A stretch of DNA of 64,000 bases, from the NCBI RefSeq assembly GCF_003574655.1, contig NZ_QNUM01000002.1, positions 682,001-746,000 of the forward strand, given 5' to 3'. The notes beneath the pieces are model-generated. The model ran no database searches, was not told the origin of the DNA, and worked only from the letters and a program-made list of their open reading frames with translations. Both the position numbers and the translations under genes were made by a program. Positions within the stretch are counted from its first letter, which is position 1. Every line of letters begins with the position of its first letter. This document shows, piece after piece, positions 1 through 64,000 of this stretch. The DNA comes from Cohaesibacter haloalkalitolerans. Its GTDB lineage: Bacteria > Pseudomonadota > Alphaproteobacteria > Rhizobiales > Cohaesibacteraceae.

Positions 1-1
1 G

Positions 2-454
2 CTGCTGGCGCCAAAGGAAATGGAGGCAGCATTCGAGGCCTATATCCAGAGGTCACTCAAAGAGGAGATAAGTCGCATAGACGATTACTACTCCGAGCAT
101 TGCGGCCTTTTTTACGTTGCGGAGGCATCTGGCCCACTATGCGGAATGTTTGGCCTCGAAAGCGCTGGCGAGGGGGCGATGGAGCTTCGACGCATGTATG
201 TTGCACCTGAGGCTCGCGGCCAGGGTCTTGGTCGTTTGCTTCTGGCGAAAGCCGAGACGTTGGCATTGGAAGCAGGGTGCTTCAAACTCAAACTGAGCAC
301 CTCCGAAATCCAGAAGGCTGCCCTGTCGCTCTATCGATCAGCTGGCTACACTTTGGTTGCTGAAGAGATTGCACAATCCGCAACACTGAAGACTGTTGGC
401 GGCAATATCCGGCGCTTTTACTTTGAGAAGGACCTGACGGTCAAAGGGCAATGA
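2..454 (+). CDS. GNAT family N-acetyltransferase (5' end outside window)
   Basis: The frame is open to the left edge, so the first ATG at 20 is probably internal and the true start lies outside. The protein shows the GNAT acetyl-CoA site: a strand with LRRMYVAPEARGQGLGRLLL, where RGQGLG is the Q/RxxGxG/A loop, followed by a helix and the C-terminal LYRSAGY motif typical of the fold. Such enzymes move an acetyl group from acetyl-CoA to an amine; the substrate cannot be read from the sequence. It ends 40 bases from the end of the convergent P-loop gene. Family assignment is firm, function is open. Confidence 0.85.
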   Translation: MLAPKEMEAAFEAYIQRSLKEEISRIDDYYSEHCGLFYVAEASGPLCGMFGLESAGEGAMELRRMYVAPEARGQGLGRLLLAKAETLALEAGCFKLKLSTSEIQKAALSLYRSAGYTLVAEEIAQSATLKTVGGNIRRFYFEKDLTVKGQ

Positions 455-494
455 AACAGACACGGTGCGTCCAGCCTGATGCAAAGAGCTGCGG

Positions 495-992
495 TTAAAG
501 CCGTTTCTCGATTTCTGACACGGCATCTACAACGCTCAATGCCGTGGTGTCGAGCTTTAGATCTGCTGTTGCCCAAGGCGTGTAGTCTCGAGCAAGCACC
601 TGTTGCCAGCCAGGCTTGTTGAGGCCGGGCACATCCATCTCACGGTCTTCCACTCGCATCTGGTGCATGGCTAGGTCAGAGCAATGCGTTTCGACACCCA
701 GCAATCTTGCTCCGGCCCGGGTTGCGGCATCAAAGAATATCTGGCGGGTTATGTCCCAAGGATTCACACAGTCGATGATCGTTGTGTGCCCCAGCTGAAG
801 GTTGGAAGCAGCCAATGCCGCTGCTATGTGATAGCTTTCAGGGCCGATATCCCGATCGGGGTCAAGGTTCCAGATCGCAGCGTCAATCTCATCAATCCGG
901 AGGTAAACCGCTCCGGTTGCGATCGAGAGAGCCTGTGCAATCGTGCTCTTACCGGTCCCCGGCAATCCTGCAAACGAGATGAGAACGGCCAA
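495..992 (-). CDS. AAA/zeta-toxin-like P-loop kinase, unknown substrate
   Basis: A 165-residue protein with an N-terminal Walker A motif, GLPGTGKST, at about residues 8-16, then a strand and an acidic RIDEID segment and a TTIIDCVNPW strand resembling Walker B. The size and layout match small predicted kinases that phosphorylate small molecules, such as gluconate or chloramphenicol kinase-like proteins. The start is TTG, preceded by GAGG seven bases upstream; no in-frame ATG fits the P-loop spacing. The substrate is unknown and no antitoxin neighbour is present, so a toxin role is not supported. Confidence 0.75.
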   Translation of the reverse strand: MAVLISFAGLPGTGKSTIAQALSIATGAVYLRIDEIDAAIWNLDPDRDIGPESYHIAAALAASNLQLGHTTIIDCVNPWDITRQIFFDAATRAGARLLGVETHCSDLAMHQMRVEDREMDVPGLNKPGWQQVLARDYTPWATADLKLDTTALSVVDAVSEIEKRL

Positions 993-1176
993 ACGCGCAC
1001 CTCAGTACTATTGTTGTTGTGGTCTTATAGGGCAGCATTCTACTATACGGAGAGAGACGTCTGGTCCGCAGAGCACGAAAAACCTCAGAACAAGTCGTGA
1101 AAACTTCTCTGAAAACTTTTTGAAAACCGCCTTACTTCTAAAGGCGAAAATCACATCCAACTCATTGAAAAATAGA

Positions 1177-1250
1177 TGGAGCGGGTGAAGGGAATCGAAC
1201 CCTCGTCGTAAGCTTGGGAAGCTTCTGCTCTACCATTGAGCTACACCCGC
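1177..1250 (-). tRNA. tRNA-Gly (CCC anticodon)
   Basis: The minus strand reads GCGGGTG at the acceptor 5' side and CACCCGC at the 3' side, with the T-loop GGTTCGATTCC and the D-arm GCTCAATGGTAGAGC. The seven-base anticodon loop is TTCCCAA, giving CCC, as in the E. coli glyU type. The T discriminator and encoded CCA occupy 1177-1180. It stands alone between the P-loop gene and the ion channel. Confidence 0.95.
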
Positions 1251-1540
1251 GTCTGGCTATCCCTTATATGAGGACGCCTCAGGATAGAGTGTATCTATCA
1301 TATTGAGCCATTTGCTCAAGATGGAGGAAGCGGTTTTTTGTCACTTTTTTGACGGCGCGAACAGATTTCTCATCAACGGCTTGGCCTCTGGCTGCCTGCT
1401 ATCGAGTGGGCCGCATGTGACATAACAGAAAATACTGAGCACACCTTCGCCTTTTCATCTTGAAAAAGCCCGTCAATCACCCAATCTCTGGCCTTTGAAC
1501 ATTGCCTTTTCAACCATCGATTCTACAGGACCCTCAGGGC

Positions 1541-2365
1541 ATGATTGACCGTATCAAAGGAACTCTCGGCTCACGGCCATTCGAACTTGCCATCACGGCA
1601 CTCATCGTCTTGAACGCGATCACGCTGGCGCTGGAAACCTGGCCTGCGGCCGAGGCGCGCTTTGGCGGCCTGTTCCATTTTGTTGATCGCGCCATCCTGA
1701 TTGTCTTCGTGGTTGAAATCACATTACGCCTTATGATCCATCGACTGCAGTTCTTCAAGGACCCGTGGTCGCTGTTCGATTTCACGGTGGTGGCCATTGC
1801 GCTGATGCCGACCAGTGGCGCCCTGTCGGTGCTGCGTGCGCTCCGGGTGTTGCGTGTGTTGCGGCTGATCAGTTTTGTGCCTTCCCTGCGGCGCGTGGTG
1901 GGGGCTCTGCTCGAAGCCCTGCCCGGCCTTGGCTCCATCAGCCTGCTGCTCGGTCTGCTCTATTTCGTCTTTGCCGTCATGGCGACCAAGCTCTATGGCC
2001 CGGCTTTCCCCGACTGGTTCGGCAGCCTTGGCAAATCCTCCTACACGCTGTTCCAGATCATGACGCTGGAGAGCTGGTCAATGGGCATCGTCCGGCCCGT
2101 CATGGAGGCCCATCCGCTGGCCTGGCTGTTCTTCGTCCCCTTCATCCTGGCGACATCCTTCACGGTGCTGAACCTCTTCATCGGTATCATCGTCTCGGCG
2201 ATGCAGTCCGAACATGAGGCAACGGCAGAAGCCGAGCGGGCAGCGCTTCATTCGGAAACGGAAGGGGTTCTCGCCGAAGTAAAGGCGCTGAAACATGAGA
2301 TTGGCGAGCTGAAGGCCCTGATCCGTGCACAAGGAGACGCCGCCCGTGGCGGGCAGGAGACTTGA
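1541..2365 (+). CDS. Voltage-gated sodium channel-like ion transport protein (NaChBac type)
   Basis: A 274-residue single-domain six-helix channel. S1-S3 span about residues 12-90. S4 has arginines every third residue (99, 102, 105, 108 within VLRALRVLRVLRL). The pore loop carries TLESWS at 175-180, the signature selectivity filter of NaChBac-type bacterial sodium channels, and S6 follows. The C-terminal 50 residues are a charged predicted coiled coil, as expected for a tetramer. I chose ATG 1541, with AGGA about 11 bases upstream; a TTG start at 1502 would add 13 residues. Four subunits should form an inner-membrane sodium channel. Gating and ion preference are inferred from family motifs. 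Confidence 0.9.
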   Translation: MIDRIKGTLGSRPFELAITALIVLNAITLALETWPAAEARFGGLFHFVDRAILIVFVVEITLRLMIHRLQFFKDPWSLFDFTVVAIALMPTSGALSVLRALRVLRVLRLISFVPSLRRVVGALLEALPGLGSISLLLGLLYFVFAVMATKLYGPAFPDWFGSLGKSSYTLFQIMTLESWSMGIVRPVMEAHPLAWLFFVPFILATSFTVLNLFIGIIVSAMQSEHEATAEAERAALHSETEGVLAEVKALKHEIGELKALIRAQGDAARGGQET

Positions 2366-2433
2366 TCCACGGCCGTCATAGATAAGCGGACAGCCATTTT
2401 GCTGCCTTGATTGGGCGGTTAGGTCTTCCCAAC

Positions 2434-3153
2434 ATGAACATGATGGGAGTTCCAACAGGAATGTCTGCCTCCAATAATTTGCCTGTCCTCTACTCGTTCC
2501 GACGCTGCCCCTATGCCATGCGTGGCCGGATGGGATTGTTTGCTTCGGGAATCGTGGTGGAGTTGAGGGAAATTGTCTTGCGGGACAAACCTGCCCATAT
2601 GCTGGAGATTTCGCCCAAGGGAACGGTGCCAGTGCTGCAACTGCCCGATGGCACGGTGATTGACGAGAGCCTCGACATCATGCTCTGGGCGCTCGGCCAG
2701 AATGACCCCGAGGGTTGGCTGACACCGGAAAGCGGCACGCTGGACGAGATGCTCGGCCTGATCGCCGAGATGGACGGATCGTTCAAGCATCATCTGGACC
2801 GCTATAAATATGCAACGCGTTTCGAGGGGGCCGACGAAGTGGTCCATCGCTCCATGGCGCTGATTGCGCTGGCGTCCTTGCAGGCGCGGCTGGAATTGTC
2901 CCCCCACCTGTTCGGCAACCGCCCGTCGCTGGCCGATATCGCCCTGTTCCCTTTCGTGCGGCAGTTTGCCAATACGGATCGGGACTGGTTCGACACCAAA
3001 GCACCCGTCGCAGTGCGCAAGTGGCTCGTCGAGCACGAGAGCTCACCGCTCTTTGTAAGCATCTTCAGCAAATGGCCAGTCTGGAAAGAGGGAGACCCGG
3101 TCATCCTGTTCCCAGCCCGGAAAGTGGAGGAAGAAGTCGGCGCGGTCAGTTGA
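2434..3153 (+). CDS. Glutathione S-transferase family protein
   Basis: A 239-residue protein with the thioredoxin-like N-terminal half beginning LPVLYSFRRCPYAMRGR, a CPYA motif like that of glutaredoxins and omega/beta-class GSTs, then the cis-Pro segment GTVPVLQL and the ES(L) glutathione-binding turn DESLDIM. The all-helical C-terminal half contains SLADIALFPFVRQF, the usual GST N-capping region. The start is uncertain: ATG 2434 has a weak AGG upstream, while ATG 2461 would place the first strand nearer the usual family N terminus. It overlaps the end of the convergent acyltransferase gene by 8 bases. The substrate is unknown. Confidence 0.85.
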   Translation: MNMMGVPTGMSASNNLPVLYSFRRCPYAMRGRMGLFASGIVVELREIVLRDKPAHMLEISPKGTVPVLQLPDGTVIDESLDIMLWALGQNDPEGWLTPESGTLDEMLGLIAEMDGSFKHHLDRYKYATRFEGADEVVHRSMALIALASLQARLELSPHLFGNRPSLADIALFPFVRQFANTDRDWFDTKAPVAVRKWLVEHESSPLFVSIFSKWPVWKEGDPVILFPARKVEEEVGAVS

Positions 3154-4234
3154 CCCAGCGGCGCAGACGTTCGGATATCGGGGTGCGATTGACGGCCCCT
3201 GCCACGGTCAGCCCGACATTGCCAAGCACCGAATGGGTATGCCAGAGCGTGTAGATCGGGAGCTGGCGCGTTCCGAACTTGAGCTTGTAAGGCTCGTCTC
3301 CGACCGTGAAATCAAAGATCTTGATGCCGTCCCTGATGCATTCTGCGATCAGATCCTCAGTCATCAGCAAGCCGGGTGAATAGCGGCCGACGCGCTCGAA
3401 ATCGAGCCCCATCATCAACATCAGATGGCGACCGCCATGCTCGATGCCATATTGCACGGCAACGATCTCGCCGTCATAGGTGAACTGATAGATCCGGACA
3501 AAACCGTTTTCGGCATTCTGGCAGGCCAGATCGAGATAGAAGTCAAAGGTGACCTGCTTCTGGATGAGATCTTCGCCGGGGCGATCCTTGTAGCGATCCT
3601 TGTGGAACAGGCGCAGATGATCCATCGCTGTCCGGATCTGGTCGGCGTCGAACAGTCTTTGCATTTGCCAATCGCCTTCGCGCATCATGGCACGCCGTTT
3701 CTTGTCGCGGTGCTTGCGCTCGCTCTTGGAAATATTGGCCGCACGCCATTCTTCATAGTCCGGTCCGAGCTCGGTCAAATAGGCCGAAAAATCGGCTTTC
3801 TGATAATGACCCGTCGGAAACAGGCGCAGAACGGCGGGATCGCTGACCGGCATGTGCTTGATACGCAGCACATCATAGGCACCAAGCGTTTCGAGCAGTC
3901 GTTTGCTTAGAAAATCGGGATCGGGAATCCAGTTCTTGATGTCCCTGTGCATGGTGGGCAGGGCATAATCGACCAGATTCATGTTGGCATATTCGAGCAC
4001 GGTGGCGCCCAGCTTCTTGCGCGCGACCAGCGGAACAACTCCAACCAGACAGCCCGATGTCTTGCAGCGCATCTGCAAGGTGCGTTCTTCGACTTCCGGA
4101 AAATGCTGCAGATACCGCTGCATTGCATCCTGCCAGATGGGATGCTGAAAGGCGGTCACATCAGCCAAATCGAACAGGGTCCGATATTCATCCGACCTGA
4201 AATCAAAGTGTTTACAAACGCTCAAATCAAGCAT
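3146..4234 (-). CDS. CelD/BioF2-type GNAT acyltransferase
   Basis: A protein of about 362 residues with the double-GNAT layout of the CelD (BcsL)/FemAB-like group. The N-terminal half has FQHPIWQDAM and VGVVPLVARKK; the central part has the typical KSERKHRDKKRRAM segment; the C-terminal GNAT half has the IVAVQYGIEHGGRHLMLMMG strand, then the YSPGLLMTEDLI helix and FDFTVGDEPYKLKFG, a hallmark of the family. Members are linked to polysaccharide or lipid acylation. ATG 4234 was chosen; a TTG at 4258 without a ribosome site would add eight residues. No partner genes for a polysaccharide are adjacent, so the acceptor is unknown. Confidence 0.8.
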   Translation of the reverse strand: MLDLSVCKHFDFRSDEYRTLFDLADVTAFQHPIWQDAMQRYLQHFPEVEERTLQMRCKTSGCLVGVVPLVARKKLGATVLEYANMNLVDYALPTMHRDIKNWIPDPDFLSKRLLETLGAYDVLRIKHMPVSDPAVLRLFPTGHYQKADFSAYLTELGPDYEEWRAANISKSERKHRDKKRRAMMREGDWQMQRLFDADQIRTAMDHLRLFHKDRYKDRPGEDLIQKQVTFDFYLDLACQNAENGFVRIYQFTYDGEIVAVQYGIEHGGRHLMLMMGLDFERVGRYSPGLLMTEDLIAECIRDGIKIFDFTVGDEPYKLKFGTRQLPIYTLWHTHSVLGNVGLTVAGAVNRTPISERLRRWVN

Positions 4235-4379
4235 GTCTGCTGCCTGCGATTCTATCAATATGAAATATGTTATGGTGTAACCATTTCATAGAGAAGATAA
4301 GCAATCGTGAATGTCGGGCAAAAAAACGCCCTGAAGTTGAACAACCCTGCAACTACAGGCCGTCTGTCAATGAACTTGG

Positions 4380-4955
4380 TTAATAAAGATTCAGGTCATG
4401 CATGAAGGCATCCATTTCCTCGATGGTGGCCTGAGGGCCCTCGAGCAGGATGTCGACGCCGGTCTCGTGATAGCTTCTATCCATAACGCTGAGCTGCAGG
4501 AGGGCAATCTGTCGTTCGATTTCGCTGGTCTGGTCAAACCGACCGGTGACCGTCTTGCGGATGATGCGTTGCCACGGCACCAGGGTTGCCGCATCAAGCG
4601 CCATGGAAGCTACGCCGGAATAGGCCCGGGCCAGCCCGCCTGCCCCCAGCTTGGTGCCCCCGAAATAACGCACGACAATGACACCGCAATTGATGATGTC
4701 ACGGCCGATCAGCACTTTCAGCATGGGCATGCCGGAGGTGCCCGCCGGTTCGCCGTCATCCTTGGCGCCTTCCTCGATGTAATCATCGTCGTTGATAAGG
4801 CGAAAGGCGGTGACGTGATGATTGGCCTTGCGGTGCTCTGTACGCAGTTGCTCAAGCCGGGTCTCAAACTGTTCAATCGGCACGAGAAAGGCCAGAAAGC
4901 GGGACTTTTTCTCCTCCAGCTCAGCATAAAACTCGGCTTCAACGGTCTTCAGCAT
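4380..4955 (-). CDS. IMPACT family protein (YigZ-like)
   Basis: A 191-residue protein with the N-terminal IMPACT domain: EEKKSRFLAFLVPI near the start, then the core DDGEPAGTSGMPMLKVL and VIVVRYFGGTKLGAGGLARAYSG, which is diagnostic, and a C-terminal ferredoxin-like domain. Bacterial members (YigZ/YvyE) bind nucleic acid or ribosome-related ligands; the exact role is unsettled. An upstream extension to 5063 reads into the preceding gene and is rejected because the family starts at MLKTVEAEF. The ATG is four bases downstream of the dcd stop, so both are probably co-transcribed. Confidence 0.9.
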   Translation of the reverse strand: MLKTVEAEFYAELEEKKSRFLAFLVPIEQFETRLEQLRTEHRKANHHVTAFRLINDDDYIEEGAKDDGEPAGTSGMPMLKVLIGRDIINCGVIVVRYFGGTKLGAGGLARAYSGVASMALDAATLVPWQRIIRKTVTGRFDQTSEIERQIALLQLSVMDRSYHETGVDILLEGPQATIEEMDAFMHDLNLY

Positions 4956-4959
4956 CGCT

Positions 4960-6060
4960 TTAAGCCATCCTGAAATGCTTGGAGAGCTTGAGCCCCTGAG
5001 CCTGATAGTTGGAGCCGATGCCAGCGCCATAGAGTCGGGTCGGGCGCGCCCGCATGCGCTCATAGGCGAGCCGCCCGATCAACTGGCCATGCTCAACGAT
5101 GAAGGGCACCTCGTGGCTGCGCACTTCCAGCACCGCCCGACTGCCCTTGCCGCCCGCCTCGGATGCGCCGAAGCCGGGATCGAAAAAGCCGGCATAATGG
5201 ACGCGGAACTCGCCCACGAGGGGATCGAACGGCACCATCTCGGCGGCATAGAGCGGCGGCACATGCACCGCCTCCCGCGAGACCAGAATGTAGAACATGT
5301 CCGGGTCGAGAATGAGCGCATTCTTGCCCCGCCCCGCTATCGGCTCCCAGAAGTCGAGCATGTCGAGAGCATCGCGCTCATCGACATCGATCACCGCCGT
5401 GTGGCGCTTGGCGCGATAGCCGATGATACCGTCTCCGGCCAGATCGATGGAAACAGCTATGCCATTGTCAATGAAGGGCTCTTCCATCGAGCCCACCAGC
5501 GTTTCTTCCCGATGCAGGATCAGGTGCTCTGGATCAGTCAGGCGCGACCGCCCGTTGCGGAAGCGGATCTGCGACAGGCGGCTTCCGGCCCGCACGAAGA
5601 TCGGAAAGGTGCGCGGGCTGACCTCCAGATAGAGCGGCCCGCTATAGCCCGCCGGAATGGTATCGAACTGGCGCGAGCCATCGGCAATCACCCGGGTGAA
5701 AATATCAAGCCGGCCCGTCGAGCTCTTCGGATTGGCGGCCGCCTCGATGTCGCCGGTAAGGTTGAGACTCTCCATCAGGGGCACGATATAGACACAGCCG
5801 GTTTCCAGCACCGCGCCCTCGCCAAGGTCGATCTGATGCAGTTGCAGCTGGTCCAGCTTGTCCTTTACCGTCTGGCCCTTGCCCGGCAGAAAGGATGCGC
5901 GGACCCGATAGGCCTTCGCCCCCAAACGCAAGTCGAGACTGGCTGGCTGGACCTGATCGTCATCCTGCGGACGAGCAAAGCAAATGGCCTTGCTATCGAT
6001 CAGCTGCGCGATGTCCGCGTCATTCAGAATACCCGTGCCGGAAAAGGAAAGATGTGTCAT
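4960..6060 (-). CDS. dcd: 2'-deoxycytidine 5'-triphosphate deaminase (bimodular alphaproteobacterial type)
   Basis: A 366-residue enzyme, nearly twice the length of E. coli Dcd (193 residues), because the dUTPase/DCD fold is duplicated, as known for the alphaproteobacterial family. The N-terminal repeat has VQPASLDLRLG and the segment AAANPKSSTGRLDIFTRVI, which fits the conserved trimer and active-site motif. The second repeat has DPGFG and an H-E-V-PF-x-V-E-HGQ region. It converts dCTP to dUTP for thymidylate synthesis. ATG 6060 has AGGG eight bases upstream; the 37-residue extension to 6171 lacks family similarity. It forms an operon with the IMPACT gene. Confidence 0.9.
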   Translation of the reverse strand: MTHLSFSGTGILNDADIAQLIDSKAICFARPQDDDQVQPASLDLRLGAKAYRVRASFLPGKGQTVKDKLDQLQLHQIDLGEGAVLETGCVYIVPLMESLNLTGDIEAAANPKSSTGRLDIFTRVIADGSRQFDTIPAGYSGPLYLEVSPRTFPIFVRAGSRLSQIRFRNGRSRLTDPEHLILHREETLVGSMEEPFIDNGIAVSIDLAGDGIIGYRAKRHTAVIDVDERDALDMLDFWEPIAGRGKNALILDPDMFYILVSREAVHVPPLYAAEMVPFDPLVGEFRVHYAGFFDPGFGASEAGGKGSRAVLEVRSHEVPFIVEHGQLIGRLAYERMRARPTRLYGAGIGSNYQAQGLKLSKHFRMA

Positions 6061-6380
6061 GAAGCGCCCTGTCAATTGCGATTTGACGATGTGTAGCAGG
6101 CTTGAAGCCACCGGGCAACAGCCCCTTGCCATCCCATGAACGGCCCCTGATCTGCCCCTGCTTGGCACCATTCGGCCCCTGCGCGCACAACCTGTGGTGA
6201 TTTTCTGAGCAAAGCTGCATAAAAGGCGACTTCGTTCAAATTTTACCTTTTAATTTAACCGCCCGAACAGACCCGGCGTACTATTAATGTGGCAAGACAA
6301 AAAGGCGCCTGCATGATGCAGACGCCGCTTCTTTATGGCATGTTCGGTTCCATCAGGGATCACGCCAAAGCAGTGTGCAA
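6061..6380. other. Intergenic region with hairpin and possible promoter
   Basis: This 320-base gap separates divergent genes. TTAACC at about 6257 and TACTAT at about 6281, 18 bases apart, could be a weak sigma-70 promoter for the rightward gene at 6381. An imperfect ten-base-pair hairpin with loop TGA lies at 6304-6326. The A-run just left of the hairpin becomes TTTTT on the minus strand, so it looks like a leftward terminator even though no minus-strand gene is seen to its right. Confidence 0.4.
6297..6326 (-). terminator. Possible leftward intrinsic terminator
   Basis: Arms GGCGCCTGCA and TGCAGACGCC (one mismatch) flank a TGA loop at 6304-6326. Read on the minus strand the stem is followed by TTTTTG. 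No minus-strand gene ends here, so it could serve an unannotated antisense or small RNA, or be a leader hairpin of the rightward gene. Confidence 0.4.
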
Positions 6381-7049
6381 ATGAAAAAGCTCATAGCGGT
6401 TTGTATCATATCGGCTTGCTTCATTGCGGGTATCATTCTGACGTATGAAACGCCAGCAAACTCCAACCAGATGCATGGTACACGCCTGAATTCCAACGAA
6501 ATCAGGCAGGCGGAGACAAAGATCACCTCTTTCCTCAAGTCGAACATGGCCTATTTCGACCCCTTCACCGACAAGGTGGAAGTGAACAGCTGCAAGATCA
6601 CTTACCAGTTGAACCGCGCGGGGGATTGCTCCAGCTCGCCAACGGCTCGTTACAGCGAGTTCCAGATCGACCTCAAGGATGTTCAGCAGGTTCGGGTTTT
6701 CGAGAATTCCCGCAACGGGACCGGAGCCTCCGGCTCCATCCGGTTCGAATTCAAGGACAACGTGCAGAAGCGGTTTGACCGTGCCAAGACCCTGTTCAAC
6801 CGCTACAACCGGAACAACACCGGTTATACCGGCTCGATGTGGGCACAGGAAACCCATTCCGCCGAGCAGAATGCCGTGACGGAAGCCGGTCTTGCCGACA
6901 TGCAGAGCTATGCCAAGACGCAGAATTGCTCCAGCAGCATGCAGCAATATCACCTGCCCAAGACTCTCGGTACCATCAGCCTTTCCACCGTTGATCGGAA
7001 CGCCGCCTACAGCCTCAAATCCTATCACGCCAACTGCGTTGATGGTTGA
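6381..7049 (+). CDS. Exported four-cysteine protein of unknown function, paralog 1
   Basis: A 222-residue protein beginning MKKLIAVCIISACFIAGIIL, a signal peptide or single N-terminal anchor, followed by a polar domain. It is a paralog of the next gene. Shared features in order are a K-V-x-x-N/S-x-C-K-I turn, a second cysteine (GDCSS versus QTCSA), a TTxLDI/IDLKD-like strand, an IRFEF/LKFDF strand, an alanine- and glutamine-rich helix with SAEQ, a third cysteine in a QNCSS/QSCTS turn, then HLPKTLGT and a final cysteine near the C terminus. Apart from the signal region these four cysteines could form two disulfides in the periplasm. I do not recognise the family. ATG follows a weak ribosome site. 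Confidence 0.75.
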   Translation: MKKLIAVCIISACFIAGIILTYETPANSNQMHGTRLNSNEIRQAETKITSFLKSNMAYFDPFTDKVEVNSCKITYQLNRAGDCSSSPTARYSEFQIDLKDVQQVRVFENSRNGTGASGSIRFEFKDNVQKRFDRAKTLFNRYNRNNTGYTGSMWAQETHSAEQNAVTEAGLADMQSYAKTQNCSSSMQQYHLPKTLGTISLSTVDRNAAYSLKSYHANCVDG

Positions 7050-7152
7050 GGCTGTCGACCCCGCAACTTGCTCCCGGCAGGATGCTCTGCAAGGGAAGCA
7101 CAGAGAAAAGGGGATTTTTCGGAGATGTGTCCAATTTTAATGAATTCCCTAT

Positions 7153-7174
7153 CCGTTTTTAAAACGGTTGCAAC
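7153..7174. promoter_or_regulatory. Two adjacent palindromes before the second paralog
   Basis: CCGTTTTTAAAACGG at 7153-7167 and GTTGCAAC at 7167-7174 are abutting palindromes in the AT-rich gap of 179 bases between the paralogs. They could be an operator or a cruciform; no known regulator consensus is claimed. Confidence 0.3.
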
Positions 7175-7228
7175 TAAAACTAATGCACCAAAACAAACAA
7201 ATTATAGTTGAAACTGATATTTGACCCG

Positions 7229-7903
7229 ATGAAAAACAAAGCATTTGTCCTGGCTGCCGCAGTTTTGGCAATCATTCCAGCGCTGACCATGATGGTATTC
7301 TGGCAAACCAAGAGTTTTGCTCGAACCAAGCCGCTGCTTTCAACCGCGCAGGTACAGCAGATGGAGGGAGCAATCCAGGAGACCTTGTCACGGACGCTCG
7401 ACCATAAGGTCTATGGCAGTGAAATCGAAGTATCCGGTTGCAAGATCATCAGCCGGTATGAACAGCCGCAGACCTGTTCTGCCTCCAATGATATCCGGTT
7501 TCAGGAAACCCTGCTGGACATTCGCGAGACATCAGGCGTTTCCTACTCCAGCCTCAGCGCAAACAAGACTTCACGCACCAGCCTGCTGAAGTTTGATTTC
7601 CAACCAGATATCGAGCAGAAGGTGAAAAGCGCCAAGCAGGCCATGTGGACCTATGTGAGCGAAAAGCACGGATTGCGCGGAGCGGCGTGGAACGAATTCG
7701 CAGCAAGCGCCGAGCAGCGCATCATCAAGCAGTATGGCTTTGACAAGATGGGCAGCTACGACATGACGCAAAGTTGTACTTCCGACAAGAAAGTGCGCCA
7801 CCTGCCGGGAAAACTGGGCACATTTGTCCTCAGCGGCGACACCCGCGAGCTGGGCCAGTTGGTCAGGACCTATTACAGCTATTGCGCAACCCCCGCGTCA
7901 TAG
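7229..7903 (+). CDS. Exported four-cysteine protein of unknown function, paralog 2
   Basis: A 224-residue protein starting MKNKAFVLAAAVLAIIPALT, again an N-terminal export signal or anchor. It aligns along its whole length with the preceding gene at low identity while keeping all four mature-domain cysteines, the SAEQ helix and the HLPxKLGTxxLS segment. The start is ATG 7229; the TTG at 7208 lacks a ribosome site. The palindrome-bearing gap suggests it may have its own promoter. Tandem duplication with strong divergence implies an old duplication or two subunits. The function is unknown. Confidence 0.75.
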   Translation: MKNKAFVLAAAVLAIIPALTMMVFWQTKSFARTKPLLSTAQVQQMEGAIQETLSRTLDHKVYGSEIEVSGCKIISRYEQPQTCSASNDIRFQETLLDIRETSGVSYSSLSANKTSRTSLLKFDFQPDIEQKVKSAKQAMWTYVSEKHGLRGAAWNEFAASAEQRIIKQYGFDKMGSYDMTQSCTSDKKVRHLPGKLGTFVLSGDTRELGQLVRTYYSYCATPAS

Positions 7904-7941
7904 GTGAACCATACCCAATCCCGAATACGCGTCTTCGATGA

Positions 7942-7970
7942 TTGACACTCTCGTTCTATAGGCGTACATA
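7942..7970 (+). promoter_or_regulatory. Sigma-70-type promoter of metZ
   Basis: TTGACA at 7942-7947 and TACATA at 7965-7970 are separated by exactly 17 bases. The expected start near 7977 coincides with the 5' end of the SAM-II aptamer, which supports both calls. Confidence 0.8.
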
Positions 7971-7977
7971 ATGTCGC

Positions 7978-8040
7978 ACTTGTGGTCATTTGAGCCGGCC
8001 GGCTTGCCGCCACGTAAAAGAAAGTTGCTAAAAGGTCGGG
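7978..8040 (+). promoter_or_regulatory. SAM-II riboswitch aptamer
   Basis: The segment carries the SAM-II consensus in order: TGTGGTCATTTGAGCC, the GGCCGGCTTGCCGCCAC return strand that closes P1 (GTGG/CCAC), an A-rich joining region and the 3' pseudoknot strand GCTAAAAGG at 8027-8035. SAM-II aptamers are known almost only from alphaproteobacteria ahead of methionine genes, and metZ lies downstream. The 3' end supplies AAAGG, which doubles as a ribosome site for a nine-codon ORF. SAM binding is expected to hide this sequence. Confidence 0.9.
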
Positions 8041-8041
8041 G

Positions 8042-8071
8042 ATGAAAAACTGTCTTTCCCGGCCATACTGA
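8042..8071 (+). CDS. Putative nine-residue leader peptide MKNCLSRPY
   Basis: ATG at 8042 is six bases after AAAGG of the riboswitch and opens a nine-codon frame that stops at 8069-8071. The frame runs over the 5' arm of the terminator hairpin at 8058-8069. Ribosomes reading it would therefore keep the terminator open. The idea that it is translated is inference; the frame, spacing and overlap are seen. Confidence 0.4.
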   Translation: MKNCLSRPY

Positions 8072-8094
8072 AAAGTGTCGCCGGGTTTTATTTT
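8058..8094 (+). terminator. Intrinsic terminator in the metZ leader
   Basis: CCCGGC (8058-8063) pairs with GCCGGG (8080-8085), and an inner ATACT-GAAA-AGTGT stem (8065-8078, one G-U pair) closes on a GAAA tetraloop. TTTTATTTT follows at 8086-8094. It lies 95 bases before metZ, so it must be overridden for expression. GGTCGGG at 8034-8040 can pair instead with CCCGGCC at 8058-8064 as an antiterminator. Confidence 0.85.
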
Positions 8095-8189
8095 GCTCAA
8101 AATCCGGTTGACCAAACGAAAAAGCGCTCTGCCCTCCCGCGCCCCTGGTGCGCTAGGCCGACGGAGCCTGTCAAGAACAGGATTGAGCC

Positions 8190-9386
8190 ATGTCTGAGAC
8201 CAAGAAACCCGAAACCGGTTACCGCCCTGCCACCCAGATGGTCCATGGCGGCGTGATGCGTTCGCAGTGGGGAGAAACCTCCGAAGCGCTGTTCATGACG
8301 CAGGGATATGTCTATGACAGCGCCGAGGCACAGGAAGCCCGCTTCAACGGTGAAGAGCCGGGCTATGTCTATTCACGCTATGCCAACCCTACCGTTTCGA
8401 TGTTCGAGAACCGCATGGCACTGCTGGAAGGCGCTGAAGGCGCGCGCGGTACGGCGTCCGGCATGGCTGCCGTTTCCTCCGCCATGCTTTCATGTGTCCG
8501 GGCTGGCGATCATGTGGTTGCCGCAAGCGCCCTGTTCGGCTCCTGCCTCTATATCGTCTCGGAATTGTTGCCCCGTTTTGGTGTCGAGTGCACGCTGGTG
8601 GATGGCACCAATCTTGAGGAATGGAAAGCGGCGATGCGTCCGAACACCCGCGCCTGTTTCCTCGAAAGCCCGACCAACCCCGTGTTGTCCGTGATCGACA
8701 TTGCCGGTGTGGCCGAGATTGCCCATGAAGCGGGTGCCAAGCTGGTCGTCGACAACGTCTTTGCGACCGCCATGTGGCAAAGCCCGCTGGCGCTCGGTGC
8801 CGACGTGGTCATCTATTCGGCCACCAAGCATATCGATGGTCAGGGCCGCTGTCTGGGCGGGGTCGTGTTGTCGACCGAGCAGTTCCTTGAAGAGGAATTC
8901 AAGGATATCCATCGTCACACCGGACCGTCCCTGTCGCCGTTCAATGCGTGGATCATGCTCAAGGGACTGGAAACCTTCCCGCTGCGCGTCAAGGAACAGA
9001 CCCGCAGTGCAGGTATCCTTGCCGACCGTCTGGCCGAGCACAAAGCCATCGACCGGATCTTCTATCCGGGCCGTGATGACCACCCGCAGGCCGACGTCTG
9101 CAAGAAGCAGATGCGCGGTGGCTCGACCATGGTGGCGCTCAATGTGGCCGGTGGCAAGCAGAAGGCCTTCGAGCTGGAAAATGCCCTCAAGATCATCAAG
9201 ATCTCCAACAATCTGGGTGACGCCAAGAGCCTGATCACCCATCCGGCTACGACCACTCATCAGCGACTCACCGATGACCAACTGGCGGCCGCCGGTATCG
9301 GTCAGGGCACGCTGCGCCTGTCTGTTGGTCTTGAGGATATCGAGGACCTGTGGGACGACTTCGAGCAGGCTCTGGCCACGCTCTGA
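8190..9386 (+). CDS. metZ: O-succinylhomoserine sulfhydrylase
   Basis: A 398-residue PLP enzyme of the Cys/Met metabolism family that joins O-succinylhomoserine and sulfide to give homocysteine in the cytoplasm. The start region YRPATQMVHGG, the YSRYANPTV motif, the GTASGMAA PLP phosphate loop and the Schiff-base lysine K213 in YSATKHIDGQGR are all present; the C-terminal SVGLEDIEDLWDDF is typical. Length fits the family. ATG 8190 is preceded by AGGA with a seven-base gap. Control is by the SAM-II riboswitch and terminator upstream, so high SAM should shut it down. Confidence 0.97.
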   Translation: MSETKKPETGYRPATQMVHGGVMRSQWGETSEALFMTQGYVYDSAEAQEARFNGEEPGYVYSRYANPTVSMFENRMALLEGAEGARGTASGMAAVSSAMLSCVRAGDHVVAASALFGSCLYIVSELLPRFGVECTLVDGTNLEEWKAAMRPNTRACFLESPTNPVLSVIDIAGVAEIAHEAGAKLVVDNVFATAMWQSPLALGADVVIYSATKHIDGQGRCLGGVVLSTEQFLEEEFKDIHRHTGPSLSPFNAWIMLKGLETFPLRVKEQTRSAGILADRLAEHKAIDRIFYPGRDDHPQADVCKKQMRGGSTMVALNVAGGKQKAFELENALKIIKISNNLGDAKSLITHPATTTHQRLTDDQLAAAGIGQGTLRLSVGLEDIEDLWDDFEQALATL

Positions 9387-9411
9387 TCCTGACCGGATCA
9401 CACAAATTGTC

Positions 9412-9445
9412 CGCAAGGGGACTTTGCAGAGGAAGACCCCTTGCG
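9412..9445 (+). terminator. Hairpin after metZ, weak terminator
   Basis: CGCAAGGGG at 9412-9420 and CCCCTTGCG at 9437-9445 form a perfect nine-base-pair stem with a 16-base loop 26 bases after the metZ stop. There is no T-run, so it may stabilise the 3' end rather than stop transcription. Confidence 0.4.
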
Positions 9446-9511
9446 CCTGCCTTGAAGCGGGGCCTGATGATCGACTAGACTGGCTGTGTCACGTCCGAAA
9501 GGCAAAGCCGC

Positions 9512-9970
9512 ATGTCCCAAGATCCCACCCCCGCTGAAGCACGTCCCTCGCAAAAAGATCCAACCCTTCCCTACGACATGCCCCTTGTCGTGCAGCCCTC
9601 CGACATCGACATGATCGGCCATGTCAACAACACCATCTATCTGAAATGGGTTCAGGAAGCGGCAACCGAGCATTGGGATGTGATCGCCCATGAAGATGAT
9701 CATGAGCAGATGTTCTGGGTCGTCACCCGTCACGAGATCGACTACAAGCGCGGCGCATTCGAGGGCGACGAGCTGATCGTGCGGACATGGCTGGGGCAGT
9801 ATGAGCACCACAAGTGTGAACGATTCACCAGCATCCTGCGGGTGCGGGACGGCAAGGAGCTTGCCGCCGTCCGGACCCTGTGGCACCCAATCAACCAGCA
9901 GACCAAGAAGGCCATCCGCCTCTCCCCTGAACAGATCGCCCGCTATTCGGTTGCTCCGAACAAGGACTGA
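9512..9970 (+). CDS. Acyl-CoA thioesterase, 4HBT hotdog family
   Basis: A 152-residue single hotdog-fold protein. The stretch VQPSDIDMIGHVNNTIYLKWVQEA has the DxxGHVNN motif of YbgC/4-hydroxybenzoyl-CoA thioesterases, with the conserved aspartate before the helix. Later strands VVTRHEIDYKRGAFEGDELIVRTWL match the family sheet. It is expected to hydrolyse acyl-CoA thioesters as a homo-oligomer; chain length and substrate cannot be inferred. The N-terminal 25 residues are a low-complexity lead. It is transcribed in the same direction as metZ and converges on the small membrane-protein gene. Confidence 0.85.
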   Translation: MSQDPTPAEARPSQKDPTLPYDMPLVVQPSDIDMIGHVNNTIYLKWVQEAATEHWDVIAHEDDHEQMFWVVTRHEIDYKRGAFEGDELIVRTWLGQYEHHKCERFTSILRVRDGKELAAVRTLWHPINQQTKKAIRLSPEQIARYSVAPNKD

Positions 9971-10014
9971 TCCGGGGCCAGGTCAAAGGACAAGCGACAA
10001 GGCGCAGGCCAATT

Positions 10015-10047
10015 GGCCCGGGCAGAAGCAATCCATCCACCCGGGCC
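10015..10047. terminator. GC-rich hairpin between convergent genes
   Basis: GGCCCGGG (10015-10022) and CCCGGGCC (10040-10047) form a perfect eight-base-pair stem with a 17-base loop. It sits between the ends of the thioesterase and the small membrane-protein gene; no T-run follows on either strand. Confidence 0.35.
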
Positions 10048-10085
10048 GCCCACCACCTGATTTCCAGTCCCTTGCGGAGCCCCTT

Positions 10086-10274
10086 CTATTTGCCAGGTGG
10101 CACCAGCGCACAAAAGGCCCCGCTGGCGGCCTCATCCGAGCCAAGCATGATGGCTGCCGGAGCGGTATAGGGATTGAGCGACTTGCTGGTCTGCAAATCG
10201 AACACCAGCAGCGCGACCACGGCCAAAAGGGTTGCAGATGCGGGGAAGGCGCGGCTCATGAAAAATCCGGTCAT
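10086..10274 (-). CDS. 62-residue membrane protein downstream of YeeE/YedE
   Basis: The start ATG at 10274 is three bases past the YeeE stop, and GGAGGG lies seven bases before it inside the YeeE gene, so translation is very likely. One hydrophobic helix spans about residues 10-25 (ATLLAVVALLVF), followed by a polar tail with a single cysteine in GAFCALVPPGK. I do not recognise a named family. Position, coupling and topology suggest a small partner of the sulfur transporter, which is inference. The protein is too short for domain evidence. Confidence 0.6.
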   Translation of the reverse strand: MTGFFMSRAFPASATLLAVVALLVFDLQTSKSLNPYTAPAAIMLGSDEAASGAFCALVPPGK

Positions 10275-10277
10275 CGC

Positions 10278-11417
10278 CTATCCCTCCAGTCCCAACGGCT
10301 TGCGCAGGCGGATACCCACCCACGCCCCGGCAAAGGCGGCAACGAACCATACCCAGCCATGCAGGCTGCCGGTGGAAATGCCCGAGAAGAAGGCTCCAAC
10401 ATTGCAGCCCAGCGCCAGACGCGAGGAATAGCCAAGCAGAAAGCCGGCGATGACGGTGGCCAGCCATGCCCTTGCAGGTAGCGAGGGTAGCCTTGTGCTG
10501 AGGCCGGACCGCCAGGCAGCGACGATGAAAGCCCCGAGAATGATGCCAAGGTTGGTGAGCGAGGTATAGTCGGTGAGCAGGCTCGAGACGAGTCGCTCCT
10601 GATGCACCGGACTTGCCCAGTAGGACGACGCCGTCAGATCCGCTCCCAATGCCGACGCCCCTTTGGCGGCCCACAAGCCAAGGCCATAGACCACGCCCCA
10701 AGGCTGACCGGCAACCGCGAAGTTGGCGATTGCCAGCGCGGCCAGAAGCACGGCAGCAACCAGCAGACGACGTGGCACGAAACGCGCCTGTTTCGGCGCC
10801 AGAAAGAGCGCCCCAAGTCCAACGATCAGCAGCCCCAGCAGGGTGATCACCAGCCCACGGCTCCCTTCCAGCACCACCAGCGGCAGATGCCCCAGATCCG
10901 TCCACCATAGAAGGTGATAGGACCCGGCAAAGGCTCCGACGACAAAGAAGGGCAAGGCCACGACGCTGACCGGATTGCCCGACCCGGCGTTGACAAGCGT
11001 GCCCGATCCGCAGCCGAGCAGCAACTGCATGGCCGCTCCGAACACGAAAGCGCCGCCGACCATGGACCAGCCAACGGCGGCATGAGCGCCAATCAGTTCG
11101 GGATGGTCGCCGGACAACAGCGGAAAGGCAACGACGGCAACAAGCCCGATGGCCAGCAGCTGGGCGATCAGCCCGGCCGGTTCGCGCCGCAGGATCATAG
11201 CCCGCCACGGACCGGCGAAACCGAAGCGCAAGCCTTCCAGCGTCAGGCCGAAGCCAACGCCGATGGCCAGCAGCAGGCCATAGCGCACGCCCGCCGACGC
11301 CATGAGGGCCAGAATGACAACAAGGGGCAAGCCAATCAGGCCAGCCCTTGCAAACAGGCGAGACCCCTTTGCAGGGGCCCCCAGAGATGTCGAAATATCA
11401 GTCACGGGATCAGCCAC
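10278..11417 (-). CDS. YeeE/YedE-type sulfur-compound (thiosulfate) transporter
   Basis: A 379-residue protein of about nine or ten membrane helices. It has the two family hallmarks: LLGCGSGTLVNAGSGN (Cys136) and LALGCNVGAFFSG near residue 338, each placing a cysteine on the transport path, as in the characterised thiosulfate transporter YeeE. A third N-terminal cysteine seen in some members is absent here. The start is GTG 11417, which overlaps the rhodanese stop by eight bases; GTG 11405 is an alternative. It should bring thiosulfate or a related sulfur species into the cell. It lies between a periplasmic rhodanese and a small membrane protein in one operon. Confidence 0.9.
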   Translation of the reverse strand: MADPVTDISTSLGAPAKGSRLFARAGLIGLPLVVILALMASAGVRYGLLLAIGVGFGLTLEGLRFGFAGPWRAMILRREPAGLIAQLLAIGLVAVVAFPLLSGDHPELIGAHAAVGWSMVGGAFVFGAAMQLLLGCGSGTLVNAGSGNPVSVVALPFFVVGAFAGSYHLLWWTDLGHLPLVVLEGSRGLVITLLGLLIVGLGALFLAPKQARFVPRRLLVAAVLLAALAIANFAVAGQPWGVVYGLGLWAAKGASALGADLTASSYWASPVHQERLVSSLLTDYTSLTNLGIILGAFIVAAWRSGLSTRLPSLPARAWLATVIAGFLLGYSSRLALGCNVGAFFSGISTGSLHGWVWFVAAFAGAWVGIRLRKPLGLEG

Positions 11418-12354
11418 CGGTTACTTGCTTGATGAGGGTCTTGAAGATGCCCGGCGTGTTGGCCAGCTTATAGCCAGCGTTGGAATAGCCAACCATCGAT
11501 TCAGGATAGAGTTTCACATTGTCCAGACCGGCCAGCTCGGAGAGGGCGAACCAGTTGGTCGCGGCCCAGTGCCCTGTGTTGCAGAAGCTGACCAGCTCTT
11601 CGCCATTCTTGAACCCGGCCTTGGCGGCAATTTCCTTGGCCTTGGCCGCGTCAGCGATCACCGGCTTGTTGTCAAACCAGCTGGAATGCACGAAATATTC
11701 GGACTGTGGCAGGGTGCCGGGACGGGCGGCGGCTGGATGCTTCTTCTCACCTTTCCAGAATTCTTCCGGACGGGCATCGACAAGGCGCGCCTTCTCTTCG
11801 CCGCCGACAATCTTCAGGATTTCGTCGCGGTTGGCCAGCCACTGATCAGAGAAGCTGATATCGACGGTGGTCGGCTTGAGGGAAACAGTGCCGGTTTCAA
11901 GCGGCAGGCCCTGTTGCTTCCAGGTGTCGAGACCACCATTGAGGATGGAGATGTTGGTGAAACCAGCCGTTTTCAGGGTCCAGTAGACACGGGCGGCAGC
12001 GCCAAAATCGGAGATGTCTGCACCCTGATAGGCGACGACCGTGGCACGGCCCTTGTCTGCACCAATGTCACCGAGCAGCTTTTCCAGATGCTCTTCGGTT
12101 ACCAGCTGGCCCGGGTTTTCCTTGGGGCCACGAAACAGCCCGTAAGGCGCATTAACCGAACCGGCGATATGGCCTTGTTCAAACAGGCTTGAACCATTCT
12201 TGTCGGTTGCGCGAATGTCGATGATGAAGGGCGCGTCGTCACCCGTTGCAGCATTGAGCTGTTCGGGGGAAACCAGCGGACCAAAAGACGCAGCGAAGGT
12301 CGGGGTAACCAGAAGCCCGAATGCCACAAGAGCGTGTGAAATCAGTTTTTTCAT
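11410..12354 (-). CDS. Exported tandem-rhodanese sulfurtransferase
   Basis: A 314-residue protein with a Sec signal peptide (MKKLISHALVAFGLLVTPTFAA, cut near residue 21). Two rhodanese domains follow. The first (about 25-155) has lost its cysteine: YQGADISD stands where CxxGxR is expected. The second carries Cys258 in the loop CNTGHWA, the active-site pattern. It should move sulfane sulfur from thiosulfate or a persulfide in the periplasm. ATG 12354 has GGAGA eight bases upstream. Its stop overlaps the start of the YeeE gene, so the two are translationally coupled and probably handle the same sulfur source. Confidence 0.92.
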   Translation of the reverse strand: MKKLISHALVAFGLLVTPTFAASFGPLVSPEQLNAATGDDAPFIIDIRATDKNGSSLFEQGHIAGSVNAPYGLFRGPKENPGQLVTEEHLEKLLGDIGADKGRATVVAYQGADISDFGAAARVYWTLKTAGFTNISILNGGLDTWKQQGLPLETGTVSLKPTTVDISFSDQWLANRDEILKIVGGEEKARLVDARPEEFWKGEKKHPAAARPGTLPQSEYFVHSSWFDNKPVIADAAKAKEIAAKAGFKNGEELVSFCNTGHWAATNWFALSELAGLDNVKLYPESMVGYSNAGYKLANTPGIFKTLIKQVTGG

Positions 12355-12730
12355 TTGTGTTCTCCGTGTGAGCCATTCTGTCATCTCAGCGGACAGGGCT
12401 CCTGTCGCATGAGAGATCCGGCAAGAGGTGAGCAGCCAGAGGCCTGCCGGGATCGGGCTCCTTGACTATTATCGTTGCCCGCCATTCTGCTTTTCAGCCG
12501 GAATTTTGCAAGAAAGAGGATCTTAAAGTTCATTTTAAAAATAGAAATTCCTTCTTGCGACAACACTGAAGACAGCAATTCTTTGCCCTTCATTCAGTCA
12601 CACTTCCAATGATGAGGAAATTATTTTGCAGCAGAGGCTCTATTCTTGACGAACACCGAGTCCGACAATTGCGCCTCAGCACCACGGACTTCACCTTCAT
12701 GGGCAGGGCCACCACAGACAGGAGAGTTTC
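12355..12730. other. Intergenic region between divergent genes
   Basis: This 376-base gap holds both 5' regions. A hairpin with GACAGG (12392-12397) and CCTGTC (12401-12406) nested in ATCTC/GAGAT (12383-12417) lies in the rhodanese leader. The right half is AT-rich around 12500-12600. AGGAGAGTTTC precedes the ATG at 12731. No riboswitch or known operator was recognised. Confidence 0.5.
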
Positions 12731-13159
12731 ATGGAACCACGGATCTCGTTGATCACGCTCGGCGTCAGCAACCTGGAGAACTCCGTCAGCTTTTATCGTG
12801 ACGGCCTGGGCTGGCCGACGAGCTATGAGCCTGGACAGGGTGTGGCCTTTTTCAAGACATGGGGCACTGTGTTCGCCCTCTATCCGATTGCGGAAATGGC
12901 CAAGGAGATTCCGGATGGCAGCTTCACCCCGCAGGTAGGCAGCTGTGGCATCACGCTGGCCCACAATTGTCGCGAGCGGCAGGATGTCGATGCCGTGATG
13001 GCACAGGCCACTGCGGCTGGCGGCCAGCTGAGGAAAGCGGCAAGCGACACCTTCTGGGGTGGCTTCAGCGGCTATTTTTCCGACCCGGACGGCTATGTGT
13101 GGGAAATCGCATGGGGCGCCTTCCCCATCGGTGAAGACGGTCACCTGATCCTGCCGTAA
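12731..13159 (+). CDS. VOC (glyoxalase/bleomycin-resistance fold) protein
   Basis: A 142-residue protein with two beta-alpha-beta-beta-beta units. LGVSNLENSVSFYRDGLGW opens the first, and the second ends FSDPDGYVWEIAWG, the classic VOC signature with the glutamate metal ligand. The first-strand histidine ligand is replaced (ISLITLGVSNL), so metal binding may be changed. Members include dioxygenases, isomerases and antibiotic-binding proteins; the substrate is not evident. AGGAG is six bases before the ATG. It is divergent from the sulfurtransferase operon. Confidence 0.85.
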   Translation: MEPRISLITLGVSNLENSVSFYRDGLGWPTSYEPGQGVAFFKTWGTVFALYPIAEMAKEIPDGSFTPQVGSCGITLAHNCRERQDVDAVMAQATAAGGQLRKAASDTFWGGFSGYFSDPDGYVWEIAWGAFPIGEDGHLILP

Positions 13160-13231
13160 GAGCTGGAAGGCTTACTCCAAGACTCGCCCGCATCGCCAGT
13201 CTGTCCATCAGGGCAGGCGTCCAAGCGCGCC

Positions 13232-13873
13232 TCACCTCTCCTGCGAAGCCTCATCGGCGACAGATGGCTTGTCACCAAACAGCTCTCTTGCCAGCAGGAT
13301 CCGCGAGACGGTGGTGATGGCAGTGATGGCGGCGAAGGCATAGGCGAACCAGCCGAACCAATCCGGGAACAGGCAGAAGAGCGCAAACACCGCGTAGGTC
13401 TCCCCAGCTTCGGCGAGCCCCCCGGTGAAATAAAGCGACTTGGAGCCGTGACTCTCGGTGGACAGCTTCCGCTTTTCGGCCATGATGGCAAAGGCTAGGA
13501 AGCTGGCACCGTTGGCATAGAAGACCATCAGCAGCACCGCTGCCGGTAGAGCGTTTTCCGGTCTGGCAATCGCAAAGGCCAACGGAATGAGGCCGTAGAA
13601 GATGAAGTCGAAAACAATATCGAGATAGCCACCAAGATCCGTCTTGTGGCCTGCCCGGGCAACGGCGCCATCGAGCCCATCCATCAGACGGCTCAACACC
13701 ATCAGGGTCAGTCCAAGCCAATACAACTCAAAGGCGATTGCTGCTGCTGCGCCACTTCCGATCAACAACCCGAGGCTGGTGATCTGATTGGGTGTGACCC
13801 CATGTGAGGCAATCATTTTGCCAATACGGGTAACAGGCGGATCAATCAGCCTTTTCAACCGAGCATCAAGCAT
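13232..13873 (-). CDS. CDP-alcohol phosphatidyltransferase family protein
   Basis: A 213-residue membrane protein with about six helices. The catalytic motif reads DGLDGAVARAGHKTDLGGYL followed by D and a further D four residues later (DG-x2-AR-x8-9-G-x3-D-x3-D), which binds the metal and CDP-alcohol. Such enzymes swap CMP for an alcohol to make phospholipid headgroups. Length is close to PgsA/PssA relatives, but the exact lipid product is unclear. The end MLDARLKRLIDPPVT at the N terminus and the threonine-rich TPNQIT segment are typical. It is convergent with the VOC gene. Confidence 0.85.
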   Translation of the reverse strand: MLDARLKRLIDPPVTRIGKMIASHGVTPNQITSLGLLIGSGAAAAIAFELYWLGLTLMVLSRLMDGLDGAVARAGHKTDLGGYLDIVFDFIFYGLIPLAFAIARPENALPAAVLLMVFYANGASFLAFAIMAEKRKLSTESHGSKSLYFTGGLAEAGETYAVFALFCLFPDWFGWFAYAFAAITAITTVSRILLARELFGDKPSVADEASQER

Positions 13874-14159
13874 GACTTCTTCCCAAACTGCTGTTTACTT
13901 CTGGCACGGACTTATTGTACCTGCCTAATCAGTATTGGCAAATGTGTTGTCTCTGTGGATTGCCCAACATTCAGTACAATCTTTGATACATCTTCTATCC
14001 AATACGCTTCAATAGGCTATATTATTCCTGTCAGAGCTTTGCTATGCAATTCTCATGAACTTATTGCGAGTTTTGGTGATCCCTAAACTCTCTTTGTTCG
14101 GACTATTCCGACTATCGGGCTTTGCATCAATCATTGTTCCACTGGAGTATGAGGACCAA

Positions 14160-14558
14160 GTGCAGAAATACACAGCGACGACCGGATCAATTCAAGTCAT
14201 GGTTGTGCCGGAATACCAGCCGGAGCAATCGACCCCCGACAGAGGACAACATGTATGGGCCTATCATGTTGAAATTTGCAATCACGGGCAGGCAGACATC
14301 AAGCTTCAGGCACGATACTGGCGCATCATCGACGCGCAGGGGCGCATTCAGGAAGTCCATGGCAGTGGTGTCGTGGGCGAACACCCGCGTATTGTAGCCG
14401 GTAATTGCTTCAAATACAGCTCCGGCTGCCCGCTGGACAGCGACAGCGGCTTCATGTCCGGCCATTATGAGATGGAAACGGATGACGGCATGACCTTCGA
14501 AGTCATCATTCCAACCTTCTCTCTGGACATTCCGGATATGGCCAAGTCCATCAACTGA
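14160..14558 (+). CDS. apaG: ApaG domain protein
   Basis: A 132-residue protein matching ApaG (E. coli 125 residues). The immunoglobulin-like fold shows YTATTGSIQVMVVPEYQPEQ, VWAYHVEICNHG, ARYWRIIDAQG, EVHGSGVVGEHPRI and SSGCPLDSDSGFMSGHYEM, all conserved. I chose GTG 14160 because GAGG is five bases upstream and the length fits. The ATG at 14055 would add 35 hydrophobic residues not found in the family and has no ribosome site. The role in bacteria is uncertain and has been linked to diadenosine tetraphosphate and magnesium or cobalt phenotypes. Confidence 0.9.
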   Translation: MQKYTATTGSIQVMVVPEYQPEQSTPDRGQHVWAYHVEICNHGQADIKLQARYWRIIDAQGRIQEVHGSGVVGEHPRIVAGNCFKYSSGCPLDSDSGFMSGHYEMETDDGMTFEVIIPTFSLDIPDMAKSIN

Positions 14559-15044
14559 GCTGCCCCCCAAGGGTTGCCGGGGCCTCAGCCAAGCGTTTCC
14601 TTTACCATCGCGTCTCCCCGGCGACTGGCCACAGCATTCGCTGCCAGTCATTTTCGGCACAAACAGGGCTAATACGCGGCCGGAAACGAGAGATATCAAC
14701 AGCAAACTTTCTGTGTTCCCATGTATCTGGCATCAGCCCCGCATAGGGCATCTTTGGTGTCTTGCTCTGACAGATTATCCCCAATCAACCCCGATCCCCG
14801 CAGTCAAAACTGCCGGACTTCCTTGCGTTGAGGCGAGCGGAAGCGGCTTCGGCACCAACAGGTTCGCCTATTTGGTTGCTTCAGGATGGCGCTCGGCCCG
14901 ATTCTGTTGGAAACTGCCCCATCGGTAATCGCGTGGATCGCTGTTGCAAAATGGTTGCTTTCTTTTGGCAAGGTGCTGACGAATAGCGTCTGCTCTCTTT
15001 ATACTCTTTGCATATTGCATGACTTTCGAACTGGAATTTCAGAC
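14559..15044. other. Intergenic region between apaG and phoR
   Basis: This 486-base gap contains a hairpin with arms GACTGGC (14623-14629) and GCCAGTC (14643-14649) followed by ATTTTC, a likely weak terminator for apaG. No Pho box half-site series was found before phoR. The reading frame of phoR is open upstream to 14886, but this part lacks family similarity. Confidence 0.5.
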
Positions 15045-16385
15045 ATGGCACTCGACACGCGCAAATCCGGCCTTGGACCATCTGCTGATCTGGACCGCCT
15101 TGCTGGCGGCGGTCCGCTGAGCAGACTCTACAGTGCACGCTGGACACTGATCGTCGTTACCATCGGCCTTGTCTGGATTGCCATTCAGAATGACGGGGAG
15201 GTCTGGCACGCCGGTCTGGTGCTTCTGGCAGCGGTCATTGCCACGATGTTTTTCCCGCGCCGCCGCAAGGTGACACGCCTCAAGGCAAAGGTCGAGGCCC
15301 GGCGCAGGGCCATCATCCCGGACCTGCACATGCGCAATCTGGCCGCCGCCCTGCCCGACCCCTGCTTCATTCTGGACCGGCGCGGCATCGTCCGCTTTGC
15401 CAATCAGGCCGGATCAACCATCTTCGGCAATGTCAAGGAAGGCGACCCGCTGTCCTTCCGGATCCGTCAGCCGGACATGCTGGCAGCGCTCGACAATGTG
15501 CTCGATGGTGGACCGATCGAAAAGGTCGACTATACCCTCAAGAGTCACAGCGAACGCTTCTATGAAGCCTGGGTCACGCCCATTCACATGAACTCGGAGC
15601 CCGAAAAGGGTGGCCGGCCGGAATTCATCCTGCTGCTGCTGCATGACCAGACCGAACAGAAGAACATGGCCCGTATGCGCGCCGACTTCGTCGCTAACGC
15701 CAGCCACGAGCTGCGCACCCCCCTCGCCTCGGTGATCGGCTTCATCGAGACCCTGCAGGGACCGGCAAAGGACGACAGTGTGGCGCGGGACCGTTTTCTC
15801 GCCATCATGCTGGATCAGGCCGAACGGATGTCGCGCCTTGTCTCCGATCTCCTGTCCCTGTCTCGAATCGAAATGCGCGCCCATGTGCTGCCCGACACGA
15901 GGGTCGACCTCAGCAAGATCATGCGCCATGTGATCGACAGCCTGTCTCCACTGGCCTCGGATCTGAAGGTTTCGGTTGCCACCGACGGCCTTGACACGGA
16001 GGCATGGGTGGCCGGTGATCGGGACGAGCTGGTTCAGGTGTTCGAGAACCTCGTCGAGAATGCGCTCAAATACGGCAAGGACGGCAAGACGGTCGAGGTC
16101 AATTGCAGCCAGATGGTCGATGCAGCAGATGGCCGCGACTATTTCGCCATCAATGTCAGGGACTTCGGGCCCGGCATCCCTCAGGAGCATCTGCCACGCC
16201 TTACCGAGCGCTTCTATCGCGTCGATGTCGCCTCTTCCCGCGAGCAGAAGGGCACGGGGCTGGGGCTGGCCATCGTGAAACACATTCTCACACGCCACCG
16301 CGGCAAGCTTCTCGTTGAGAGTACACCCGGCGAGGGGGCGACCTTTCAGGTCCGTCTTCCTGCCATAAAAGCTGCGGATTTGTGA
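15045..16385 (+). CDS. phoR: Phosphate regulon sensor histidine kinase
   Basis: A 446-residue inner-membrane kinase. Two N-terminal helices (about 33-48 and 53-70) form the hairpin anchor; a PAS domain spans about 98-205. The HisKA domain has ASHELRTPL with phospho-acceptor His221, and the ATPase domain has ENLVENALKYGKDG (N box), DFGPGIP (G1), ERFYRVD (F box) and GTGLGLAIVKHIL (G2). The short periplasmic loop is typical of PhoR, which senses through the Pst complex and PhoU rather than a ligand domain. It phosphorylates PhoB. The ATG at 15045 is followed by the family-like start; the upstream ORF extension is not used. Confidence 0.93.
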   Translation: MALDTRKSGLGPSADLDRLAGGGPLSRLYSARWTLIVVTIGLVWIAIQNDGEVWHAGLVLLAAVIATMFFPRRRKVTRLKAKVEARRRAIIPDLHMRNLAAALPDPCFILDRRGIVRFANQAGSTIFGNVKEGDPLSFRIRQPDMLAALDNVLDGGPIEKVDYTLKSHSERFYEAWVTPIHMNSEPEKGGRPEFILLLLHDQTEQKNMARMRADFVANASHELRTPLASVIGFIETLQGPAKDDSVARDRFLAIMLDQAERMSRLVSDLLSLSRIEMRAHVLPDTRVDLSKIMRHVIDSLSPLASDLKVSVATDGLDTEAWVAGDRDELVQVFENLVENALKYGKDGKTVEVNCSQMVDAADGRDYFAINVRDFGPGIPQEHLPRLTERFYRVDVASSREQKGTGLGLAIVKHILTRHRGKLLVESTPGEGATFQVRLPAIKAADL

Positions 16386-16434
16386 CATCCACATGATAGT
16401 CCAAAAAATTCTCCATGTATTTCAGCGCCTTAAA

Positions 16435-16463
16435 TTGTCACAAAACTGAAATATAGATGTCAT
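16435..16463 (+). promoter_or_regulatory. Pho box upstream of pstS (PhoB binding site)
   Basis: Three half-sites occur at 11-base spacing: TTGTCAC (16435-16441), CTGAAAT (16446-16452) and ATGTCAT (16457-16463), separated by the four-base spacers AAAA and ATAG. This matches the tandem CTGTCAT-N4 pattern bound by phosphorylated PhoB. It lies about 170 bases before the pstS start. Confidence 0.8.
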
Positions 16464-16631
16464 ATACCCATCACACGAGAGCGATAGGTTCGCGCTTGTC
16501 CCGGCCAACCGATGACCGAGCTTGCCAGATTGGAGCAAGCCTTTTCAGGAGGGTCGGCATATTCGTGAGCGCAAGATGAAAAGCCAATTGACTGGCTCGT
16601 CGCTCTAAAAACTGACTTATGGAGAGGTCAA

Positions 16632-17672
16632 GTGAAATTCGCTTCTTTTGCTAGCGCAGCTGCTATTGCTGCCACCGCCGTTCTCGCAGGTACCGCAGCT
16701 CAGGCTCGTGATCAGGTTCAGGTAGCCGGATCTTCCACCGTGCTTCCCTATGCAACCATCGTTGCTGAAGCTTTTGGCGAAAACTACCCAGATTTCAAAA
16801 CCCCGGTTGTTGAATCCGGCGGCTCTTCCGCTGGTCTGAAGCAGTTCTGCGCGGGCGCCGGCGAAGACACCATTGACGTTGCCAACGCTTCCCGCAAAAT
16901 CAAAGACGCTGAAATCAAGACCTGCGCTGAAAACGGCGTCAAGGAAATCATGGAAGTCAAGATCGGCTACGACGGCATCGTTTTCGCTTCCGACGTAAAC
17001 GGCCCGGACTTCGCTTTCGAGCCGGTCAACTGGTTCAACGCCCTGGCTCCGAAGATCGTCAAGGACGGCAAGCTGATCGACAACTCCAACACCAAATGGT
17101 CTGACATCGACGCTTCCTTCCCGGATTGGGAAATCGCTGCCTACATCCCTGGCGAAAAGCACGGCACCCGTGAAGTTTTCGAAACCAAGGTTCTGGAAGC
17201 TGGCTGCAAGGCCTCTGGCGCTTATGACCTGTACATCGCTTCCGGCCTCGACAAGAAAGCCGCTGAAAGCGAATGCTTCAAGGTTCGCAAGGACGGTAAA
17301 GCCATCGACATCGACGGCGACTACACCGAAACCCTTGCTCGCATCGACAGCAACAAAACCGGCTTCGGCGTCTTCGGTCTTGCCTTCTACGAAAACAACA
17401 TGGACAAGCTGAAAGTGGCTACCATGTCCGGCATTTCCCCGAACGCTGCAGTGATTGCAGACGGCACCTATCCGGTTTCCCGTCCGCTGTATTTCTACGT
17501 CAAGAAGTCTCACCTGGGCGTCATCCCTGGCCTGCAGGAATATGTTGACTTCTTCATGTCCGACGACATGACCGGCGAAGGCTCCCCGACCTCTGAATAC
17601 GGTCTGGTTCCTGCTCCGGAAGCAGAACGCGAAGCCATCAAGGCTGCGATTGCTGAAGGCAAAACCCTTTAA
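16632..17672 (+). CDS. pstS: Phosphate ABC transporter, substrate-binding protein
   Basis: A 346-residue periplasmic phosphate-binding protein. The signal peptide ends in AQA near residue 25, followed by VQVAGSSTVLPYA, the first phosphate-binding strand, then ESGGSSAGLKQFC and HGTREVFETKV, which contribute the other binding residues. Three cysteines lie in the mature domain. The start is GTG with GGAG about eight bases upstream. It delivers phosphate to PstCA. It is the first gene after the Pho box and is followed by a terminator hairpin, which should give higher PstS than membrane-subunit expression. Confidence 0.97.
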   Translation: MKFASFASAAAIAATAVLAGTAAQARDQVQVAGSSTVLPYATIVAEAFGENYPDFKTPVVESGGSSAGLKQFCAGAGEDTIDVANASRKIKDAEIKTCAENGVKEIMEVKIGYDGIVFASDVNGPDFAFEPVNWFNALAPKIVKDGKLIDNSNTKWSDIDASFPDWEIAAYIPGEKHGTREVFETKVLEAGCKASGAYDLYIASGLDKKAAESECFKVRKDGKAIDIDGDYTETLARIDSNKTGFGVFGLAFYENNMDKLKVATMSGISPNAAVIADGTYPVSRPLYFYVKKSHLGVIPGLQEYVDFFMSDDMTGEGSPTSEYGLVPAPEAEREAIKAAIAEGKTL

Positions 17673-17688
17673 GGCCTAGCCTGATGAG

Positions 17689-17724
17689 GGCCATGCGCGG
17701 GCGAGGCTTGCGCATGGCCTTTTT
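17689..17724 (+). terminator. Intrinsic terminator after pstS
   Basis: GGCCATGCGC (17689-17698) pairs perfectly with GCGCATGGCC (17710-17719) and TTTTT follows. Reading into pstC must come from partial read-through or a further promoter. Confidence 0.85.
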
Positions 17725-17776
17725 GTAATTCCGTCAGTTCATGATCCTTCTGGCTGACAAGCGACCGATGAAAAGA

Positions 17777-17890
17777 CCCCGTCTTCTGCCAGCTCGCTGG
17801 CTCTGCCGACGGGGAGACGTCAAAAGGATCTTCTCCGGCGCTGCAGCCTTCTTCACAAGGCGCGCCAGCGGAACAGACCCGGCAGAAGAC
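17777..17890 (+). promoter_or_regulatory. Alternative RNA structures in the pstC leader
   Basis: CCCCGTC (17777-17783) pairs with GACGGGG (17808-17814), with GCCAGC/GCTGGC (17788-17801) nested inside. GTCTTCTGCC (17781-17790) is the exact ten-base complement of GGCAGAAGAC (17881-17890), a long-range pairing that would exclude the local hairpin. This may control read-through or translation of pstC; that is inference. Confidence 0.4.
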
Positions 17891-17943
17891 CCGCGTTCGA
17901 AACTGATATGCGATAATCGAAATCGCTCAAGGGGCAGATCATT

Positions 17944-19491
17944 ATGAGCCCGTTATGGCTTTTGGCAGCTATCGTTGTTTTCGCGCTGATCGGTGCAGCT
18001 CTGGGGCGCAATCGCGCCGTGTCCTGCGTCAACGGAAACATAGCTGAGCTTCATTCCCGTCCCGGATATTACGGGTCCTATGTGATGATATGGACCGCGC
18101 TTCCGGCGATTTTCTTCATGGTCGCAGTGCTCATGGCACAGCCCTTCTTCAACAGTTCAATTATCGATTCCGAACTGCGCGCTGGCTACAGCCAGTCGTG
18201 TGACCGCGAAATGGCCCGCACCAATGGGGATGCGGACGCCAAGCTTCCGGCCATCTGTGCAGACAAGGAACAGTATGAAACCCTTGACACTCGCCGCGCC
18301 CTGATGAAGAGCGTGGTTGAAAGCGTTGCTGTCGGGGTCAGCCTGCTTGACAAGGCAACCGCCGACAAGCTGCACAACGGCCTTGTCGCCGTGCGCCCGA
18401 CCCTGAAAGAGGTTGGCGTGGCACTGGCCGAAGACGTGCCGACCCCGGTTGTCGATGCTGCCAACAAGCTCAATGAAGCCAAGAAGACCGGCGACTATAT
18501 TCTGCTTGGTGGCGTGGGGCTGCTGCTGATCATCGGGCTGGTGCTCTCCTACCTGCGCGTTTCGCCGCGACTGCGCGCCAGAAACCTGGTGGAAACCAAC
18601 ATCAAGGTTGCGCTGGTGCTGGCCTCCTCGATCGCCATCCTGACGACGGTCGGCATCGTCATGTCGATGCTTTTCGAAGCCATCCACTTCTTCAACAAGG
18701 TGTCGCTGTCCAACTTCTTCCTTGGAACCCAGTGGGATCCGCGCTTCACCTCTGCCGGGCGTGCCGGTGGCGGGGAAGGCTCCTTCGGCCTGTTGCCGTT
18801 GATCTGGGGCACGCTCTATATTTCGCTCGTGGCGCTGCTGGTTGCCGTGCCAATCGGCATGTTCGCCGCCATCTATATGGCCGAGTATGCCAGCAACACG
18901 GTTCGGGCCATTGCCAAGCCGCTTCTGGAAATCCTCGCCGGTATCCCGACCATCGTCTACGGCTTCTTTGCGCTGGTCACGGTCGGTCCGTTCCTCAGGG
19001 ATACGGGCGCGGCAATCGGCCTTGATATCTCGGCCAACTCCGTGTTGACCGCAGGCTGCGTGATGGGGATCATGCTGATCCCGTTCATCTCCTCCCTGTC
19101 GGACGATATCATCACGGCCGTGCCGCAGTCGCTGCGCGACGGCTCTCTTGGCCTTGGCGCAACCAAGTCCGAAACCATCAAGAAGGTCATCCTGCCGGCA
19201 GCTTTGCCGGGCATCGTCGGCTCCATCCTGCTGGCCGCATCGCGCGCCATCGGCGAGACGATGATCGTGGTGATGGCTGCCGGTATCGCAGCCAACCTGA
19301 CACTCAATCCGTTTGAGGCCGTGACCACAGTGACCGTCAAGATCGTCAGCCAGCTGACCGGCGACCTCGAGTTCAACTCGCCCCAGACCCTTGTGGCCTT
19401 CGCGCTGGGTATCACCCTGTTCGTTATCACGCTTGGCCTCAACATCTTTGCCCTGCACATCGTGCGGAAATATCGGGAGCAGTATGACTGA
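17944..19491 (+). CDS. pstC: Phosphate ABC transporter permease PstC, N-terminally extended
   Basis: A 515-residue permease, about 200 residues longer than E. coli PstC. The N-terminal part has two helices, a polar segment of about 90 residues with two cysteines, and a third helix near 180-200. The conserved BPD permease domain follows, with GTLYISLVALLVAVPIGM and the EAA-like loop DGSLGLGATKSETIKKVILP that docks PstB. The extension is a known feature of alphaproteobacterial PstC. It pairs with PstA as the phosphate channel. AAGGGG is about nine bases before the ATG. Its stop overlaps the pstA start by one base (TGATG). Confidence 0.95.
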   Translation: MSPLWLLAAIVVFALIGAALGRNRAVSCVNGNIAELHSRPGYYGSYVMIWTALPAIFFMVAVLMAQPFFNSSIIDSELRAGYSQSCDREMARTNGDADAKLPAICADKEQYETLDTRRALMKSVVESVAVGVSLLDKATADKLHNGLVAVRPTLKEVGVALAEDVPTPVVDAANKLNEAKKTGDYILLGGVGLLLIIGLVLSYLRVSPRLRARNLVETNIKVALVLASSIAILTTVGIVMSMLFEAIHFFNKVSLSNFFLGTQWDPRFTSAGRAGGGEGSFGLLPLIWGTLYISLVALLVAVPIGMFAAIYMAEYASNTVRAIAKPLLEILAGIPTIVYGFFALVTVGPFLRDTGAAIGLDISANSVLTAGCVMGIMLIPFISSLSDDIITAVPQSLRDGSLGLGATKSETIKKVILPAALPGIVGSILLAASRAIGETMIVVMAAGIAANLTLNPFEAVTTVTVKIVSQLTGDLEFNSPQTLVAFALGITLFVITLGLNIFALHIVRKYREQYD

Positions 19492-20813
19492 TGACTGATA
19501 CAGCCAACCAATCAACCGAGATGCTTGCCACCAGCAAGAATCGTGATCTGGGCCTCAAAAGGCGCTACGGTCGTGAGCGGCGCTTCCAGGCGATGGGCAT
19601 CGCGGCCATTACCATGGGCGTTCTGTTCCTGTTTCTGCTGTTCTGGTCGATTGTTACCAAGGGCTATACGGCCTTTCAGCAGACCAAGATCCATCTGGAC
19701 ATCTATCTCAGCGAGCAGTTGATCGATCCGTCGGGCAACCGCGACATCAACGTCATCCAGATGCCGATCCGCTACAACAAGGTTCTGGAAGCCGCCATCT
19801 ACAAGGCTGCTGGCATCGACCCCAAGGACAAGACCAAACGCAACGCCATGCGCGAGGCCAAGAGCCTGCTGTCAAAGGGCGCATCCGTTGATCTGCGCGA
19901 TCTGGTGGTCGAGAACCCGAGCCTCATTGGCACCCGCATCGACTATTGGGCACTGGCCGACGGCGACGTGGACAGCTTCCTCAAGGGCCAGATCCCGCGC
20001 GACATTCCCGAATCCAAACGCAAGATCAGCGACGCCCAGATCGCGATCATCGACACTATGGCCGAGAAGGGTGTGCTCGCAAAGCAGTTCAACAGCAATC
20101 TGTTCTTCAACGGCCCGTCTTCCCGCCCCGAATCCGCCGGTATCGCCGTTGCGGTTATCGGTTCGGTGTTCATGATGCTGATCGTTCTGGTGCTGGCCTT
20201 GCCGATCGGGGTTGCCGCCTCGATCTATCTTGAAGAATTCGCACCCAAGAACCGCTGGACCGACCTCATCGAGGTCAACATCAACAACCTCGCCGCAGTG
20301 CCGTCCATCGTCTTTGGTCTGCTGGGGCTTGCGGTGTTCATCAACTTTGCCGGTCTGCCGCGTTCCGCCTCGCTTGTCGGCGGTCTGGTGCTGACCCTGA
20401 TGACCCTGCCGACCATCATCATCGCCACCCGTTCGGCGCTGAAGGCGGTTCCGCCCTCGATCCGTGAAGCGGCTCTGGGTGTCGGGGCTTCCAAGACGCA
20501 GGCGATTTTCCATCATGTCCTGCCGCTGGCAACTCCCGGCATTCTGACCGGCACCATCATCGGTCTGGCGCAGGCTCTGGGTGAAACGGCTCCGCTGCTG
20601 ATGATAGGCATGGTGGCCTTCGTGAAGGACTTCCCGGCGACCCCGCTTGATCCGGCAACGGCTCTGCCAGTGCAGATCTACATGTGGTCGGGCGAGGCCC
20701 AGCGCGCCTTCACCGAGCGCACGTCAGCCGCGATCCTGATCCTTCTGGCGTTCCTTGCGTTGATGAACATTTCCGCGGTGCTTTTGCGCCGCCGCTTCGA
20801 ACGTCGCTGGTAA
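19491..20813 (+). CDS. pstA: Phosphate ABC transporter permease PstA, N-terminally extended
   Basis: A 440-residue permease with one N-terminal helix (about 38-58), a periplasmic insertion of about 150 residues rich in lysine and aspartate, and a C-terminal BPD permease domain. The docking loop reads [26 protein letters not shown], abbreviated here as the segment between residues 315 and 345, and [13 protein letters not shown] follows. Like PstC it carries the extension seen in alphaproteobacteria. The ATG shares its A with the pstC stop, so the two are coupled. The DYW and [10 protein letters not shown] part of the insertion has no recognised motif. Confidence 0.95.
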
Positions 20814-20896
20814 GGCGGCATAGCAAACAGGTTTGTACTGCCGGGCAGCCGCAAGAGATGGCGCCTGGCGATCACAGGACAAAGAAAGCATTGATC

Positions 20897-21703
20897 ATGC
20901 AGGATACCAACCAGACCTTCAAGGCGGACAGCGATGTCCGTTCCAACCCGATCAAGATGTCGGGTGAAAAAGTGACCGTCCATTACGGCGCCAAGCAGGC
21001 CCTGTTCGATGTCGATCTGAAGATCGAGGAAAATCAGGTGACGTCGCTGATCGGCCCGTCCGGCTGTGGCAAGTCGACCTTCCTGCGCTGCCTCAACCGC
21101 ATGAATGACACCATCGACATCTGTCGCGTTGGCGGCACCATCAAGCTTGACAGCACGGATATCTACAATCCGGACGTCGATGTGGTCGAGCTGCGTGCCC
21201 GCGTCGGCATGGTGTTCCAGAAGGCCAACCCGTTCCCTAAGAGCATCTTCGAAAATGTCGCCTATGGCCCACGCATCCACGGACTTTGCCGCACCAAGGC
21301 GGAAATGGACGAAATTGTCGTCACCTCCTTGCAGAAGGCTGGCCTGTTCGAGGAAATCAAGGATCGCCTTGATGAGCCAGGCACCGGCCTTTCCGGTGGT
21401 CAGCAGCAGCGCCTCTGCATCGCCCGCGCCATTGCCGTCAGCCCCGAAGTCATCCTGATGGACGAACCCTGCTCGGCGCTCGACCCGATTGCCACGGCCA
21501 AGGTCGAGGAACTGATCGACGAGTTGCGCGAGAATTACACCATCGTCATCGTGACCCATTCCATGCAGCAGGCTGCCCGCGTTTCCCAGCGCACCGCCTT
21601 CTTCCATATGGGCAATCTGGTTGAGGAAGGTCCGACCGACCAGATCTTCACCAACCCGGTTGATCAGCGCACCCAGGATTATATCACCGGCCGTTTCGGC
21701 TAA
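20897..21703 (+). CDS. pstB: Phosphate ABC transporter ATP-binding protein
   Basis: A 268-residue ATPase with all ABC motifs: Walker [10 protein letters not shown], the Q-loop region [19 protein letters not shown] typical of PstB, the signature [14 protein letters not shown], Walker [14 protein letters not shown] and the H-loop [12 protein letters not shown]. It powers phosphate uptake through PstCA. ATG 20897 was chosen because the extension to 20684 overlaps pstA and is not conserved. It is 83 bases after pstA in the same operon. Confidence 0.97.
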
Positions 21704-21780
21704 GTTATTTATTCGCCTTCTCTGGCCCGAGGAAACAGCTATCCTTTCGGGCAGACTGCGAATGCAAGGAGAGATTCGAG

Positions 21781-22452
21781 ATGAGCGAACATACAGTCAG
21801 CTCCTATGATGATGACCTGCGTGGCTTGACCGGTCGCATCGCCGAAATGGGTGGTCAGGCCGAACGCATGGTAGAGGAATCCATCAACGCCCTGATGCGT
21901 CAGGACGTGGCGGCGGCACAGGCAACAGCTGCCAAGGATGCCGCCATCAACAAGATGGATCAGGAAATCGAGGAAAAGGCCGTTCTGATCATTGCCCGTC
22001 GCCAGCCGATGGCACAGGACCTGCGTCAGATCATCGGTGCCCTGCGCATCGCGACCGATCTGGAACGCGTGGCCGATCTGGGCAAGAACATCGCCCGCGC
22101 CACCAGCGCGCTTGAAGGCAAGTCGCCTCCCAAGCAGCTTCTGCACGGCATCGAGCACATGGCCGAGATCGCCCTCGACCAGCTGCGCTCCGTGCTTGAC
22201 GCCTATACCACGTCTGATGCAAACGCCGCCATTGCCGTGGTCAAGCGCGACGACGAGGTGGACCTGCTCTATCGCTCGCTGTTCCGCGAATTCCTCACCT
22301 ACATGATGGAAGATCCGCGCAACATCAGCTATTGCGCCAACCTGCTGTTTGTCGCCAAGCATCTGGAACGCGTCGGCGACCACGCCACCAACATTGCCGA
22401 AAGCGTCTACTATGTGAAGACCGGCAAGGTGATGGAAGATCGCACCCTGTGA
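21781..22452 (+). CDS. phoU: Phosphate transport regulator PhoU
   Basis: A 223-residue all-helical protein with two three-helix PhoU repeats. Each repeat carries the metal-cluster motif E/DxxxD: residues around DQEIEEKAVLIIARRQPMA with RIATDLERVADLGKN in repeat one, and DDEVDLLYRSLFREF with LFVAKHLERVGDHATNIAE in repeat two. It links PstB to PhoR and represses signalling when phosphate is plentiful. GGAGA is seven to ten bases before the ATG. It lies between pstB and phoB. Confidence 0.96.
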   Translation: MSEHTVSSYDDDLRGLTGRIAEMGGQAERMVEESINALMRQDVAAAQATAAKDAAINKMDQEIEEKAVLIIARRQPMAQDLRQIIGALRIATDLERVADLGKNIARATSALEGKSPPKQLLHGIEHMAEIALDQLRSVLDAYTTSDANAAIAVVKRDDEVDLLYRSLFREFLTYMMEDPRNISYCANLLFVAKHLERVGDHATNIAESVYYVKTGKVMEDRTL

Positions 22453-22613
22453 CACCCGCGAGGGGACTGGCAACCGGTCGGCCCCCTCCTCCAACTCCCG
22501 GCGAAAGCCAGGGCAGACAGGGCACAGGCCCTTGTGTCTGTCCTCACCAAAGGTCAGATCCGAGCGACAGTTTCATGTCCGCCGTCCGGATCCCAGAATG
22601 CGGAAAATTGGTT

Positions 22614-23312
22614 ATGAGCCCCAAAGTCATGATCGTTGAGGATGAAGAAGCCCTCAGTTTGCTTCTTCGCTATAATCTTGAGGCCGAGGGCTATCAGGTT
22701 GAAGTGATCGCACGCGGCGACGAAGCCGAGAGCCGTCTGCAGGAAGAACTGCCAGACCTGTTGCTGCTCGACTGGATGTTGCCCGGCCTGTCCGGTATCG
22801 AGCTGTGCAGACGGTTGCGCGCCAAGCCGAAGACCGTCAAGCTGCCGGTCATCATGCTGACGGCCAGAGGCGAGGAATCCGAACGGATCAGAGGGCTTTC
22901 CACTGGTGCCGACGACTATGTCGTCAAGCCATTCTCCGTGCCCGAACTGATGGCCCGCGTCCGCGCCATCCTGCGTCGGGCCAGCCCCGATCTCGTGGCA
23001 ACGATCCTGAAGGCCGGAGATCTGGAACTCAACCGGGAAACCCATCGGGTCAAGCGCGCCAATCGCGAGGTCAATCTGGGGCCGACCGAATATCGGCTGC
23101 TGGAATTCCTGATGCAGAATCCGGGCCGTGTCTATTCGCGCGAGCAACTGCTTGATGGCGTCTGGGGCCATGATGTCTATGTTGATGAACGCACCGTCGA
23201 TGTCCATGTCGGCCGCCTGCGCAAGACGATCAACCGTGGCCGCGCCAAGGACCCTATCCGCACCGTGCGTGGCTCCGGCTACAGCTTCGACGACCAGTTT
23301 TCCGTCGAGTAG
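22614..23312 (+). CDS. phoB: Phosphate regulon response regulator
   Basis: A 232-residue OmpR/PhoB-type regulator. The receiver domain has the acidic pair ED at 9-11, phospho-acceptor Asp53 in LLLDWMLPG, the threonine in MLTAR and the lysine in VVKPFS. The C-terminal winged-helix domain has LGPTEYRLLEFLMQNPGRV and DERTVDVHVGRLRK, the recognition helix. The start MSPKVMIVEDEEAL matches the family; the long upstream ORF into phoU is a spurious extension. It binds the Pho box before pstS. Confidence 0.96.
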   Translation: MSPKVMIVEDEEALSLLLRYNLEAEGYQVEVIARGDEAESRLQEELPDLLLLDWMLPGLSGIELCRRLRAKPKTVKLPVIMLTARGEESERIRGLSTGADDYVVKPFSVPELMARVRAILRRASPDLVATILKAGDLELNRETHRVKRANREVNLGPTEYRLLEFLMQNPGRVYSREQLLDGVWGHDVYVDERTVDVHVGRLRKTINRGRAKDPIRTVRGSGYSFDDQFSVE

Positions 23313-23359
23313 GTCCGCCCTCCGTTTCGAGTCACCCTGTGTGGTAGACCATCCAATGA

Positions 23360-23391
23360 AAAGCCCTGCTTCCAGACCGGAGCAGGGCTTT
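23360..23391. terminator. Bidirectional terminator between phoB and the L,D-transpeptidase gene
   Basis: AAAGCCCTGCT (23360-23370) and AGCAGGGCTTT (23381-23391) form an eleven-base-pair stem with a ten-base loop between convergent genes. The A/T flanks give short T-runs in both directions. Confidence 0.8.
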
Positions 23392-23421
23392 GATTGTATC
23401 TGCCTCGAGCGGTGACCGCTG

Positions 23422-24954
23422 TTAGCGGGTCTTGACTTCCGTCAGGCTCGATCCACGGTTCATCAGCAGCGAGAAAAGACCCTTTCTTGCAGGCTTTTCT
23501 TCAACGAGGGCTGGCTTGTCGTTTCTTGCCAGCTTTTTTGGCTTCACCACCTTCTGGTTCTCGGCAGCGCTGGCCTGCCTTACCGGTCGGGCGGATGGCA
23601 GGTCAGGCTTGGTCAGCACGATGAAATCGGTTCCCACCGGGGTCGTTTCATGACTGAAGCCGCGATCGGAGATGGTGATGGACGAGCCGCTGTTGACCAG
23701 CAGATCGATCTGGGCACGCACTTCCTCGGGGATCTCAATACGGTCGAGCACATCGGCGGAAGCAACCAGTCCACCCAGCTCCTGATCCTGTTCAAGCCCC
23801 AGACTGCTCTGCATCGTCTCGTTATAACGATCGGTCAGATTGACAGACAGCCAGTTCAGCTTGCCAGCCTCGGAGGACGAATGGGTGGCTGTGAGCAGAT
23901 GAACACCGAGCGGTTCGGACGGGTTCTTGATCATGATCGGCGCATCGAACAGCGGTTTGAAATTGGAGCGCACATAGATGTGGCCGGTGGGCACCTCACC
24001 CTTGCCAGCGGCATGATAAAGCGCAGCCAGCAGGTCCTTGTCGATGACCGCCTTGAGTGGCTCTGTGTTGGCTTCGATGCTGCCCTTTCGTGCCTCGATG
24101 AAGGCCCGAACGGCGTTGTAGGTGGCTTTGCCTGCCAGACCGTCCGGCTCACCGGCATCAAACCCGAGGCTGTTGAGCATGACCTGAACCTCGCGCACCA
24201 GATTGCCGCGTGGCTGGCGGGTGATGAACACCCGGATCGGGGCCTTGCTCTGCCGAACCTGATCGAGAAGATTGAGGCGCATGGACAATTTGGCGGCCAA
24301 CGGGTCCTCAGACGGTTTGTCGGACAGCAGTTCGAGCTTGCCATGCCCCTTGGCCGGTTCTGCTGGGCCAAGGCTCAGCTCTGAAAGCTTGCTGGCCAGC
24401 TCGACATTTTCTGGCTGGAAAAGCGTGGCGCTTTCAATCAGCTGCGGTTCTGCCTCGCGGTTGGCGATGATCACATGGGCACCGCGCTCTGTCATGGAAA
24501 ACAGTTCGCTGGCAAACCCGCGCGGCAACCGCACGCAGCCGTGCGACGCCGGATAGTTGGGAACGGAATTGGATTCATGCAGGGCAACGCCGGACCATGT
24601 CAGGCGCTGCATGTAGGGCATCGGGGCACTGTCGTAGATGTTGGAGAAATGCTGACGCTTTTTCTCGAGGATGGAGAAGATGCCGGTCGGGGTCGAATGA
24701 CCAGCCTTGCCAGTCGACACGCGGGACGTGGCAATGACCTCCTGCCCGCGGTAGACCTTGAGACGCTGATCCTTGCGGGACACGATAATCTGGATCGGTT
24801 CATCACCGGCACTTTCAAATGCAGCCTGAACAGTTTCGGCTGCCGTACCGGTTCCAGCGACCTCTTCAAGAGAGGTTTCCGTCGCCAAACCTGCGCTCAC
24901 ACTCGAAAGGAGAAACCCTGCCGTCAGAAACAATTGCCCTTTACTCTTCATCAT
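23422..24954 (-). CDS. L,D-transpeptidase (YkuD) with peptidoglycan-binding domain
   Basis: A 510-residue exported enzyme. A Sec signal peptide covers residues 1-25. The YkuD domain follows (about 54-165): His126 in VALHESNS, then the catalytic SHGC at 138-141 in the pattern H-x11-SHGC, with Arg142 next. A peptidoglycan-binding helix bundle (REVQVMLNSLGFDAGEPDG) sits at about 250-290, and a lysine-rich C terminus ends the protein. It should cross-link peptidoglycan 3-3 or attach outer-membrane proteins. The start is ATG 24954, with a second ATG at 24951. It converges on phoB. Confidence 0.9.
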   Translation of the reverse strand: MMKSKGQLFLTAGFLLSSVSAGLATETSLEEVAGTGTAAETVQAAFESAGDEPIQIIVSRKDQRLKVYRGQEVIATSRVSTGKAGHSTPTGIFSILEKKRQHFSNIYDSAPMPYMQRLTWSGVALHESNSVPNYPASHGCVRLPRGFASELFSMTERGAHVIIANREAEPQLIESATLFQPENVELASKLSELSLGPAEPAKGHGKLELLSDKPSEDPLAAKLSMRLNLLDQVRQSKAPIRVFITRQPRGNLVREVQVMLNSLGFDAGEPDGLAGKATYNAVRAFIEARKGSIEANTEPLKAVIDKDLLAALYHAAGKGEVPTGHIYVRSNFKPLFDAPIMIKNPSEPLGVHLLTATHSSSEAGKLNWLSVNLTDRYNETMQSSLGLEQDQELGGLVASADVLDRIEIPEEVRAQIDLLVNSGSSITISDRGFSHETTPVGTDFIVLTKPDLPSARPVRQASAAENQKVVKPKKLARNDKPALVEEKPARKGLFSLLMNRGSSLTEVKTR

Positions 24955-25623
24955 GTCCCCCAAAACTGTCGCAGCCTTCCAGCGCTCTTGTTGAACCGCA
25001 ACCGGACCCGTCCAGATCCGCTCACATAAGATAGTACAATCACTTAAACGAAGCGAGTCGTTGCGCCCGCAATCGGCATATAGGCTGATTTTCTATCACC
25101 ACATTCGCTCTTATGCCATCGTGAGCCTTAAAATCGCCCTAATATGCAAAGATACGCACCGCCCCGATGACGTTGCAAGCAACCAGAGCGTTCGTGATGC
25201 TCAGTATATCTTTTCCACCGACGCCTAAAAAATAGAACCATTGCATAGAAGAACGCCATAGTTTCAAACAACGAAACAAAACTCATGTAAAAATTTCCAA
25301 TATTTCGACTTATAGTCAAATACAATATCTTTATTTCAGAATTGCCATCAAAAGCATCATTTAATGGCATTTCATCGACGCCTTTAATTGCACCTATATT
25401 AATCAAACATCCATTCAACGTACAATTCTATATTTTTCTGTTTCCTTTTTGCGAATTAGTCACTATTCCTTAGTGCTTCTTTAGATAAACTTTAAAGAAC
25501 GACCCCCGATGCGTCTGCCGCCTGCAAAACGGGTCCTGGTGAACGAGTAGCGACAGGCGCAAATCCGGACAGTCTTCTCTCCTCCCACCGAAGGCTGCCC
25601 AAACCGAAGGAGAGGAGACCCAA
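24955..25623. other. AT-rich intergenic region
   Basis: A 669-base gap, clearly poorer in G+C than its neighbours between about 25020 and 25500. A 96-codon minus-strand ORF at 25128-25418 has one hydrophobic stretch but no ribosome site or known similarity and is not called. GGAGAGGAGACCCAA precedes the PAS gene. The region could hold promoters for both divergent genes or a remnant of foreign DNA. Confidence 0.5.
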
Positions 25624-26151
25624 ATGACAACAACAATTTCTCCCACCGGTATTGAAAGACGTTTTGGCGATTCCGAGATTCTGGTGAGCCGAACCGACAA
25701 GGATGGTTACATCACCTACTGTAATGGCCTTTTCCGGGACATTACAGGCTACGGCAACAAGGCCCTTGTTGGTCAACCACACAATTGCATGCGCCATCCC
25801 GACATGCCCCGTTCAATCTTCATGCGGCTGTGGGATGGACTTGATGAGGCAAAAGAAGACGTTTTCGCCTATGTCCAGAATCTGGCCACCAACGGTGATC
25901 ACTACTGGACCTTTGCCCGCATTTCTCCTGCCCGCGACGACAAGGGCGACGTGGTGGGCTATGAAGCATCGCGGCGCGTGCCCAACCGGACCGTGGTTCG
26001 GGAGATCATCGAGCCACTCTACAAGGAGTTGTGTGACATCGAAGCCAAATTCGATGACGCGGACGAAGGCCTGAAAGCCAGCAATGATCATCTCAGCGCC
26101 CTGCTGAGAGACAAGTCCACGTCCTACCGGCACTTTGTGCTTTCCCTCTGA
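25624..26151 (+). CDS. Stand-alone PAS domain protein (Aer-like)
   Basis: A 175-residue protein with one PAS domain (about 15-125). The segment FRDITGYGNKALVGQPHNCMRHPDMP is close to the Aer/aerotaxis PAS, where the H-N-x-x-R-H-P-D-M-P loop borders the FAD pocket; the rest is a predicted helix pair. No kinase, HAMP, methyl-accepting or DGC domain follows, so output must be through a partner. It has a good GGAG site and its own downstream terminator, so it is a single-gene unit. The ligand is unknown; FAD is plausible from the motif. Confidence 0.85.
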   Translation: MTTTISPTGIERRFGDSEILVSRTDKDGYITYCNGLFRDITGYGNKALVGQPHNCMRHPDMPRSIFMRLWDGLDEAKEDVFAYVQNLATNGDHYWTFARISPARDDKGDVVGYEASRRVPNRTVVREIIEPLYKELCDIEAKFDDADEGLKASNDHLSALLRDKSTSYRHFVLSL

Positions 26152-26187
26152 TAAGAGGCGGGTTCGCACATCACAGTGATACCCAAC

Positions 26188-26217
26188 GGGTCGGCAGTAC
26201 CCCTGCCGACCCTTTTT
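26188..26217 (+). terminator. Intrinsic terminator after the PAS gene
   Basis: GGGTCGGCAG (26188-26197) pairs with CTGCCGACCC (26203-26212), loop TACCC, followed by TTTTT. Confidence 0.9.
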
Positions 26218-26434
26218 CGTTGCCCTTATCTCGCCCAGACAGCTCCAGAGCAACAGCCCATTGGCTCCGCATGATCAAAATCAAACTCTTTGGCGTTTCC
26301 CGCATTGACTTCGCAAGCGCTTTGCTTATGGTTTGCGCCCATGACAGATCACCCATCCCGGACCGGCAGTCCGGCAGTTGGGGCGATCTTCCGGCCGTTA
26401 TCACCATCAACACGACTAGCTGAAAGCAAGAGAC

Positions 26435-27289
26435 ATGACTCAAGTTGATCTGACCGCGCTTCAAGGCACGATTGAAGAAGGCTTCGATGCTCGCGAATCC
26501 ATCAATAGCAACACAACCGGCGACATCAGGGATGCGGTTGAGAAAGCTCTCACTCTTCTTGATAACGGTATTGTACGCGTCGCTGAAAAAGCCGCCGACG
26601 GAAACTGGGTCGTCAATCAGTGGCTGAAGAAGGCCGTGCTGCTGTCCTTCCGCCTCAATGCCATGGAAGTCATCAAGGGTGGCCCGGGCGACGCGACCTG
26701 GTGGGACAAGGTTCCTTCCAAGTTTGACGGCTGGGGCGGGATCGATTTCGAGAATGCCGGTTTCCGCGCCGTGCCGAACTGCATCGTGCGCCGCTCTGCC
26801 TTCATCGGCAAGGGCGTTGTGCTGATGCCGTCCTTCGTCAATCTTGGTGCCTATGTTGATGAAGGCACCATGATCGACACATGGGCAACCGTCGGCTCTT
26901 GCGCCCAGATCGGCAAACATGTTCACATTTCCGGCGGCGCTGGCATCGGCGGCGTTCTGGAGCCGCTGCAGGCTGGCCCGGTTGTCATCGAAGACAATTG
27001 CTTCATCGGCGCCCGCGCCGAAGTGGCCGAAGGCGTGATCGTGCGTGAAGGCTCCGTTCTTTCCATGGGCGTCTATCTGGGTGCTTCCACCAAGATCATC
27101 GACCGCGCCACCGGCGAGATCTTCATGGGCGAAGTGCCTCCCTACTCGGTTGTCGTTTCCGGCACCATGCCCGGCAAGCCGCTGCCGGATGGCACCCCGG
27201 GGCCGAACCTTTATTGTGCCGTAATCGTCAAGCGCGTCGACGAGCGCACCCGCTCGAAGACCTCGATCAACGAGCTGCTGCGCGACTGA
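26435..27289 (+). CDS. dapD: 2,3,4,5-tetrahydropyridine-2,6-dicarboxylate N-succinyltransferase
   Basis: A 284-residue enzyme of the lysine/diaminopimelate pathway. The N-terminal helical domain precedes a left-handed beta-helix of hexapeptide repeats ([23 protein letters not shown]-type repeats, then [40 protein letters not shown], given here in pieces). The family hallmark [14 protein letters not shown] holds residues for binding succinyl-CoA. It acts as a trimer in the cytoplasm. The succinyl branch is completed by dapE at 29164. Confidence 0.97.
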
Positions 27290-27321
27290 TCAGCCGACAG
27301 GTTTTTGCGCAGAACTCCATT

Positions 27322-27357
27322 GTCCCGTCTCTTTCACCAGAGGCGGGACTTTTTTTA
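27322..27357 (+). terminator. Intrinsic terminator after dapD
   Basis: GTCCCGTCTC (27322-27331) pairs with GAGGCGGGAC (27340-27349; one G-T pair), followed by a run of seven T. Confidence 0.9.
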
Positions 27358-27366
27358 CTTTCCCGC

Positions 27367-27397
27367 TTGACCTAGAGTGCACTCTAACACTTAGCCT
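27367..27397 (+). promoter_or_regulatory. MerR-type promoter with palindromic operator
   Basis: TTGACC (27367-27372) and TAGCCT (27392-27397) are 19 bases apart, the long spacer typical of MerR-activated promoters. A perfect 14-base palindrome, TAGAGTGCACTCTA, fills 27373-27386. It should be the site of the MerR protein encoded next. Confidence 0.8.
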
Positions 27398-27425
27398 CCG
27401 TCTCCATCGAAACAGGAGCAGTCCC

Positions 27426-27854
27426 TTGAAGATTGGAAATCTGGCCCGGCTGACCGGTCTGTCCGTCCATACCATCCGCTATTACGAGAAGATCGGGCTT
27501 CTGCCCGATGCCTCCCGTGATGCCGGTGGGCGGCGGCAATATGGCATGGAAATCGCCAGCTGGCTGACCTTTCTCAAGCATCTCAAGGCAACCGGCATGG
27601 GCATTTCGGACATGGTCCGCTACGCCCAGCTGCGCGCCGAAGGCCCGCACACGGCCACCGCCCGGCGGGAGATGCTGGAAGCCCGGCAGCAAACGGTGCT
27701 GAGGCAGATTGAAGATTTGCAAGCGACGCTGCCTGTTCTCGATCAGAAAATCAATTTCTATCGCGACATGGAAAAAGCCCATGTCATGGAGGCAGAACAT
27801 GCGACAGACACAAGCAAAATCCCCCGTATCCGACAATCAGGCAAGCGCCCTTGA
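27426..27854 (+). CDS. MerR family transcriptional regulator
   Basis: A 142-residue regulator. The winged-helix N terminus reads KIGNLARLTGLSVHTIRYYE, the MerR hallmark, followed by KIGLLPDASRDAGGRRQY and a coiled-coil dimer helix with LRQIEDLQATLPVLDQKINFY. It has no cysteine in the sensor part, so it is unlikely to bind metals and is closer to small-molecule MerR proteins. The start is TTG with AGGAG eight bases upstream. It overlaps the CMD gene by 56 bases and probably activates both through the palindromic promoter upstream. Confidence 0.92.
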   Translation: MKIGNLARLTGLSVHTIRYYEKIGLLPDASRDAGGRRQYGMEIASWLTFLKHLKATGMGISDMVRYAQLRAEGPHTATARREMLEARQQTVLRQIEDLQATLPVLDQKINFYRDMEKAHVMEAEHATDTSKIPRIRQSGKRP

Positions 27855-28224
27855 GCGTGCCCGCGCCTATTGCGACGCCCATCATCCCGGTCTTGAGGCA
27901 ACGCTGAATGACTGGTTCGGCGACATGCTGCCAGAATTTGGCGAAAGCCTGATCGAGTGGGCCTATGGCCGCCATTACTCCCGGCCGGGGCTCGACAGCA
28001 AAACCCGCCAGTTGGCAACCGTTGCCGCTCTCACGGTATTGGGAGGGCAGACCGCACCACAGCTCAAGATCAACATCGAACACACCCTCGCTGTCGGGGC
28101 AAGCGAACAGGAGATTGTCGAGGTGATCTGGCAGATGGCGGTCTATGGCGGCTTGCCAGCAGCCATCAACGGCCTTACTGCCGCCAGGGAAGTCTTTGCC
28201 GCCCGCAAGGCTTCGGTTGCCTGA
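27799..28224 (+). CDS. Carboxymuconolactone decarboxylase family protein
   Basis: A 141-residue helical protein of the CMD family. The core is SKTRQLATVAALTVLGGQ and a long helix pair ending EIVEVIWQMAVYGGLPAAING. The AhpD-type redox motif CxxC is absent, so it resembles the decarboxylase branch rather than a peroxide reductase. ATG 27799 has GGAGG seven bases upstream; the frame extends to 27709 but that part overlaps merR and is not conserved. Coupling to MerR suggests that it processes the compound sensed by the regulator. The substrate is unknown. Confidence 0.85.
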   Translation: MRQTQAKSPVSDNQASALERARAYCDAHHPGLEATLNDWFGDMLPEFGESLIEWAYGRHYSRPGLDSKTRQLATVAALTVLGGQTAPQLKINIEHTLAVGASEQEIVEVIWQMAVYGGLPAAINGLTAAREVFAARKASVA

Positions 28225-28445
28225 TCCGCGATTACCCGGTTCTGGCCCCGATTGCAGCTTTCATGCTGGTCGGGGCTGGCACCTGTCCCTCTTTTCCCTC
28301 CCCTATTGGGGGGATAGGGGCCTTTGGATAATTGCCGCCCCTTGCCATGCACGTTAAGCTCTCAATAACAGGAAAGTGATCCTCGTCCACCCCGGCCTCT
28401 TCCAAAGGCCAGATGGCAGGATCATGAAGAATGGGGGGACTGGAG

Positions 28446-28922
28446 ATGACGTTCGAGGGACTGCTATTTGACAGCCGCGGCGAGATAGGACGAAGAGATT
28501 TCTGGTTTGCCCATCTGTTCCTGTTCCCGATGGAGGTTGGCGCCGCCTTCCTGTTCCGGGTCGACAAGAACGAGCTGTGCACACAGGATCCCTCTACCTT
28601 CCTTGGCAAATCCTATTATGTCGCTCTGGCCATCATGGCCTTTGTCTTTCTGTTCATGTGGTATTGTGTGGTCATCAAACGACTGCACAAGCTGGGCCGC
28701 GGCCACAAGAGCTTCTTTGCCTATGCCATTCCCATTCTGCTGACGCTCAGCGCACTGGCTCCGCATTTTCCGCTTTCCTGCACGATCGAGTTCAGCAGCC
28801 GGCTGATGTATTTGACACCACTCATTCCCTTCTGGCTGATCTATTTCGTTGATCTTGGCATCATGAGCCACCGGAAACCCCAGTCGGAAGATGAGAACGA
28901 CCAGCCGATGACGGCGATCTAG
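28446..28922 (+). CDS. DUF805 family membrane protein
   Basis: A 158-residue integral membrane protein with four predicted helices. It shows the DUF805 pattern: a start of about FEGLLFDSRGEIGRRDFWFAHL (in two parts here), where the RGRIGR-like turn and the RDFW motif precede helix one, and KRLHKLGRGHKSF after helix two (family R-LHD-x-GRSG). The second ATG at 28446 is preferred because GGGGGG lies seven bases upstream; the first ATG is at 28431. The function of the family is unknown. Confidence 0.8.
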   Translation: MTFEGLLFDSRGEIGRRDFWFAHLFLFPMEVGAAFLFRVDKNELCTQDPSTFLGKSYYVALAIMAFVFLFMWYCVVIKRLHKLGRGHKSFFAYAIPILLTLSALAPHFPLSCTIEFSSRLMYLTPLIPFWLIYFVDLGIMSHRKPQSEDENDQPMTAI

Positions 28923-28999
28923 TCACCCCCCTCCCGCTCACCTCCCATTCACCTCCTCAGGCAGGGTTTCATCCGGCCGAGGCTATCTTGCTTCTTTGG

Positions 29000-29027
29000 T
29001 CACGCTTCTGGGATCACGCTTCTGGGA
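29000..29027. repeat. 14-base tandem direct repeat
   Basis: TCACGCTTCTGGGA occurs twice without a gap at 29000-29013 and 29014-29027, upstream of dapE. Confidence 0.95.
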
Positions 29028-29163
29028 CTGTTGTCACAAAGCGGTTGAAGGCTGGCGACGGCACGCTTATGCTCGCCCCGAACTACAGACCTGCGCCCGC
29101 ACGCCTTGCCCCCGAGGCCTGTCGGCGCCTTCATCGCTTATCATCCATAGAAAGCGCCCGAGA

Positions 29164-30333
29164 ATGACCAAAGCTCCTTCCGCGACGGACCTTGCCTGCG
29201 CCCTCATCCAATGCCCCAGTGTCACCCCGAAGGAGGCCGGAGTTCTGGCCTATCTGGAGCGGCAGCTCAGCCCGTTCGGCTTTGAAATCCACCGTCCGGT
29301 CTTCTCCGAGCCCGGCTATCCGGACGTGGAAAACATGTTCGCCAAAATCACCGGTGGCGATGGACCGCATCTGGCCTTTGCCGGTCACGTCGACGTGGTG
29401 CCCGCTGGCGACGAAACCCTGTGGACCCTCCCCCCGTTCAGCGGCGCAGTGAAGGATGGCCTTTTGCATGGTCGCGGCGCTGCCGACATGAAGGGCGGCG
29501 TGGCAGCTTTCGTTGCCGCCACCCTGCGCTATGTCGAGGCGCATGGCGAGCCGAAGGGCACGGTTTCCTTCGTGCTGACCGGCGACGAGGAAGGCCCGGC
29601 CAAGAACGGCACCGTCAAGCTGATGCAATGGGCCGCCGAGCGTGGCGAACAGTTTTCCGACTCCATTGTCGGGGAGCCGACCAATCCGAACCAGATGGGC
29701 GACATGATCAAGGTCGGTCGCCGTGGCAGCCAGTCTGGCACCCTCACCGTAAGCGGCAAACAGGGGCATGTGGCCTATCCACATCTGGCCAGCAACCCGG
29801 TTCCGGTTCTGGCCCGTCTGGTCGAACAGATCAGCGCCGAAGTTCTGGATCATGGCACGGATTTCTTCCAGCCGAGCAATCTGGAATTCATCTCCATGGA
29901 CGTGGGCAACGAGACCTGGAACCTCATTCCCAAGAGCGCCTCGGCCCGTTTCAACGTTCGTTTCAACGACCTGTGGAATGCGGAAAAGCTGGAAGCCTTC
30001 GTGCTGGAGCATGCCCGCAAACATCTCCCCGATGATGCATTCACACTCTCGCTGACCCTTGAAGACGACGGCAGCGAGGCCTTCCTGACCCGTTCGGAAA
30101 GCCTCATCGGCCGCTTTTCCAAGGCGGTGGAAGCCATCACTGGCCGGACGCCGGAGCTTTCTACCGGTGGCGGCACGTCGGACGCCCGTTTCATCAAGAA
30201 CTATTGCCCGGTGATCGAGTTCGGCCTCGTCGGGCAGACCATGCACATGATCGATGAGCATGTCGCCGTTGCCGACCTCGAGCAGCTCGCCGACATCTAC
30301 TATGAATTCATGCTGCAGTATTTCGAACGGTAG
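29164..30333 (+). CDS. dapE: Succinyl-diaminopimelate desuccinylase
   Basis: A 389-residue M20 metallopeptidase-fold enzyme. It has the first metal motif FAGHVDVVPAG (His and Asp), the second GRGAADMKGGVAAF (Asp), the catalytic glutamate pair GDEEGPAKNG, and the late metal ligand in the Y-C-P-V-I-E-F-G and TMHMIDEHV region. It splits N-succinyl-LL-diaminopimelate into succinate and LL-DAP for lysine and cell-wall synthesis. ATG 29164 was chosen; the open frame from 28996 lacks similarity and includes a tandem 14-base repeat. The succinylase route matches dapD nearby. Confidence 0.96.
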   Translation: MTKAPSATDLACALIQCPSVTPKEAGVLAYLERQLSPFGFEIHRPVFSEPGYPDVENMFAKITGGDGPHLAFAGHVDVVPAGDETLWTLPPFSGAVKDGLLHGRGAADMKGGVAAFVAATLRYVEAHGEPKGTVSFVLTGDEEGPAKNGTVKLMQWAAERGEQFSDSIVGEPTNPNQMGDMIKVGRRGSQSGTLTVSGKQGHVAYPHLASNPVPVLARLVEQISAEVLDHGTDFFQPSNLEFISMDVGNETWNLIPKSASARFNVRFNDLWNAEKLEAFVLEHARKHLPDDAFTLSLTLEDDGSEAFLTRSESLIGRFSKAVEAITGRTPELSTGGGTSDARFIKNYCPVIEFGLVGQTMHMIDEHVAVADLEQLADIYYEFMLQYFER

Positions 30334-30460
30334 GACCGACTGCTCCTGCAATCTGTGGGCGGGGCTGGCCTTGTCAGCCCTGTCTGCATTCGGGCTAGTC
30401 TCCTGATCATCAGATGCCTTATCGTCTTTTACGCATTTCTCACCGACTGAACGGCGCTCA

Positions 30461-31042
30461 ATGACCTATATTGTCTACCATCTCGAGCTTCTGTGGGCCT
30501 TTGTACGCGGCAAGAGCGATGCGCTCTACGGGATCGATGCCACGCGGCGCGGCTTCTGGCGATCCTTTATGGCCATTCTGCTGGTCGAGCCGCTGGGCAT
30601 GTTCTATGCCCTGCTGTTCGGCTATCTGGACGAAGTGCTGCTGTTCCGGTCGGGCGGCTTTCCGCTCTATCTGTTGCAGCTGTTTCTCGACTGGGGCCTG
30701 CCCGCCATCCTGTTGTTTGCGCTGCTCAACCTGCTTGGATACAGGGACAGCTATATTCCGCTTATGGTCAGTTACAACTGGCTCAATGTCATCATGGTGG
30801 TGATCACGATCCTGCCCGGCGCGCTGATGACTGCCCATCTCATTCCGGTGCAACTGGCTGTCCTGCTGATGCTCGCCATCTATGGTTTTGCCATGTGGAT
30901 CGCCTATCGGCTTTACAGTTTCGTGCTGCAATGCCCACCGTTTACGGCGCTTGGCCTGTCGATCCTGATGATGATCGTCGGGATTGCCTCTGCCTTCTGG
31001 CTGCAGAGCATCAGCCATTCGCTGCTTGTCGTTTCAGGCTAG
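30461..31042 (+). CDS. Conserved multi-pass membrane protein of unknown function
   Basis: A 193-residue protein of about five membrane helices with few charged residues. The N-terminal YHLELLWAFVRGKSDALYGIDATRRGFWRSF is cytoplasmic-looking, and LFLDWGLPAILLFALLNLLGYRD follows. It stands between dapE and truA, a position also held by such a gene in related alphaproteobacteria as far as I recall. Its TAG stop overlaps the truA stop: CTAG at 31039-31042 serves both strands. I do not assign a function. Confidence 0.75.
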   Translation: MTYIVYHLELLWAFVRGKSDALYGIDATRRGFWRSFMAILLVEPLGMFYALLFGYLDEVLLFRSGGFPLYLLQLFLDWGLPAILLFALLNLLGYRDSYIPLMVSYNWLNVIMVVITILPGALMTAHLIPVQLAVLLMLAIYGFAMWIAYRLYSFVLQCPPFTALGLSILMMIVGIASAFWLQSISHSLLVVSG

Positions 31043-31833
31043 TCTTTCTTGTGGCCCCGCCAGGGCTCCTCAACAATCTCGTAAACCTCATCCTCGCGAT
31101 AATCAACGCGGGTGAGATAGAGTCCGTCCGGAGGGGCGACAGGGCCGCAGGCTTGGCGATCGCGGGCTTCAAGACTCTCAGTGATCCAGTCCACCGGCTT
31201 GCGGCCGGAGCCAACCTCGGCCAGCGAGCCGACAAACGAGCGAATCTGGTTGTGCAGGAACGACCGAGCCATGGCGTCGAGATAGACCCATTCGCCCTCG
31301 CGGCTGACGCGCAGCATCTCCATGGTCCGCCACGGGCTTTTGGCCTGACAGGCGGTGGCGCGGAAGGTCGTGAAGTCATGATGCCCGATGAGCCGGTCGG
31401 CTCCCTGCTGCATCAGTTCGACATCGATGGGGAAGCTATATTGCCAGGCGCGCCCCATCTCGAAGGTCAGCGGGGCGCGGCGGTTGCAGATGCGATAGCG
31501 GTAGTAGCGCTTGACGGCCTTGAAACGGCTATCGAACTCGCCGGTCACTTTCCATGCACCAAGCACCGCAACACCGGTTTCCTTGAGAAAGAAATTGAGC
31601 GCGGCGGTAATCTTCTGGCTGTGCCAGTCCCGTTCGAGATCAAAATGGGCAACCTGCCCCGTCGCGTGGACGCCGGAATCCGTCCGCCCCGCCCCGAACA
31701 GGGTGATCCGCTCATGGGTGAAGGTGTAGATGGAATCCTCGATCAGTTCCATGACGGAGGGCGCATTGTCCTGCCGCTGCCAGCCTGAGAACGGTCGGCC
31801 ATCATATTCAATCAGAAGCTTGTAACGAGGCAT
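31039..31833 (-). CDS. truA: tRNA pseudouridine(38-40) synthase
   Basis: A 264-residue TruA. The catalytic aspartate sits in FGAGRTDSGVHATGQVAHFD, and RRYYRYRICNRR, ARSFLHNQIRSFVGSL and LYLTRVDY are conserved RNA-binding or core segments. It isomerises uridines 38-40 of the anticodon arm. It is the third gene of a def-fmt-truA series on the minus strand. Confidence 0.96.
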   Translation of the reverse strand: MPRYKLLIEYDGRPFSGWQRQDNAPSVMELIEDSIYTFTHERITLFGAGRTDSGVHATGQVAHFDLERDWHSQKITAALNFFLKETGVAVLGAWKVTGEFDSRFKAVKRYYRYRICNRRAPLTFEMGRAWQYSFPIDVELMQQGADRLIGHHDFTTFRATACQAKSPWRTMEMLRVSREGEWVYLDAMARSFLHNQIRSFVGSLAEVGSGRKPVDWITESLEARDRQACGPVAPPDGLYLTRVDYREDEVYEIVEEPWRGHKKD

Positions 31834-31845
31834 GGCGTCTCTTCA

Positions 31846-32775
31846 TCAGGCGATCACGTCGCCAATCTTCAGGTCGGCACCGCGCAGGAATTCGTCGGCC
31901 TTCATGGCGCCCTTGCCTGCCCGCTGCAACATGACGAGGCGAACCGCGCCCGCGCCGCAAGCAACCGTCATGGCATCATCAAGCAGCTCCCCCGGAGCGC
32001 CCTTGCCATCGGCCAGTTCCGAGCGCAGCAGCTTGACGCGCTGGGCCTTGCCACGGATGGTCATCTCGCACCACGCGCCCGGAAATGGCGAAAGGCCGCG
32101 AATGGTGTTGTGGATTTCGTCTGCCGGTCTTGCGAAGTCGATGCGGCTTTCCGCCTTGTCGATCTTTTTGGCGTAAGTGACGCCCTCGTCCGGCTGCGGG
32201 CGGGACTTCAGCAGCCCGCGCGACAGGGCTGCCAGCGCCCGGACCATCAGGTCGGCACCGAGCACCATCATGCGATCGTGCAAATCCTCGGCCGTCATCT
32301 CGGCGGTGATGGCAATGGTCTCGGACATGCAGATGTCGCCGGTATCAAGCCCTTCGTCCATGCGCATGACCTGAACACCGGTCTCCCGGTCGCCCGCCAT
32401 GATGGCGCGCTGGATCGGAGCAGCGCCGCGCCAGCGCGGCAGCAGCGAGCCATGCAGGTTGAGGCAGCCTTCACGCGGTGCCTCAAGAATAGCCTTCGGC
32501 AGCAGCAGGCCATAGGCAACCACGACGGCAACATCGGCATCGAGCGCCCGGAATTTTTCCTGCTCTTCTTCCGATTTCAGTGACGTCGGTGTGAAAACAG
32601 GCAGGCCAAGCTGTTCTGCAGCCTCGTGCACCGGGGTCTTGCGCTCTTCCATGCCGCGCCCTGCCGGTCTTGGCGGCTGGGAATAGACAGCAACCACCTC
32701 GTGGCCCTGCCCGACGATTTCCATCAGGGTGGGAACCGAAAAATCCGGAGCCCCCATAAAGACAACGCGCAGCAT
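31846..32775 (-). CDS. fmt: Methionyl-tRNA formyltransferase
   Basis: A 309-residue enzyme with formyltransferase motifs: [15 protein letters not shown] at the start, [19 protein letters not shown] with catalytic Asn and His, and EGLDTGDI with the catalytic Asp. The C-terminal OB-like domain binds tRNA. It formylates initiator Met-tRNA with 10-formyl-THF. It lies between def and truA, with 12 bases to truA and about 40 to def. Confidence 0.96.
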
Positions 32776-32815
32776 GCTCGCCCCTTTCCAAGGTGGTGAC
32801 GGTTTGACAGACGCC

Positions 32816-33334
32816 CTAGAGGACGCTCTTGTCCTTCTGTTTCGCCAGCTTGGTGAATTTCTTGATCACCCGGTCGCGACGCAACTTGGAGATATAGTCA
32901 ATGAACAGAGCACCGTTCAGATGATCGAACTCATGCTGAGCACAGGTTGCATCAAGACCATCGAGCTCAAGCTGCTGCTCCTTGCCGAAACGGTCCAGAA
33001 ACTTCATCGTCACAAGCTTGGGCCGGTCAACCTCCGCATAATATTCCGGAATCGACAGACACCCCTCTTCGTGGGTGTTCAGCTCTTCTGACTGCAAGAT
33101 GATCTGCGGATTGATCATGCAGATGGGGGCGTTTTCCTCACGTGAGGTATCCATCACAAAGATGCGTCTGTCCACGCCCACCTGTATGCCAGCCAAGCCG
33201 ATGCCCGGGGCCTTATACATGGTTTCCAGCATATTATCGAGAAGTCTGCGCAGATCATCGTCCACGCGCTCAACCGGAAGCGACTGCTTTCGCAGGATCG
33301 GATCCGGCAATGTTACAATATCCATCACTGCCAT
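32816..33334 (-). CDS. def: Peptide deformylase
   Basis: A 172-residue iron/zinc enzyme removing the formyl group from nascent proteins. Motif 1 reads [10 protein letters not shown] (the usual GIGLAAxQ with one alanine changed to glycine), motif 2 EEGCLSIP supplies the cysteine ligand, and motif 3 [11 protein letters not shown] supplies HExxH histidines and glutamate. ATG 33334 gives an N terminus that aligns with E. coli Def; longer ORF starts are rejected. It is first in the def-fmt-truA operon. Confidence 0.95.
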
Positions 33335-33491
33335 GAAGCTGAAATAAGCGTTTCCGCCGCGAGCGTCAATCGCAAAGCGCATCAAGGGACAGGAAAATCC
33401 TGAGCTTTTCGCATTAAGTCCAAACTTGGTCGGCCTTTAATATGTTCACTCTTTGTTTCTCACCATCCCCGAATCGCTCTATAGTCACGCC

Positions 33492-34835
33492 ATGAATGAC
33501 ATCGTGATCACCATCGGCCAGCATGGCCTCACCACATTTCAGGTGCTGATCGGCGCTCTGGCGCTGATCGCAGGGCTTGTCCTGTCGCTGCTGCTGGGCT
33601 TCATGCGGCAGAACGGCAACCGGGAACAGGCGCTCTATGAGGCGCAGGAGCAGGCGCGAGCCCAGCGGGCGCAGGTGGAGGAGCTTTCCCGCCTGCAGGC
33701 CGAAATGACCGGGCGCATGCAGACGATGGCCGAGATCTTCTCGACCCGCCAGACCGAGATGTCCCAGGCGCTGACCAACCGGATGGACGGCATGGGCCAT
33801 CGACTGACCCAGACCGTGACCCGCAGCCTTGGTGAACAGCAGAAGATGACCGGCGACCATTTGCGCGCGCTTTATGAGCGGCTGGCGGTTATCGACAAGG
33901 CGCAGGGCAATATCACCGAACTGTCCGGCCGCGTGGTGGAACTGCAGCAGATCCTTGCCAACAAGCAGACCCGCGGCACCTTCGGACAGGGACGAATGGA
34001 AGCCATCATCGAGGATGCCCTGCCAAGACATGCCTATGATTTTCAGTTCACCCTGTCGAATGGCAAGCGCCCGGACTGCGTCATCCACATCCCCAATGAC
34101 ACCGCCGTGCTGATCATCGATGCCAAATTTCCGCTGGAAGGCTGGACGGCGGTCAAGCAAGCAACCAACCCGGACGAGGACAAGGCCGCCCGCACCCGCT
34201 TCCGCAATGACATCAAGAAGCACATCAAGGATATTTCCGAGCGCTATTTCATCGTCGGCGAGACGCAGGACACGGCCTTCATGTTCGTGCCGTCGGAAAG
34301 CCTGTTTGCCGATTTGCACGAGCAATTCGACGACATCGTGCAGACAGCACACCGCGCCCGTATCGTCATTGTCTCGCCGTCACTGCTTACTCTGTCGATT
34401 CAGGTGATCCAGTCGATCCTCAAGGACGCCCGGATGCGCGAACAGGCCCATATCATCCAGCGCGAAGTGACCCTGCTTGTCGAGGATGTCAGCCGACTGG
34501 ACGACAGGGTCTCCAAGCTGCAAAGCCATTTCGGCCAGGCGCAGAAGGATGTGGAGCAGATCCTCACCTCGACGGGCAAGATTGTCACCCGTGGCCGCAA
34601 GATCGAAGAGATCGACGTCAGCGAGCGGGAGCTGGAAGCTGCAGCACGGGAATTGACCCGGCAAGCGCCCGAGGACAGTCCGACCGAACCTCTGCCGGAT
34701 CTTTCCGAAATGGAGACACCCGCAGTTCCGCTAAGAGCTCACGTCAAAGGCCCCTATGGCATTGCTGGCCCCAAGGACAGTAATGGCGACAACACCGGCG
34801 CTACCGGCTTTCGGTTCGGGCGTGAAGACGACTAG
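33492..34835 (+). CDS. rmuC: DNA recombination protein RmuC
   Basis: A 447-residue protein. An N-terminal hydrophobic helix (about 17-35) anchors it, a long coiled coil follows to about 150, and the nuclease-like RmuC core is seen in ESLFADLHEQFDDIV and AVLIIDAKFPLEGW, with the D-x-K motif. Family members limit inversions at short inverted repeats. The start at ATG 33492 is preferred to the TTG at 33453. It is divergent from the def operon. Confidence 0.93.
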   Translation: MNDIVITIGQHGLTTFQVLIGALALIAGLVLSLLLGFMRQNGNREQALYEAQEQARAQRAQVEELSRLQAEMTGRMQTMAEIFSTRQTEMSQALTNRMDGMGHRLTQTVTRSLGEQQKMTGDHLRALYERLAVIDKAQGNITELSGRVVELQQILANKQTRGTFGQGRMEAIIEDALPRHAYDFQFTLSNGKRPDCVIHIPNDTAVLIIDAKFPLEGWTAVKQATNPDEDKAARTRFRNDIKKHIKDISERYFIVGETQDTAFMFVPSESLFADLHEQFDDIVQTAHRARIVIVSPSLLTLSIQVIQSILKDARMREQAHIIQREVTLLVEDVSRLDDRVSKLQSHFGQAQKDVEQILTSTGKIVTRGRKIEEIDVSERELEAAARELTRQAPEDSPTEPLPDLSEMETPAVPLRAHVKGPYGIAGPKDSNGDNTGATGFRFGREDD

Positions 34836-34922
34836 TTTTCAACCATTGCGACAATAGCACCTTGTCTCAGGGCTGCCTGCGATTCTAGTCTCACACAACG
34901 CCAATCCGATTGCAGGTGCACC

Positions 34923-35267
34923 ATGCGCTTTCTTTTTCTTCTGTCAGCTTTTCTCATCTGTCAGCCAGCCTTTGCCAGCGACTTGCCGCATTATGACTCG
35001 CAAGGCTACTGCACGGCCTATGCGACAGGTCCGGACGGGCAAATTTCCAAAGATATCTACGATCCTTGCCTGACGTCTGAATATTTCGCTCAAGCGCAAC
35101 TTGAGGACCGGTGGAGCGAGATCAGCGGCACGACCCGCCAGCTCTGTGACAAAGCCGCCCGTTCGGACAGGAACGACCGGTCCGGGTCTGGCAGCTATGG
35201 CCTGTTCAAGAGCTGCATTGAAAAACAGGAAAGGCAGGCGAAAGACCTGCCAAAGCCGTCCAACTAG
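34923..35267 (+). CDS. Small exported protein with four cysteines, unknown function
   Basis: A 114-residue precursor. The signal peptide MRFLFLLSAFLICQPAFASD is cut near residue 19. The mature part is polar with cysteines in QGYCTAY, YDPCLTS, RQLCDKA and KSCIEKQ, enough for two disulfides, and is rich in serine and glycine near the end. I recognise no family. It stands alone between rmuC and recR. The leader with a GCAGGTGCACC lead to the ATG is weak as a ribosome site. Confidence 0.65.
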   Translation: MRFLFLLSAFLICQPAFASDLPHYDSQGYCTAYATGPDGQISKDIYDPCLTSEYFAQAQLEDRWSEISGTTRQLCDKAARSDRNDRSGSGSYGLFKSCIEKQERQAKDLPKPSN

Positions 35268-35347
35268 CACACTGCAAACGGCTTGGGTTCGCGTGGCAAA
35301 TGTCTCAGGGACCATTGGGCGGCCAGGTTGGGCGTCGCCAGGGCTCG

Positions 35348-35992
35348 CTATTCGAACACTTTGCGGCTGCGGATTGCCTGCAGCAGGGTGCCCTCGTCGA
35401 GATAGTCAAGCTCGCCGCCGATCGGCACGCCATGGGCAAGCTGGGAGATCTTCAGCGGCTCGTGGTCCGGATTGGCCGCCTTCAGCGCGCGGGCCTGTGC
35501 CTGCAACTGATCGGTGATGTAATGGGCCGTCGTCTGGCCCTCCACAGTGGCGTTGACCGCCAGAATGATTTCCTTGACCTCACCCTTGGCAGTACGGCGC
35601 AAAAGCCCGGCGATGTTGAGATCATCCGGCCCGACCCCGTCAAGCGGGCTCAGGGTTCCGCCCAGCACATGGTAGGGCGCATTGATGACCGATGCACGCT
35701 CCAGCGCCCAAAGGTCCGAGACATCCTCGACCACCACCAGAACAGAGGCGTCGCGACGGCTGTCGTTACAGATCGTGCAGGGGCTGGTGCTATCGATGTT
35801 GCCACAGGTCTCGCAGACCTTGATGGTCTCGACGGCCTCGCGCATGGCGTCGGATAGCGGCACAAGCAGCTGCTCGCGGTTCTTGATCAGATGCAGCGCC
35901 ACCCGCCGGGCCGAACGCGGCCCCAAACCGGGCAGACGCGAAAGCAGTTTGATCAGCTTCTCAATTTCAGGTCCGGCAACATGACTGGCCAT
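35348..35992 (-). CDS. recR: Recombination mediator protein RecR
   Basis: A 214-residue protein with a helix-hairpin-helix N terminus ([19 protein letters not shown]), the four-cysteine zinc finger C-ETCG-x8-C-TICN and a Toprim domain beginning [14 protein letters not shown] and containing [19 protein letters not shown]. It loads RecA with RecO and RecF. ATG 35992 aligns with the family. Together with ybaB and dnaX on the same strand it forms the usual dnaX-ybaB-recR cluster, here interrupted by a LysE gene. Confidence 0.96.
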
Positions 35993-36037
35993 TCCATACC
36001 TCACCTTGCTGTCGCCTCACTCCGGGCGAGCGATCCC

Positions 36038-36655
36038 TCAGGATTTGCTGACGATTGCCGCGGCGGCCCCTGCCATGGCAACCGCACCGGTCCGATTGGC
36101 GATGCGCACCGCCCGCGGACTCTTCAGCAACAGTCGCGCCTTGCTGGCAAAGAAGACCCAGCCCAGATCGACCGTCGCCAGCGTGATCAGCATGGTGACC
36201 ATCAGCTCGAACCAGCCCACCGTAGTGACCGAGCCGAGATCGATGAGCGTCGGCAACAGGGCGGCATAAAAGAGCATGATCTTGGGATTGCCCATGGTCA
36301 CCGCGAACCCGGCCAGAAACATGCCGATACCGGATTTCCGGGTTGGCAGAACCTGCTCTTCCGCCACATCGTGACGGGACGCCCACATCCTGTAAGCCAT
36401 ATAGACCAGATAGCCGCAGCCGAGCCATTTGATGACGGCAAAGACCGAAGCAAAGCTGGACGCAACAACCGAGAGCCCGCCGATGGCCAGCGACAGCCAG
36501 ACCGCCTCACCGAGCCACATGGCCACAACGAAGGGCAGCACATCGCGGTAGCCGCGGCTGAGCACACGGGCGACCAGCGCTGTAATGCTGGGCCCCGGCA
36601 CGCTGGCAACCAGAAACAGGGTTCCGGCATATAGCAACAGGGAGGAGAGGGTCAT
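36038..36655 (-). CDS. LysE family amino-acid exporter
   Basis: A 205-residue inner-membrane protein of about six helices. LFLVASVPGPSITALVARVLSRGYR has the GPx-type motif of LysE/RhtB exporters, and GFAVTMGNPKIMLFYAALLPTLID gives the second signature NPK. It may export an amino acid or similar small molecule. ATG 36655 aligns with the family start. It is inserted between ybaB and recR on the same strand, with about 45 bases to recR, so it may be co-transcribed. Confidence 0.88.
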   Translation of the reverse strand: MTLSSLLLYAGTLFLVASVPGPSITALVARVLSRGYRDVLPFVVAMWLGEAVWLSLAIGGLSVVASSFASVFAVIKWLGCGYLVYMAYRMWASRHDVAEEQVLPTRKSGIGMFLAGFAVTMGNPKIMLFYAALLPTLIDLGSVTTVGWFELMVTMLITLATVDLGWVFFASKARLLLKSPRAVRIANRTGAVAMAGAAAAIVSKS

Positions 36656-36726
36656 CGGATCAACTCTTTTGTCACTGACAGAGAAACTGGCAGAAAGAAC
36701 AGGCCAACACAATCAGGACAGCCAGA

Positions 36727-37047
36727 TCAGAACGGCAGTTTCATGCCTGCGGGCAGGCCCAGATCGCTCGCCATGGACTGCATCTTGTCCTGCATGGCGG
36801 CTTCCACCTTGGCCTTGGCGTCATTATGGGCCGCGATGATGAGATCCTCAAGAATTTCCGCATCGTCGGCATTGATCAACGACGGGTCGATGGACAGGGA
36901 TTTCATCTGACCCTTGCCGGTCAGGACGACCTTGACCATGTCGCCACCAGAGACGCCGGTTGCTTCCATTTCGGCGACCTGTTCCTGCATCTCGGCCATC
37001 TTGGCCTGCATTTCCTTCGCCTTCTTCATCATTTTCATCATGTCCAT
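36727..37047 (-). CDS. YbaB/EbfC family nucleoid-associated protein
   Basis: A 106-residue protein starting [28 protein letters not shown], here split, a methionine- and lysine-rich helix, followed by the central strands [21 protein letters not shown] and the C-terminal helix. The family binds DNA as dimers. It sits between dnaX and recR, the usual neighbour order. Confidence 0.95.
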
Positions 37048-37145
37048 GGGATCTTCCTTTCATGGTGACGCCCCGGCGGCTCTGAAGCGCCAGCGTGCTC
37101 ATCTGTGTTGGGTGTCATTCGGGTTAGCTTGCGTCGCCGACGGGG

Positions 37146-39167
37146 CTAGAAATCGTCCAGCCCCAGTTCATCGGCGTCATCGATCATCAGGGACATATCG
37201 CCCTCTTCTTCCGGATCTTCAACAACGGGGGCCAGAAATTCCTCTTCAAAGTCGCGATTGATGCGCACATCAACCACCTTGGAGCCGGGGAAGGCCTTGC
37301 GCACGGCTTCGACCAGCGGATGATGGTCGGCTTCCTCACGGGCCTGCCGTTCACGCTCTTCCTTGCGCTCGAAAAGGGTCGCGCCACCGCCTTCCTTGGC
37401 CAGATCAACCAGCCAGCGCTCGCCCGTCCAGTCGGAGAGCTTGCGCGACAGCTTGCTCTGCAACGCTTCGCCATCGACGCCATCATAGGCGACCACGACC
37501 CGTCCCGGTTCAACCGAAACAGGACGCACGGCGGATTCCAGAATGAACTGCAGGGCAATGTCCCGGTTGGACTTGGCCAGCGCGATAATCTCTTCAAAGC
37601 GAGTGATCACCGGTTTGACCGGTGACACCGGCGCCTGTCCGGCTCCGGGCGCAGACGCACTGGGCCTCTGCCGGTTGACCTGCACTTCGCTCTGGCTGGA
37701 GACCAGTCGCAGATTGGCTCTCTCGGCCTGTGCTGGCTCGGCATATCCCCGCAGTTGGTCCGGCGGCAGATCCTGCACGGGCACGTTGGCAGCATTCATG
37801 CCGCGCGAGGCCATGCCCGCCCCCGCCTGCATGGCAGTGGGGCCTGCGCCACCGGACGGCCCCGGGCCTTGCGGGGGAACACCCTGCGGCATCTGGGCCT
37901 GTTGCGTTGGCTGGGATGGCGAGCCGGGCACCCGCGCATCGGGCGGCGTGGATGGTCCCGATCCGGCACCGGTTGGCATCGGCGGACGGAAATCCTTGTT
38001 GGCCAGCATCCTGAGGGCTTCGTCGGGGCTTGGCAGATCGGCGACATAGGCCATTCGTACCAGCACCATCTCGGCAGAGGCCAGCGGACGCGGCGAAGAT
38101 TGCACCTCTGCCAGCCCCTTGAGCAGCATCTGCCAGGCGCGGGAAAGAACCCGCACGGAAAGCGTCCCGGCAAAATCACGCCCCCGGGTTTTCTCGGCCT
38201 CGGTCGCGGCAGCGTCGGAGCTGGCGTCCGGGGTCAGCTTGAGGCGGGTAACCAGATGGACGAAATCGGCAAGGTCGGAGAGTACGACGGCGGGTTCGGC
38301 ACCGATGTCATACTGGCTTTTGAGTTCATCCAGCGCCTTGGCGATATCGCCTTTCATCAGGGCCTCAAACAGGTCGATGATGCGGGCGCGGTCGGCAAGG
38401 CCCAGCATCTGCCGGGTGGTTTCCGACGTGATCCGGCCTGCGCCATGGGAAATCGCCTGATCGAGCAGCGACAGCGAGTCGCGCACGGAGCCTTCCCCTG
38501 CCCTTGCGATCATTTGCAAGGCGTCATCCTCGATCTCGACCTTTTCCCTGCCGCAGAGCTTCTGCATGTAGGTGGCCATTTCGCCCGCATCGATGCGGCG
38601 CAGATCGAACCGCTGGCAGCGGGACAGCACGGTGACCGGCACCTTGCGGATTTCGGTGGTCGCGAAGATGAACTTCACATGTTCAGGCGGCTCTTCCAGT
38701 GTCTTCAACAGGCCGTTGAAGGCGGCGGTCGAGAGCATGTGCACCTCGTCGATGATGTAGACCTTGTAGCGGGCGCTGACTGGCTTGTAGCGCGCCGCCT
38801 CGATGATCTCGCGGATATCGTTGATGGAGGTGTGGGAGGCTGCGTCCATTTCCATGATGTCCACATGGCGACCTTCCATGATCGCCTGACAGTGGGTGCC
38901 CATGCGGGGCATGTCGATGGTGGGCGCTTTGATCTCGCCGGGGATCTCGTAATTGAGGGCGCGGGCCAGAATGCGGGCAGTGGTGGTCTTGCCGACACCG
39001 CGCACACCGGTCAGCATGTAGGCTTGGGCGATACGCCCGGCCTTGAAGGCATTGGTCAGGGTGCGCACCATGGGGGCCTGCCCGATCAGATCATCGAAGC
39101 TCGCAGGGCGGTATTTGCGCGCCAGTACGCGATAACCTTCAGCTGTCTGATGTTCCTGATCGTCCAT
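37146..39167 (-). CDS. dnaX: DNA polymerase III subunits gamma and tau
   Basis: A 673-residue clamp-loader ATPase. Walker A GVRGVGKT is at 54-61, Walker B YIIDEVH near 137-144, and SRCQRFDLRR is the sensor region. Of the four zinc-binding cysteines of the typical DnaX only Cys93 remains (PRMGTHCQAI), the rest being replaced. A proline-, glycine- and glutamine-rich linker at about 410-500 leads to the tau-specific end. No slippery A-run was noted. ATG 39167 follows GGGA about eight bases upstream. The SRP RNA gene lies upstream on the same strand. Confidence 0.96.
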   Translation of the reverse strand: MDDQEHQTAEGYRVLARKYRPASFDDLIGQAPMVRTLTNAFKAGRIAQAYMLTGVRGVGKTTTARILARALNYEIPGEIKAPTIDMPRMGTHCQAIMEGRHVDIMEMDAASHTSINDIREIIEAARYKPVSARYKVYIIDEVHMLSTAAFNGLLKTLEEPPEHVKFIFATTEIRKVPVTVLSRCQRFDLRRIDAGEMATYMQKLCGREKVEIEDDALQMIARAGEGSVRDSLSLLDQAISHGAGRITSETTRQMLGLADRARIIDLFEALMKGDIAKALDELKSQYDIGAEPAVVLSDLADFVHLVTRLKLTPDASSDAAATEAEKTRGRDFAGTLSVRVLSRAWQMLLKGLAEVQSSPRPLASAEMVLVRMAYVADLPSPDEALRMLANKDFRPPMPTGAGSGPSTPPDARVPGSPSQPTQQAQMPQGVPPQGPGPSGGAGPTAMQAGAGMASRGMNAANVPVQDLPPDQLRGYAEPAQAERANLRLVSSQSEVQVNRQRPSASAPGAGQAPVSPVKPVITRFEEIIALAKSNRDIALQFILESAVRPVSVEPGRVVVAYDGVDGEALQSKLSRKLSDWTGERWLVDLAKEGGGATLFERKEERERQAREEADHHPLVEAVRKAFPGSKVVDVRINRDFEEEFLAPVVEDPEEEGDMSLMIDDADELGLDDF

Positions 39168-39389
39168 TAGGGAATCCCTAGCCTTCTTGCAAAACAGAAT
39201 ATGGCTATCCATAGCAGAGGAACGCGCGCTGCGTCACCCATCTTGTCGACGGAAAGTCAATTGTTGTTGAAAGCAGCCGCGCTCACCCCGATTGCACGGG
39301 AGCAATGCGAAATGGTCCGTTGGACAGCATTCTCCATCCGGTCTATGGTCCGGCAGACTGATCATTTCGGGGGAAAGTGGGGGATAAGT

Positions 39390-39485
39390 GGAAGGCTGAA
39401 CAGATGACCCGCTCTGTACTCGTTGGGGCTGCTTCCTTCCGGACCTGACCCGGTTGGCGAGGGGAACGTCCATTGCCAACCTTCC
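39390..39485 (-). ncRNA. ffs: Signal recognition particle RNA (4.5S type)
   Basis: The minus strand contains the SRP core GGTCAGGTCCGGAAGGAAGC, the hallmark GGAA-tetraloop and asymmetric loop, flanked by complementary arms. GGAAGG at the 5' end (39480-39485) pairs with CCTTCC at the 3' end (39390-39395), giving about 96 nt. It partners Ffh in targeting membrane proteins. Location before dnaX is common in alphaproteobacteria. Confidence 0.92.
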
Positions 39486-39572
39486 GTTTGTTCATATGTC
39501 ACTTGTGGCGTGCTATTGCAAGAGGCAAAAAGAGAATCAATTTCAGTATCTCTAGCCATTTGGAGTGAAATC

Positions 39573-39986
39573 ATGGTTGAATTCACACTTGATCCCCAGT
39601 TGAAGGCCGATAGCATGCCGGTGACTGATCTGCCGCTCTGCACGGTTCGGCTGATGAATGATTCCAATTTCCCCTGGCTGCTGATGGTGCCGAGGATTGC
39701 CGGGCTTGCCGAACTGATCGATCTGGAAACGGGCTTGCAGCATCAACTGATGGATGAAATTGCGACTGTTTCCGGCGCGCTCAAGGCGCTGACCGGATGC
39801 GACAAGCTCAATGTTGCCAATCTTGGAAATCAGGTGCGCCAACTCCATATTCATGTTATTGCCCGCTTTGAAGGCGATGCCGCATGGGCTGGCCCGATCT
39901 GGGGCAAGCTGCCCGCCAAAGCCTATGACAAGGATGATGCCGACAGATTGATCAAGGCGCTCGCAACCGCGTTGACGAGCGAGTGA
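39573..39986 (+). CDS. HIT family protein with incomplete histidine triad
   Basis: A 137-residue protein with the HIT core. The motif H-x-H-x-H reads LHIHVIAR: His92 and His94 are present but the third position is Ile96. This variant occurs in a subgroup of small bacterial HIT proteins. MVEFTLDPQL and WLLMVPR are typical strands and DKLNVANLGN precedes the motif. ATG 39573 has GGAG eight bases upstream. Nucleotide hydrolysis or transfer is possible but not shown; the lost histidine may change it. Confidence 0.85.
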   Translation: MVEFTLDPQLKADSMPVTDLPLCTVRLMNDSNFPWLLMVPRIAGLAELIDLETGLQHQLMDEIATVSGALKALTGCDKLNVANLGNQVRQLHIHVIARFEGDAAWAGPIWGKLPAKAYDKDDADRLIKALATALTSE

Positions 39987-40094
39987 CACGCCCCTCCCCT
40001 GACCGCCGCCACGCCGTCGCAGCTCTATTAGACTTCAAGACCGACCGCACTGCCCGCCAGTCTGCGGCTGGCCGATTATCGGACGAATTGACCC

Positions 40095-41105
40095 ATGGAT
40101 GATTTTTCTTTTTCCCGCGACCCCTTTGCCGCTGCCCGCTCCATTCCCGCCGTTGACGGCGTAGGCTTCATGCACAACCGCCTAGACCGGGACACCGAGC
40201 ATCGGGACGAGACCAGCATTCCCGTCATGCTGGCGGACAGCGCTGCGGGCTTCTACCTGTTCCACAAGGACACGCTGGTGGTCGAAGCCGGAGCGACCAA
40301 ATCCGACGCCATCAGGGCGATCTTCGACAAGGGAGCCGCCGAAGCGTTGGGCACCGACATGGAAACGGTCATCATACTTGGTACGGACCCGGAAGAAGGC
40401 AACGCCCCTCGGCTGGCAGCGCTGATCAGCGATGCCGCCGCGCAAAAGCTTGAAGGCTCTGAAAGATACCGTCTGGAATCGGTCCGCACGCTGGGGCTGC
40501 ATGGCCTGCTGCCCGCCGACCAACTGGGCGCCATCGCTCAGGCCCGTGGCCTGCTCAACTGGCACGAGTCCCACCCCTATTGCTCCAAATGCGGTACCAA
40601 AACCGTCGTCACGCTGGGTGGCGCCCGCCGGGATTGTCCGAACTGTTCGGCCATCCATTTCCCGCGGACGGACCCGGCCGTGATCATGCTGGTTCTGCAT
40701 CGCGATGAAACCGGCACCGAGCGCTGCCTGCTGGCCCATCACACCCGCTTTACCGGACCGATGTACACGACTCTAGCCGGGTTCATGGAGCAGGGTGAGA
40801 CCATCGAAAACGCTGTCCGTCGGGAAGTGTTCGAGGAAGCTGCCATTCGCATCGGTGCCGTACGCTACATGGCCAGCCAGCCCTGGCCCTTCCCGTCATC
40901 GCTGATGTTGGGGTGCTACGCAGAGGCCCTGACGAACGAGATCACCATCGACACCACAGAACTGACCGCTGCGCAATGGTTCACCCGCGGCGAGGTGAAA
41001 GAGCTGATGGCGCGTGGCACCGACAGTGAGCTGCCGCATACGCCGGGGCCGTTTTCCATCGCTGCATGGCTGATCAGAAGCTGGGTGAACAGCCGGGAAG
41101 CCTGA
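40095..41105 (+). CDS. nudC: NAD(+) diphosphatase (NudC)
   Basis: A 336-residue Nudix enzyme. Zinc ligands are Cys163, Cys166, Cys181 and Cys184 (YCSKCG and CPNC). The Nudix box spans 229-251, GFMEQGETIENAVRREVFEE and AAI, with alanine (A250) where the usual glycine of EExG lies. The NudC-specific SQPWPFPSSLM follows. It splits NADH or NAD to NMN and AMP and can decap NAD-RNA. The N-terminal 150 residues are the family-specific domain. Confidence 0.94.
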   Translation: MDDFSFSRDPFAAARSIPAVDGVGFMHNRLDRDTEHRDETSIPVMLADSAAGFYLFHKDTLVVEAGATKSDAIRAIFDKGAAEALGTDMETVIILGTDPEEGNAPRLAALISDAAAQKLEGSERYRLESVRTLGLHGLLPADQLGAIAQARGLLNWHESHPYCSKCGTKTVVTLGGARRDCPNCSAIHFPRTDPAVIMLVLHRDETGTERCLLAHHTRFTGPMYTTLAGFMEQGETIENAVRREVFEEAAIRIGAVRYMASQPWPFPSSLMLGCYAEALTNEITIDTTELTAAQWFTRGEVKELMARGTDSELPHTPGPFSIAAWLIRSWVNSREA

Positions 41106-41171
41106 TGCCAAGCGCCCACCGCACGGAACACTCTTGGGATTGTCACTCTTGAGATAATCACTCGGGGTAGT

Positions 41172-42338
41172 CTATGAGGTCTTCCTGACCGCAGCGCCGA
41201 CCAGATCACCGGAGAGGTGTTTCTGGCTCAAAGACAGGATCATCCTGCGGGCGGGGGCCTCAAAGAAGCGGGCCGACAGCAGCGCTGTGGTGATCGTAAC
41301 AATCACGGCGACGGCCATCACGGGCGCAAAGCCGATGACATGCAGCGGCTCAAGGACCATCAGCCAGCCCACACCCAGAATCGATGCCGTGAAGACCGGA
41401 TGCCACATGTAGATGCCGAAGGAGACGATGGCCAGCGGCATCAGGGGCATGAGATAGGCGCTTCGTTCCGGAGCGTTGATCTCGACCTGAGCGGCAACAT
41501 AGAGCGCGATCGTGATGGCCATGATGTTGCCATAGCCCCACGCCGGGTCGAAGAACATGACCAGCAGGGCGAGCATCAGGGCTCCCCATGCATACCAGTG
41601 GCTCTTGATGGCGATCAGGCGTTTGTGGGCCACGATAGCGATAATGGCCCCCATGATGAAGTCGGCAAAGACCCGATAGGCGCCCCATGTGTTGGCATCG
41701 AGCCACGTCGGGAAGGGAATGACCTTGAAGTAGGTGAGCCCTTCCAGCAGTGCGATGGCAACCACCAGCATGATGATGAGCCCCAAAAGTCCGGTCTTGC
41801 GGAAGATCACGACGATCACCGGAAAGGCCAGATAGCAGAACCATTCGGCTGACAGGGACCAGGAAACAAAGTTGAAGGCCAGCCCGTCGGACACCCCCCA
41901 GGCATTGACCAGCAGCAGCTGCCGCACCAGTTCCCTGAAGGAATAGAATTCGGTCAGTTGCACATCAAGCCCCGCCAGCGAGATGATCAGCCAGGCAACA
42001 CAGAAGATGCCGAGGGTTAGCAGATGGAGCGGATAGAGCCGGGCCAGACGGCGCAACAGGAAGGTGCCATAATCACCGCCGCTCTTCAGCTTCTGGGCAT
42101 AGTGAACCCAGATCAGGAAACCGGAAACAATGAAGAACAGGTCAAGCAGGGCGGTGAAAACCTCGGCATCCATGGCAAACTGCCTGTAGGCTTCAGGCCC
42201 GAAAGCGCAGAAGTGATAGATCATGACCATCAGGGCTGCGAGCAAGCGCCAGACAGCAAACAGCGCAAACATGGGGCGCTGCTCTGCGCACCCGTTCGCT
42301 GCCTGACCGGCTTTGGTTGACTGCATACTATCCGGCAA
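41172..42338 (-). CDS. Acyltransferase 3 family membrane protein (OafA/YrhL-like)
   Basis: A 388-residue protein with ten predicted helices. WRLLAALMVMIYHF contains the conserved active-site histidine, followed by VSGFLIWVHYAQ and the RRLARLYPLHLLTL motif with the R-Y-P-x-H/Y signature. SWSLSAEWFCYLAFP is the second hallmark (S-L-x-x-E-x-x-F/Y). It probably O-acylates an exopolysaccharide, lipopolysaccharide or lipid. TTG 42338 has AAGGA seven bases upstream; ATG 42326 is an alternative. Confidence 0.9.
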   Translation of the reverse strand: MPDSMQSTKAGQAANGCAEQRPMFALFAVWRLLAALMVMIYHFCAFGPEAYRQFAMDAEVFTALLDLFFIVSGFLIWVHYAQKLKSGGDYGTFLLRRLARLYPLHLLTLGIFCVAWLIISLAGLDVQLTEFYSFRELVRQLLLVNAWGVSDGLAFNFVSWSLSAEWFCYLAFPVIVVIFRKTGLLGLIIMLVVAIALLEGLTYFKVIPFPTWLDANTWGAYRVFADFIMGAIIAIVAHKRLIAIKSHWYAWGALMLALLVMFFDPAWGYGNIMAITIALYVAAQVEINAPERSAYLMPLMPLAIVSFGIYMWHPVFTASILGVGWLMVLEPLHVIGFAPVMAVAVIVTITTALLSARFFEAPARRMILSLSQKHLSGDLVGAAVRKTS

Positions 42339-42629
42339 GGTTACATCCTTCCCATTTCTTTCGCTTGATGCCTCTGGTTGTTGCTATCCCATTTCGATTG
42401 AGATCCCGTTAAGGACTAAAACAAATCGGCAGATTGCCTACCCGTTTGTGCACGACACATAGGCGCGAGAAGAGGACGAACACGATTTCATCACAGGATA
42501 GTGTCTCGCCACCTCAGTCGACCTCCCCTACACTGCAAGGCCAACCGCGACTGCCAGAAGCGAACACAAAGAGACGGCTGCTGCAGCACGGACATGAGAA
42601 TACTGTCTGGTGACAAGGGGAGACACACT

Positions 42630-43553
42630 ATGACCTTTTCAATTGATCGACGCATGGCGATGGTCGGTGCCGTGGGCGCTGCCGGTCTCATGCTGACATC
42701 CGGGCCATCAAAGGCGCAGGACATGATGAAACCCGCCCTGCCCATGGCCAAGGCGCGCGGCTTCAAGCTGGGCGACCTCGATGTCATCGCGCTTCTGGCC
42801 GGGTCAGCCCCGCGCGAGAAGCCGCACGGCATCTTCGGGGTGAATGTTTCGGACGATGTTTTTGCCAAGGTCAGCGCCGACAATTTCATCGGCACAGACA
42901 TGGCGCAATTCTATTTCACCCCGACGCTTGTGCGCTCGGGCAGCAACATCATCCTGTTCGACACGGGGCTCAACGCAGCCGGCATCACCGCCGCACTGGC
43001 AGAGGCCGGGCTTCAGCCCAAAGACGTCACCCATGTGGTGCTCACCCACATGCATGGCGACCATATCGGCGGGCTGATGATGGATGGCATGCCGACCTTT
43101 GCCAATGCGGCCTATCTGACCGGCCAGGTTGAGTTCGACCACTGGTCCAAGGCGAACAATGACGGCTTCGAGAAGAATGTCAGGCCGTTGGCCGAGAAGA
43201 TGACCTTCCTCAAGGATAGCGACACGGTCGCGCCGGGCATCACCGCCATGGCCACCTTTGGCCATACCCCCGGTCACATGAGCTTCATGCTCGACAGCAT
43301 GGACAAGCAGCTGCTGCTGATGGCCGATCTGGCCAATCACTATGTCTGGTCGCTGGCCTATCCGGACTGGGAGGTCAAGTTCGACATGGACAAGGCCATG
43401 GCCGTGCAGACCCGCCGCAAGGTACTGGACATGGTGGCAACAGATCGCATTCCGCTGATCGGCTATCACATGCCATTTCCGGCCGCAGGCTTCGTTGAAA
43501 AACGGGATCAGGGCTTCCGCTTTGTGCCCGTGACCTATCAGTTGATGGGCTGA
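42630..43553 (+). CDS. Tat-exported MBL-fold metallo-hydrolase
   Basis: A 307-residue protein. An N-terminal SIDRRMAMVGAVGAAG is a Tat-like signal with the RR pair; mature start likely follows residue 30 (PSKAQ). The metallo-beta-lactamase motif is THMHGDHIGG, further ligands come from FGHTPGHMSFM, an aspartate and GYHMPFP. It should hydrolyse an ester, lactone or similar bond in the periplasm with a di-zinc site; the substrate is unknown. GGGGAG is about seven to eight bases before the ATG. A strong 11-base hairpin follows at 43581. Confidence 0.88.
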   Translation: MTFSIDRRMAMVGAVGAAGLMLTSGPSKAQDMMKPALPMAKARGFKLGDLDVIALLAGSAPREKPHGIFGVNVSDDVFAKVSADNFIGTDMAQFYFTPTLVRSGSNIILFDTGLNAAGITAALAEAGLQPKDVTHVVLTHMHGDHIGGLMMDGMPTFANAAYLTGQVEFDHWSKANNDGFEKNVRPLAEKMTFLKDSDTVAPGITAMATFGHTPGHMSFMLDSMDKQLLLMADLANHYVWSLAYPDWEVKFDMDKAMAVQTRRKVLDMVATDRIPLIGYHMPFPAAGFVEKRDQGFRFVPVTYQLMG

Positions 43554-43580
43554 AGCAGGACACAGCCATCTGGTATGGAA

Positions 43581-43608
43581 CAATGAGGCCGCCCGTTCGG
43601 CCTCATTG
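43581..43608 (+). terminator. Hairpin terminator after the MBL gene
   Basis: CAATGAGGCCG (43581-43591) and CGGCCTCATTG (43598-43608) make a perfect eleven-base-pair stem with loop CCCGTT. The T-run after it is weak (CTTATG). Confidence 0.7.
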
Positions 43609-43667
43609 CTTATGCAGCCTGTGGAAGGACCTTTTATCGGTCAGCGCCTCGCACCGGCTCGCGCCTG

Positions 43668-46361
43668 TCAGGCGACAATGAAACTGTTTCTGGCCATGTG
43701 GTGGGCAAGAAACGGCTCCCTGGCCATCGGCTTGCAGAAGGCAAAACCCTGCAGCAGATCGGCCCCCATGACGCGGAGAATTTCCGCGTGCTCCATGGTT
43801 TCAATGCCTTCGGCCACAATGCCGATCCCCAGGGTCCGCCCGATATGGATGATCGAATGCACCAGTTCGCGCTGGTGTTCACTGGATGAGACCGGGAAGA
43901 TCAGTTCACGATCAATCTTCAACCGGTTCGGCAACAGATGGGTCAGGCTGACGATGGACGCATAGGCGGTGCCGAAGTCATCGATTTCGATCTCGATGTC
44001 CATTTCACGCAAGCGGCGGATATTGGCAGCAACCTGCGGTGCGCTCCTGTCAAGGAAAGTGGATTCCACCAGTTCGAACGTCAGGTTCGAGGGATCGAAG
44101 TCCAGAGCCTTGAGGCTCGGGATCAGATCCCGGTCGCTGAGGCGCTTGGCCGAAACGTTGACAGAAATGCGGTCGACATGCAGCTTGTTCTCGGCCCAAT
44201 AGGCCTTGGTCGCCAGCGCGTGCTCCATGATCATCGCGTCGATTTCATTGGTCACACCAAGGCTGTCTGCCAGCTCGATGAACTTGTCCGGATAGACAAT
44301 GCCCCGCTCGGGATGCACCCAACGCGCCAGCGCTTCGGCTCCGACCAGCTTGTGGGTCTTGGCGTCATACTGACCTTGATAATAGGCAATGAATTCTTTG
44401 TTTTCGATGCCGCGCAACAGATCATCTGCCAGACGGCGCTTTTCGCTGGCATTGTCGAACAGCGGCTGGCTGAAGAAGGTGAAGCAGCCCTTGCCGCTCT
44501 GCTTTGACTGATAGAGCGCAAGATCGGCATTGGAGCGCAGCTTGTCCGGGTCGCCCTTGGCGTCCTTCCAGTTGGAAATACCTATGCTGGCGCCAATCCG
44601 GCACGTCAAACCGTTATAGTCATAGGGCTTCTGAACCTCGGCAATGAACCGCTCGGCCAGTTCCTGAGGGCGTTTCGGATTGGCCTTGCCAGAGCACAGA
44701 ACGACGAATTCGTCGCCACCGATGCGAGAGACGAACTCATCCGCCTCGGTCAGTTCGCGCAGCAGCTCGGCGACCTTGACAAGAATCGCATCCCCTGCGG
44801 CATGGCCGAAGCTGTCGTTGATTTCCTTGAAGCCATCAAGATCGATCTTCAGGAGCCAGCTGTCGGAATCCCGGACAAACGTCCTGCCGCGAACCTCGGA
44901 ACCCGCCAGATAGTCATCCATATAGCGGCGGTTCGGAAGCTTGGTGAGATAGTCGTGCAGCGCGTTGAACTCGATGCGCGTCTTGGCCTTCTCCAGTTCC
45001 TGATAGCGCAATTCGCCCACGGCCCGCGCTTCATGCAGCGCCTGCTCACGGGCGACGTGCTGGGTGATGTCCCAGTTCACACCGACATATTTGAACTTGC
45101 CATCCTCATCGACCCAACTGAAGGCAGACACCCGGATAGTCTTGGTCTTGCCGTCCGGCATGATCAGGCGATAGTCCGTGAGATACTTGCCCTCCTGGGC
45201 AATCACGCCCGGCCCCTCAAGGAAGATGCGCTTGCGATCTTCCGGTGCCAGCAGCGACTTCCATGACAGGTCATTGACGTCATAATCGGCGTCGACGCCG
45301 TAGATTTCCCTTGTCTGGGCGTCCCAGTAAAACTTCCTCGTGCTTGGATCATATTCCCAGACACCGAGCTTCAGCGCTTCCACGGCCAGCTCAAAGCGTT
45401 TTGAAATGCGAGCGAGTTCTCTCTGACTCTCGATATGGGCGTTCAAATGGGCCATGCGCTCCCGTGACAGTCTTGCCACGATGACCATTGGCACAACGAC
45501 AAACAGGAAGGCAACAAAGGCAATCAAGCGGATGATCCAGTAGATCGAGGCTGGCACGATCCAGCCCGCCTTTGGCACAGCCAGCAGCTCCCATGATGCA
45601 ACCTGAAAATTCACCTTGACCTTGATCGGGTCCAGTTCATGAATGCGCGCATCACCGAAAAACTGTTCGCCATCGGCGCCCTTGCCGTCACGGCCAACAA
45701 GCGCATATTCCACGTCGTCACCGCTATTCATGAGACCGAAAACATCGTAGAAGCGCTGCATTTCAAGCACGGAAGAGACAATGCCCCAGAAATAGCGCCC
45801 CTTCTCGGGATCATCGATATAAACGGGATAGCGGATGATCAACCCCTGTCCGCCCTGCACCAGATCAAGTGGTCCAGCCATGGTCAGCTGATTGGAGTCG
45901 CGAGCCCGCAGCACCATGTCCTTCTGGGCTTGGTTATTGCGATAGTCCAGGCCGATGACGCTCTCATTGCCTTCAAACGGATAGATCCGGTCGACAACAA
46001 GGTCTGGTGCAACCGCCAGAATCTTGGTGAAGGAATAGCGGTGCATGATCTGCCTGGCCAGTTGCTTGAACCGCTCGTTGGTCATGTTCGGCTCTATCGC
46101 CAGAACATTGGCAAGGCCGCGCCCGCTCTCGATGTTGGCAATGATGGCGCCTTGCAGGGACAGCGCTGTCTGTGTCGCCTTGTTATGCAGATCGGACCGG
46201 GACTTCTCGATATAGGCTGTTCCGCTGATGTCTTCCGCGATCAGGGTGACCACGATAATGACAAGCGTTGCGGTAATGGCAGGCAGGTTGGCGACGTTTA
46301 AAATACGCGCCTTCAGAAGAAGCCAGTCTTTCAGCAACTTAATCTTGCGAGCGCCAATCAA
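43668..46361 (-). CDS. Membrane GGDEF-EAL protein with CHASE-like and PAS domains
   Basis: An 897-residue protein: a helix near 28-44, a periplasmic CHASE-like sensor to about 270 (TKILAVAPDLVVDRIYPF and LGLDYRNNQAQ are typical), a second membrane helix, a PAS/PAC domain, then GGDEF with RIGGDEFVVL (near residue 547) and EAL with GAEALARWVHP (near 675). EAL residues NVSAKRL and FELVESTFLD are kept, and DDFGTAYAS has an alanine for the usual glycine. No RxxD inhibitory site lies before GGDEF. It probably controls cyclic-di-GMP. TTG 46361 has GAGG eight bases upstream. Confidence 0.92.
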   Translation of the reverse strand: MIGARKIKLLKDWLLLKARILNVANLPAITATLVIIVVTLIAEDISGTAYIEKSRSDLHNKATQTALSLQGAIIANIESGRGLANVLAIEPNMTNERFKQLARQIMHRYSFTKILAVAPDLVVDRIYPFEGNESVIGLDYRNNQAQKDMVLRARDSNQLTMAGPLDLVQGGQGLIIRYPVYIDDPEKGRYFWGIVSSVLEMQRFYDVFGLMNSGDDVEYALVGRDGKGADGEQFFGDARIHELDPIKVKVNFQVASWELLAVPKAGWIVPASIYWIIRLIAFVAFLFVVVPMVIVARLSRERMAHLNAHIESQRELARISKRFELAVEALKLGVWEYDPSTRKFYWDAQTREIYGVDADYDVNDLSWKSLLAPEDRKRIFLEGPGVIAQEGKYLTDYRLIMPDGKTKTIRVSAFSWVDEDGKFKYVGVNWDITQHVAREQALHEARAVGELRYQELEKAKTRIEFNALHDYLTKLPNRRYMDDYLAGSEVRGRTFVRDSDSWLLKIDLDGFKEINDSFGHAAGDAILVKVAELLRELTEADEFVSRIGGDEFVVLCSGKANPKRPQELAERFIAEVQKPYDYNGLTCRIGASIGISNWKDAKGDPDKLRSNADLALYQSKQSGKGCFTFFSQPLFDNASEKRRLADDLLRGIENKEFIAYYQGQYDAKTHKLVGAEALARWVHPERGIVYPDKFIELADSLGVTNEIDAMIMEHALATKAYWAENKLHVDRISVNVSAKRLSDRDLIPSLKALDFDPSNLTFELVESTFLDRSAPQVAANIRRLREMDIEIEIDDFGTAYASIVSLTHLLPNRLKIDRELIFPVSSSEHQRELVHSIIHIGRTLGIGIVAEGIETMEHAEILRVMGADLLQGFAFCKPMAREPFLAHHMARNSFIVA

Positions 46362-46701
46362 TTCATCTGCCTCGGTTTGTGATCACCGAAATAATTTAAC
46401 GAAAAATAGTTGAGAAATAGTGAGTCGATAATTCAAGCAATTTCAATGAATTACAATCTCTTCCGGAGAAAATTATGCTTAATGTTTCGTATAGCGAAAA
46501 GAAATGGCTTTGCAGTCTATCCGTGTATTTTGAGAGCGACATCCAGTGAAAGAGAGGCAGATGGCATTTGCTTTTCTGCCTGTCACTGCCGCCAATTGTC
46601 ACCTCACTATCGTATGTATCGACTTTCGCTTGCTTCTATCGGGGATATGACCATGTTACATTGAAATGCTTGCATGAGATTTTTCTGGGAGGGCAATCAT
46701 C
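46362..46701. other. AT-rich intergenic region
   Basis: A 340-base gap between divergent genes. It contains a weak 84-codon frame at 46410-46664 without similarity, which is not called. GGGAGGG lies about eight bases before the ATG at 46702. No known site was recognised. Confidence 0.5.
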
Positions 46702-47142
46702 ATGACAGTCATTTCGCATCTCATTCGCACGAAATGTCATTTACTGCTGATATTGGCGCTGCAGGTTTCTGCCATCACGGCCATGAGTGTCGCTCCAGCC
46801 GCAGCAGACAGTTGCTGGTGGCACAACGGATCACTGATGCGGCTTGTCGCACAGGGAAACAATCGCTGGTTCTACTATGAGCGCCCAAGGGCCGGGCTGT
46901 CTGTCGGGCCGGGCACGTTGCTGTTTGACGGGGTGAAACAGGGCAACTGGTACAATGGCACGGCCCGGGTCTTTTCAAAATACTGCCCGGACTCGCCCAT
47001 GCCCTATCACGTCGAGGGGCCGGTTTCCGCCAACCAGTTGCGGGTGACCGTAGAGGGGAGCCGGGAAGTGCAGCAACGCTGTGTGCCGACAGGACGCTGG
47101 ACCACGGATCGACTGGTCTTCACCTACTCCCATCAGTGCTAA
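46702..47142 (+). CDS. Exported cysteine-bearing protein of unknown function
   Basis: A 146-residue precursor with a signal peptide (hydrophobic 12-30, cut near AAADS at about 35). The mature part begins CWWHNGSLMRL and contains FYYERPRAGLS, GTLLFDG and GTARVFSKYCPDSPM, then cysteines in QQRCVPTG and SHQC, giving four in all. It appears as a small beta-rich secreted protein; I recall similar ones in rhizobial genomes but assign no function. GGGAGGG precedes the start. It is followed by a bidirectional terminator. Confidence 0.75.
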   Translation: MTVISHLIRTKCHLLLILALQVSAITAMSVAPAAADSCWWHNGSLMRLVAQGNNRWFYYERPRAGLSVGPGTLLFDGVKQGNWYNGTARVFSKYCPDSPMPYHVEGPVSANQLRVTVEGSREVQQRCVPTGRWTTDRLVFTYSHQC

Positions 47143-47177
47143 TGCGTGCAACATCCGTCAGCATCTATCGCAGCAAA

Positions 47178-47210
47178 CAAAAAGGCACGATCTGATGACC
47201 GTGCCTGTTC
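47178..47210. terminator. Bidirectional terminator for pheA and the small exported gene
   Basis: AGGCACG (47183-47189) and CGTGCCT (47200-47206) form a stem with a ten-base loop. On the minus strand it is followed by TTTTTGTTT and would terminate pheA; on the plus strand TTCTTT follows. Confidence 0.75.
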
Positions 47211-47266
47211 TTTCATGACCCAGTATGAGGCCACATGGCTTTTTGAACCCTTCCGGGCTAACCCTT

Positions 47267-48154
47267 TCAAACGTCCGGGCTTGGCCGCAATTCGCGGTTT
47301 GCCTCCGGCTCGTGGTTCTTCTTGCGATAGTCGTGCGCCGGGTAGATACCCAGAATCTTCAATTCGGCCGAGAAGAAGCGCAGCTCTTCCAGAGCAAGCC
47401 GGACATGGGGGTCGTCGGGGTGTCCCTCGATATCGGCGTAGAACTGGGTTGCGAAAAACTTGCCGCCAGTCTGATAGCTCTCCAGCTTGGTCATGTTGAC
47501 GCCGTTGGTGGCAAAACCGCCCAGAGCCTTGTAGAGAGCTGCCGGCACGTTGCGGACCCGGAAGACAAAGGTGGTGACCACAAGCTCGTTGTTGTGATCA
47601 GCCCGGATCGGGTATTTCGACAGGATGATGAAGCGCGTGGTGTTGTGATCCTCATCCTCGATATCGGCCTTGAGGATGTCGAGATCATAGATCTCGGCTG
47701 CAAGCCCGGAAGCGATGGCAGCCTTGCTCTTGTCCCCCTGTTGGGAAATCTGATGGGCAGACCCGGCCGTATCGGCGCCAACAATGGCCTGCCACTTGCG
47801 TTCGCGGATGATCTTGCGGCACTGGCCCAGCGCCATGACATGGCTCTGCACAGACTTGATATCTTCCAGCTTGGCCCCGCGCAGGCCAACCAGCTGGTGA
47901 TGGATGGGCAGGAAGTATTCACCGATGATGTGCAGGTCGGATGTCGGCATCAGATGATGGATATCGGCCACGCGCCCGGCCACCGAATTCTCGATGGGGA
48001 TCATGGCCAGATCGGCCTGATCATTCTGCACGGCGTTGAAGCAGTCTTCAAAGGTCGCCATCGGGATCGCTTCGGACTCTGGAAACACATTGTTGCAGGC
48101 GGTGTGCGAGTTGGCACCAGGTTCCCCCTGAAAAACAACTTTCTTGGCGATCAT
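47267..48154 (-). CDS. pheA: Prephenate dehydratase
   Basis: A 295-residue stand-alone prephenate dehydratase, without chorismate mutase. The catalytic domain has VVFQGEPGANS, IPIENSVAGRV and the TRF motif in HNTTRFIIL. The C-terminal ACT domain has the GVNMTKLESYQTGGKFF segment, where the usual ESRP becomes ESYQ. It makes phenylpyruvate for phenylalanine and is expected to be feedback-inhibited. ATG 48154 has AAGGAG six bases upstream. It follows kdsB on the same strand. Confidence 0.95.
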   Translation of the reverse strand: MIAKKVVFQGEPGANSHTACNNVFPESEAIPMATFEDCFNAVQNDQADLAMIPIENSVAGRVADIHHLMPTSDLHIIGEYFLPIHHQLVGLRGAKLEDIKSVQSHVMALGQCRKIIRERKWQAIVGADTAGSAHQISQQGDKSKAAIASGLAAEIYDLDILKADIEDEDHNTTRFIILSKYPIRADHNNELVVTTFVFRVRNVPAALYKALGGFATNGVNMTKLESYQTGGKFFATQFYADIEGHPDDPHVRLALEELRFFSAELKILGIYPAHDYRKKNHEPEANRELRPSPDV

Positions 48155-48217
48155 AACGGCTCCTTACCGGGCACCCCCGTGCCCCTTGCGTGATTGGAAT
48201 TTCGCGGTTTGCCTGCT

Positions 48218-48973
48218 TTACGCTCTCGAGGCGAGGATGTCACGTGCCTTTTGCAAATCGGCAGGCGTGTCGACGCCGAGTGGAATATCGTTGACGACCA
48301 TCACATCTATGCGCATGCCTGCCTCAAGAGCGCGCAGCTGTTCCAGCTTCTCGCGCTTCTCCAGCGGGGAGACCGGCAGGGAGATGAATTTCTCAAGCGC
48401 GGTGCGGCGATAGGCATAGATGCCGATATGATGATAGAGCGGTCCGTCACCGTGGGGTGCGGTGGCGCGGGTGAAATAGAGCGCGCGCATGCGGCCGCCA
48501 CCGAGCGGAGACGAGACGATCTTGACGACATTGGGGTTGGTCTTTTCCTCTTCGTTGGAGATCTGCACCGCGAGGGTCGCGATATCGACCGCAGGGTCTT
48601 CAAGAGGCTTGTAACAGGAGCGGATAGCGGCGGGATCTATGGTCGGCAAGTCGCCCTGAACATTGATCACCACATCATAGCGCCGGTTGGGGTCATAATG
48701 CTCCAGAGCCTCGGAAATGCGGTCTGAACCGGAGGGGTGGGAAGGATTGGTGACAACGGCGTCGCCGCCTTCCTTGCGGATCACGTCCGCGATCTCATGC
48801 CCATCGGCGGCCACGACAACCGGGCCGATGTCGGCCTCCACTGCGCGGCGCCAGACCTGGGTGATCATCGGCACACCTGAGATGTCCAGCAACGGCTTGC
48901 CCGGCAGACGCATAGACGCCATGCGCGCCGGTATCAGAATGATCGGTTTGGCAGCCATCCCGTTGGTAGACAT
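48218..48973 (-). CDS. kdsB: 3-deoxy-manno-octulosonate cytidylyltransferase
   Basis: A 251-residue enzyme that activates Kdo with CTP for lipopolysaccharide core synthesis. The N-terminal motif [17 protein letters not shown] is the nucleotide-binding signature, and [17 protein letters not shown] gives the DxD-like metal site. I chose ATG 48973 because GGGGG is seven bases upstream; the ATG at 48979 is too close to it. It is 63 bases before pheA and may be co-transcribed with it. Confidence 0.95.
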
Positions 48974-49162
48974 AAGCATTCCCCCTTATGTTGTTGAAAA
49001 GCTCTCGCTCTATGGCGAAAGTCGAGCAAACTTAGCCGCTATTCCTATGGACATTCATCAGGAAAAGCTAGTAGTTTCCGCAGGAAGAACTACCGAATGA
49101 ACCTTAGGACCAATCCTAGGCACGATCCGTTTCGTCCTGCAAAAGACCGGGAGCAAGGACCA

Positions 49163-49681
49163 ATGAACTTTTTCGAATTCAACAAAATAGCCGGCGCTGT
49201 TTTGATGGCCCTTATATTTACAATGGTTACAGGGATGGCAACCGGCTACATCTTCAATAATGAAGCCCCCGCCCAGCCCGGTTATGCCATTGAGGTTGCT
49301 GATGCATCTGGCGCCGCACCGGGCAAGGAAGCTGCACCGGAGGTTGATTTCGCCACCCTTCTTGCTTCGGCTGATGTTGGCAAGGGCGAAAAGGTCGCCA
49401 AGAAATGTGCCGCCTGCCATACGTTCGATTCAGGGGCTGCCAACAAGACCGGCCCGCATCTGTTCGGTGTCGTCGACCGTGCTGTCGCATCGGTTTCCGA
49501 TTTCAAATACAGCGACGCCATGCATTCCTTCGGGGAAGGCAAGAGCTGGGATCCGGAAACTCTCAATGTCTATCTGACCAAGCCGAAAGATCTGGTTCCG
49601 GGCACCGCCATGGCCTTTGCCGGGCTCAAGAAGCCTGAAGATCGCGCCGATCTCATCGCTTATCTGCAGACGCTGAAGTAA
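49163..49681 (+). CDS. Membrane-anchored class I c-type cytochrome
   Basis: A 172-residue protein. A single N-terminal helix (about 9-30) anchors it; an alanine-rich linker leads to the cytochrome domain with heme site CAACH (about residues 83-87), KTGPHLFGVVDR and the Met ligand in PGTAMAFAG. It resembles CycM/c552 that carries electrons to cytochrome oxidase. ATG 49163 has AAGGA close by. It is divergent from kdsB. Confidence 0.93.
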   Translation: MNFFEFNKIAGAVLMALIFTMVTGMATGYIFNNEAPAQPGYAIEVADASGAAPGKEAAPEVDFATLLASADVGKGEKVAKKCAACHTFDSGAANKTGPHLFGVVDRAVASVSDFKYSDAMHSFGEGKSWDPETLNVYLTKPKDLVPGTAMAFAGLKKPEDRADLIAYLQTLK

Positions 49682-49727
49682 CAGCGAAGGCACCGCCATT
49701 CACCTTGAGCAGGTGCTGAAAGCCAAC

Positions 49728-49754
49728 AAAAGGCCGGTCCCATCCGGCCTTTTT
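49728..49754 (+). terminator. Intrinsic terminator after the cytochrome gene
   Basis: AAAAGGCCGG (49728-49737) pairs with CCGGCCTTTTT (49744-49754), loop TCCCAT, ending in a T-run. Confidence 0.9.
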
Positions 49755-49911
49755 CCATTTTGGAAACACCCGCTCTGCCAGAGATTCCTGTCATTTCTTT
49801 CAGCCACCATCTGGCGCATGGGGCAATTCTTTGGTTTAGTACCGGACAATCATTCCGCAAAATCATTCCGCTCTGGCCATTCGGGCCAAGTCTTCCGGAA
49901 AGGCGCCAAGC

Positions 49912-50526
49912 ATGGATCATGCGCAACATCAGGCACTCATCATCATCGATGTTCAGAACGACTTCTGTCCCGGCGGAGCGCTGGCCGTTCCCGGTGGAGA
50001 CGAGATCATCGATCGCATCAACCGGATGCAGCAATCCTTTGCCCATGTTGTGCTGACGCAGGACTGGCATCCGTCTGGCCACAGCTCGTTTGCCAGCGCC
50101 CATGACGGCAAGGCTCCCTATGATAGGGTCGAGATGCCCTATGGGGATCAGGTGCTCTGGCCCGACCACTGCATCCAGGGTACTGACGGCGCCGCATTCC
50201 ACGCGGGGCTCACCACCGACCGGGCAGACCTCATCCTGCGCAAGGGAAGCAACCCGGCTATCGACAGCTACTCCGCCTTTTTCGAGAATGACCATCAAAC
50301 GGCAACTGGCCTTGAGGGCTATTTGCGCGACAAGGGCGTGGTTTCCTTGCTATTTGTAGGACTTGCGACGGACTTTTGCGTGCGCTATTCGGCAATAGAC
50401 GCTGCAAAACTCGGGTTTGACGTGTCGGTTGATCTTTCCGCCTGTCGAGCCATTGATCTCAACGGTTCGCTGCGGCAGGCACTCGACGAGATGCAGGCCC
50501 ACACCATAACCATCATCGGCCGCTAG
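49912..50526 (+). CDS. pncA: Nicotinamidase
   Basis: A 204-residue enzyme that turns nicotinamide to nicotinate. The catalytic triad is Asp13 (IIDVQNDF), Lys111 (LRKGSN) and Cys156 (ATDFCVRY). Metal ligands are Asp51, His53 and His57 (DWHPSGHSSF). It acts in the cytoplasm for NAD salvage. The next gene, pncB, uses its product, so the pair forms a salvage route. The start at ATG 49912 aligns with the family; no strong ribosome site is visible. Confidence 0.96.
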   Translation: MDHAQHQALIIIDVQNDFCPGGALAVPGGDEIIDRINRMQQSFAHVVLTQDWHPSGHSSFASAHDGKAPYDRVEMPYGDQVLWPDHCIQGTDGAAFHAGLTTDRADLILRKGSNPAIDSYSAFFENDHQTATGLEGYLRDKGVVSLLFVGLATDFCVRYSAIDAAKLGFDVSVDLSACRAIDLNGSLRQALDEMQAHTITIIGR

Positions 50527-50636
50527 GCCTCTCTTTCAGTTCCGCGCATTCCAAGACCTCCGAGATATCCCCGCCGAGTTCCTCTGCCTGATATCCCCCT
50601 TGCCAGCCGGACTTTCAATACTGTTCAGGATAGATC

Positions 50637-51932
50637 ATGACCATCGATCTTGCATCTCGTGTTTACAGCCACCGCTGGAAAATCGACCCCATTGTCCGCT
50701 CTCTGATCGACACCGATTTCTACAAGCTGCTGATGGCGCAATCGGTTTTTCACAACAGGCCCGACGTGCATGTGGTGTTCAGCCTGATCAACCGCTCCAA
50801 GACCCTGCCACTGGCCGATCTGATCGACGAGGGCGAGTTGCGGGCCCAGCTCGACTATATCCGCGGGCTGAAGCTGTCGCGGGGCGAGAGCACCTGGTTG
50901 CGCGGTAACATGTTCTATGGCAAGCGCTCGATGTTCCATCCCGACTTCATGGAGTGGTTCGAGAATCTCACCCTGCCGCCCTATCATCTGGAGCGGGTTG
51001 GCGATCAGTATGAGCTGACCTTCGAGGGAGCGTGGCCGGAGGTGATGCTCTGGGAGATTCCGGCGCTGTCGGTGATCATGGAGCTGCGGTCGCGGGCGAT
51101 CCTGCACAAGATGAAGCGCTTCGAGCTGCAGATCCTCTATGCCCGCGCCATGACGCGGCTGTGGGAGAAGGTCGAACGCCTCAGGGCGATCGGCGATGTG
51201 AAGGTCGCCGATTTCGGCACCCGGCGGCGCCATTCCTTCCTCTGGCAGGACTGGTGTGTGCAGGCCATGCAGGAAGGGCTGGGCGACAATTTCACCGGCA
51301 CCTCCAACTGCCTGATCGCCATGCGGCGCGAGATGGAAGCCATCGGCACCAATGCCCACGAGCTGCCGATGGTCTATTCGGCACTGGCGGAAAATGACGA
51401 GGAGCTGGCCTACGCCCCCTACCGTGTCCTTGAGGACTGGCAGCGCGAGCATGACGGCAATCTGCGGGTGATCCTGCCCGACACCTACGGCACCAAGGGG
51501 TTCCTCGAACGCGCACCGGACTGGCTGACCAACTGGACCGGCATCCGCGTCGACAGTGGCCGCCCCGAAGAGGCCGCCGAAACGGCCATCCGCTGGTGGA
51601 GGAGCCGGGGGGAAGATCCTCGCGACAAGCTGATCATTTTCTCCGATGGCCTTGATGTCGACCAGATTGCCATGCTCTACAACAAGTTCAATGGCCGGGT
51701 GCGGGTCTCGTTTGGCTGGGGCACCCTGTTGACCAATGATTTCAGAGGCCTTGTGCCCGACGATGAACTGTCGCCCTTCTCACTCGTCTGCAAGGCTGTT
51801 TCGGCCAACGGACGGCCAACGGTCAAGCTTTCGGACAACCCGAACAAAGCCATGGGACCGAAGGACGAAATCGCCCGTTACAAGCGGGTGTTCAGCGTTG
51901 GCGAACAGGAAGCCATGGATGTTATTGTATAG
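50637..51932 (+). CDS. pncB: Nicotinate phosphoribosyltransferase
   Basis: A 431-residue enzyme that joins nicotinate and PRPP to give nicotinate mononucleotide. YKLLMAQSVFHNRPDVHVVFSL near the start, RRRHSFLWQDW, and the loop FTGTSNCLIAMRREMEAIGT followed by NAHELPM (catalytic histidine) are family motifs. FSDGLDVDQI and VSFGWGTLLTND form the later phosphate-binding part. It lies 110 bases after pncA on the same strand. Confidence 0.96.
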   Translation: MTIDLASRVYSHRWKIDPIVRSLIDTDFYKLLMAQSVFHNRPDVHVVFSLINRSKTLPLADLIDEGELRAQLDYIRGLKLSRGESTWLRGNMFYGKRSMFHPDFMEWFENLTLPPYHLERVGDQYELTFEGAWPEVMLWEIPALSVIMELRSRAILHKMKRFELQILYARAMTRLWEKVERLRAIGDVKVADFGTRRRHSFLWQDWCVQAMQEGLGDNFTGTSNCLIAMRREMEAIGTNAHELPMVYSALAENDEELAYAPYRVLEDWQREHDGNLRVILPDTYGTKGFLERAPDWLTNWTGIRVDSGRPEEAAETAIRWWRSRGEDPRDKLIIFSDGLDVDQIAMLYNKFNGRVRVSFGWGTLLTNDFRGLVPDDELSPFSLVCKAVSANGRPTVKLSDNPNKAMGPKDEIARYKRVFSVGEQEAMDVIV

Positions 51933-51957
51933 ATTCTGATAGTGGAGTGATTTTTAA

Positions 51958-52434
51958 ATGGCAGGCAAGAAAAGCTCGAAAGAACGGGTTCAGGAAGCAA
52001 TTGATGCGCTGGGGCTGAATAGTCAGGTGGTAACCATGCCCGATTCCACACGCACGGCGGAAGATGCCGCTGCCGCCTGTGGCTGCGCTGTCGCCCAGAT
52101 CGTCAAGAGCCTCATCTTCGAGCGCCATGACAATCACCATCTGGTGCTGTTGCTGATCGCTGGCAACAACCGGGCCGACCTCGATCTGGCCGCAGGTGTG
52201 ATCGGCTCGACGCTGGACCGGGCCGATCCGAAAAAGGTGCGCGCTGAAACCGGCTTTGCCATTGGCGGGGTAGCCCCGATCGGGCATCTGTGCGAGATGG
52301 AGGTCTACATGGACCCCGACCTTTTGCAGTTTGAAACGGTATGGGCCGCCGCCGGTGCCCCCAATGCGGTCTTCAAGGTCGAACCGCAGGCCCTCGCAAA
52401 GGCCGCCGGAGCCAAGGCCCTCAGTCTCGACTGA
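51958..52434 (+). CDS. YbaK/EbsC family aminoacyl-tRNA deacylase-like protein
   Basis: A 158-residue protein with the YbaK fold: RTAEDAAAACGCAVAQIVKSLIF, the family strand with the conserved lysine, then LLLIAGNNRADL, IGGVAPIGH and VYMDPDLLQFETVWAAAGAPNAV. Members remove wrong amino acids from tRNA (Cys-tRNA-Pro or related). The substrate specificity is not decided by sequence alone. It follows pncB by 25 bases, suggesting the same transcript. Confidence 0.9.
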   Translation: MAGKKSSKERVQEAIDALGLNSQVVTMPDSTRTAEDAAAACGCAVAQIVKSLIFERHDNHHLVLLLIAGNNRADLDLAAGVIGSTLDRADPKKVRAETGFAIGGVAPIGHLCEMEVYMDPDLLQFETVWAAAGAPNAVFKVEPQALAKAAGAKALSLD

Positions 52435-52814
52435 GGGTGCCTTTTGCGATTGTTTATTGCTATTCTTACGAAAAATTCACGGAGTTTGGCAGAAACTGCC
52501 ACAATCCGGTCTAATTGCTTGTGAAGATTTCATCTTTTGAAGCCTGATTGATGCTTGCATCTTTTCACTCAGTCCCCATTTCCGAGCCGATTGCGGCCGA
52601 CATGGCGCTGGCGCGAGGCTGCAGGAAAGTGGCAGGCTTTTGCTTTGGCTGCATGGGTATTGTTTTGATACCATGAACATGGCTGTGCCAGTATGATCCG
52701 GAACAGAATTGGACGCGGCTCCCTCTGCGGGGCGCGATCACAAAACGACATTCTCCCGCGACAGAGGCTCGGTGCACAGAGCCTGTGCGGAAGACATGCC
52801 AGAGGAGAAACAGA
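52435..52814. other. Intergenic region before the yej operon
   Basis: A 380-base gap. An interrupted palindrome CCATG-AA-CATGG lies at 52671-52682. TTGATA (52665) and TATGAT (52692) are 21 bases apart, too far for a normal promoter. GGAGAAACAGA leads to the GTG start of the first gene. No other site was recognised. Confidence 0.4.
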
Positions 52815-54779
52815 GTGTCTCAATTTCTACCAACCCGCAGCCTTGTGGCCTTTCGTGCCGGTTTGCTTGCCCTGACCCTTGTCGCAAGCGGCGCAATCAA
52901 CCTGATGGACGGGGATGGCAGGGCGCATGCGGTCGAATTCGAGACATGGGTGAGCGGCTCCTCACTGATGGGCGAGCCAAAATACACCGACGATTTTTCC
53001 CATTTCGACTATGTCAATCCGGATGCCCCGAAGACAGGTGACGCCCGCCTCGCGGTGGTGGGCAGCTATGACAGTTTCAACCCGATCCTGACCAAGGGCG
53101 AGGCCGCATCCGGCCTCGGCTTGATCTACGAAACCCTGTTCACGCCTTCCTATGACGAGATTTCATCGAATTATGGCCTTCTGGCCCAGGCGATGTATGT
53201 CGGGCCCAATTTCTCCTATGTGAAATTCCGCCTGCGCAGCGATGCCCGCTGGCACGACGGCGTTGCAATCACGCCGGAAGATGTCATCTGGTCGTTCGAG
53301 CAATCCATCGAGCTCAACCCGCAGCGCAAGTTCTACTATTCCCACGTCAAGTCCGCCGAAGTGACGGGCGACAACGAGGTGACCTTCACCTTCGACCAGC
53401 AAGGCAACCGCGAGCTGCCATTCATCGTCGGGGAACTGATGATCCTGCCCAAGCACTGGTGGACCGGGCAAAATGCCAAGGGGGAGACACGGGACATCAG
53501 TCACGGCACGCTGGAACCACCGCTCGGGTCAGGCCCCTACAAAATAAAGAGCTTCTCGGCGGGCAAATATGTCGAATATGGCCGCGTGGCCGATTATTGG
53601 GGCAAAGACCTCAACATCAATGTCGGCCAGAACAATTTCGATACGATCCGCTATGAGTTCTTCCGGGACAGTACGGTGATGTTCGAGGCCTTCAAGTCGG
53701 GAGCCTATGACTTCCGGATGGAATCTACCGCCAAGACATGGGCCACGGGCTATGACTTCCCGGCAGTCAAGGACGGCAAGGTGAAAATGGATGTGGTACC
53801 CGACGAATCCTCGGGCGTCATGGTCGGCTTCATCCCGAACCTGAGGCGGGAAAAATTCCAGAACCCCAAGGTGCGCGAAGCCCTCAACTATGTGTTCAAT
53901 TTCGAGGAAATGAACCGCACCCTGTTCTATGACCAGTACAGCCGCATCAACAGCTATTTCTTCGGCTCGGAACTGGCCTCTTCAGGCAAGGCTGAAGGCA
54001 AGGTCAAGGAGCTGCTCGAGCCGCTGCGTGACCAGATTCCGGCAGCGGCCTTCGACGCCTACGCCAATCCCAAGGTGGAAAGCCGCGAGGACCTGCGCGA
54101 CAATCTGAAAAAAGCGCTCGATCTGTTCAAGGAAGCTGGTTGGGAACCAAGGACCGAGGTGGACGAGGAAAAGCGGGACAACGGCTTCCTGCACAAGATC
54201 ATGGTTTCCGTCGGGCTAGCCAGCGATCCCACCAGGATCGTCATGCGCAACGCCAAGGGGGAAGCCTTCGAGATCGAATATCTGCTCAATGGCGAGGCCT
54301 TCGAGCGGGTTGCCCTGCGGCTGCAGGCATCACTTGAGCGCGTTGGCATCAAGCTCATTCCACGCGTTGTCGACAGTGCGCAATATGTCAACCGCATTCG
54401 CAGCCGCGATTATGATCTGGTCTATCTTGGCTGGAGCCAGAGCCTGTCGCCGGGCAACGAACAGCGGGAATATTTCGGTTCTGCCTCTGCCGACCGGGAC
54501 GGCTCGGCCAACTATGCCGGCATCAAGAACCCCGCGGTCGATACGCTCATCAACAAGATCGTTTATGCCAAAGATCGCAGCGATCTGGAAGCGGCAACGA
54601 AGGCGATGGACCGGGTTCTGCTGGCCAACCATTACGTCATTCCGGGCTGGACCATGCCTGCCTTCCGCATCGCCTATTGGGACAAGTTTGGCCATGTCGA
54701 TCCACTGCCCAAGTTGACGATCGGCTTCCCGACCATCTGGTGGTACGACCAGGCCAAGGCCACGGCGGCAAAGATGTAA
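52815..54779 (+). CDS. yejA: Peptide ABC transporter substrate-binding protein, Sec-exported (YejA-like 1)
   Basis: A 654-residue family 5 solute-binding protein. The Sec signal ends at about residue 39 (GRAHA). The mature part has EPKYTDDFSHFDYVNPDAPK, the YejA-type start, then FRLRSDARWHDGVAITPEDV, typical of this family, and a C-terminal WWYDQ. It should bind oligopeptides in the periplasm. GTG 52815 has GGAG seven bases upstream. It heads the yejAABEF operon and is followed by a second, Tat-exported homolog. Confidence 0.9.
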   Translation: MSQFLPTRSLVAFRAGLLALTLVASGAINLMDGDGRAHAVEFETWVSGSSLMGEPKYTDDFSHFDYVNPDAPKTGDARLAVVGSYDSFNPILTKGEAASGLGLIYETLFTPSYDEISSNYGLLAQAMYVGPNFSYVKFRLRSDARWHDGVAITPEDVIWSFEQSIELNPQRKFYYSHVKSAEVTGDNEVTFTFDQQGNRELPFIVGELMILPKHWWTGQNAKGETRDISHGTLEPPLGSGPYKIKSFSAGKYVEYGRVADYWGKDLNINVGQNNFDTIRYEFFRDSTVMFEAFKSGAYDFRMESTAKTWATGYDFPAVKDGKVKMDVVPDESSGVMVGFIPNLRREKFQNPKVREALNYVFNFEEMNRTLFYDQYSRINSYFFGSELASSGKAEGKVKELLEPLRDQIPAAAFDAYANPKVESREDLRDNLKKALDLFKEAGWEPRTEVDEEKRDNGFLHKIMVSVGLASDPTRIVMRNAKGEAFEIEYLLNGEAFERVALRLQASLERVGIKLIPRVVDSAQYVNRIRSRDYDLVYLGWSQSLSPGNEQREYFGSASADRDGSANYAGIKNPAVDTLINKIVYAKDRSDLEAATKAMDRVLLANHYVIPGWTMPAFRIAYWDKFGHVDPLPKLTIGFPTIWWYDQAKATAAKM

Positions 54780-54829
54780 TCGCCCCGGATTGAACGCAAG
54801 ATCCGTAAACGACAGAAAAGGCAGGATGC

Positions 54830-56731
54830 ATGACACGAGGCAATGACACGATTTTCGACCCGCCCGAACGCGCGGACCAACCGCGTAAGGGGCTGTCCCG
54901 TCGCGCTGTCCTCAAGTCATCGGCCTTTTTCGCCACCCTTGGTCTTGGTCTGACCGGCCGTCCCCTTGTCGGCTTTGCCAGCAGTGAGCGCCACGGCCTT
55001 TCGGTGTTTGGCGAACTCAAATATGTCCCGGATTTTGCCCATTTCGACTATATCAATCCCGCTGCGCCCAAGGGTGGCAAGATTGCCCTTGGGCCGGTCT
55101 CCTGGAACTACAACCAGAATCCGCAAACCTTCAACACTCTCAACGGCTTTGTGCTGAGGGGGGATGCCCCTCCAATGATTGAGCTGTTGTTCGACACGCT
55201 GATGGTCAGGGCCTATGACGAGCCGGACGCGGTCTATTGTCATCTCGCCCGCTCGGTCGCCCTGGCTCCGAATGGCAGCCGGATGACCTTTACCTTGCGC
55301 CCGGAAGCCCGCTTTCATGACGGCACTCCGGTGACCGCAGACGACGTGGTCTTCTCCTACCGGATCCTCAAGGAAAAGGGACATCCGGTGCTGCAAGCCG
55401 TGCTCAAGGATATCGATAGGGTTGAGATAGAAGACGGCACCATCGTTTTCCATCTGGCAAAGAATCATGCGCGGCAGGGTGTTTTGGATGCTGCCAGCAT
55501 CGTTCCCATCTTTGCCAAGGCCCAGTATGACGACAAGACCTTTGGTGCCTCAAGCCTCAAGCCTCCCGTCGGCTCTGGCCCCTACAGGGTCGCATCGGTC
55601 AATCCGGGCAGCAGTCTTACCCTTGAGCGGGATCCTGCCTATTGGGCGGCAAAGCTGCCGACCGCAGTGGGGCATTACAATTTTGGCACAATCGAGATTG
55701 TCTTCACCCGCGACCAGACCGTGCTGTTCGAAGCCTTCAAAAAGGGTGACATCACCTATTTCGAGGATTTTTCCTCGACCAGTTGGGCCACCCGCTATGA
55801 CTTCCCCGCCATCAAGGACAGGCGGGTCCAGCGACTGGAAATTCCCGACCACACGCCCTCCGGGGCGCAGGGCTGGTTCTTCAACACCCGTCGGGCCAAG
55901 TTTGCCGACAAGCGCACCCGGCAGGCCATTGCCCTCGCCTTCGATTTCGAATGGTCCAACAAGCAGCTGTTCCATGGTCTCTACCAGCGCACGGCCTCGT
56001 TCTTCGAGCGCAGCGCGATGAAGGCCGAAGGCCTGCCAACGGGCGCCGAACTGGCGCTCTTGGAACGCTATCGTGCGACGCTGGACCCGGATGTTTTCAA
56101 GGATGCCTACAGCCCGCCGACCTCAGACGGATCAGGCAAGGACAGGGCACTGCTGCGCAAGGCCTTCGAGTTGCTGAAAGAGGCGGGATGGACCAAGAGC
56201 GACAAGGGGCTGACCAATGCCGCCGGAGACGTGCTGAGCATCGAGCTTCTGGCCAACAGCCCGCTGTTCGAGCGGATCGTGACGCCATGGGCGGCCAATC
56301 TGGAACGGCTCGGCATTCCCCTAACCTTCCGTCTGGTCGATCCCTCACAATATCAGAGCCGCATCGACAGCTTCGATTTCGACATGGTTGGCCAGCGCTA
56401 TTCCATGTCCCAGAACATGGCCCCATCCCTCGCCAATTTTCTCGGCTCCGAGGCAGCCCATATGACCGGCAGTCTCAATCTTGCCGGGTTTGCCAACAAG
56501 GCTGTCGATGACCTGATCACGACGGGACTTGCCGCCAAGACGCGGGACGAGATGAATGATGCAGGCCGGGCGATCGACCGCATCTGGCGCGCCGGACATT
56601 ACTGGGTGCCAAACTGGAACAAGCCGGTGCACACCATCGGCGTCTGGTCCGGCTTCGGCAGACCGGAGGAAGACAGGCTCTACGACTTCCAGCCAGCCAT
56701 TTGGTGGTGGAAAGAAGCAAGCGATTCATAA
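54830..56731 (+). CDS. yejA: Peptide ABC transporter substrate-binding protein, Tat-exported (YejA-like 2)
   Basis: A 633-residue homolog of the preceding protein. The N terminus carries LSRRAVLKSSAFFATLG, a Tat signal with the twin arginines at 24-25, so it may be exported folded. The mature part begins LSVFGELKYVPDFAHFDYIN and contains FTLRPEARFHDGTPVTADDV; it ends FQPAIWWWKE. The two proteins differ strongly, so they probably bind different peptides. A ten-base-pair hairpin follows at 56746 before yejB. Confidence 0.9.
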   Translation: MTRGNDTIFDPPERADQPRKGLSRRAVLKSSAFFATLGLGLTGRPLVGFASSERHGLSVFGELKYVPDFAHFDYINPAAPKGGKIALGPVSWNYNQNPQTFNTLNGFVLRGDAPPMIELLFDTLMVRAYDEPDAVYCHLARSVALAPNGSRMTFTLRPEARFHDGTPVTADDVVFSYRILKEKGHPVLQAVLKDIDRVEIEDGTIVFHLAKNHARQGVLDAASIVPIFAKAQYDDKTFGASSLKPPVGSGPYRVASVNPGSSLTLERDPAYWAAKLPTAVGHYNFGTIEIVFTRDQTVLFEAFKKGDITYFEDFSSTSWATRYDFPAIKDRRVQRLEIPDHTPSGAQGWFFNTRRAKFADKRTRQAIALAFDFEWSNKQLFHGLYQRTASFFERSAMKAEGLPTGAELALLERYRATLDPDVFKDAYSPPTSDGSGKDRALLRKAFELLKEAGWTKSDKGLTNAAGDVLSIELLANSPLFERIVTPWAANLERLGIPLTFRLVDPSQYQSRIDSFDFDMVGQRYSMSQNMAPSLANFLGSEAAHMTGSLNLAGFANKAVDDLITTGLAAKTRDEMNDAGRAIDRIWRAGHYWVPNWNKPVHTIGVWSGFGRPEEDRLYDFQPAIWWWKEASDS

Positions 56732-56745
56732 GCTTGCAGGACTTC

Positions 56746-56773
56746 GGTAACCATATTCTGATTTATGGTTACC
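56746..56773 (+). promoter_or_regulatory. Intercistronic hairpin between yejA2 and yejB
   Basis: GGTAACCATA (56746-56755) and TATGGTTACC (56764-56773) form a perfect ten-base-pair stem with an eight-base loop and no T-run. Such hairpins often protect the upstream message and lower expression of the permease genes. Confidence 0.6.
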
Positions 56774-56909
56774 AAAGGGTTAGGATGGCACCTGCCACAA
56801 GGCAAGAGCCTTTCGCTTCGGACAAAAGTCCGGATCACGACACTTGAAAGCAATCAAACCGGTACACCATGAAGGAAGATGGGGCCGGTTCAGAGGATGG
56901 AGAGACTTT

Positions 56910-58019
56910 TTGGGCGCTTACATATTGCGACGTCTCCTCTTGATCATTCCGACGCTGATCGGGATCATGGCGATCAATTTCGCGGTCATCCAGTTCGCTC
57001 CCGGCGGCCCCGTCGAGCGCGTCATCGCGCAGGTGACGGGCACCGATGTGTCTGCAACCGCCCGCATTTCCGGCGGCGGCAGCGACTTTGCCGGAACGGG
57101 AACGGGGGGCGGTGGCGCTGGCGATGACATCACCTCGAAATACCGAGGCGCTCAGGGGCTCGACCCCGACTTCATCAAGGATCTGGAAAAGCAGTTCGGG
57201 TTTGACAAGCCGCCACTGGAGCGCTTCCTCGGCATGCTGGGCAACTATGCCACCTTCAACTTCGGTGACAGCTATTTCCGCGACATCAGCGTGCTGCAAC
57301 TGATCAAGGAGAAAATGCCGGTTTCCATCTCGCTCGGCCTCTGGATGACCCTGATCTCCTACATGATCTCCATTCCGCTCGGCATCCGCAAGGCGGTCTC
57401 CGATGGCTCGCGCTTCGATGTCTGGACCAGCGCCGTGGTCATTGTCGGCTATGCCATTCCGGGCTTTCTGTTTGCTGTTCTGCTGATCGTGCTGTTTGCC
57501 GGCGGGTCCTTCTTTGACTGGTTCCCGCTGCGTGGTCTGGTCTCGGACAATTTCGCCGATCTCAGCTGGTGGGAAAAGGTGCTGGACTATTTCTGGCACA
57601 TGGTGCTGCCGCTGATCGCCCTGTCCCTGTCGGCCTTTGCCACCACAACGCTTCTGACCAAGAACTCCTTTTTGGACGAAATCCGCAAGCAATATGTGGT
57701 GACGGCGCGTGCCAAGGGACTGACCGAGCGGCAGGTGCTCTATGGTCATGTGTTCCGCAACGCCATGCTGATCGTCATCGCCGGTTTTCCCGGTGCCTTC
57801 ATCGGGGCCTTCTTCGGCGGCTCCCTGCTGATCGAGACGATTTTCTCCCTTGATGGGCTGGGTCTCCTGTCCTTTGAAAGCGTGATCAACCGTGACTATG
57901 CCGTGGTCTTCGCGACGCTCTACATCTTCTCGCTTATGGGGCTCATCATCGGCCTTGTGTCCGACGTCACCTATATGTTGATCGATCCGCGCATCGATTT
58001 CGAGAGCCGGGAGGTGTAA
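56910..58019 (+). CDS. yejB: Peptide ABC transporter permease YejB
   Basis: A 369-residue permease. TTG 56910 gives [20 protein letters not shown], the family start, with GGAG seven bases before it; the longer frame to 56844 is not needed. About six helices follow. A glycine-rich insertion [17 protein letters not shown] lies at about 80-97 in the periplasmic part. The docking loop is [24 protein letters not shown]. It pairs with YejE. Confidence 0.93.
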
Positions 58020-58021
58020 GG

Positions 58022-59161
58022 ATGAGCAACGACACCATGACCAAAGCCAAAAAGCCCCGTTTTCACGATCGCCTCTCGCCGCTCAACCAGCGACGGCTGA
58101 AGAATTTCAAGGCCAACAAGCGCGGCTATGTCTCGCTGTGGCTGTTCCTCATCCTGTTTTTCGTGACGCTGTTTGCCGAACTGATTGCCAATGACAAGCC
58201 GCTACTGGTTTCCTACAAGGGCGAAATCCTCTCGCCACTTCTGACTGACTATCCGGAAACCCGGTTTGGCGGTTTCCTGCCGACGACAGATTATCGCGAT
58301 CCCTTCATCCAGGAAGAGATAAACGACAACGGCTGGATTCTCTGGGCACCGATCCGCTACAGCTACAAGACGGTCAACATGGATCTGCCGACCCCTGCTC
58401 CGGCGCCGCCAAGCTGGATGCTCGATAAGGCAACCCGCTGCGCCCCGTTTGATCAGGGGATCAACGACCGCAACTGCACCATCGGCAACTGGAACTGGAT
58501 CGGCACCGACGATCAGGGACGCGACGTGTTGGCGCGCCTTATCTATGGCTTCCGCATCTCGGTGCTGTTCGGGCTGACACTGACCCTGTTCTCCTCGGTG
58601 ATCGGGGTGACCGCCGGTGCGGTACAGGGTTATTTTGGCGGCCTCACGGACCTTGTGTTCCAGCGCTTCATAGAAATCTGGACCTCGGTGCCACAGCTCT
58701 ATCTGCTGCTCATCATCGCGGCCATCATCACGCCAAGCTTCTGGATCCTGCTGTCGATCCTGTTGTTGTTCAGCTGGGTGGCGCTGGTGGGTGTGGTGCG
58801 TGCGGAATTCCTGCGTGCCCGCAACTTCGAATATGTCTCGGCGGCGCGGGCCCTCGGGGTTTCCAATCGCACCATCATGCTCCGGCACCTGCTGCCGAAC
58901 GCCATGGTGGCAACGCTGACCTTCATGCCCTTCATCCTCAACGGCTCGATCACGACCCTCACCTCGCTCGACTTCCTCGGCTTCGGTCTGCCGCCGGGAT
59001 CGCCATCGCTGGGCGAGCTGTTGGCACAGGGCAAGAAGAATATCGAGGCACCGTGGCTCGGGATAACCGGGTTCCTGTCGATTTCCATCATGCTGAGCCT
59101 GTTGATCTTCATCGGCGAAGCGGTGCGCGATGCCTTTGATCCGCGCAAGACATTTCACTAG
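58022..59161 (+). CDS. yejE: Peptide ABC transporter permease YejE
   Basis: A 379-residue permease. A cytoplasmic start (SPLNQRRLKNFKANKRGY) typical of YejE/OppC is followed by helix one, a periplasmic stretch with cysteine pairs and IGTDDQGRDVLARLIYGFRISVLFGL, the OppC signature, then the docking loop YVSAARALGVSNRTIMLRHLLPNA. It forms the channel with YejB. It begins three bases after yejB and ends 12 before yejF. Confidence 0.95.
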   Translation: MSNDTMTKAKKPRFHDRLSPLNQRRLKNFKANKRGYVSLWLFLILFFVTLFAELIANDKPLLVSYKGEILSPLLTDYPETRFGGFLPTTDYRDPFIQEEINDNGWILWAPIRYSYKTVNMDLPTPAPAPPSWMLDKATRCAPFDQGINDRNCTIGNWNWIGTDDQGRDVLARLIYGFRISVLFGLTLTLFSSVIGVTAGAVQGYFGGLTDLVFQRFIEIWTSVPQLYLLLIIAAIITPSFWILLSILLLFSWVALVGVVRAEFLRARNFEYVSAARALGVSNRTIMLRHLLPNAMVATLTFMPFILNGSITTLTSLDFLGFGLPPGSPSLGELLAQGKKNIEAPWLGITGFLSISIMLSLLIFIGEAVRDAFDPRKTFH

Positions 59162-59173
59162 GGAGGGAAGCCA

Positions 59174-60817
59174 ATGACCAAGACCCTATCTTCTCAGCCG
59201 CTTCTTTCCGTCAGGGATCTGTCTGTCGCCTTCCAGCAGGATGGCAAGGAGCAGTTGGCCGTTGACCGCATCTCCTTTGATCTGGAGAAGGGCGAGACCA
59301 TGGCGCTGGTGGGCGAGTCCGGTTCGGGCAAGTCCGTCTCGGCCCTGTCCATCCTCAAGCTGTTGCCCTATCCGGCGGCTTCCCATCCGTCCGGCCAGAT
59401 CCTGTTTGACGGGATCGACCTGCTCAACGCGCCGGACAAGACCCTGCGCGCTGTGCGTGGCAACCGGATCTCAATGATCTTTCAGGAACCGATGAGTTCC
59501 CTCAATCCGCTGCATACAGTCGAAAAGCAGATCGGCGAAGTGCTGTCCATCCACCATGGCATGGGCGAAAAGCAGGCCCGCGAGCGGGTTCTTGAGCTGC
59601 TCAACGACGTGGGCATCCGCGAGCCGGAAAAGCGCCTCAAGAGCTACCCCCATCAGCTTTCGGGCGGCCAGCGCCAACGTGTGATGATCGCCATGGCGCT
59701 TGCCAACGAACCCGAGCTGCTGATTGCCGACGAACCGACCACGGCGCTTGACGTCACGGTGCAGGCGCAGATTCTGGAACTGCTGCGCACATTGCAGAAG
59801 ACCCACGGCATGGCGCTGCTGTTCATCACCCATGATCTGGGCATCGTGGAAAAGCTCGCTGACAAGGTCTGTGTGATGACCAAGGGCGAGATCGTTGAAC
59901 GGGGAGCGACCAAAGAGCTGTTTGCCAATCCGACCCACCCCTACACCCGGCATCTGCTCAATTCCGAGCCGAGCGGCGAGGCCCGCCCGGTGGCCGATGA
60001 TGCGCCCATCCTGCTTGAAACCGAGGATCTCAAGGTCTGGTTCCCGATCAAGCGCGGTTTCATGCGCAAGATCGTGGGGCACATCAAGGCGGTGGATGGC
60101 ATTTCGCTGTCGATCCGTAGCGGTGAAACACTGGGGATCGTTGGCGAATCCGGTTCGGGCAAGACGACACTGGGGCTGGCGCTGCTGCGCATGATTTCGT
60201 CTGAAGGTCCGATCGTCTTTCAGGGCCATCATCTTGACGGGCTGAACAGCAAGGCCATGCGGGACAAGCGGGGCGACATGCAGATCGTCTTTCAGGACCC
60301 GTTCGGCTCGCTCTCGCCGCGCATGTCCATCGCCCAGATCGTCGATGAGGGTCTGGCCATCCACGCTCCTGAACTCAGCGAAGAGGAACGTGACGCCAAG
60401 GTCGTTGCCGTTTTGCGGGAAGTGGGCATCGACCCGGACACCCGCCATCGCTATCCGCACGAGTTTTCCGGCGGTCAGCGCCAGCGCATTTCGATTGCGC
60501 GTGCGATGGTGCTGGAGCCCAAATTCGTCATGCTGGACGAGCCGACCAGTGCACTCGACATGAGCGTTCAGGCACAGGTGGTGGATCTGCTGCGCGATCT
60601 GCAGGCCAAGCATGGTCTCACCTACCTGTTCATCAGCCACGACCTCAAGGTGGTCAGGGCCCTGTCCAATCGTGTCATCGTGATGCGCAACGGCAAGGTG
60701 GTCGAGGAAGGCAGTGTTGAAAGAATATTCAAGGCCCCCGAAACCGACTACACAAAGGCCCTGATGGCGGCTGCCCTACGCATGGAAACGGCACCGGAAG
60801 GCGTGGTCGCGGACTGA
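59174..60817 (+). CDS. yejF: Peptide ABC transporter fused ATPase YejF
   Basis: A 547-residue protein with two ABC domains. Walker A motifs are GESGSGKSV (near 44-52) and GESGSGKTT (near 323-331). Each half has LSGGQRQRV or FSGGQRQRI signature and a Walker B ([12 protein letters not shown] and [11 protein letters not shown]). It drives the YejBE channel. A weak GC hairpin lies just past the stop at 60818-60839. Confidence 0.95.
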
Positions 60818-60839
60818 GGAGGCGCTGTTTGCGCTCTCC
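60818..60839. terminator. Weak GC hairpin after yejF
   Basis: GGAGGCGC and GCGCTCTCC flank TGTTT with one bulge, between convergent genes. There is no T-run. Confidence 0.35.
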
Positions 60840-60857
60840 CCAGCCTTGATGCTCCGC

Positions 60858-61103
60858 CTAGTCGTCATCGCTCGGCAGACGTACAGGCCCACTCGGGAAG
60901 GCTGGCTGTCCGCGCAGGATGCGGCTCATGCATTTGTTGTACTCTCTCATCAAATGGGGATTGCCGTATTTGATCGCTTCTTCGCGGATCAGCTGGCAGC
61001 GCTTCAAATCTGCAGATGCGTCACTTGCGGGCATCAAGCTGCGAGCCGAAGCGGGGCTCGCCATAAGTAAAACCAGAAGAAAGCTGCACGTCTTGGGTGT
61101 CAT
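60858..61103 (-). CDS. Small exported protein with two mature cysteines
   Basis: An 81-residue precursor. The signal MTPKTCSFLLVLLMASPASA is cut near residue 20. The mature 60 residues contain one cysteine in LKRCQLIREEAIKYG and one in YNKCMSRILRG, a helical hairpin pattern possibly closed by a disulfide. AAGGAG lies six bases before ATG 61103, so expression is likely. I do not recognise the family. It converges with yejF. Confidence 0.65.
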   Translation of the reverse strand: MTPKTCSFLLVLLMASPASARSLMPASDASADLKRCQLIREEAIKYGNPHLMREYNKCMSRILRGQPAFPSGPVRLPSDDD

Positions 61104-61220
61104 GATAGGCTCCTTTTGTGAACAGTGCTTTCCTATTGGTCGCTTTGACTTGCCATTCGGTTCCAACCCTCTTTATTGTTCCGGCCAAAACAACCATCGC
61201 CTCCCAAAGGACACGACTTC

Positions 61221-62162
61221 ATGAAAATTGCACTGACCGCAAAGGGCTGGGATATTCCTGCCTGGACCGAGAATCTCAACAAGCTTTTGCCGGATGCCGA
61301 GGTTCGGCTGTCCGATGATCTGGGCGATCTCAGTGAGATCGATTATGCCCTTGCGTGGAAGGGGGACACGGCCTTCCTGAAGGACCTGCCCAATCTGAAG
61401 GCCATCTTCTCGCTTGGCGCCGGTGTTGAATTTCTGACCCAGGAACCAGACCTGCCGAATGTGCCGATCGTGCGCGTCATTGGTGACGATCTGACGGCCC
61501 GCATGTGCGAATATGTGGTGCTGAATGTGTTGATGCATCACCGCCACAGCCTGCGCAGCCTCGGCCTTCAGGCCAACAGGGACTGGAACCAGACGCCCGA
61601 TGCGGCGGCTGAGGATTTCCGGGTCGGGATGCTCGGGATTGGCGTGCTCGGCCTTGCCGCTGCCCGCAAGCTGCAAAATCTCGGCTACCGGGTTTCCGGC
61701 TGGAGCCGCTCGCCCAAGCAGGTGGATGGCCTTGCAACCTATCACGGCACCGAAGGCCTTGATGAGATGCTGGCAAAAACCGACATTCTCGTCTCGCTGC
61801 TGCCGCACACGCCGCAGACCGAGGGCATTCTCAATATTGACCTGTTCAAGAAGCTTGCCAAGGATGGTCCGCTGGGCGGGCCGGTGATCATCAACGCCGG
61901 ACGGGGCAAGCTTCAGGTTGAAGCCGACATCGAGACCGCCATCCGGGAAGGGATTCTCGCCGGAGCATCGCTCGATGTCTTCGAGCAGGAACCGCTGCCC
62001 GAAGACAGCCCGCTGTGGGATCTGCCCAATGTCATCATCACGCCGCATATCGCCGCCGTCAGCGCTCCTTATGCTACAACCAAGGGCATCGTCGAGCAAA
62101 TTCTGCGCAATGAAGCGGGCGAGCCGATGGTCGGCATCGTCGATCGGGGTGTGGGCTATTAA
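61221..62162 (+). CDS. ghrA: Glyoxylate/hydroxypyruvate reductase A-like protein
   Basis: A 313-residue D-2-hydroxyacid dehydrogenase. The NAD(P)-binding loop is GMLGIGVLGLAAARKL, followed by WSRSPK, suggesting NADPH. The catalytic residues are Arg in INAGRGK, Glu in DVFEQEPLPEDSPLW and His in TPHIAAV. The ending IVDRGVGY is like E. coli GhrA. It should reduce glyoxylate or hydroxypyruvate. ATG 61221 has AAGGA nine bases upstream. Confidence 0.88.
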   Translation: MKIALTAKGWDIPAWTENLNKLLPDAEVRLSDDLGDLSEIDYALAWKGDTAFLKDLPNLKAIFSLGAGVEFLTQEPDLPNVPIVRVIGDDLTARMCEYVVLNVLMHHRHSLRSLGLQANRDWNQTPDAAAEDFRVGMLGIGVLGLAAARKLQNLGYRVSGWSRSPKQVDGLATYHGTEGLDEMLAKTDILVSLLPHTPQTEGILNIDLFKKLAKDGPLGGPVIINAGRGKLQVEADIETAIREGILAGASLDVFEQEPLPEDSPLWDLPNVIITPHIAAVSAPYATTKGIVEQILRNEAGEPMVGIVDRGVGY

Positions 62163-62165
62163 GCC

Positions 62166-63080
62166 CTACCCAACCAGACGCCGGATTGCCCTGAGGGCGC
62201 CATATTCATTCTGCGCGATGCGCTCGATGGCCCCGGCAAGCGGCTCCCTGGCCACTGCCATGTGATAGCCATTGGCGTGCAGCAGGGTTTCGGCGTCGGT
62301 CATGATGCCCACATGGCCCGGCCAGAAGACCAGATCACCGCGCTCGAGCGGGGGGAGACCGGCTGACAAGTCGAGCGCAACCCCTGCTTCCTTTTCCTGC
62401 ATTGATGCATCGCGCAGCATCGGGATGCCCGCCAATTCGCAGGAAAGCTGAACAAGACCCGAGCAATCGATGCCGAGGGAGCTCTTGCCGCCCCACAGAT
62501 AGGGTGTCCCGACAAGGCTTTCGGCGACGGTGACGAAATCATCCGCCTTGTCTTCAACGTCCTGCACATGCTGGGCAACGACCCAGCCAGCCTCGCCATT
62601 GGGCGTTGGCATGTTGAGCAGCTTGCGATAGCGGGTGCCGCGGACTTCCCGCTCTTCCCCAAGGATCAGCCCTGCGCCAAGTGACAGGAACACGGCGGCG
62701 GGAAATTTGAGGTCTGGTCCGGGATAGACGAAGGTGCGCACGGCGCTGACCCGGTGGGTCGGTGCCCCGACGACGAATTCGTCATTGAGTGGCCCGCCGA
62801 ACGGCCCGAGCGCGTTGGAAGGCATGTAGCCGACATAGCCATCGCCATCAAGCTGCACCCAGCTCCAGCCGTTGGCCCCTTCCTCGAACACCTTCACCAC
62901 CTCGCCCAGCATCGCCTGCGTATCCAGCCCGCTGCGCCCGTCAGCGCCGGACTTCAGCGGCGCAATCGGCACCTGCACCCGCTTGATGAGCGGATCGACG
63001 AAGCGTTCAGCCTCGACCTGCCCCATCAGGCGTTTGTCTGCAAGATCGGGGCGAAAGGCGTTGAGAGACGGATTGAGCAT
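62166..63080 (-). CDS. NlpC/P60 family peptidase with SH3 domains
   Basis: A 304-residue protein without a clear signal peptide. Bacterial SH3-like segments occupy the first half (about 50-175). The catalytic domain has GTPYLWGGKSSLGIDCSGLV with the nucleophilic cysteine, GHVGIM with the histidine and HANGYHM with the third polar residue. It should cut the gamma-D-Glu-mDAP bond of peptidoglycan fragments. It has the same strand as the MarR gene and the M17 peptidase, which suggests wall-peptide recycling. Confidence 0.92.
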   Translation of the reverse strand: MLNPSLNAFRPDLADKRLMGQVEAERFVDPLIKRVQVPIAPLKSGADGRSGLDTQAMLGEVVKVFEEGANGWSWVQLDGDGYVGYMPSNALGPFGGPLNDEFVVGAPTHRVSAVRTFVYPGPDLKFPAAVFLSLGAGLILGEEREVRGTRYRKLLNMPTPNGEAGWVVAQHVQDVEDKADDFVTVAESLVGTPYLWGGKSSLGIDCSGLVQLSCELAGIPMLRDASMQEKEAGVALDLSAGLPPLERGDLVFWPGHVGIMTDAETLLHANGYHMAVAREPLAGAIERIAQNEYGALRAIRRLVG

Positions 63081-63215
63081 CAGCTGTTCCTGTTATCGTA
63101 TTCTGTTGACGGACCCGGAGAGAAAAGGGAAAACCTGAGGCGAAGGACCACACTAAGCCGCAGGCAGGCAAGGCAGCCAGCCCCGACGGTGCGTCAAGCT
63201 ATATCCCCTCGCCCT

Positions 63216-63566
63216 TCAGCTCGCAATAAGGCGGGATTGCTCAACGATCTTGTAACCAAGCTTTTCGACATAGAGCGCGCCCTTGACCGTCCGCAGAATG
63301 ACGACATTGCGCTTGTCCTTGTCGTCGCGGCGACGGGTCAGCAAACCGGCCCGGCCCATCGTGTCCAGCGCGCGGGTGATGGCGGGCTTGGTAACGCCCA
63401 GCTTGGCGGCAAGGCCGCGCACGGTATGGGGAGGTGTCTCCATATAAACGGTCAGCAGCACCATCATCTGCCTTGCGGAAAGATCGCTTTCCTCTTCCAG
63501 TACCAGATCATGGGTAACGTTGTGCCATAATTGCAGCGCCTGGCCAGCGCAAATATCCATAGTCAT
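63216..63566 (-). CDS. MarR family transcriptional regulator
   Basis: A 116-residue winged-helix regulator. The recognition helix region reads VRGLAAKLGVTKPAITRALD, followed by the wing LTRRRDDKDKRNVVILRT, the DxRD-type MarR signature. The flanking helices for dimerisation are short. Its target is unknown; it may control the neighbouring peptidase genes. No palindrome was found in the 186-base gap upstream. Confidence 0.9.
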   Translation of the reverse strand: MTMDICAGQALQLWHNVTHDLVLEEESDLSARQMMVLLTVYMETPPHTVRGLAAKLGVTKPAITRALDTMGRAGLLTRRRDDKDKRNVVILRTVKGALYVEKLGYKIVEQSRLIAS

Positions 63567-63752
63567 GAAATAGCATTATCTCCGGGAGCCCTGGCCAATC
63601 TCCTCCCCGAATCCCACAAACAATCCGGGGGTCTCTCATATGGCTCCGTACCGATTAATGCAGATTCATGCAATCGAGGCAAGTCGGGCCTGCGGCGAGG
63701 GTGGCGCAATAGCACCGTTCCCCGCCGAAACCCGACGTGCAGTGGCCCGTTA

Positions 63753-64000
63753 TCAGGACCATCCGATATCGTAGCGATTGCGGATCAGGGTGTAGAGAGC
63801 GCGAATGCCCTGCGCTTCACCACCCTTGGGACGGGCAGCCTGAGCGGCGGGAGCCCAGCCGTAGATGTCGAAATGAGCCCAGCTTCCGGCCTTGGAAACA
63901 AAGCGCCGCAGGAACAGCGCTGCCGTGATGGAGCCAGCAAAGCCGTCTGTGGTGATGTGGTTCACATCGGCAATGTCGGAAGACAGCTTGGCGTCATAGG
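63753..64000 (-). CDS. Leucyl aminopeptidase family M17, C-terminal end
   Basis: The last 82 codons are in the window and the frame is open to the right edge. The C terminus has TDGFAGSITAALFLRRFV and WAHFDIYGWAP, where in M17 enzymes the W-x-H-x-D-x-A/Y-G segment closes the active site, and ends RPKGGEAQGIRALYTLI. It removes N-terminal residues from peptides. Stop TGA at 63753-63755. It lies upstream of the MarR gene. Confidence 0.88.
   Translation of the reverse strand, partial: YDAKLSSDIADVNHITTDGFAGSITAALFLRRFVSKAGSWAHFDIYGWAPAAQAARPKGGEAQGIRALYTLIRNRYDIGWS

Follow-up and report, generated by a model that had tools for sequence, protein, structure and literature searches.

The window analysed here is a stretch of 64,000 nt on contig NZ_QNUM01000002.1 of Cohaesibacter haloalkalitolerans (family Cohaesibacteraceae, order Rhizobiales). 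It encodes an O-succinylhomoserine sulfhydrylase, MetZ, whose gene is preceded by a promoter, a SAM-II aptamer, a nine-codon open reading frame (ORF) and a stem-loop with a T-run (Table 1). A SAM-II aptamer is thus placed upstream of a gene of methionine/SAM biosynthesis. The start codon of metZ at 8190 lies 95 nt past the T-run and has an AGGA of its own seven nt upstream. The promoter reads TTGACA-N17-TACATA, exactly where an earlier reading of the letters alone (the sequence-only reading) had put it, and the pattern TTGAC[AG]-N17-TA occurs in 19/19 loci of the family. A scan for strict consensus promoters at 7500-8500 lists none.

Table 1. Features of the metZ leader and the gene that it precedes, in window positions.
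Feature	Position	Strand	Basis or remark
Promoter, TTGACA 7942-7947, 17-nt spacer, TACATA 7965-7970	7942..7970	+	sequence
SAM-II (SAM_alpha) aptamer RF00521, full model length	7972..8051	+	61.3 bits, gathering score 36
P1 hairpin, GTGGT 7982-7986 / GCCAC 8009-8013	7982..8013	+	Rfam alignment
P2 5' strand CCGGCC, inside the P1 loop, partner GGTCGG 8034-8039	7995..8000	+	
AAAGGTCGGG, aptamer core, P2 3' strand and antiterminator 5' strand GGTCGGG 8034-8040; Shine-Dalgarno-like	8031..8040	+	
Nine-codon ORF MKNCLSRPY, TGA stop 8069-8071	8042..8071	+	probably incidental
Antiterminator 3' strand CCCGGCC; 8058-8063 also base of the terminator 5' arm	8058..8064	+	
Intrinsic terminator, stem-loop 8058-8085, T-run TTTTATTTT 8086-8094	8058..8094	+	
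metZ, O-succinylhomoserine sulfhydrylase, regulated gene	8190..9386	+	NF005696 and TIGR01325 above cut-off; PF01053

The aptamer, already recognised in the sequence-only reading, is the sole Rfam match up to E=1 within 7904-8300 and the only RF00521 match found in the host genome. A tandem second aptamer behind it was considered and rejected, as this interval holds no further Rfam match. The element has both the P1 hairpin and the P2 pseudoknot. P1 is paired in all cells of the family alignment and invariant across the 19 loci, and is therefore uninformative on covariation. P2 is paired in 97.2% of cells (18 loci), with one-sided changes only and none that is two-sided. RNA from this region is predicted to bind SAM.

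An intrinsic terminator separates the aptamer from metZ. Its 28-nt stem-loop (CCCGGC-C-ATACT-GAAA-AGTGT-C-GCCGGG) has a GAAA loop and one C-C mismatch, and the hairpin alone is predicted at -17.1 kcal/mol, in agreement with the strong GAAA-loop terminator proposed from the letters. The fold of 8040-8100 beats 198 of 200 shuffles (z -2.75); the whole 129-nt leader has no such advantage (z -0.65), its fold being equalled or bettered by 48 of 200. A simple terminator scan at 7500-8500 lists nothing, the presumed reason being the stem mismatch. The terminator is found in 18/19 family loci. Across P1, P2 and the terminator in these 18 loci, 13 cells show two-sided change and the covariation score is 0.189, and none of 500 shuffles reaches either value. 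The two-sided changes are all confined to the upper terminator stem, where they affect three pairs; as many affected pairs arise in 99 of 500 shuffles, and pair types are no more numerous than by chance (matched in 379 of 500). These counts refer to the terminator-bearing loci; including the exception, L008, gives five two-sided pairs, two of them from L008 alone.

L008 belongs to another genus and comes from a draft genome that is 87% complete. It keeps the aptamer and metZ without a terminator hairpin and may be under another mode of control. Another observation concerns TTTGCTCAAAATCCGG (8092-8107), right after the T-run, which is nearly constant in the nearest clade (L012-L019) though it lies downstream of the terminator.

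The sequence-only reading also pointed out that GGTCGGG at 8034-8040 can pair with CCCGGCC at 8058-8064, and the two strands are indeed complementary, with one G-U pair. The segment 8027-8066, which contains this antiterminator hairpin, is predicted at -16.5 kcal/mol. GGTCGG is common to P2, where it pairs with the P1 loop, and to the antiterminator; CCCGGC is also complementary to GCCGGG (8080-8085) in the terminator. When growing transcripts are folded, the antiterminator is part of the best fold for ends at 8066-8082, while the terminator is still incomplete. For the transcript that ends at 8086, the best fold without SAM is already the terminator, and the fold of 7972-8100 has the antiterminator in its best structure and the terminator hairpin in its centroid. 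These mixed folds mean that thermodynamics leave the SAM-free state unsettled. If SAM binding is mimicked by forcing P1 and barring the P2 strands from pairing, the predicted fold is the terminator.

For the antiterminator, comparison with relatives points in two directions. In the 18 family loci, 97.6% of its cells are paired, compared with 21-63% after a shift of one to three columns; two-sided changes are absent, and shuffled partners perform equally well. Across 98 distinct terminator leaders of the order, the pairing score, for which registers were fitted, is 14.1 for real partners and 13.15 for permuted ones, a value that none of 500 permutations attains. This order-wide signal is small: leaders from outside the family give 13.17 against 12.18 (2 of 500 permutations), and those that form six or seven of the seven pairs are no more frequent than under permutation (71, permuted mean 69.2). 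All seven pairs are kept with altered bases in L002 (GACCGGG/CCCGGTC) and L085 (GGCTGGG/CCTAGCT). Duplex energies, computed for 96 of the 98 leaders, are mostly no better than those of shuffled arms (17/96 at 0.05 or less) and are uninformative, since short arms rich in G and C find a pairing partner in almost any sequence.

A survey of the order places this leader among many of its kind. RF00521 is matched in 19/20 genomes of the family and 308/397 of the order, only the best match being used where a genome has several. From these, 139 loci were fetched: 19 of the family, the 30 best-scoring of the order, which over-sample a few families, and 90 that each represent a different genus with a match. 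We parsed 134 leaders, 124 by pattern and ten by looser patterns, and dropped five loci: L082 (pattern absent), L114, L115 and L145 (below the Rfam cut-off, not found) and L144 (partial match). A terminator, called where a hairpin at or below -8 kcal/mol and its T-run lie no more than 160 nt past the aptamer, follows SAM-II in 115/134 leaders and in 22/133 shuffled controls, L008 having no control because it contains N; the calls for a few leaders (e.g. L080, L081, L107, L132) were anchored on an earlier GCTAAA. The downstream protein is MetZ-like (best stretch 50% identical or more) for 122/134 leaders, and 110 of these 122 carry a terminator, so the layout of SAM-II, terminator and metZ is the rule in the sampled order. 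Outside the family of the window the count before a metZ-like gene is 92/103. Twelve leaders do not precede such a gene, and five of them have a terminator.

We conclude that this SAM-II riboswitch is very probably a transcriptional OFF switch for metZ, with the nine-codon ORF most likely a by-product. At low SAM, GGTCGGG would pair with CCCGGCC as the RNA emerges, the terminator would be blocked and polymerase would reach metZ. With SAM bound, the P2 pseudoknot would occupy GGTCGG, the freed CCCGGC would pair with GCCGGG, and transcription would end in the T-run. We infer that such termination takes place in the cell; if transcription starts a few bases before P1, as we assume, the terminated leader RNA would be very roughly 115-120 nt long. 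The sequence-only reading had proposed that SAM binding hides two things. For the antiterminator strand this is consistent with the use of GGTCGG by P2, but the ribosome site is a different matter, as the GG of AAAGG is predicted to be paired without SAM too.

Control of transcription, also anticipated in the sequence-only reading, draws good support from the anatomy and conservation of the leader. That reading had set it against a common view of SAM-II as acting on translation, but transcriptional control is already the majority view in print for alphaproteobacteria. Putative terminators between P2 and the ORF were described early (Corbino 2005, PMC1273637), and Barrick and Breaker (2007, PMC2258182) report SAM-II to be the one class whose most frequent association in alpha- and betaproteobacteria is with regulatory terminators. 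The terminator layout here is like that of these surveyed attenuators, with no defining difference. The metZ switch of Sinorhizobium meliloti is itself published: SAM binding is predicted to cause termination, and the RZ sRNA of about 100 nt is more abundant in rich medium (Scheuer 2022, PMC9373788). An sRNA study of 2008 lists methionine riboswitches at S. meliloti metA and metZ (PMC2573895). The S. meliloti metZ switch and the one described here share the class, the gene, the downstream terminator, the predicted SAM-dependent termination and a short RNA. They differ in genus and in the ATG after AAAGG, which here opens nine codons that end in the terminator arm; the consulted passages of PMC9373788 mention no such leader ORF for metZ. 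Our analysis shows in Cohaesibacter what the literature describes for SAM-II switches, most of which come with a terminator.

The leader ORF is present as the sequence-only reading described it. AAAGG (8031-8035) is followed by six nucleotides and ATG 8042, and codons 6-9 of MKNCLSRPY lie within the terminator 5' arm. By shuffling of the linker of the window, the chance of this ATG is about 0.11, so the ATG alone is unremarkable in one sequence. AAAGG belongs to an aptamer core that recurs across the order and is by itself no sign of translation. In the SAM-free leader its GG is predicted to be paired, with an unpaired probability of 0.07 for each base.

Within the family, an ATG 5-10 nt past the GG of AAAGG occurs in 12/19 loci, compared with 3 and 0 in the neighbouring six-position ranges. 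Nine of the 12 form the nearest clade, the window included. All nine retain the ATG, and seven have nine codons and a stop; the stop is lost in L014, and L012 has an ATG-TGA start-stop. In the eight clade loci other than L012, codons 2-5 vary (K/Q, N/I, C/S/R, L/Q) and codons 6-9 encode the same residues. A hand count over codons 2-5 of these eight finds at least five nonsynonymous and three synonymous changes, where 30 and 6 single changes are possible; such events are too few to judge selection. Family loci outside the clade have frames of 22, 27 or 29 codons, or no ATG at that spacing, and the family as a whole shows frames of 9, 1, 51, 22, 27 and 29 codons.

Outside the family, ATG at ribosome-site spacing is found in 3/97 terminator leaders, with 5 and 4 in the neighbouring ranges; ATG, GTG and TTG together give 30, with 26 and 17 in the neighbouring ranges. 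Relative to linker shuffles of 95 of these 97 leaders, spaced ATGs are fewer than expected (3 observed, 7.95 expected, P 0.036), and an ATG anywhere in the linker occurs 11 times (15.6 expected, P 0.11). The depletion of spaced ATGs in these terminator leaders looks as if spurious initiation were avoided. The same test on nine terminator-bearing family leaders outside the nearest clade (of ten family leaders there) gives 3 spaced ATGs where 0.62 are expected (P 0.017) and 5 with any linker ATG where 1.9 are expected (P 0.0105). This excess in the genus is a hint only, because the test was chosen post hoc and the loci are related.

The ORF, put forward as a possible working part of the switch, therefore does not generalise: its start is rare outside the family, and both frame length and stop vary within the genus. 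Comparison of the sequences does not support it as a conserved element, and no short ORF with a fixed start and stop, as in a leader-peptide attenuator, is kept. Nor are there control codons: the peptide has a single Met, its start, and a single Cys, replaced by Ser or Arg in relatives. A leader peptide with control codons was accordingly rejected, as the ORF has no Met/Cys runs and its codons 6-9 lie in the terminator 5' arm. Relatives that keep the aptamer and lack both ORF and terminator, which the sequence-only reading had named as counter-evidence, are represented in the family by L008 alone under our ATG rule; in most relatives the terminator is retained while the ORF start is missing. 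The ORF is probably incidental and idle, an aptamer core that resembles a ribosome site being followed by a linker that carries an ATG in this lineage.

Translation of the leader could instead be a SAM-gated addition of this lineage, which we regard as unlikely. At low SAM, the 30S subunit would start at ATG 8042, and a ribosome at the stop codon would cover the terminator 5' arm and aid read-through; at high SAM, the pseudoknot would hide the site. Initiation would matter, and the peptide would not. The enrichment of the spaced ATG in the family (12/19 against 3 and 0), its excess over linker shuffles beyond the nearest clade (3 in nine family loci, 0.62 expected) and the AAA right after the start in the window point this way, but the first is met by 3/97 outside the family, if anything a depletion, and the second comes from a post hoc test on related loci. 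The scatter of frame lengths, with one ATG-TGA among them, also argues against such an addition. Initiation would have to compete with the antiterminator, since the predicted SAM-free fold pairs the GG of AAAGG. Likewise unlikely is the possibility that the SAM-II core of Cohaesibacter is a real ribosome site through which SAM controls the terminator twice, by antiterminator pairing and by a ribosome on the terminator arm. At low SAM the ribosome would cover or read through that arm, whatever the peptide; that initiation alone matters would be in keeping with frames so variable in length and sequence. If the lineage did use its leader ORF, one terminator would be under riboswitch control by both RNA pairing and ribosome occupancy.

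Two further explanations draw on S. meliloti metA and appear far less probable. The terminator could be constitutive, making a short RNA only and unchanged by SAM, as the terminator behind the metA riboswitch has no predicted SAM control (PMC9373788). The mixed folding of the free leader would suit this very improbable case, whereas two points speak against it: in 97.6% of family cells the terminator arm is complementary to the P2 strand, and the predicted fold alters once that strand is blocked. Extremely improbable is a translational switch in which AAAGG is a distant standby site for metZ, although the Shine-Dalgarno (SD) sequence of the metA riboswitch is required for a start 74 nt downstream (PMC9373788). 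Here AAAGG is 154 nt from the metZ ATG with the terminator in between, metZ has an SD of its own, on which grounds we rejected standby use, and PMC9373788 assigns the metZ switch to termination. A SAM-dependent terminator accompanied by an incidental ORF thus remains the reading that we prefer.

The leader has partial counterparts in other known systems. The S. meliloti metA riboswitch likewise has an SD-like sequence, a close AUG and then a terminator (PMC9373788); its AUG1 shares the reading frame of the gene, and translation starts at AUG2, whereas here the ORF ends at codon 9. Tandem switches place SAM-II with terminators before SAM-V (reviewed in PMC9481103), and the first element is alike, but 7904-8300 holds no second aptamer. 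B12 riboswitches with translation of an upstream ORF (PMC11260477) also combine a riboswitch with a short upstream ORF; aptamer and organism differ, and ORF translation is only putative here. The S. meliloti attenuators at the upstream ORF of a DUF1127 gene (PMC12218461) and at trpL (PMC10117765) share a short leader ORF and premature termination, but in the Cohaesibacter leader there is no Met/Cys codon run, the ORF is not conserved and the ligand is sensed by RNA. The main text of the S. meliloti ribosome profiling study (PMC10117765) does not mention metZ. Titles and abstract openings searched, a scope that excludes most subscription journals, report no leader ORF in a SAM-II switch, and the single match listed for Cohaesibacter together with riboswitches is an ecological paper.

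The window contains two other items of note. Upstream of the leader, 6375-7049 and 7208-7903 encode adjoining paralogous proteins (28% identity over 184 residues, pair E 2e-26). Their N-termini are hydrophobic, and neither protein is matched by Pfam or NCBIfam. A bacterial small SRP RNA is located at 39388-39484 on the reverse strand (55 bits).
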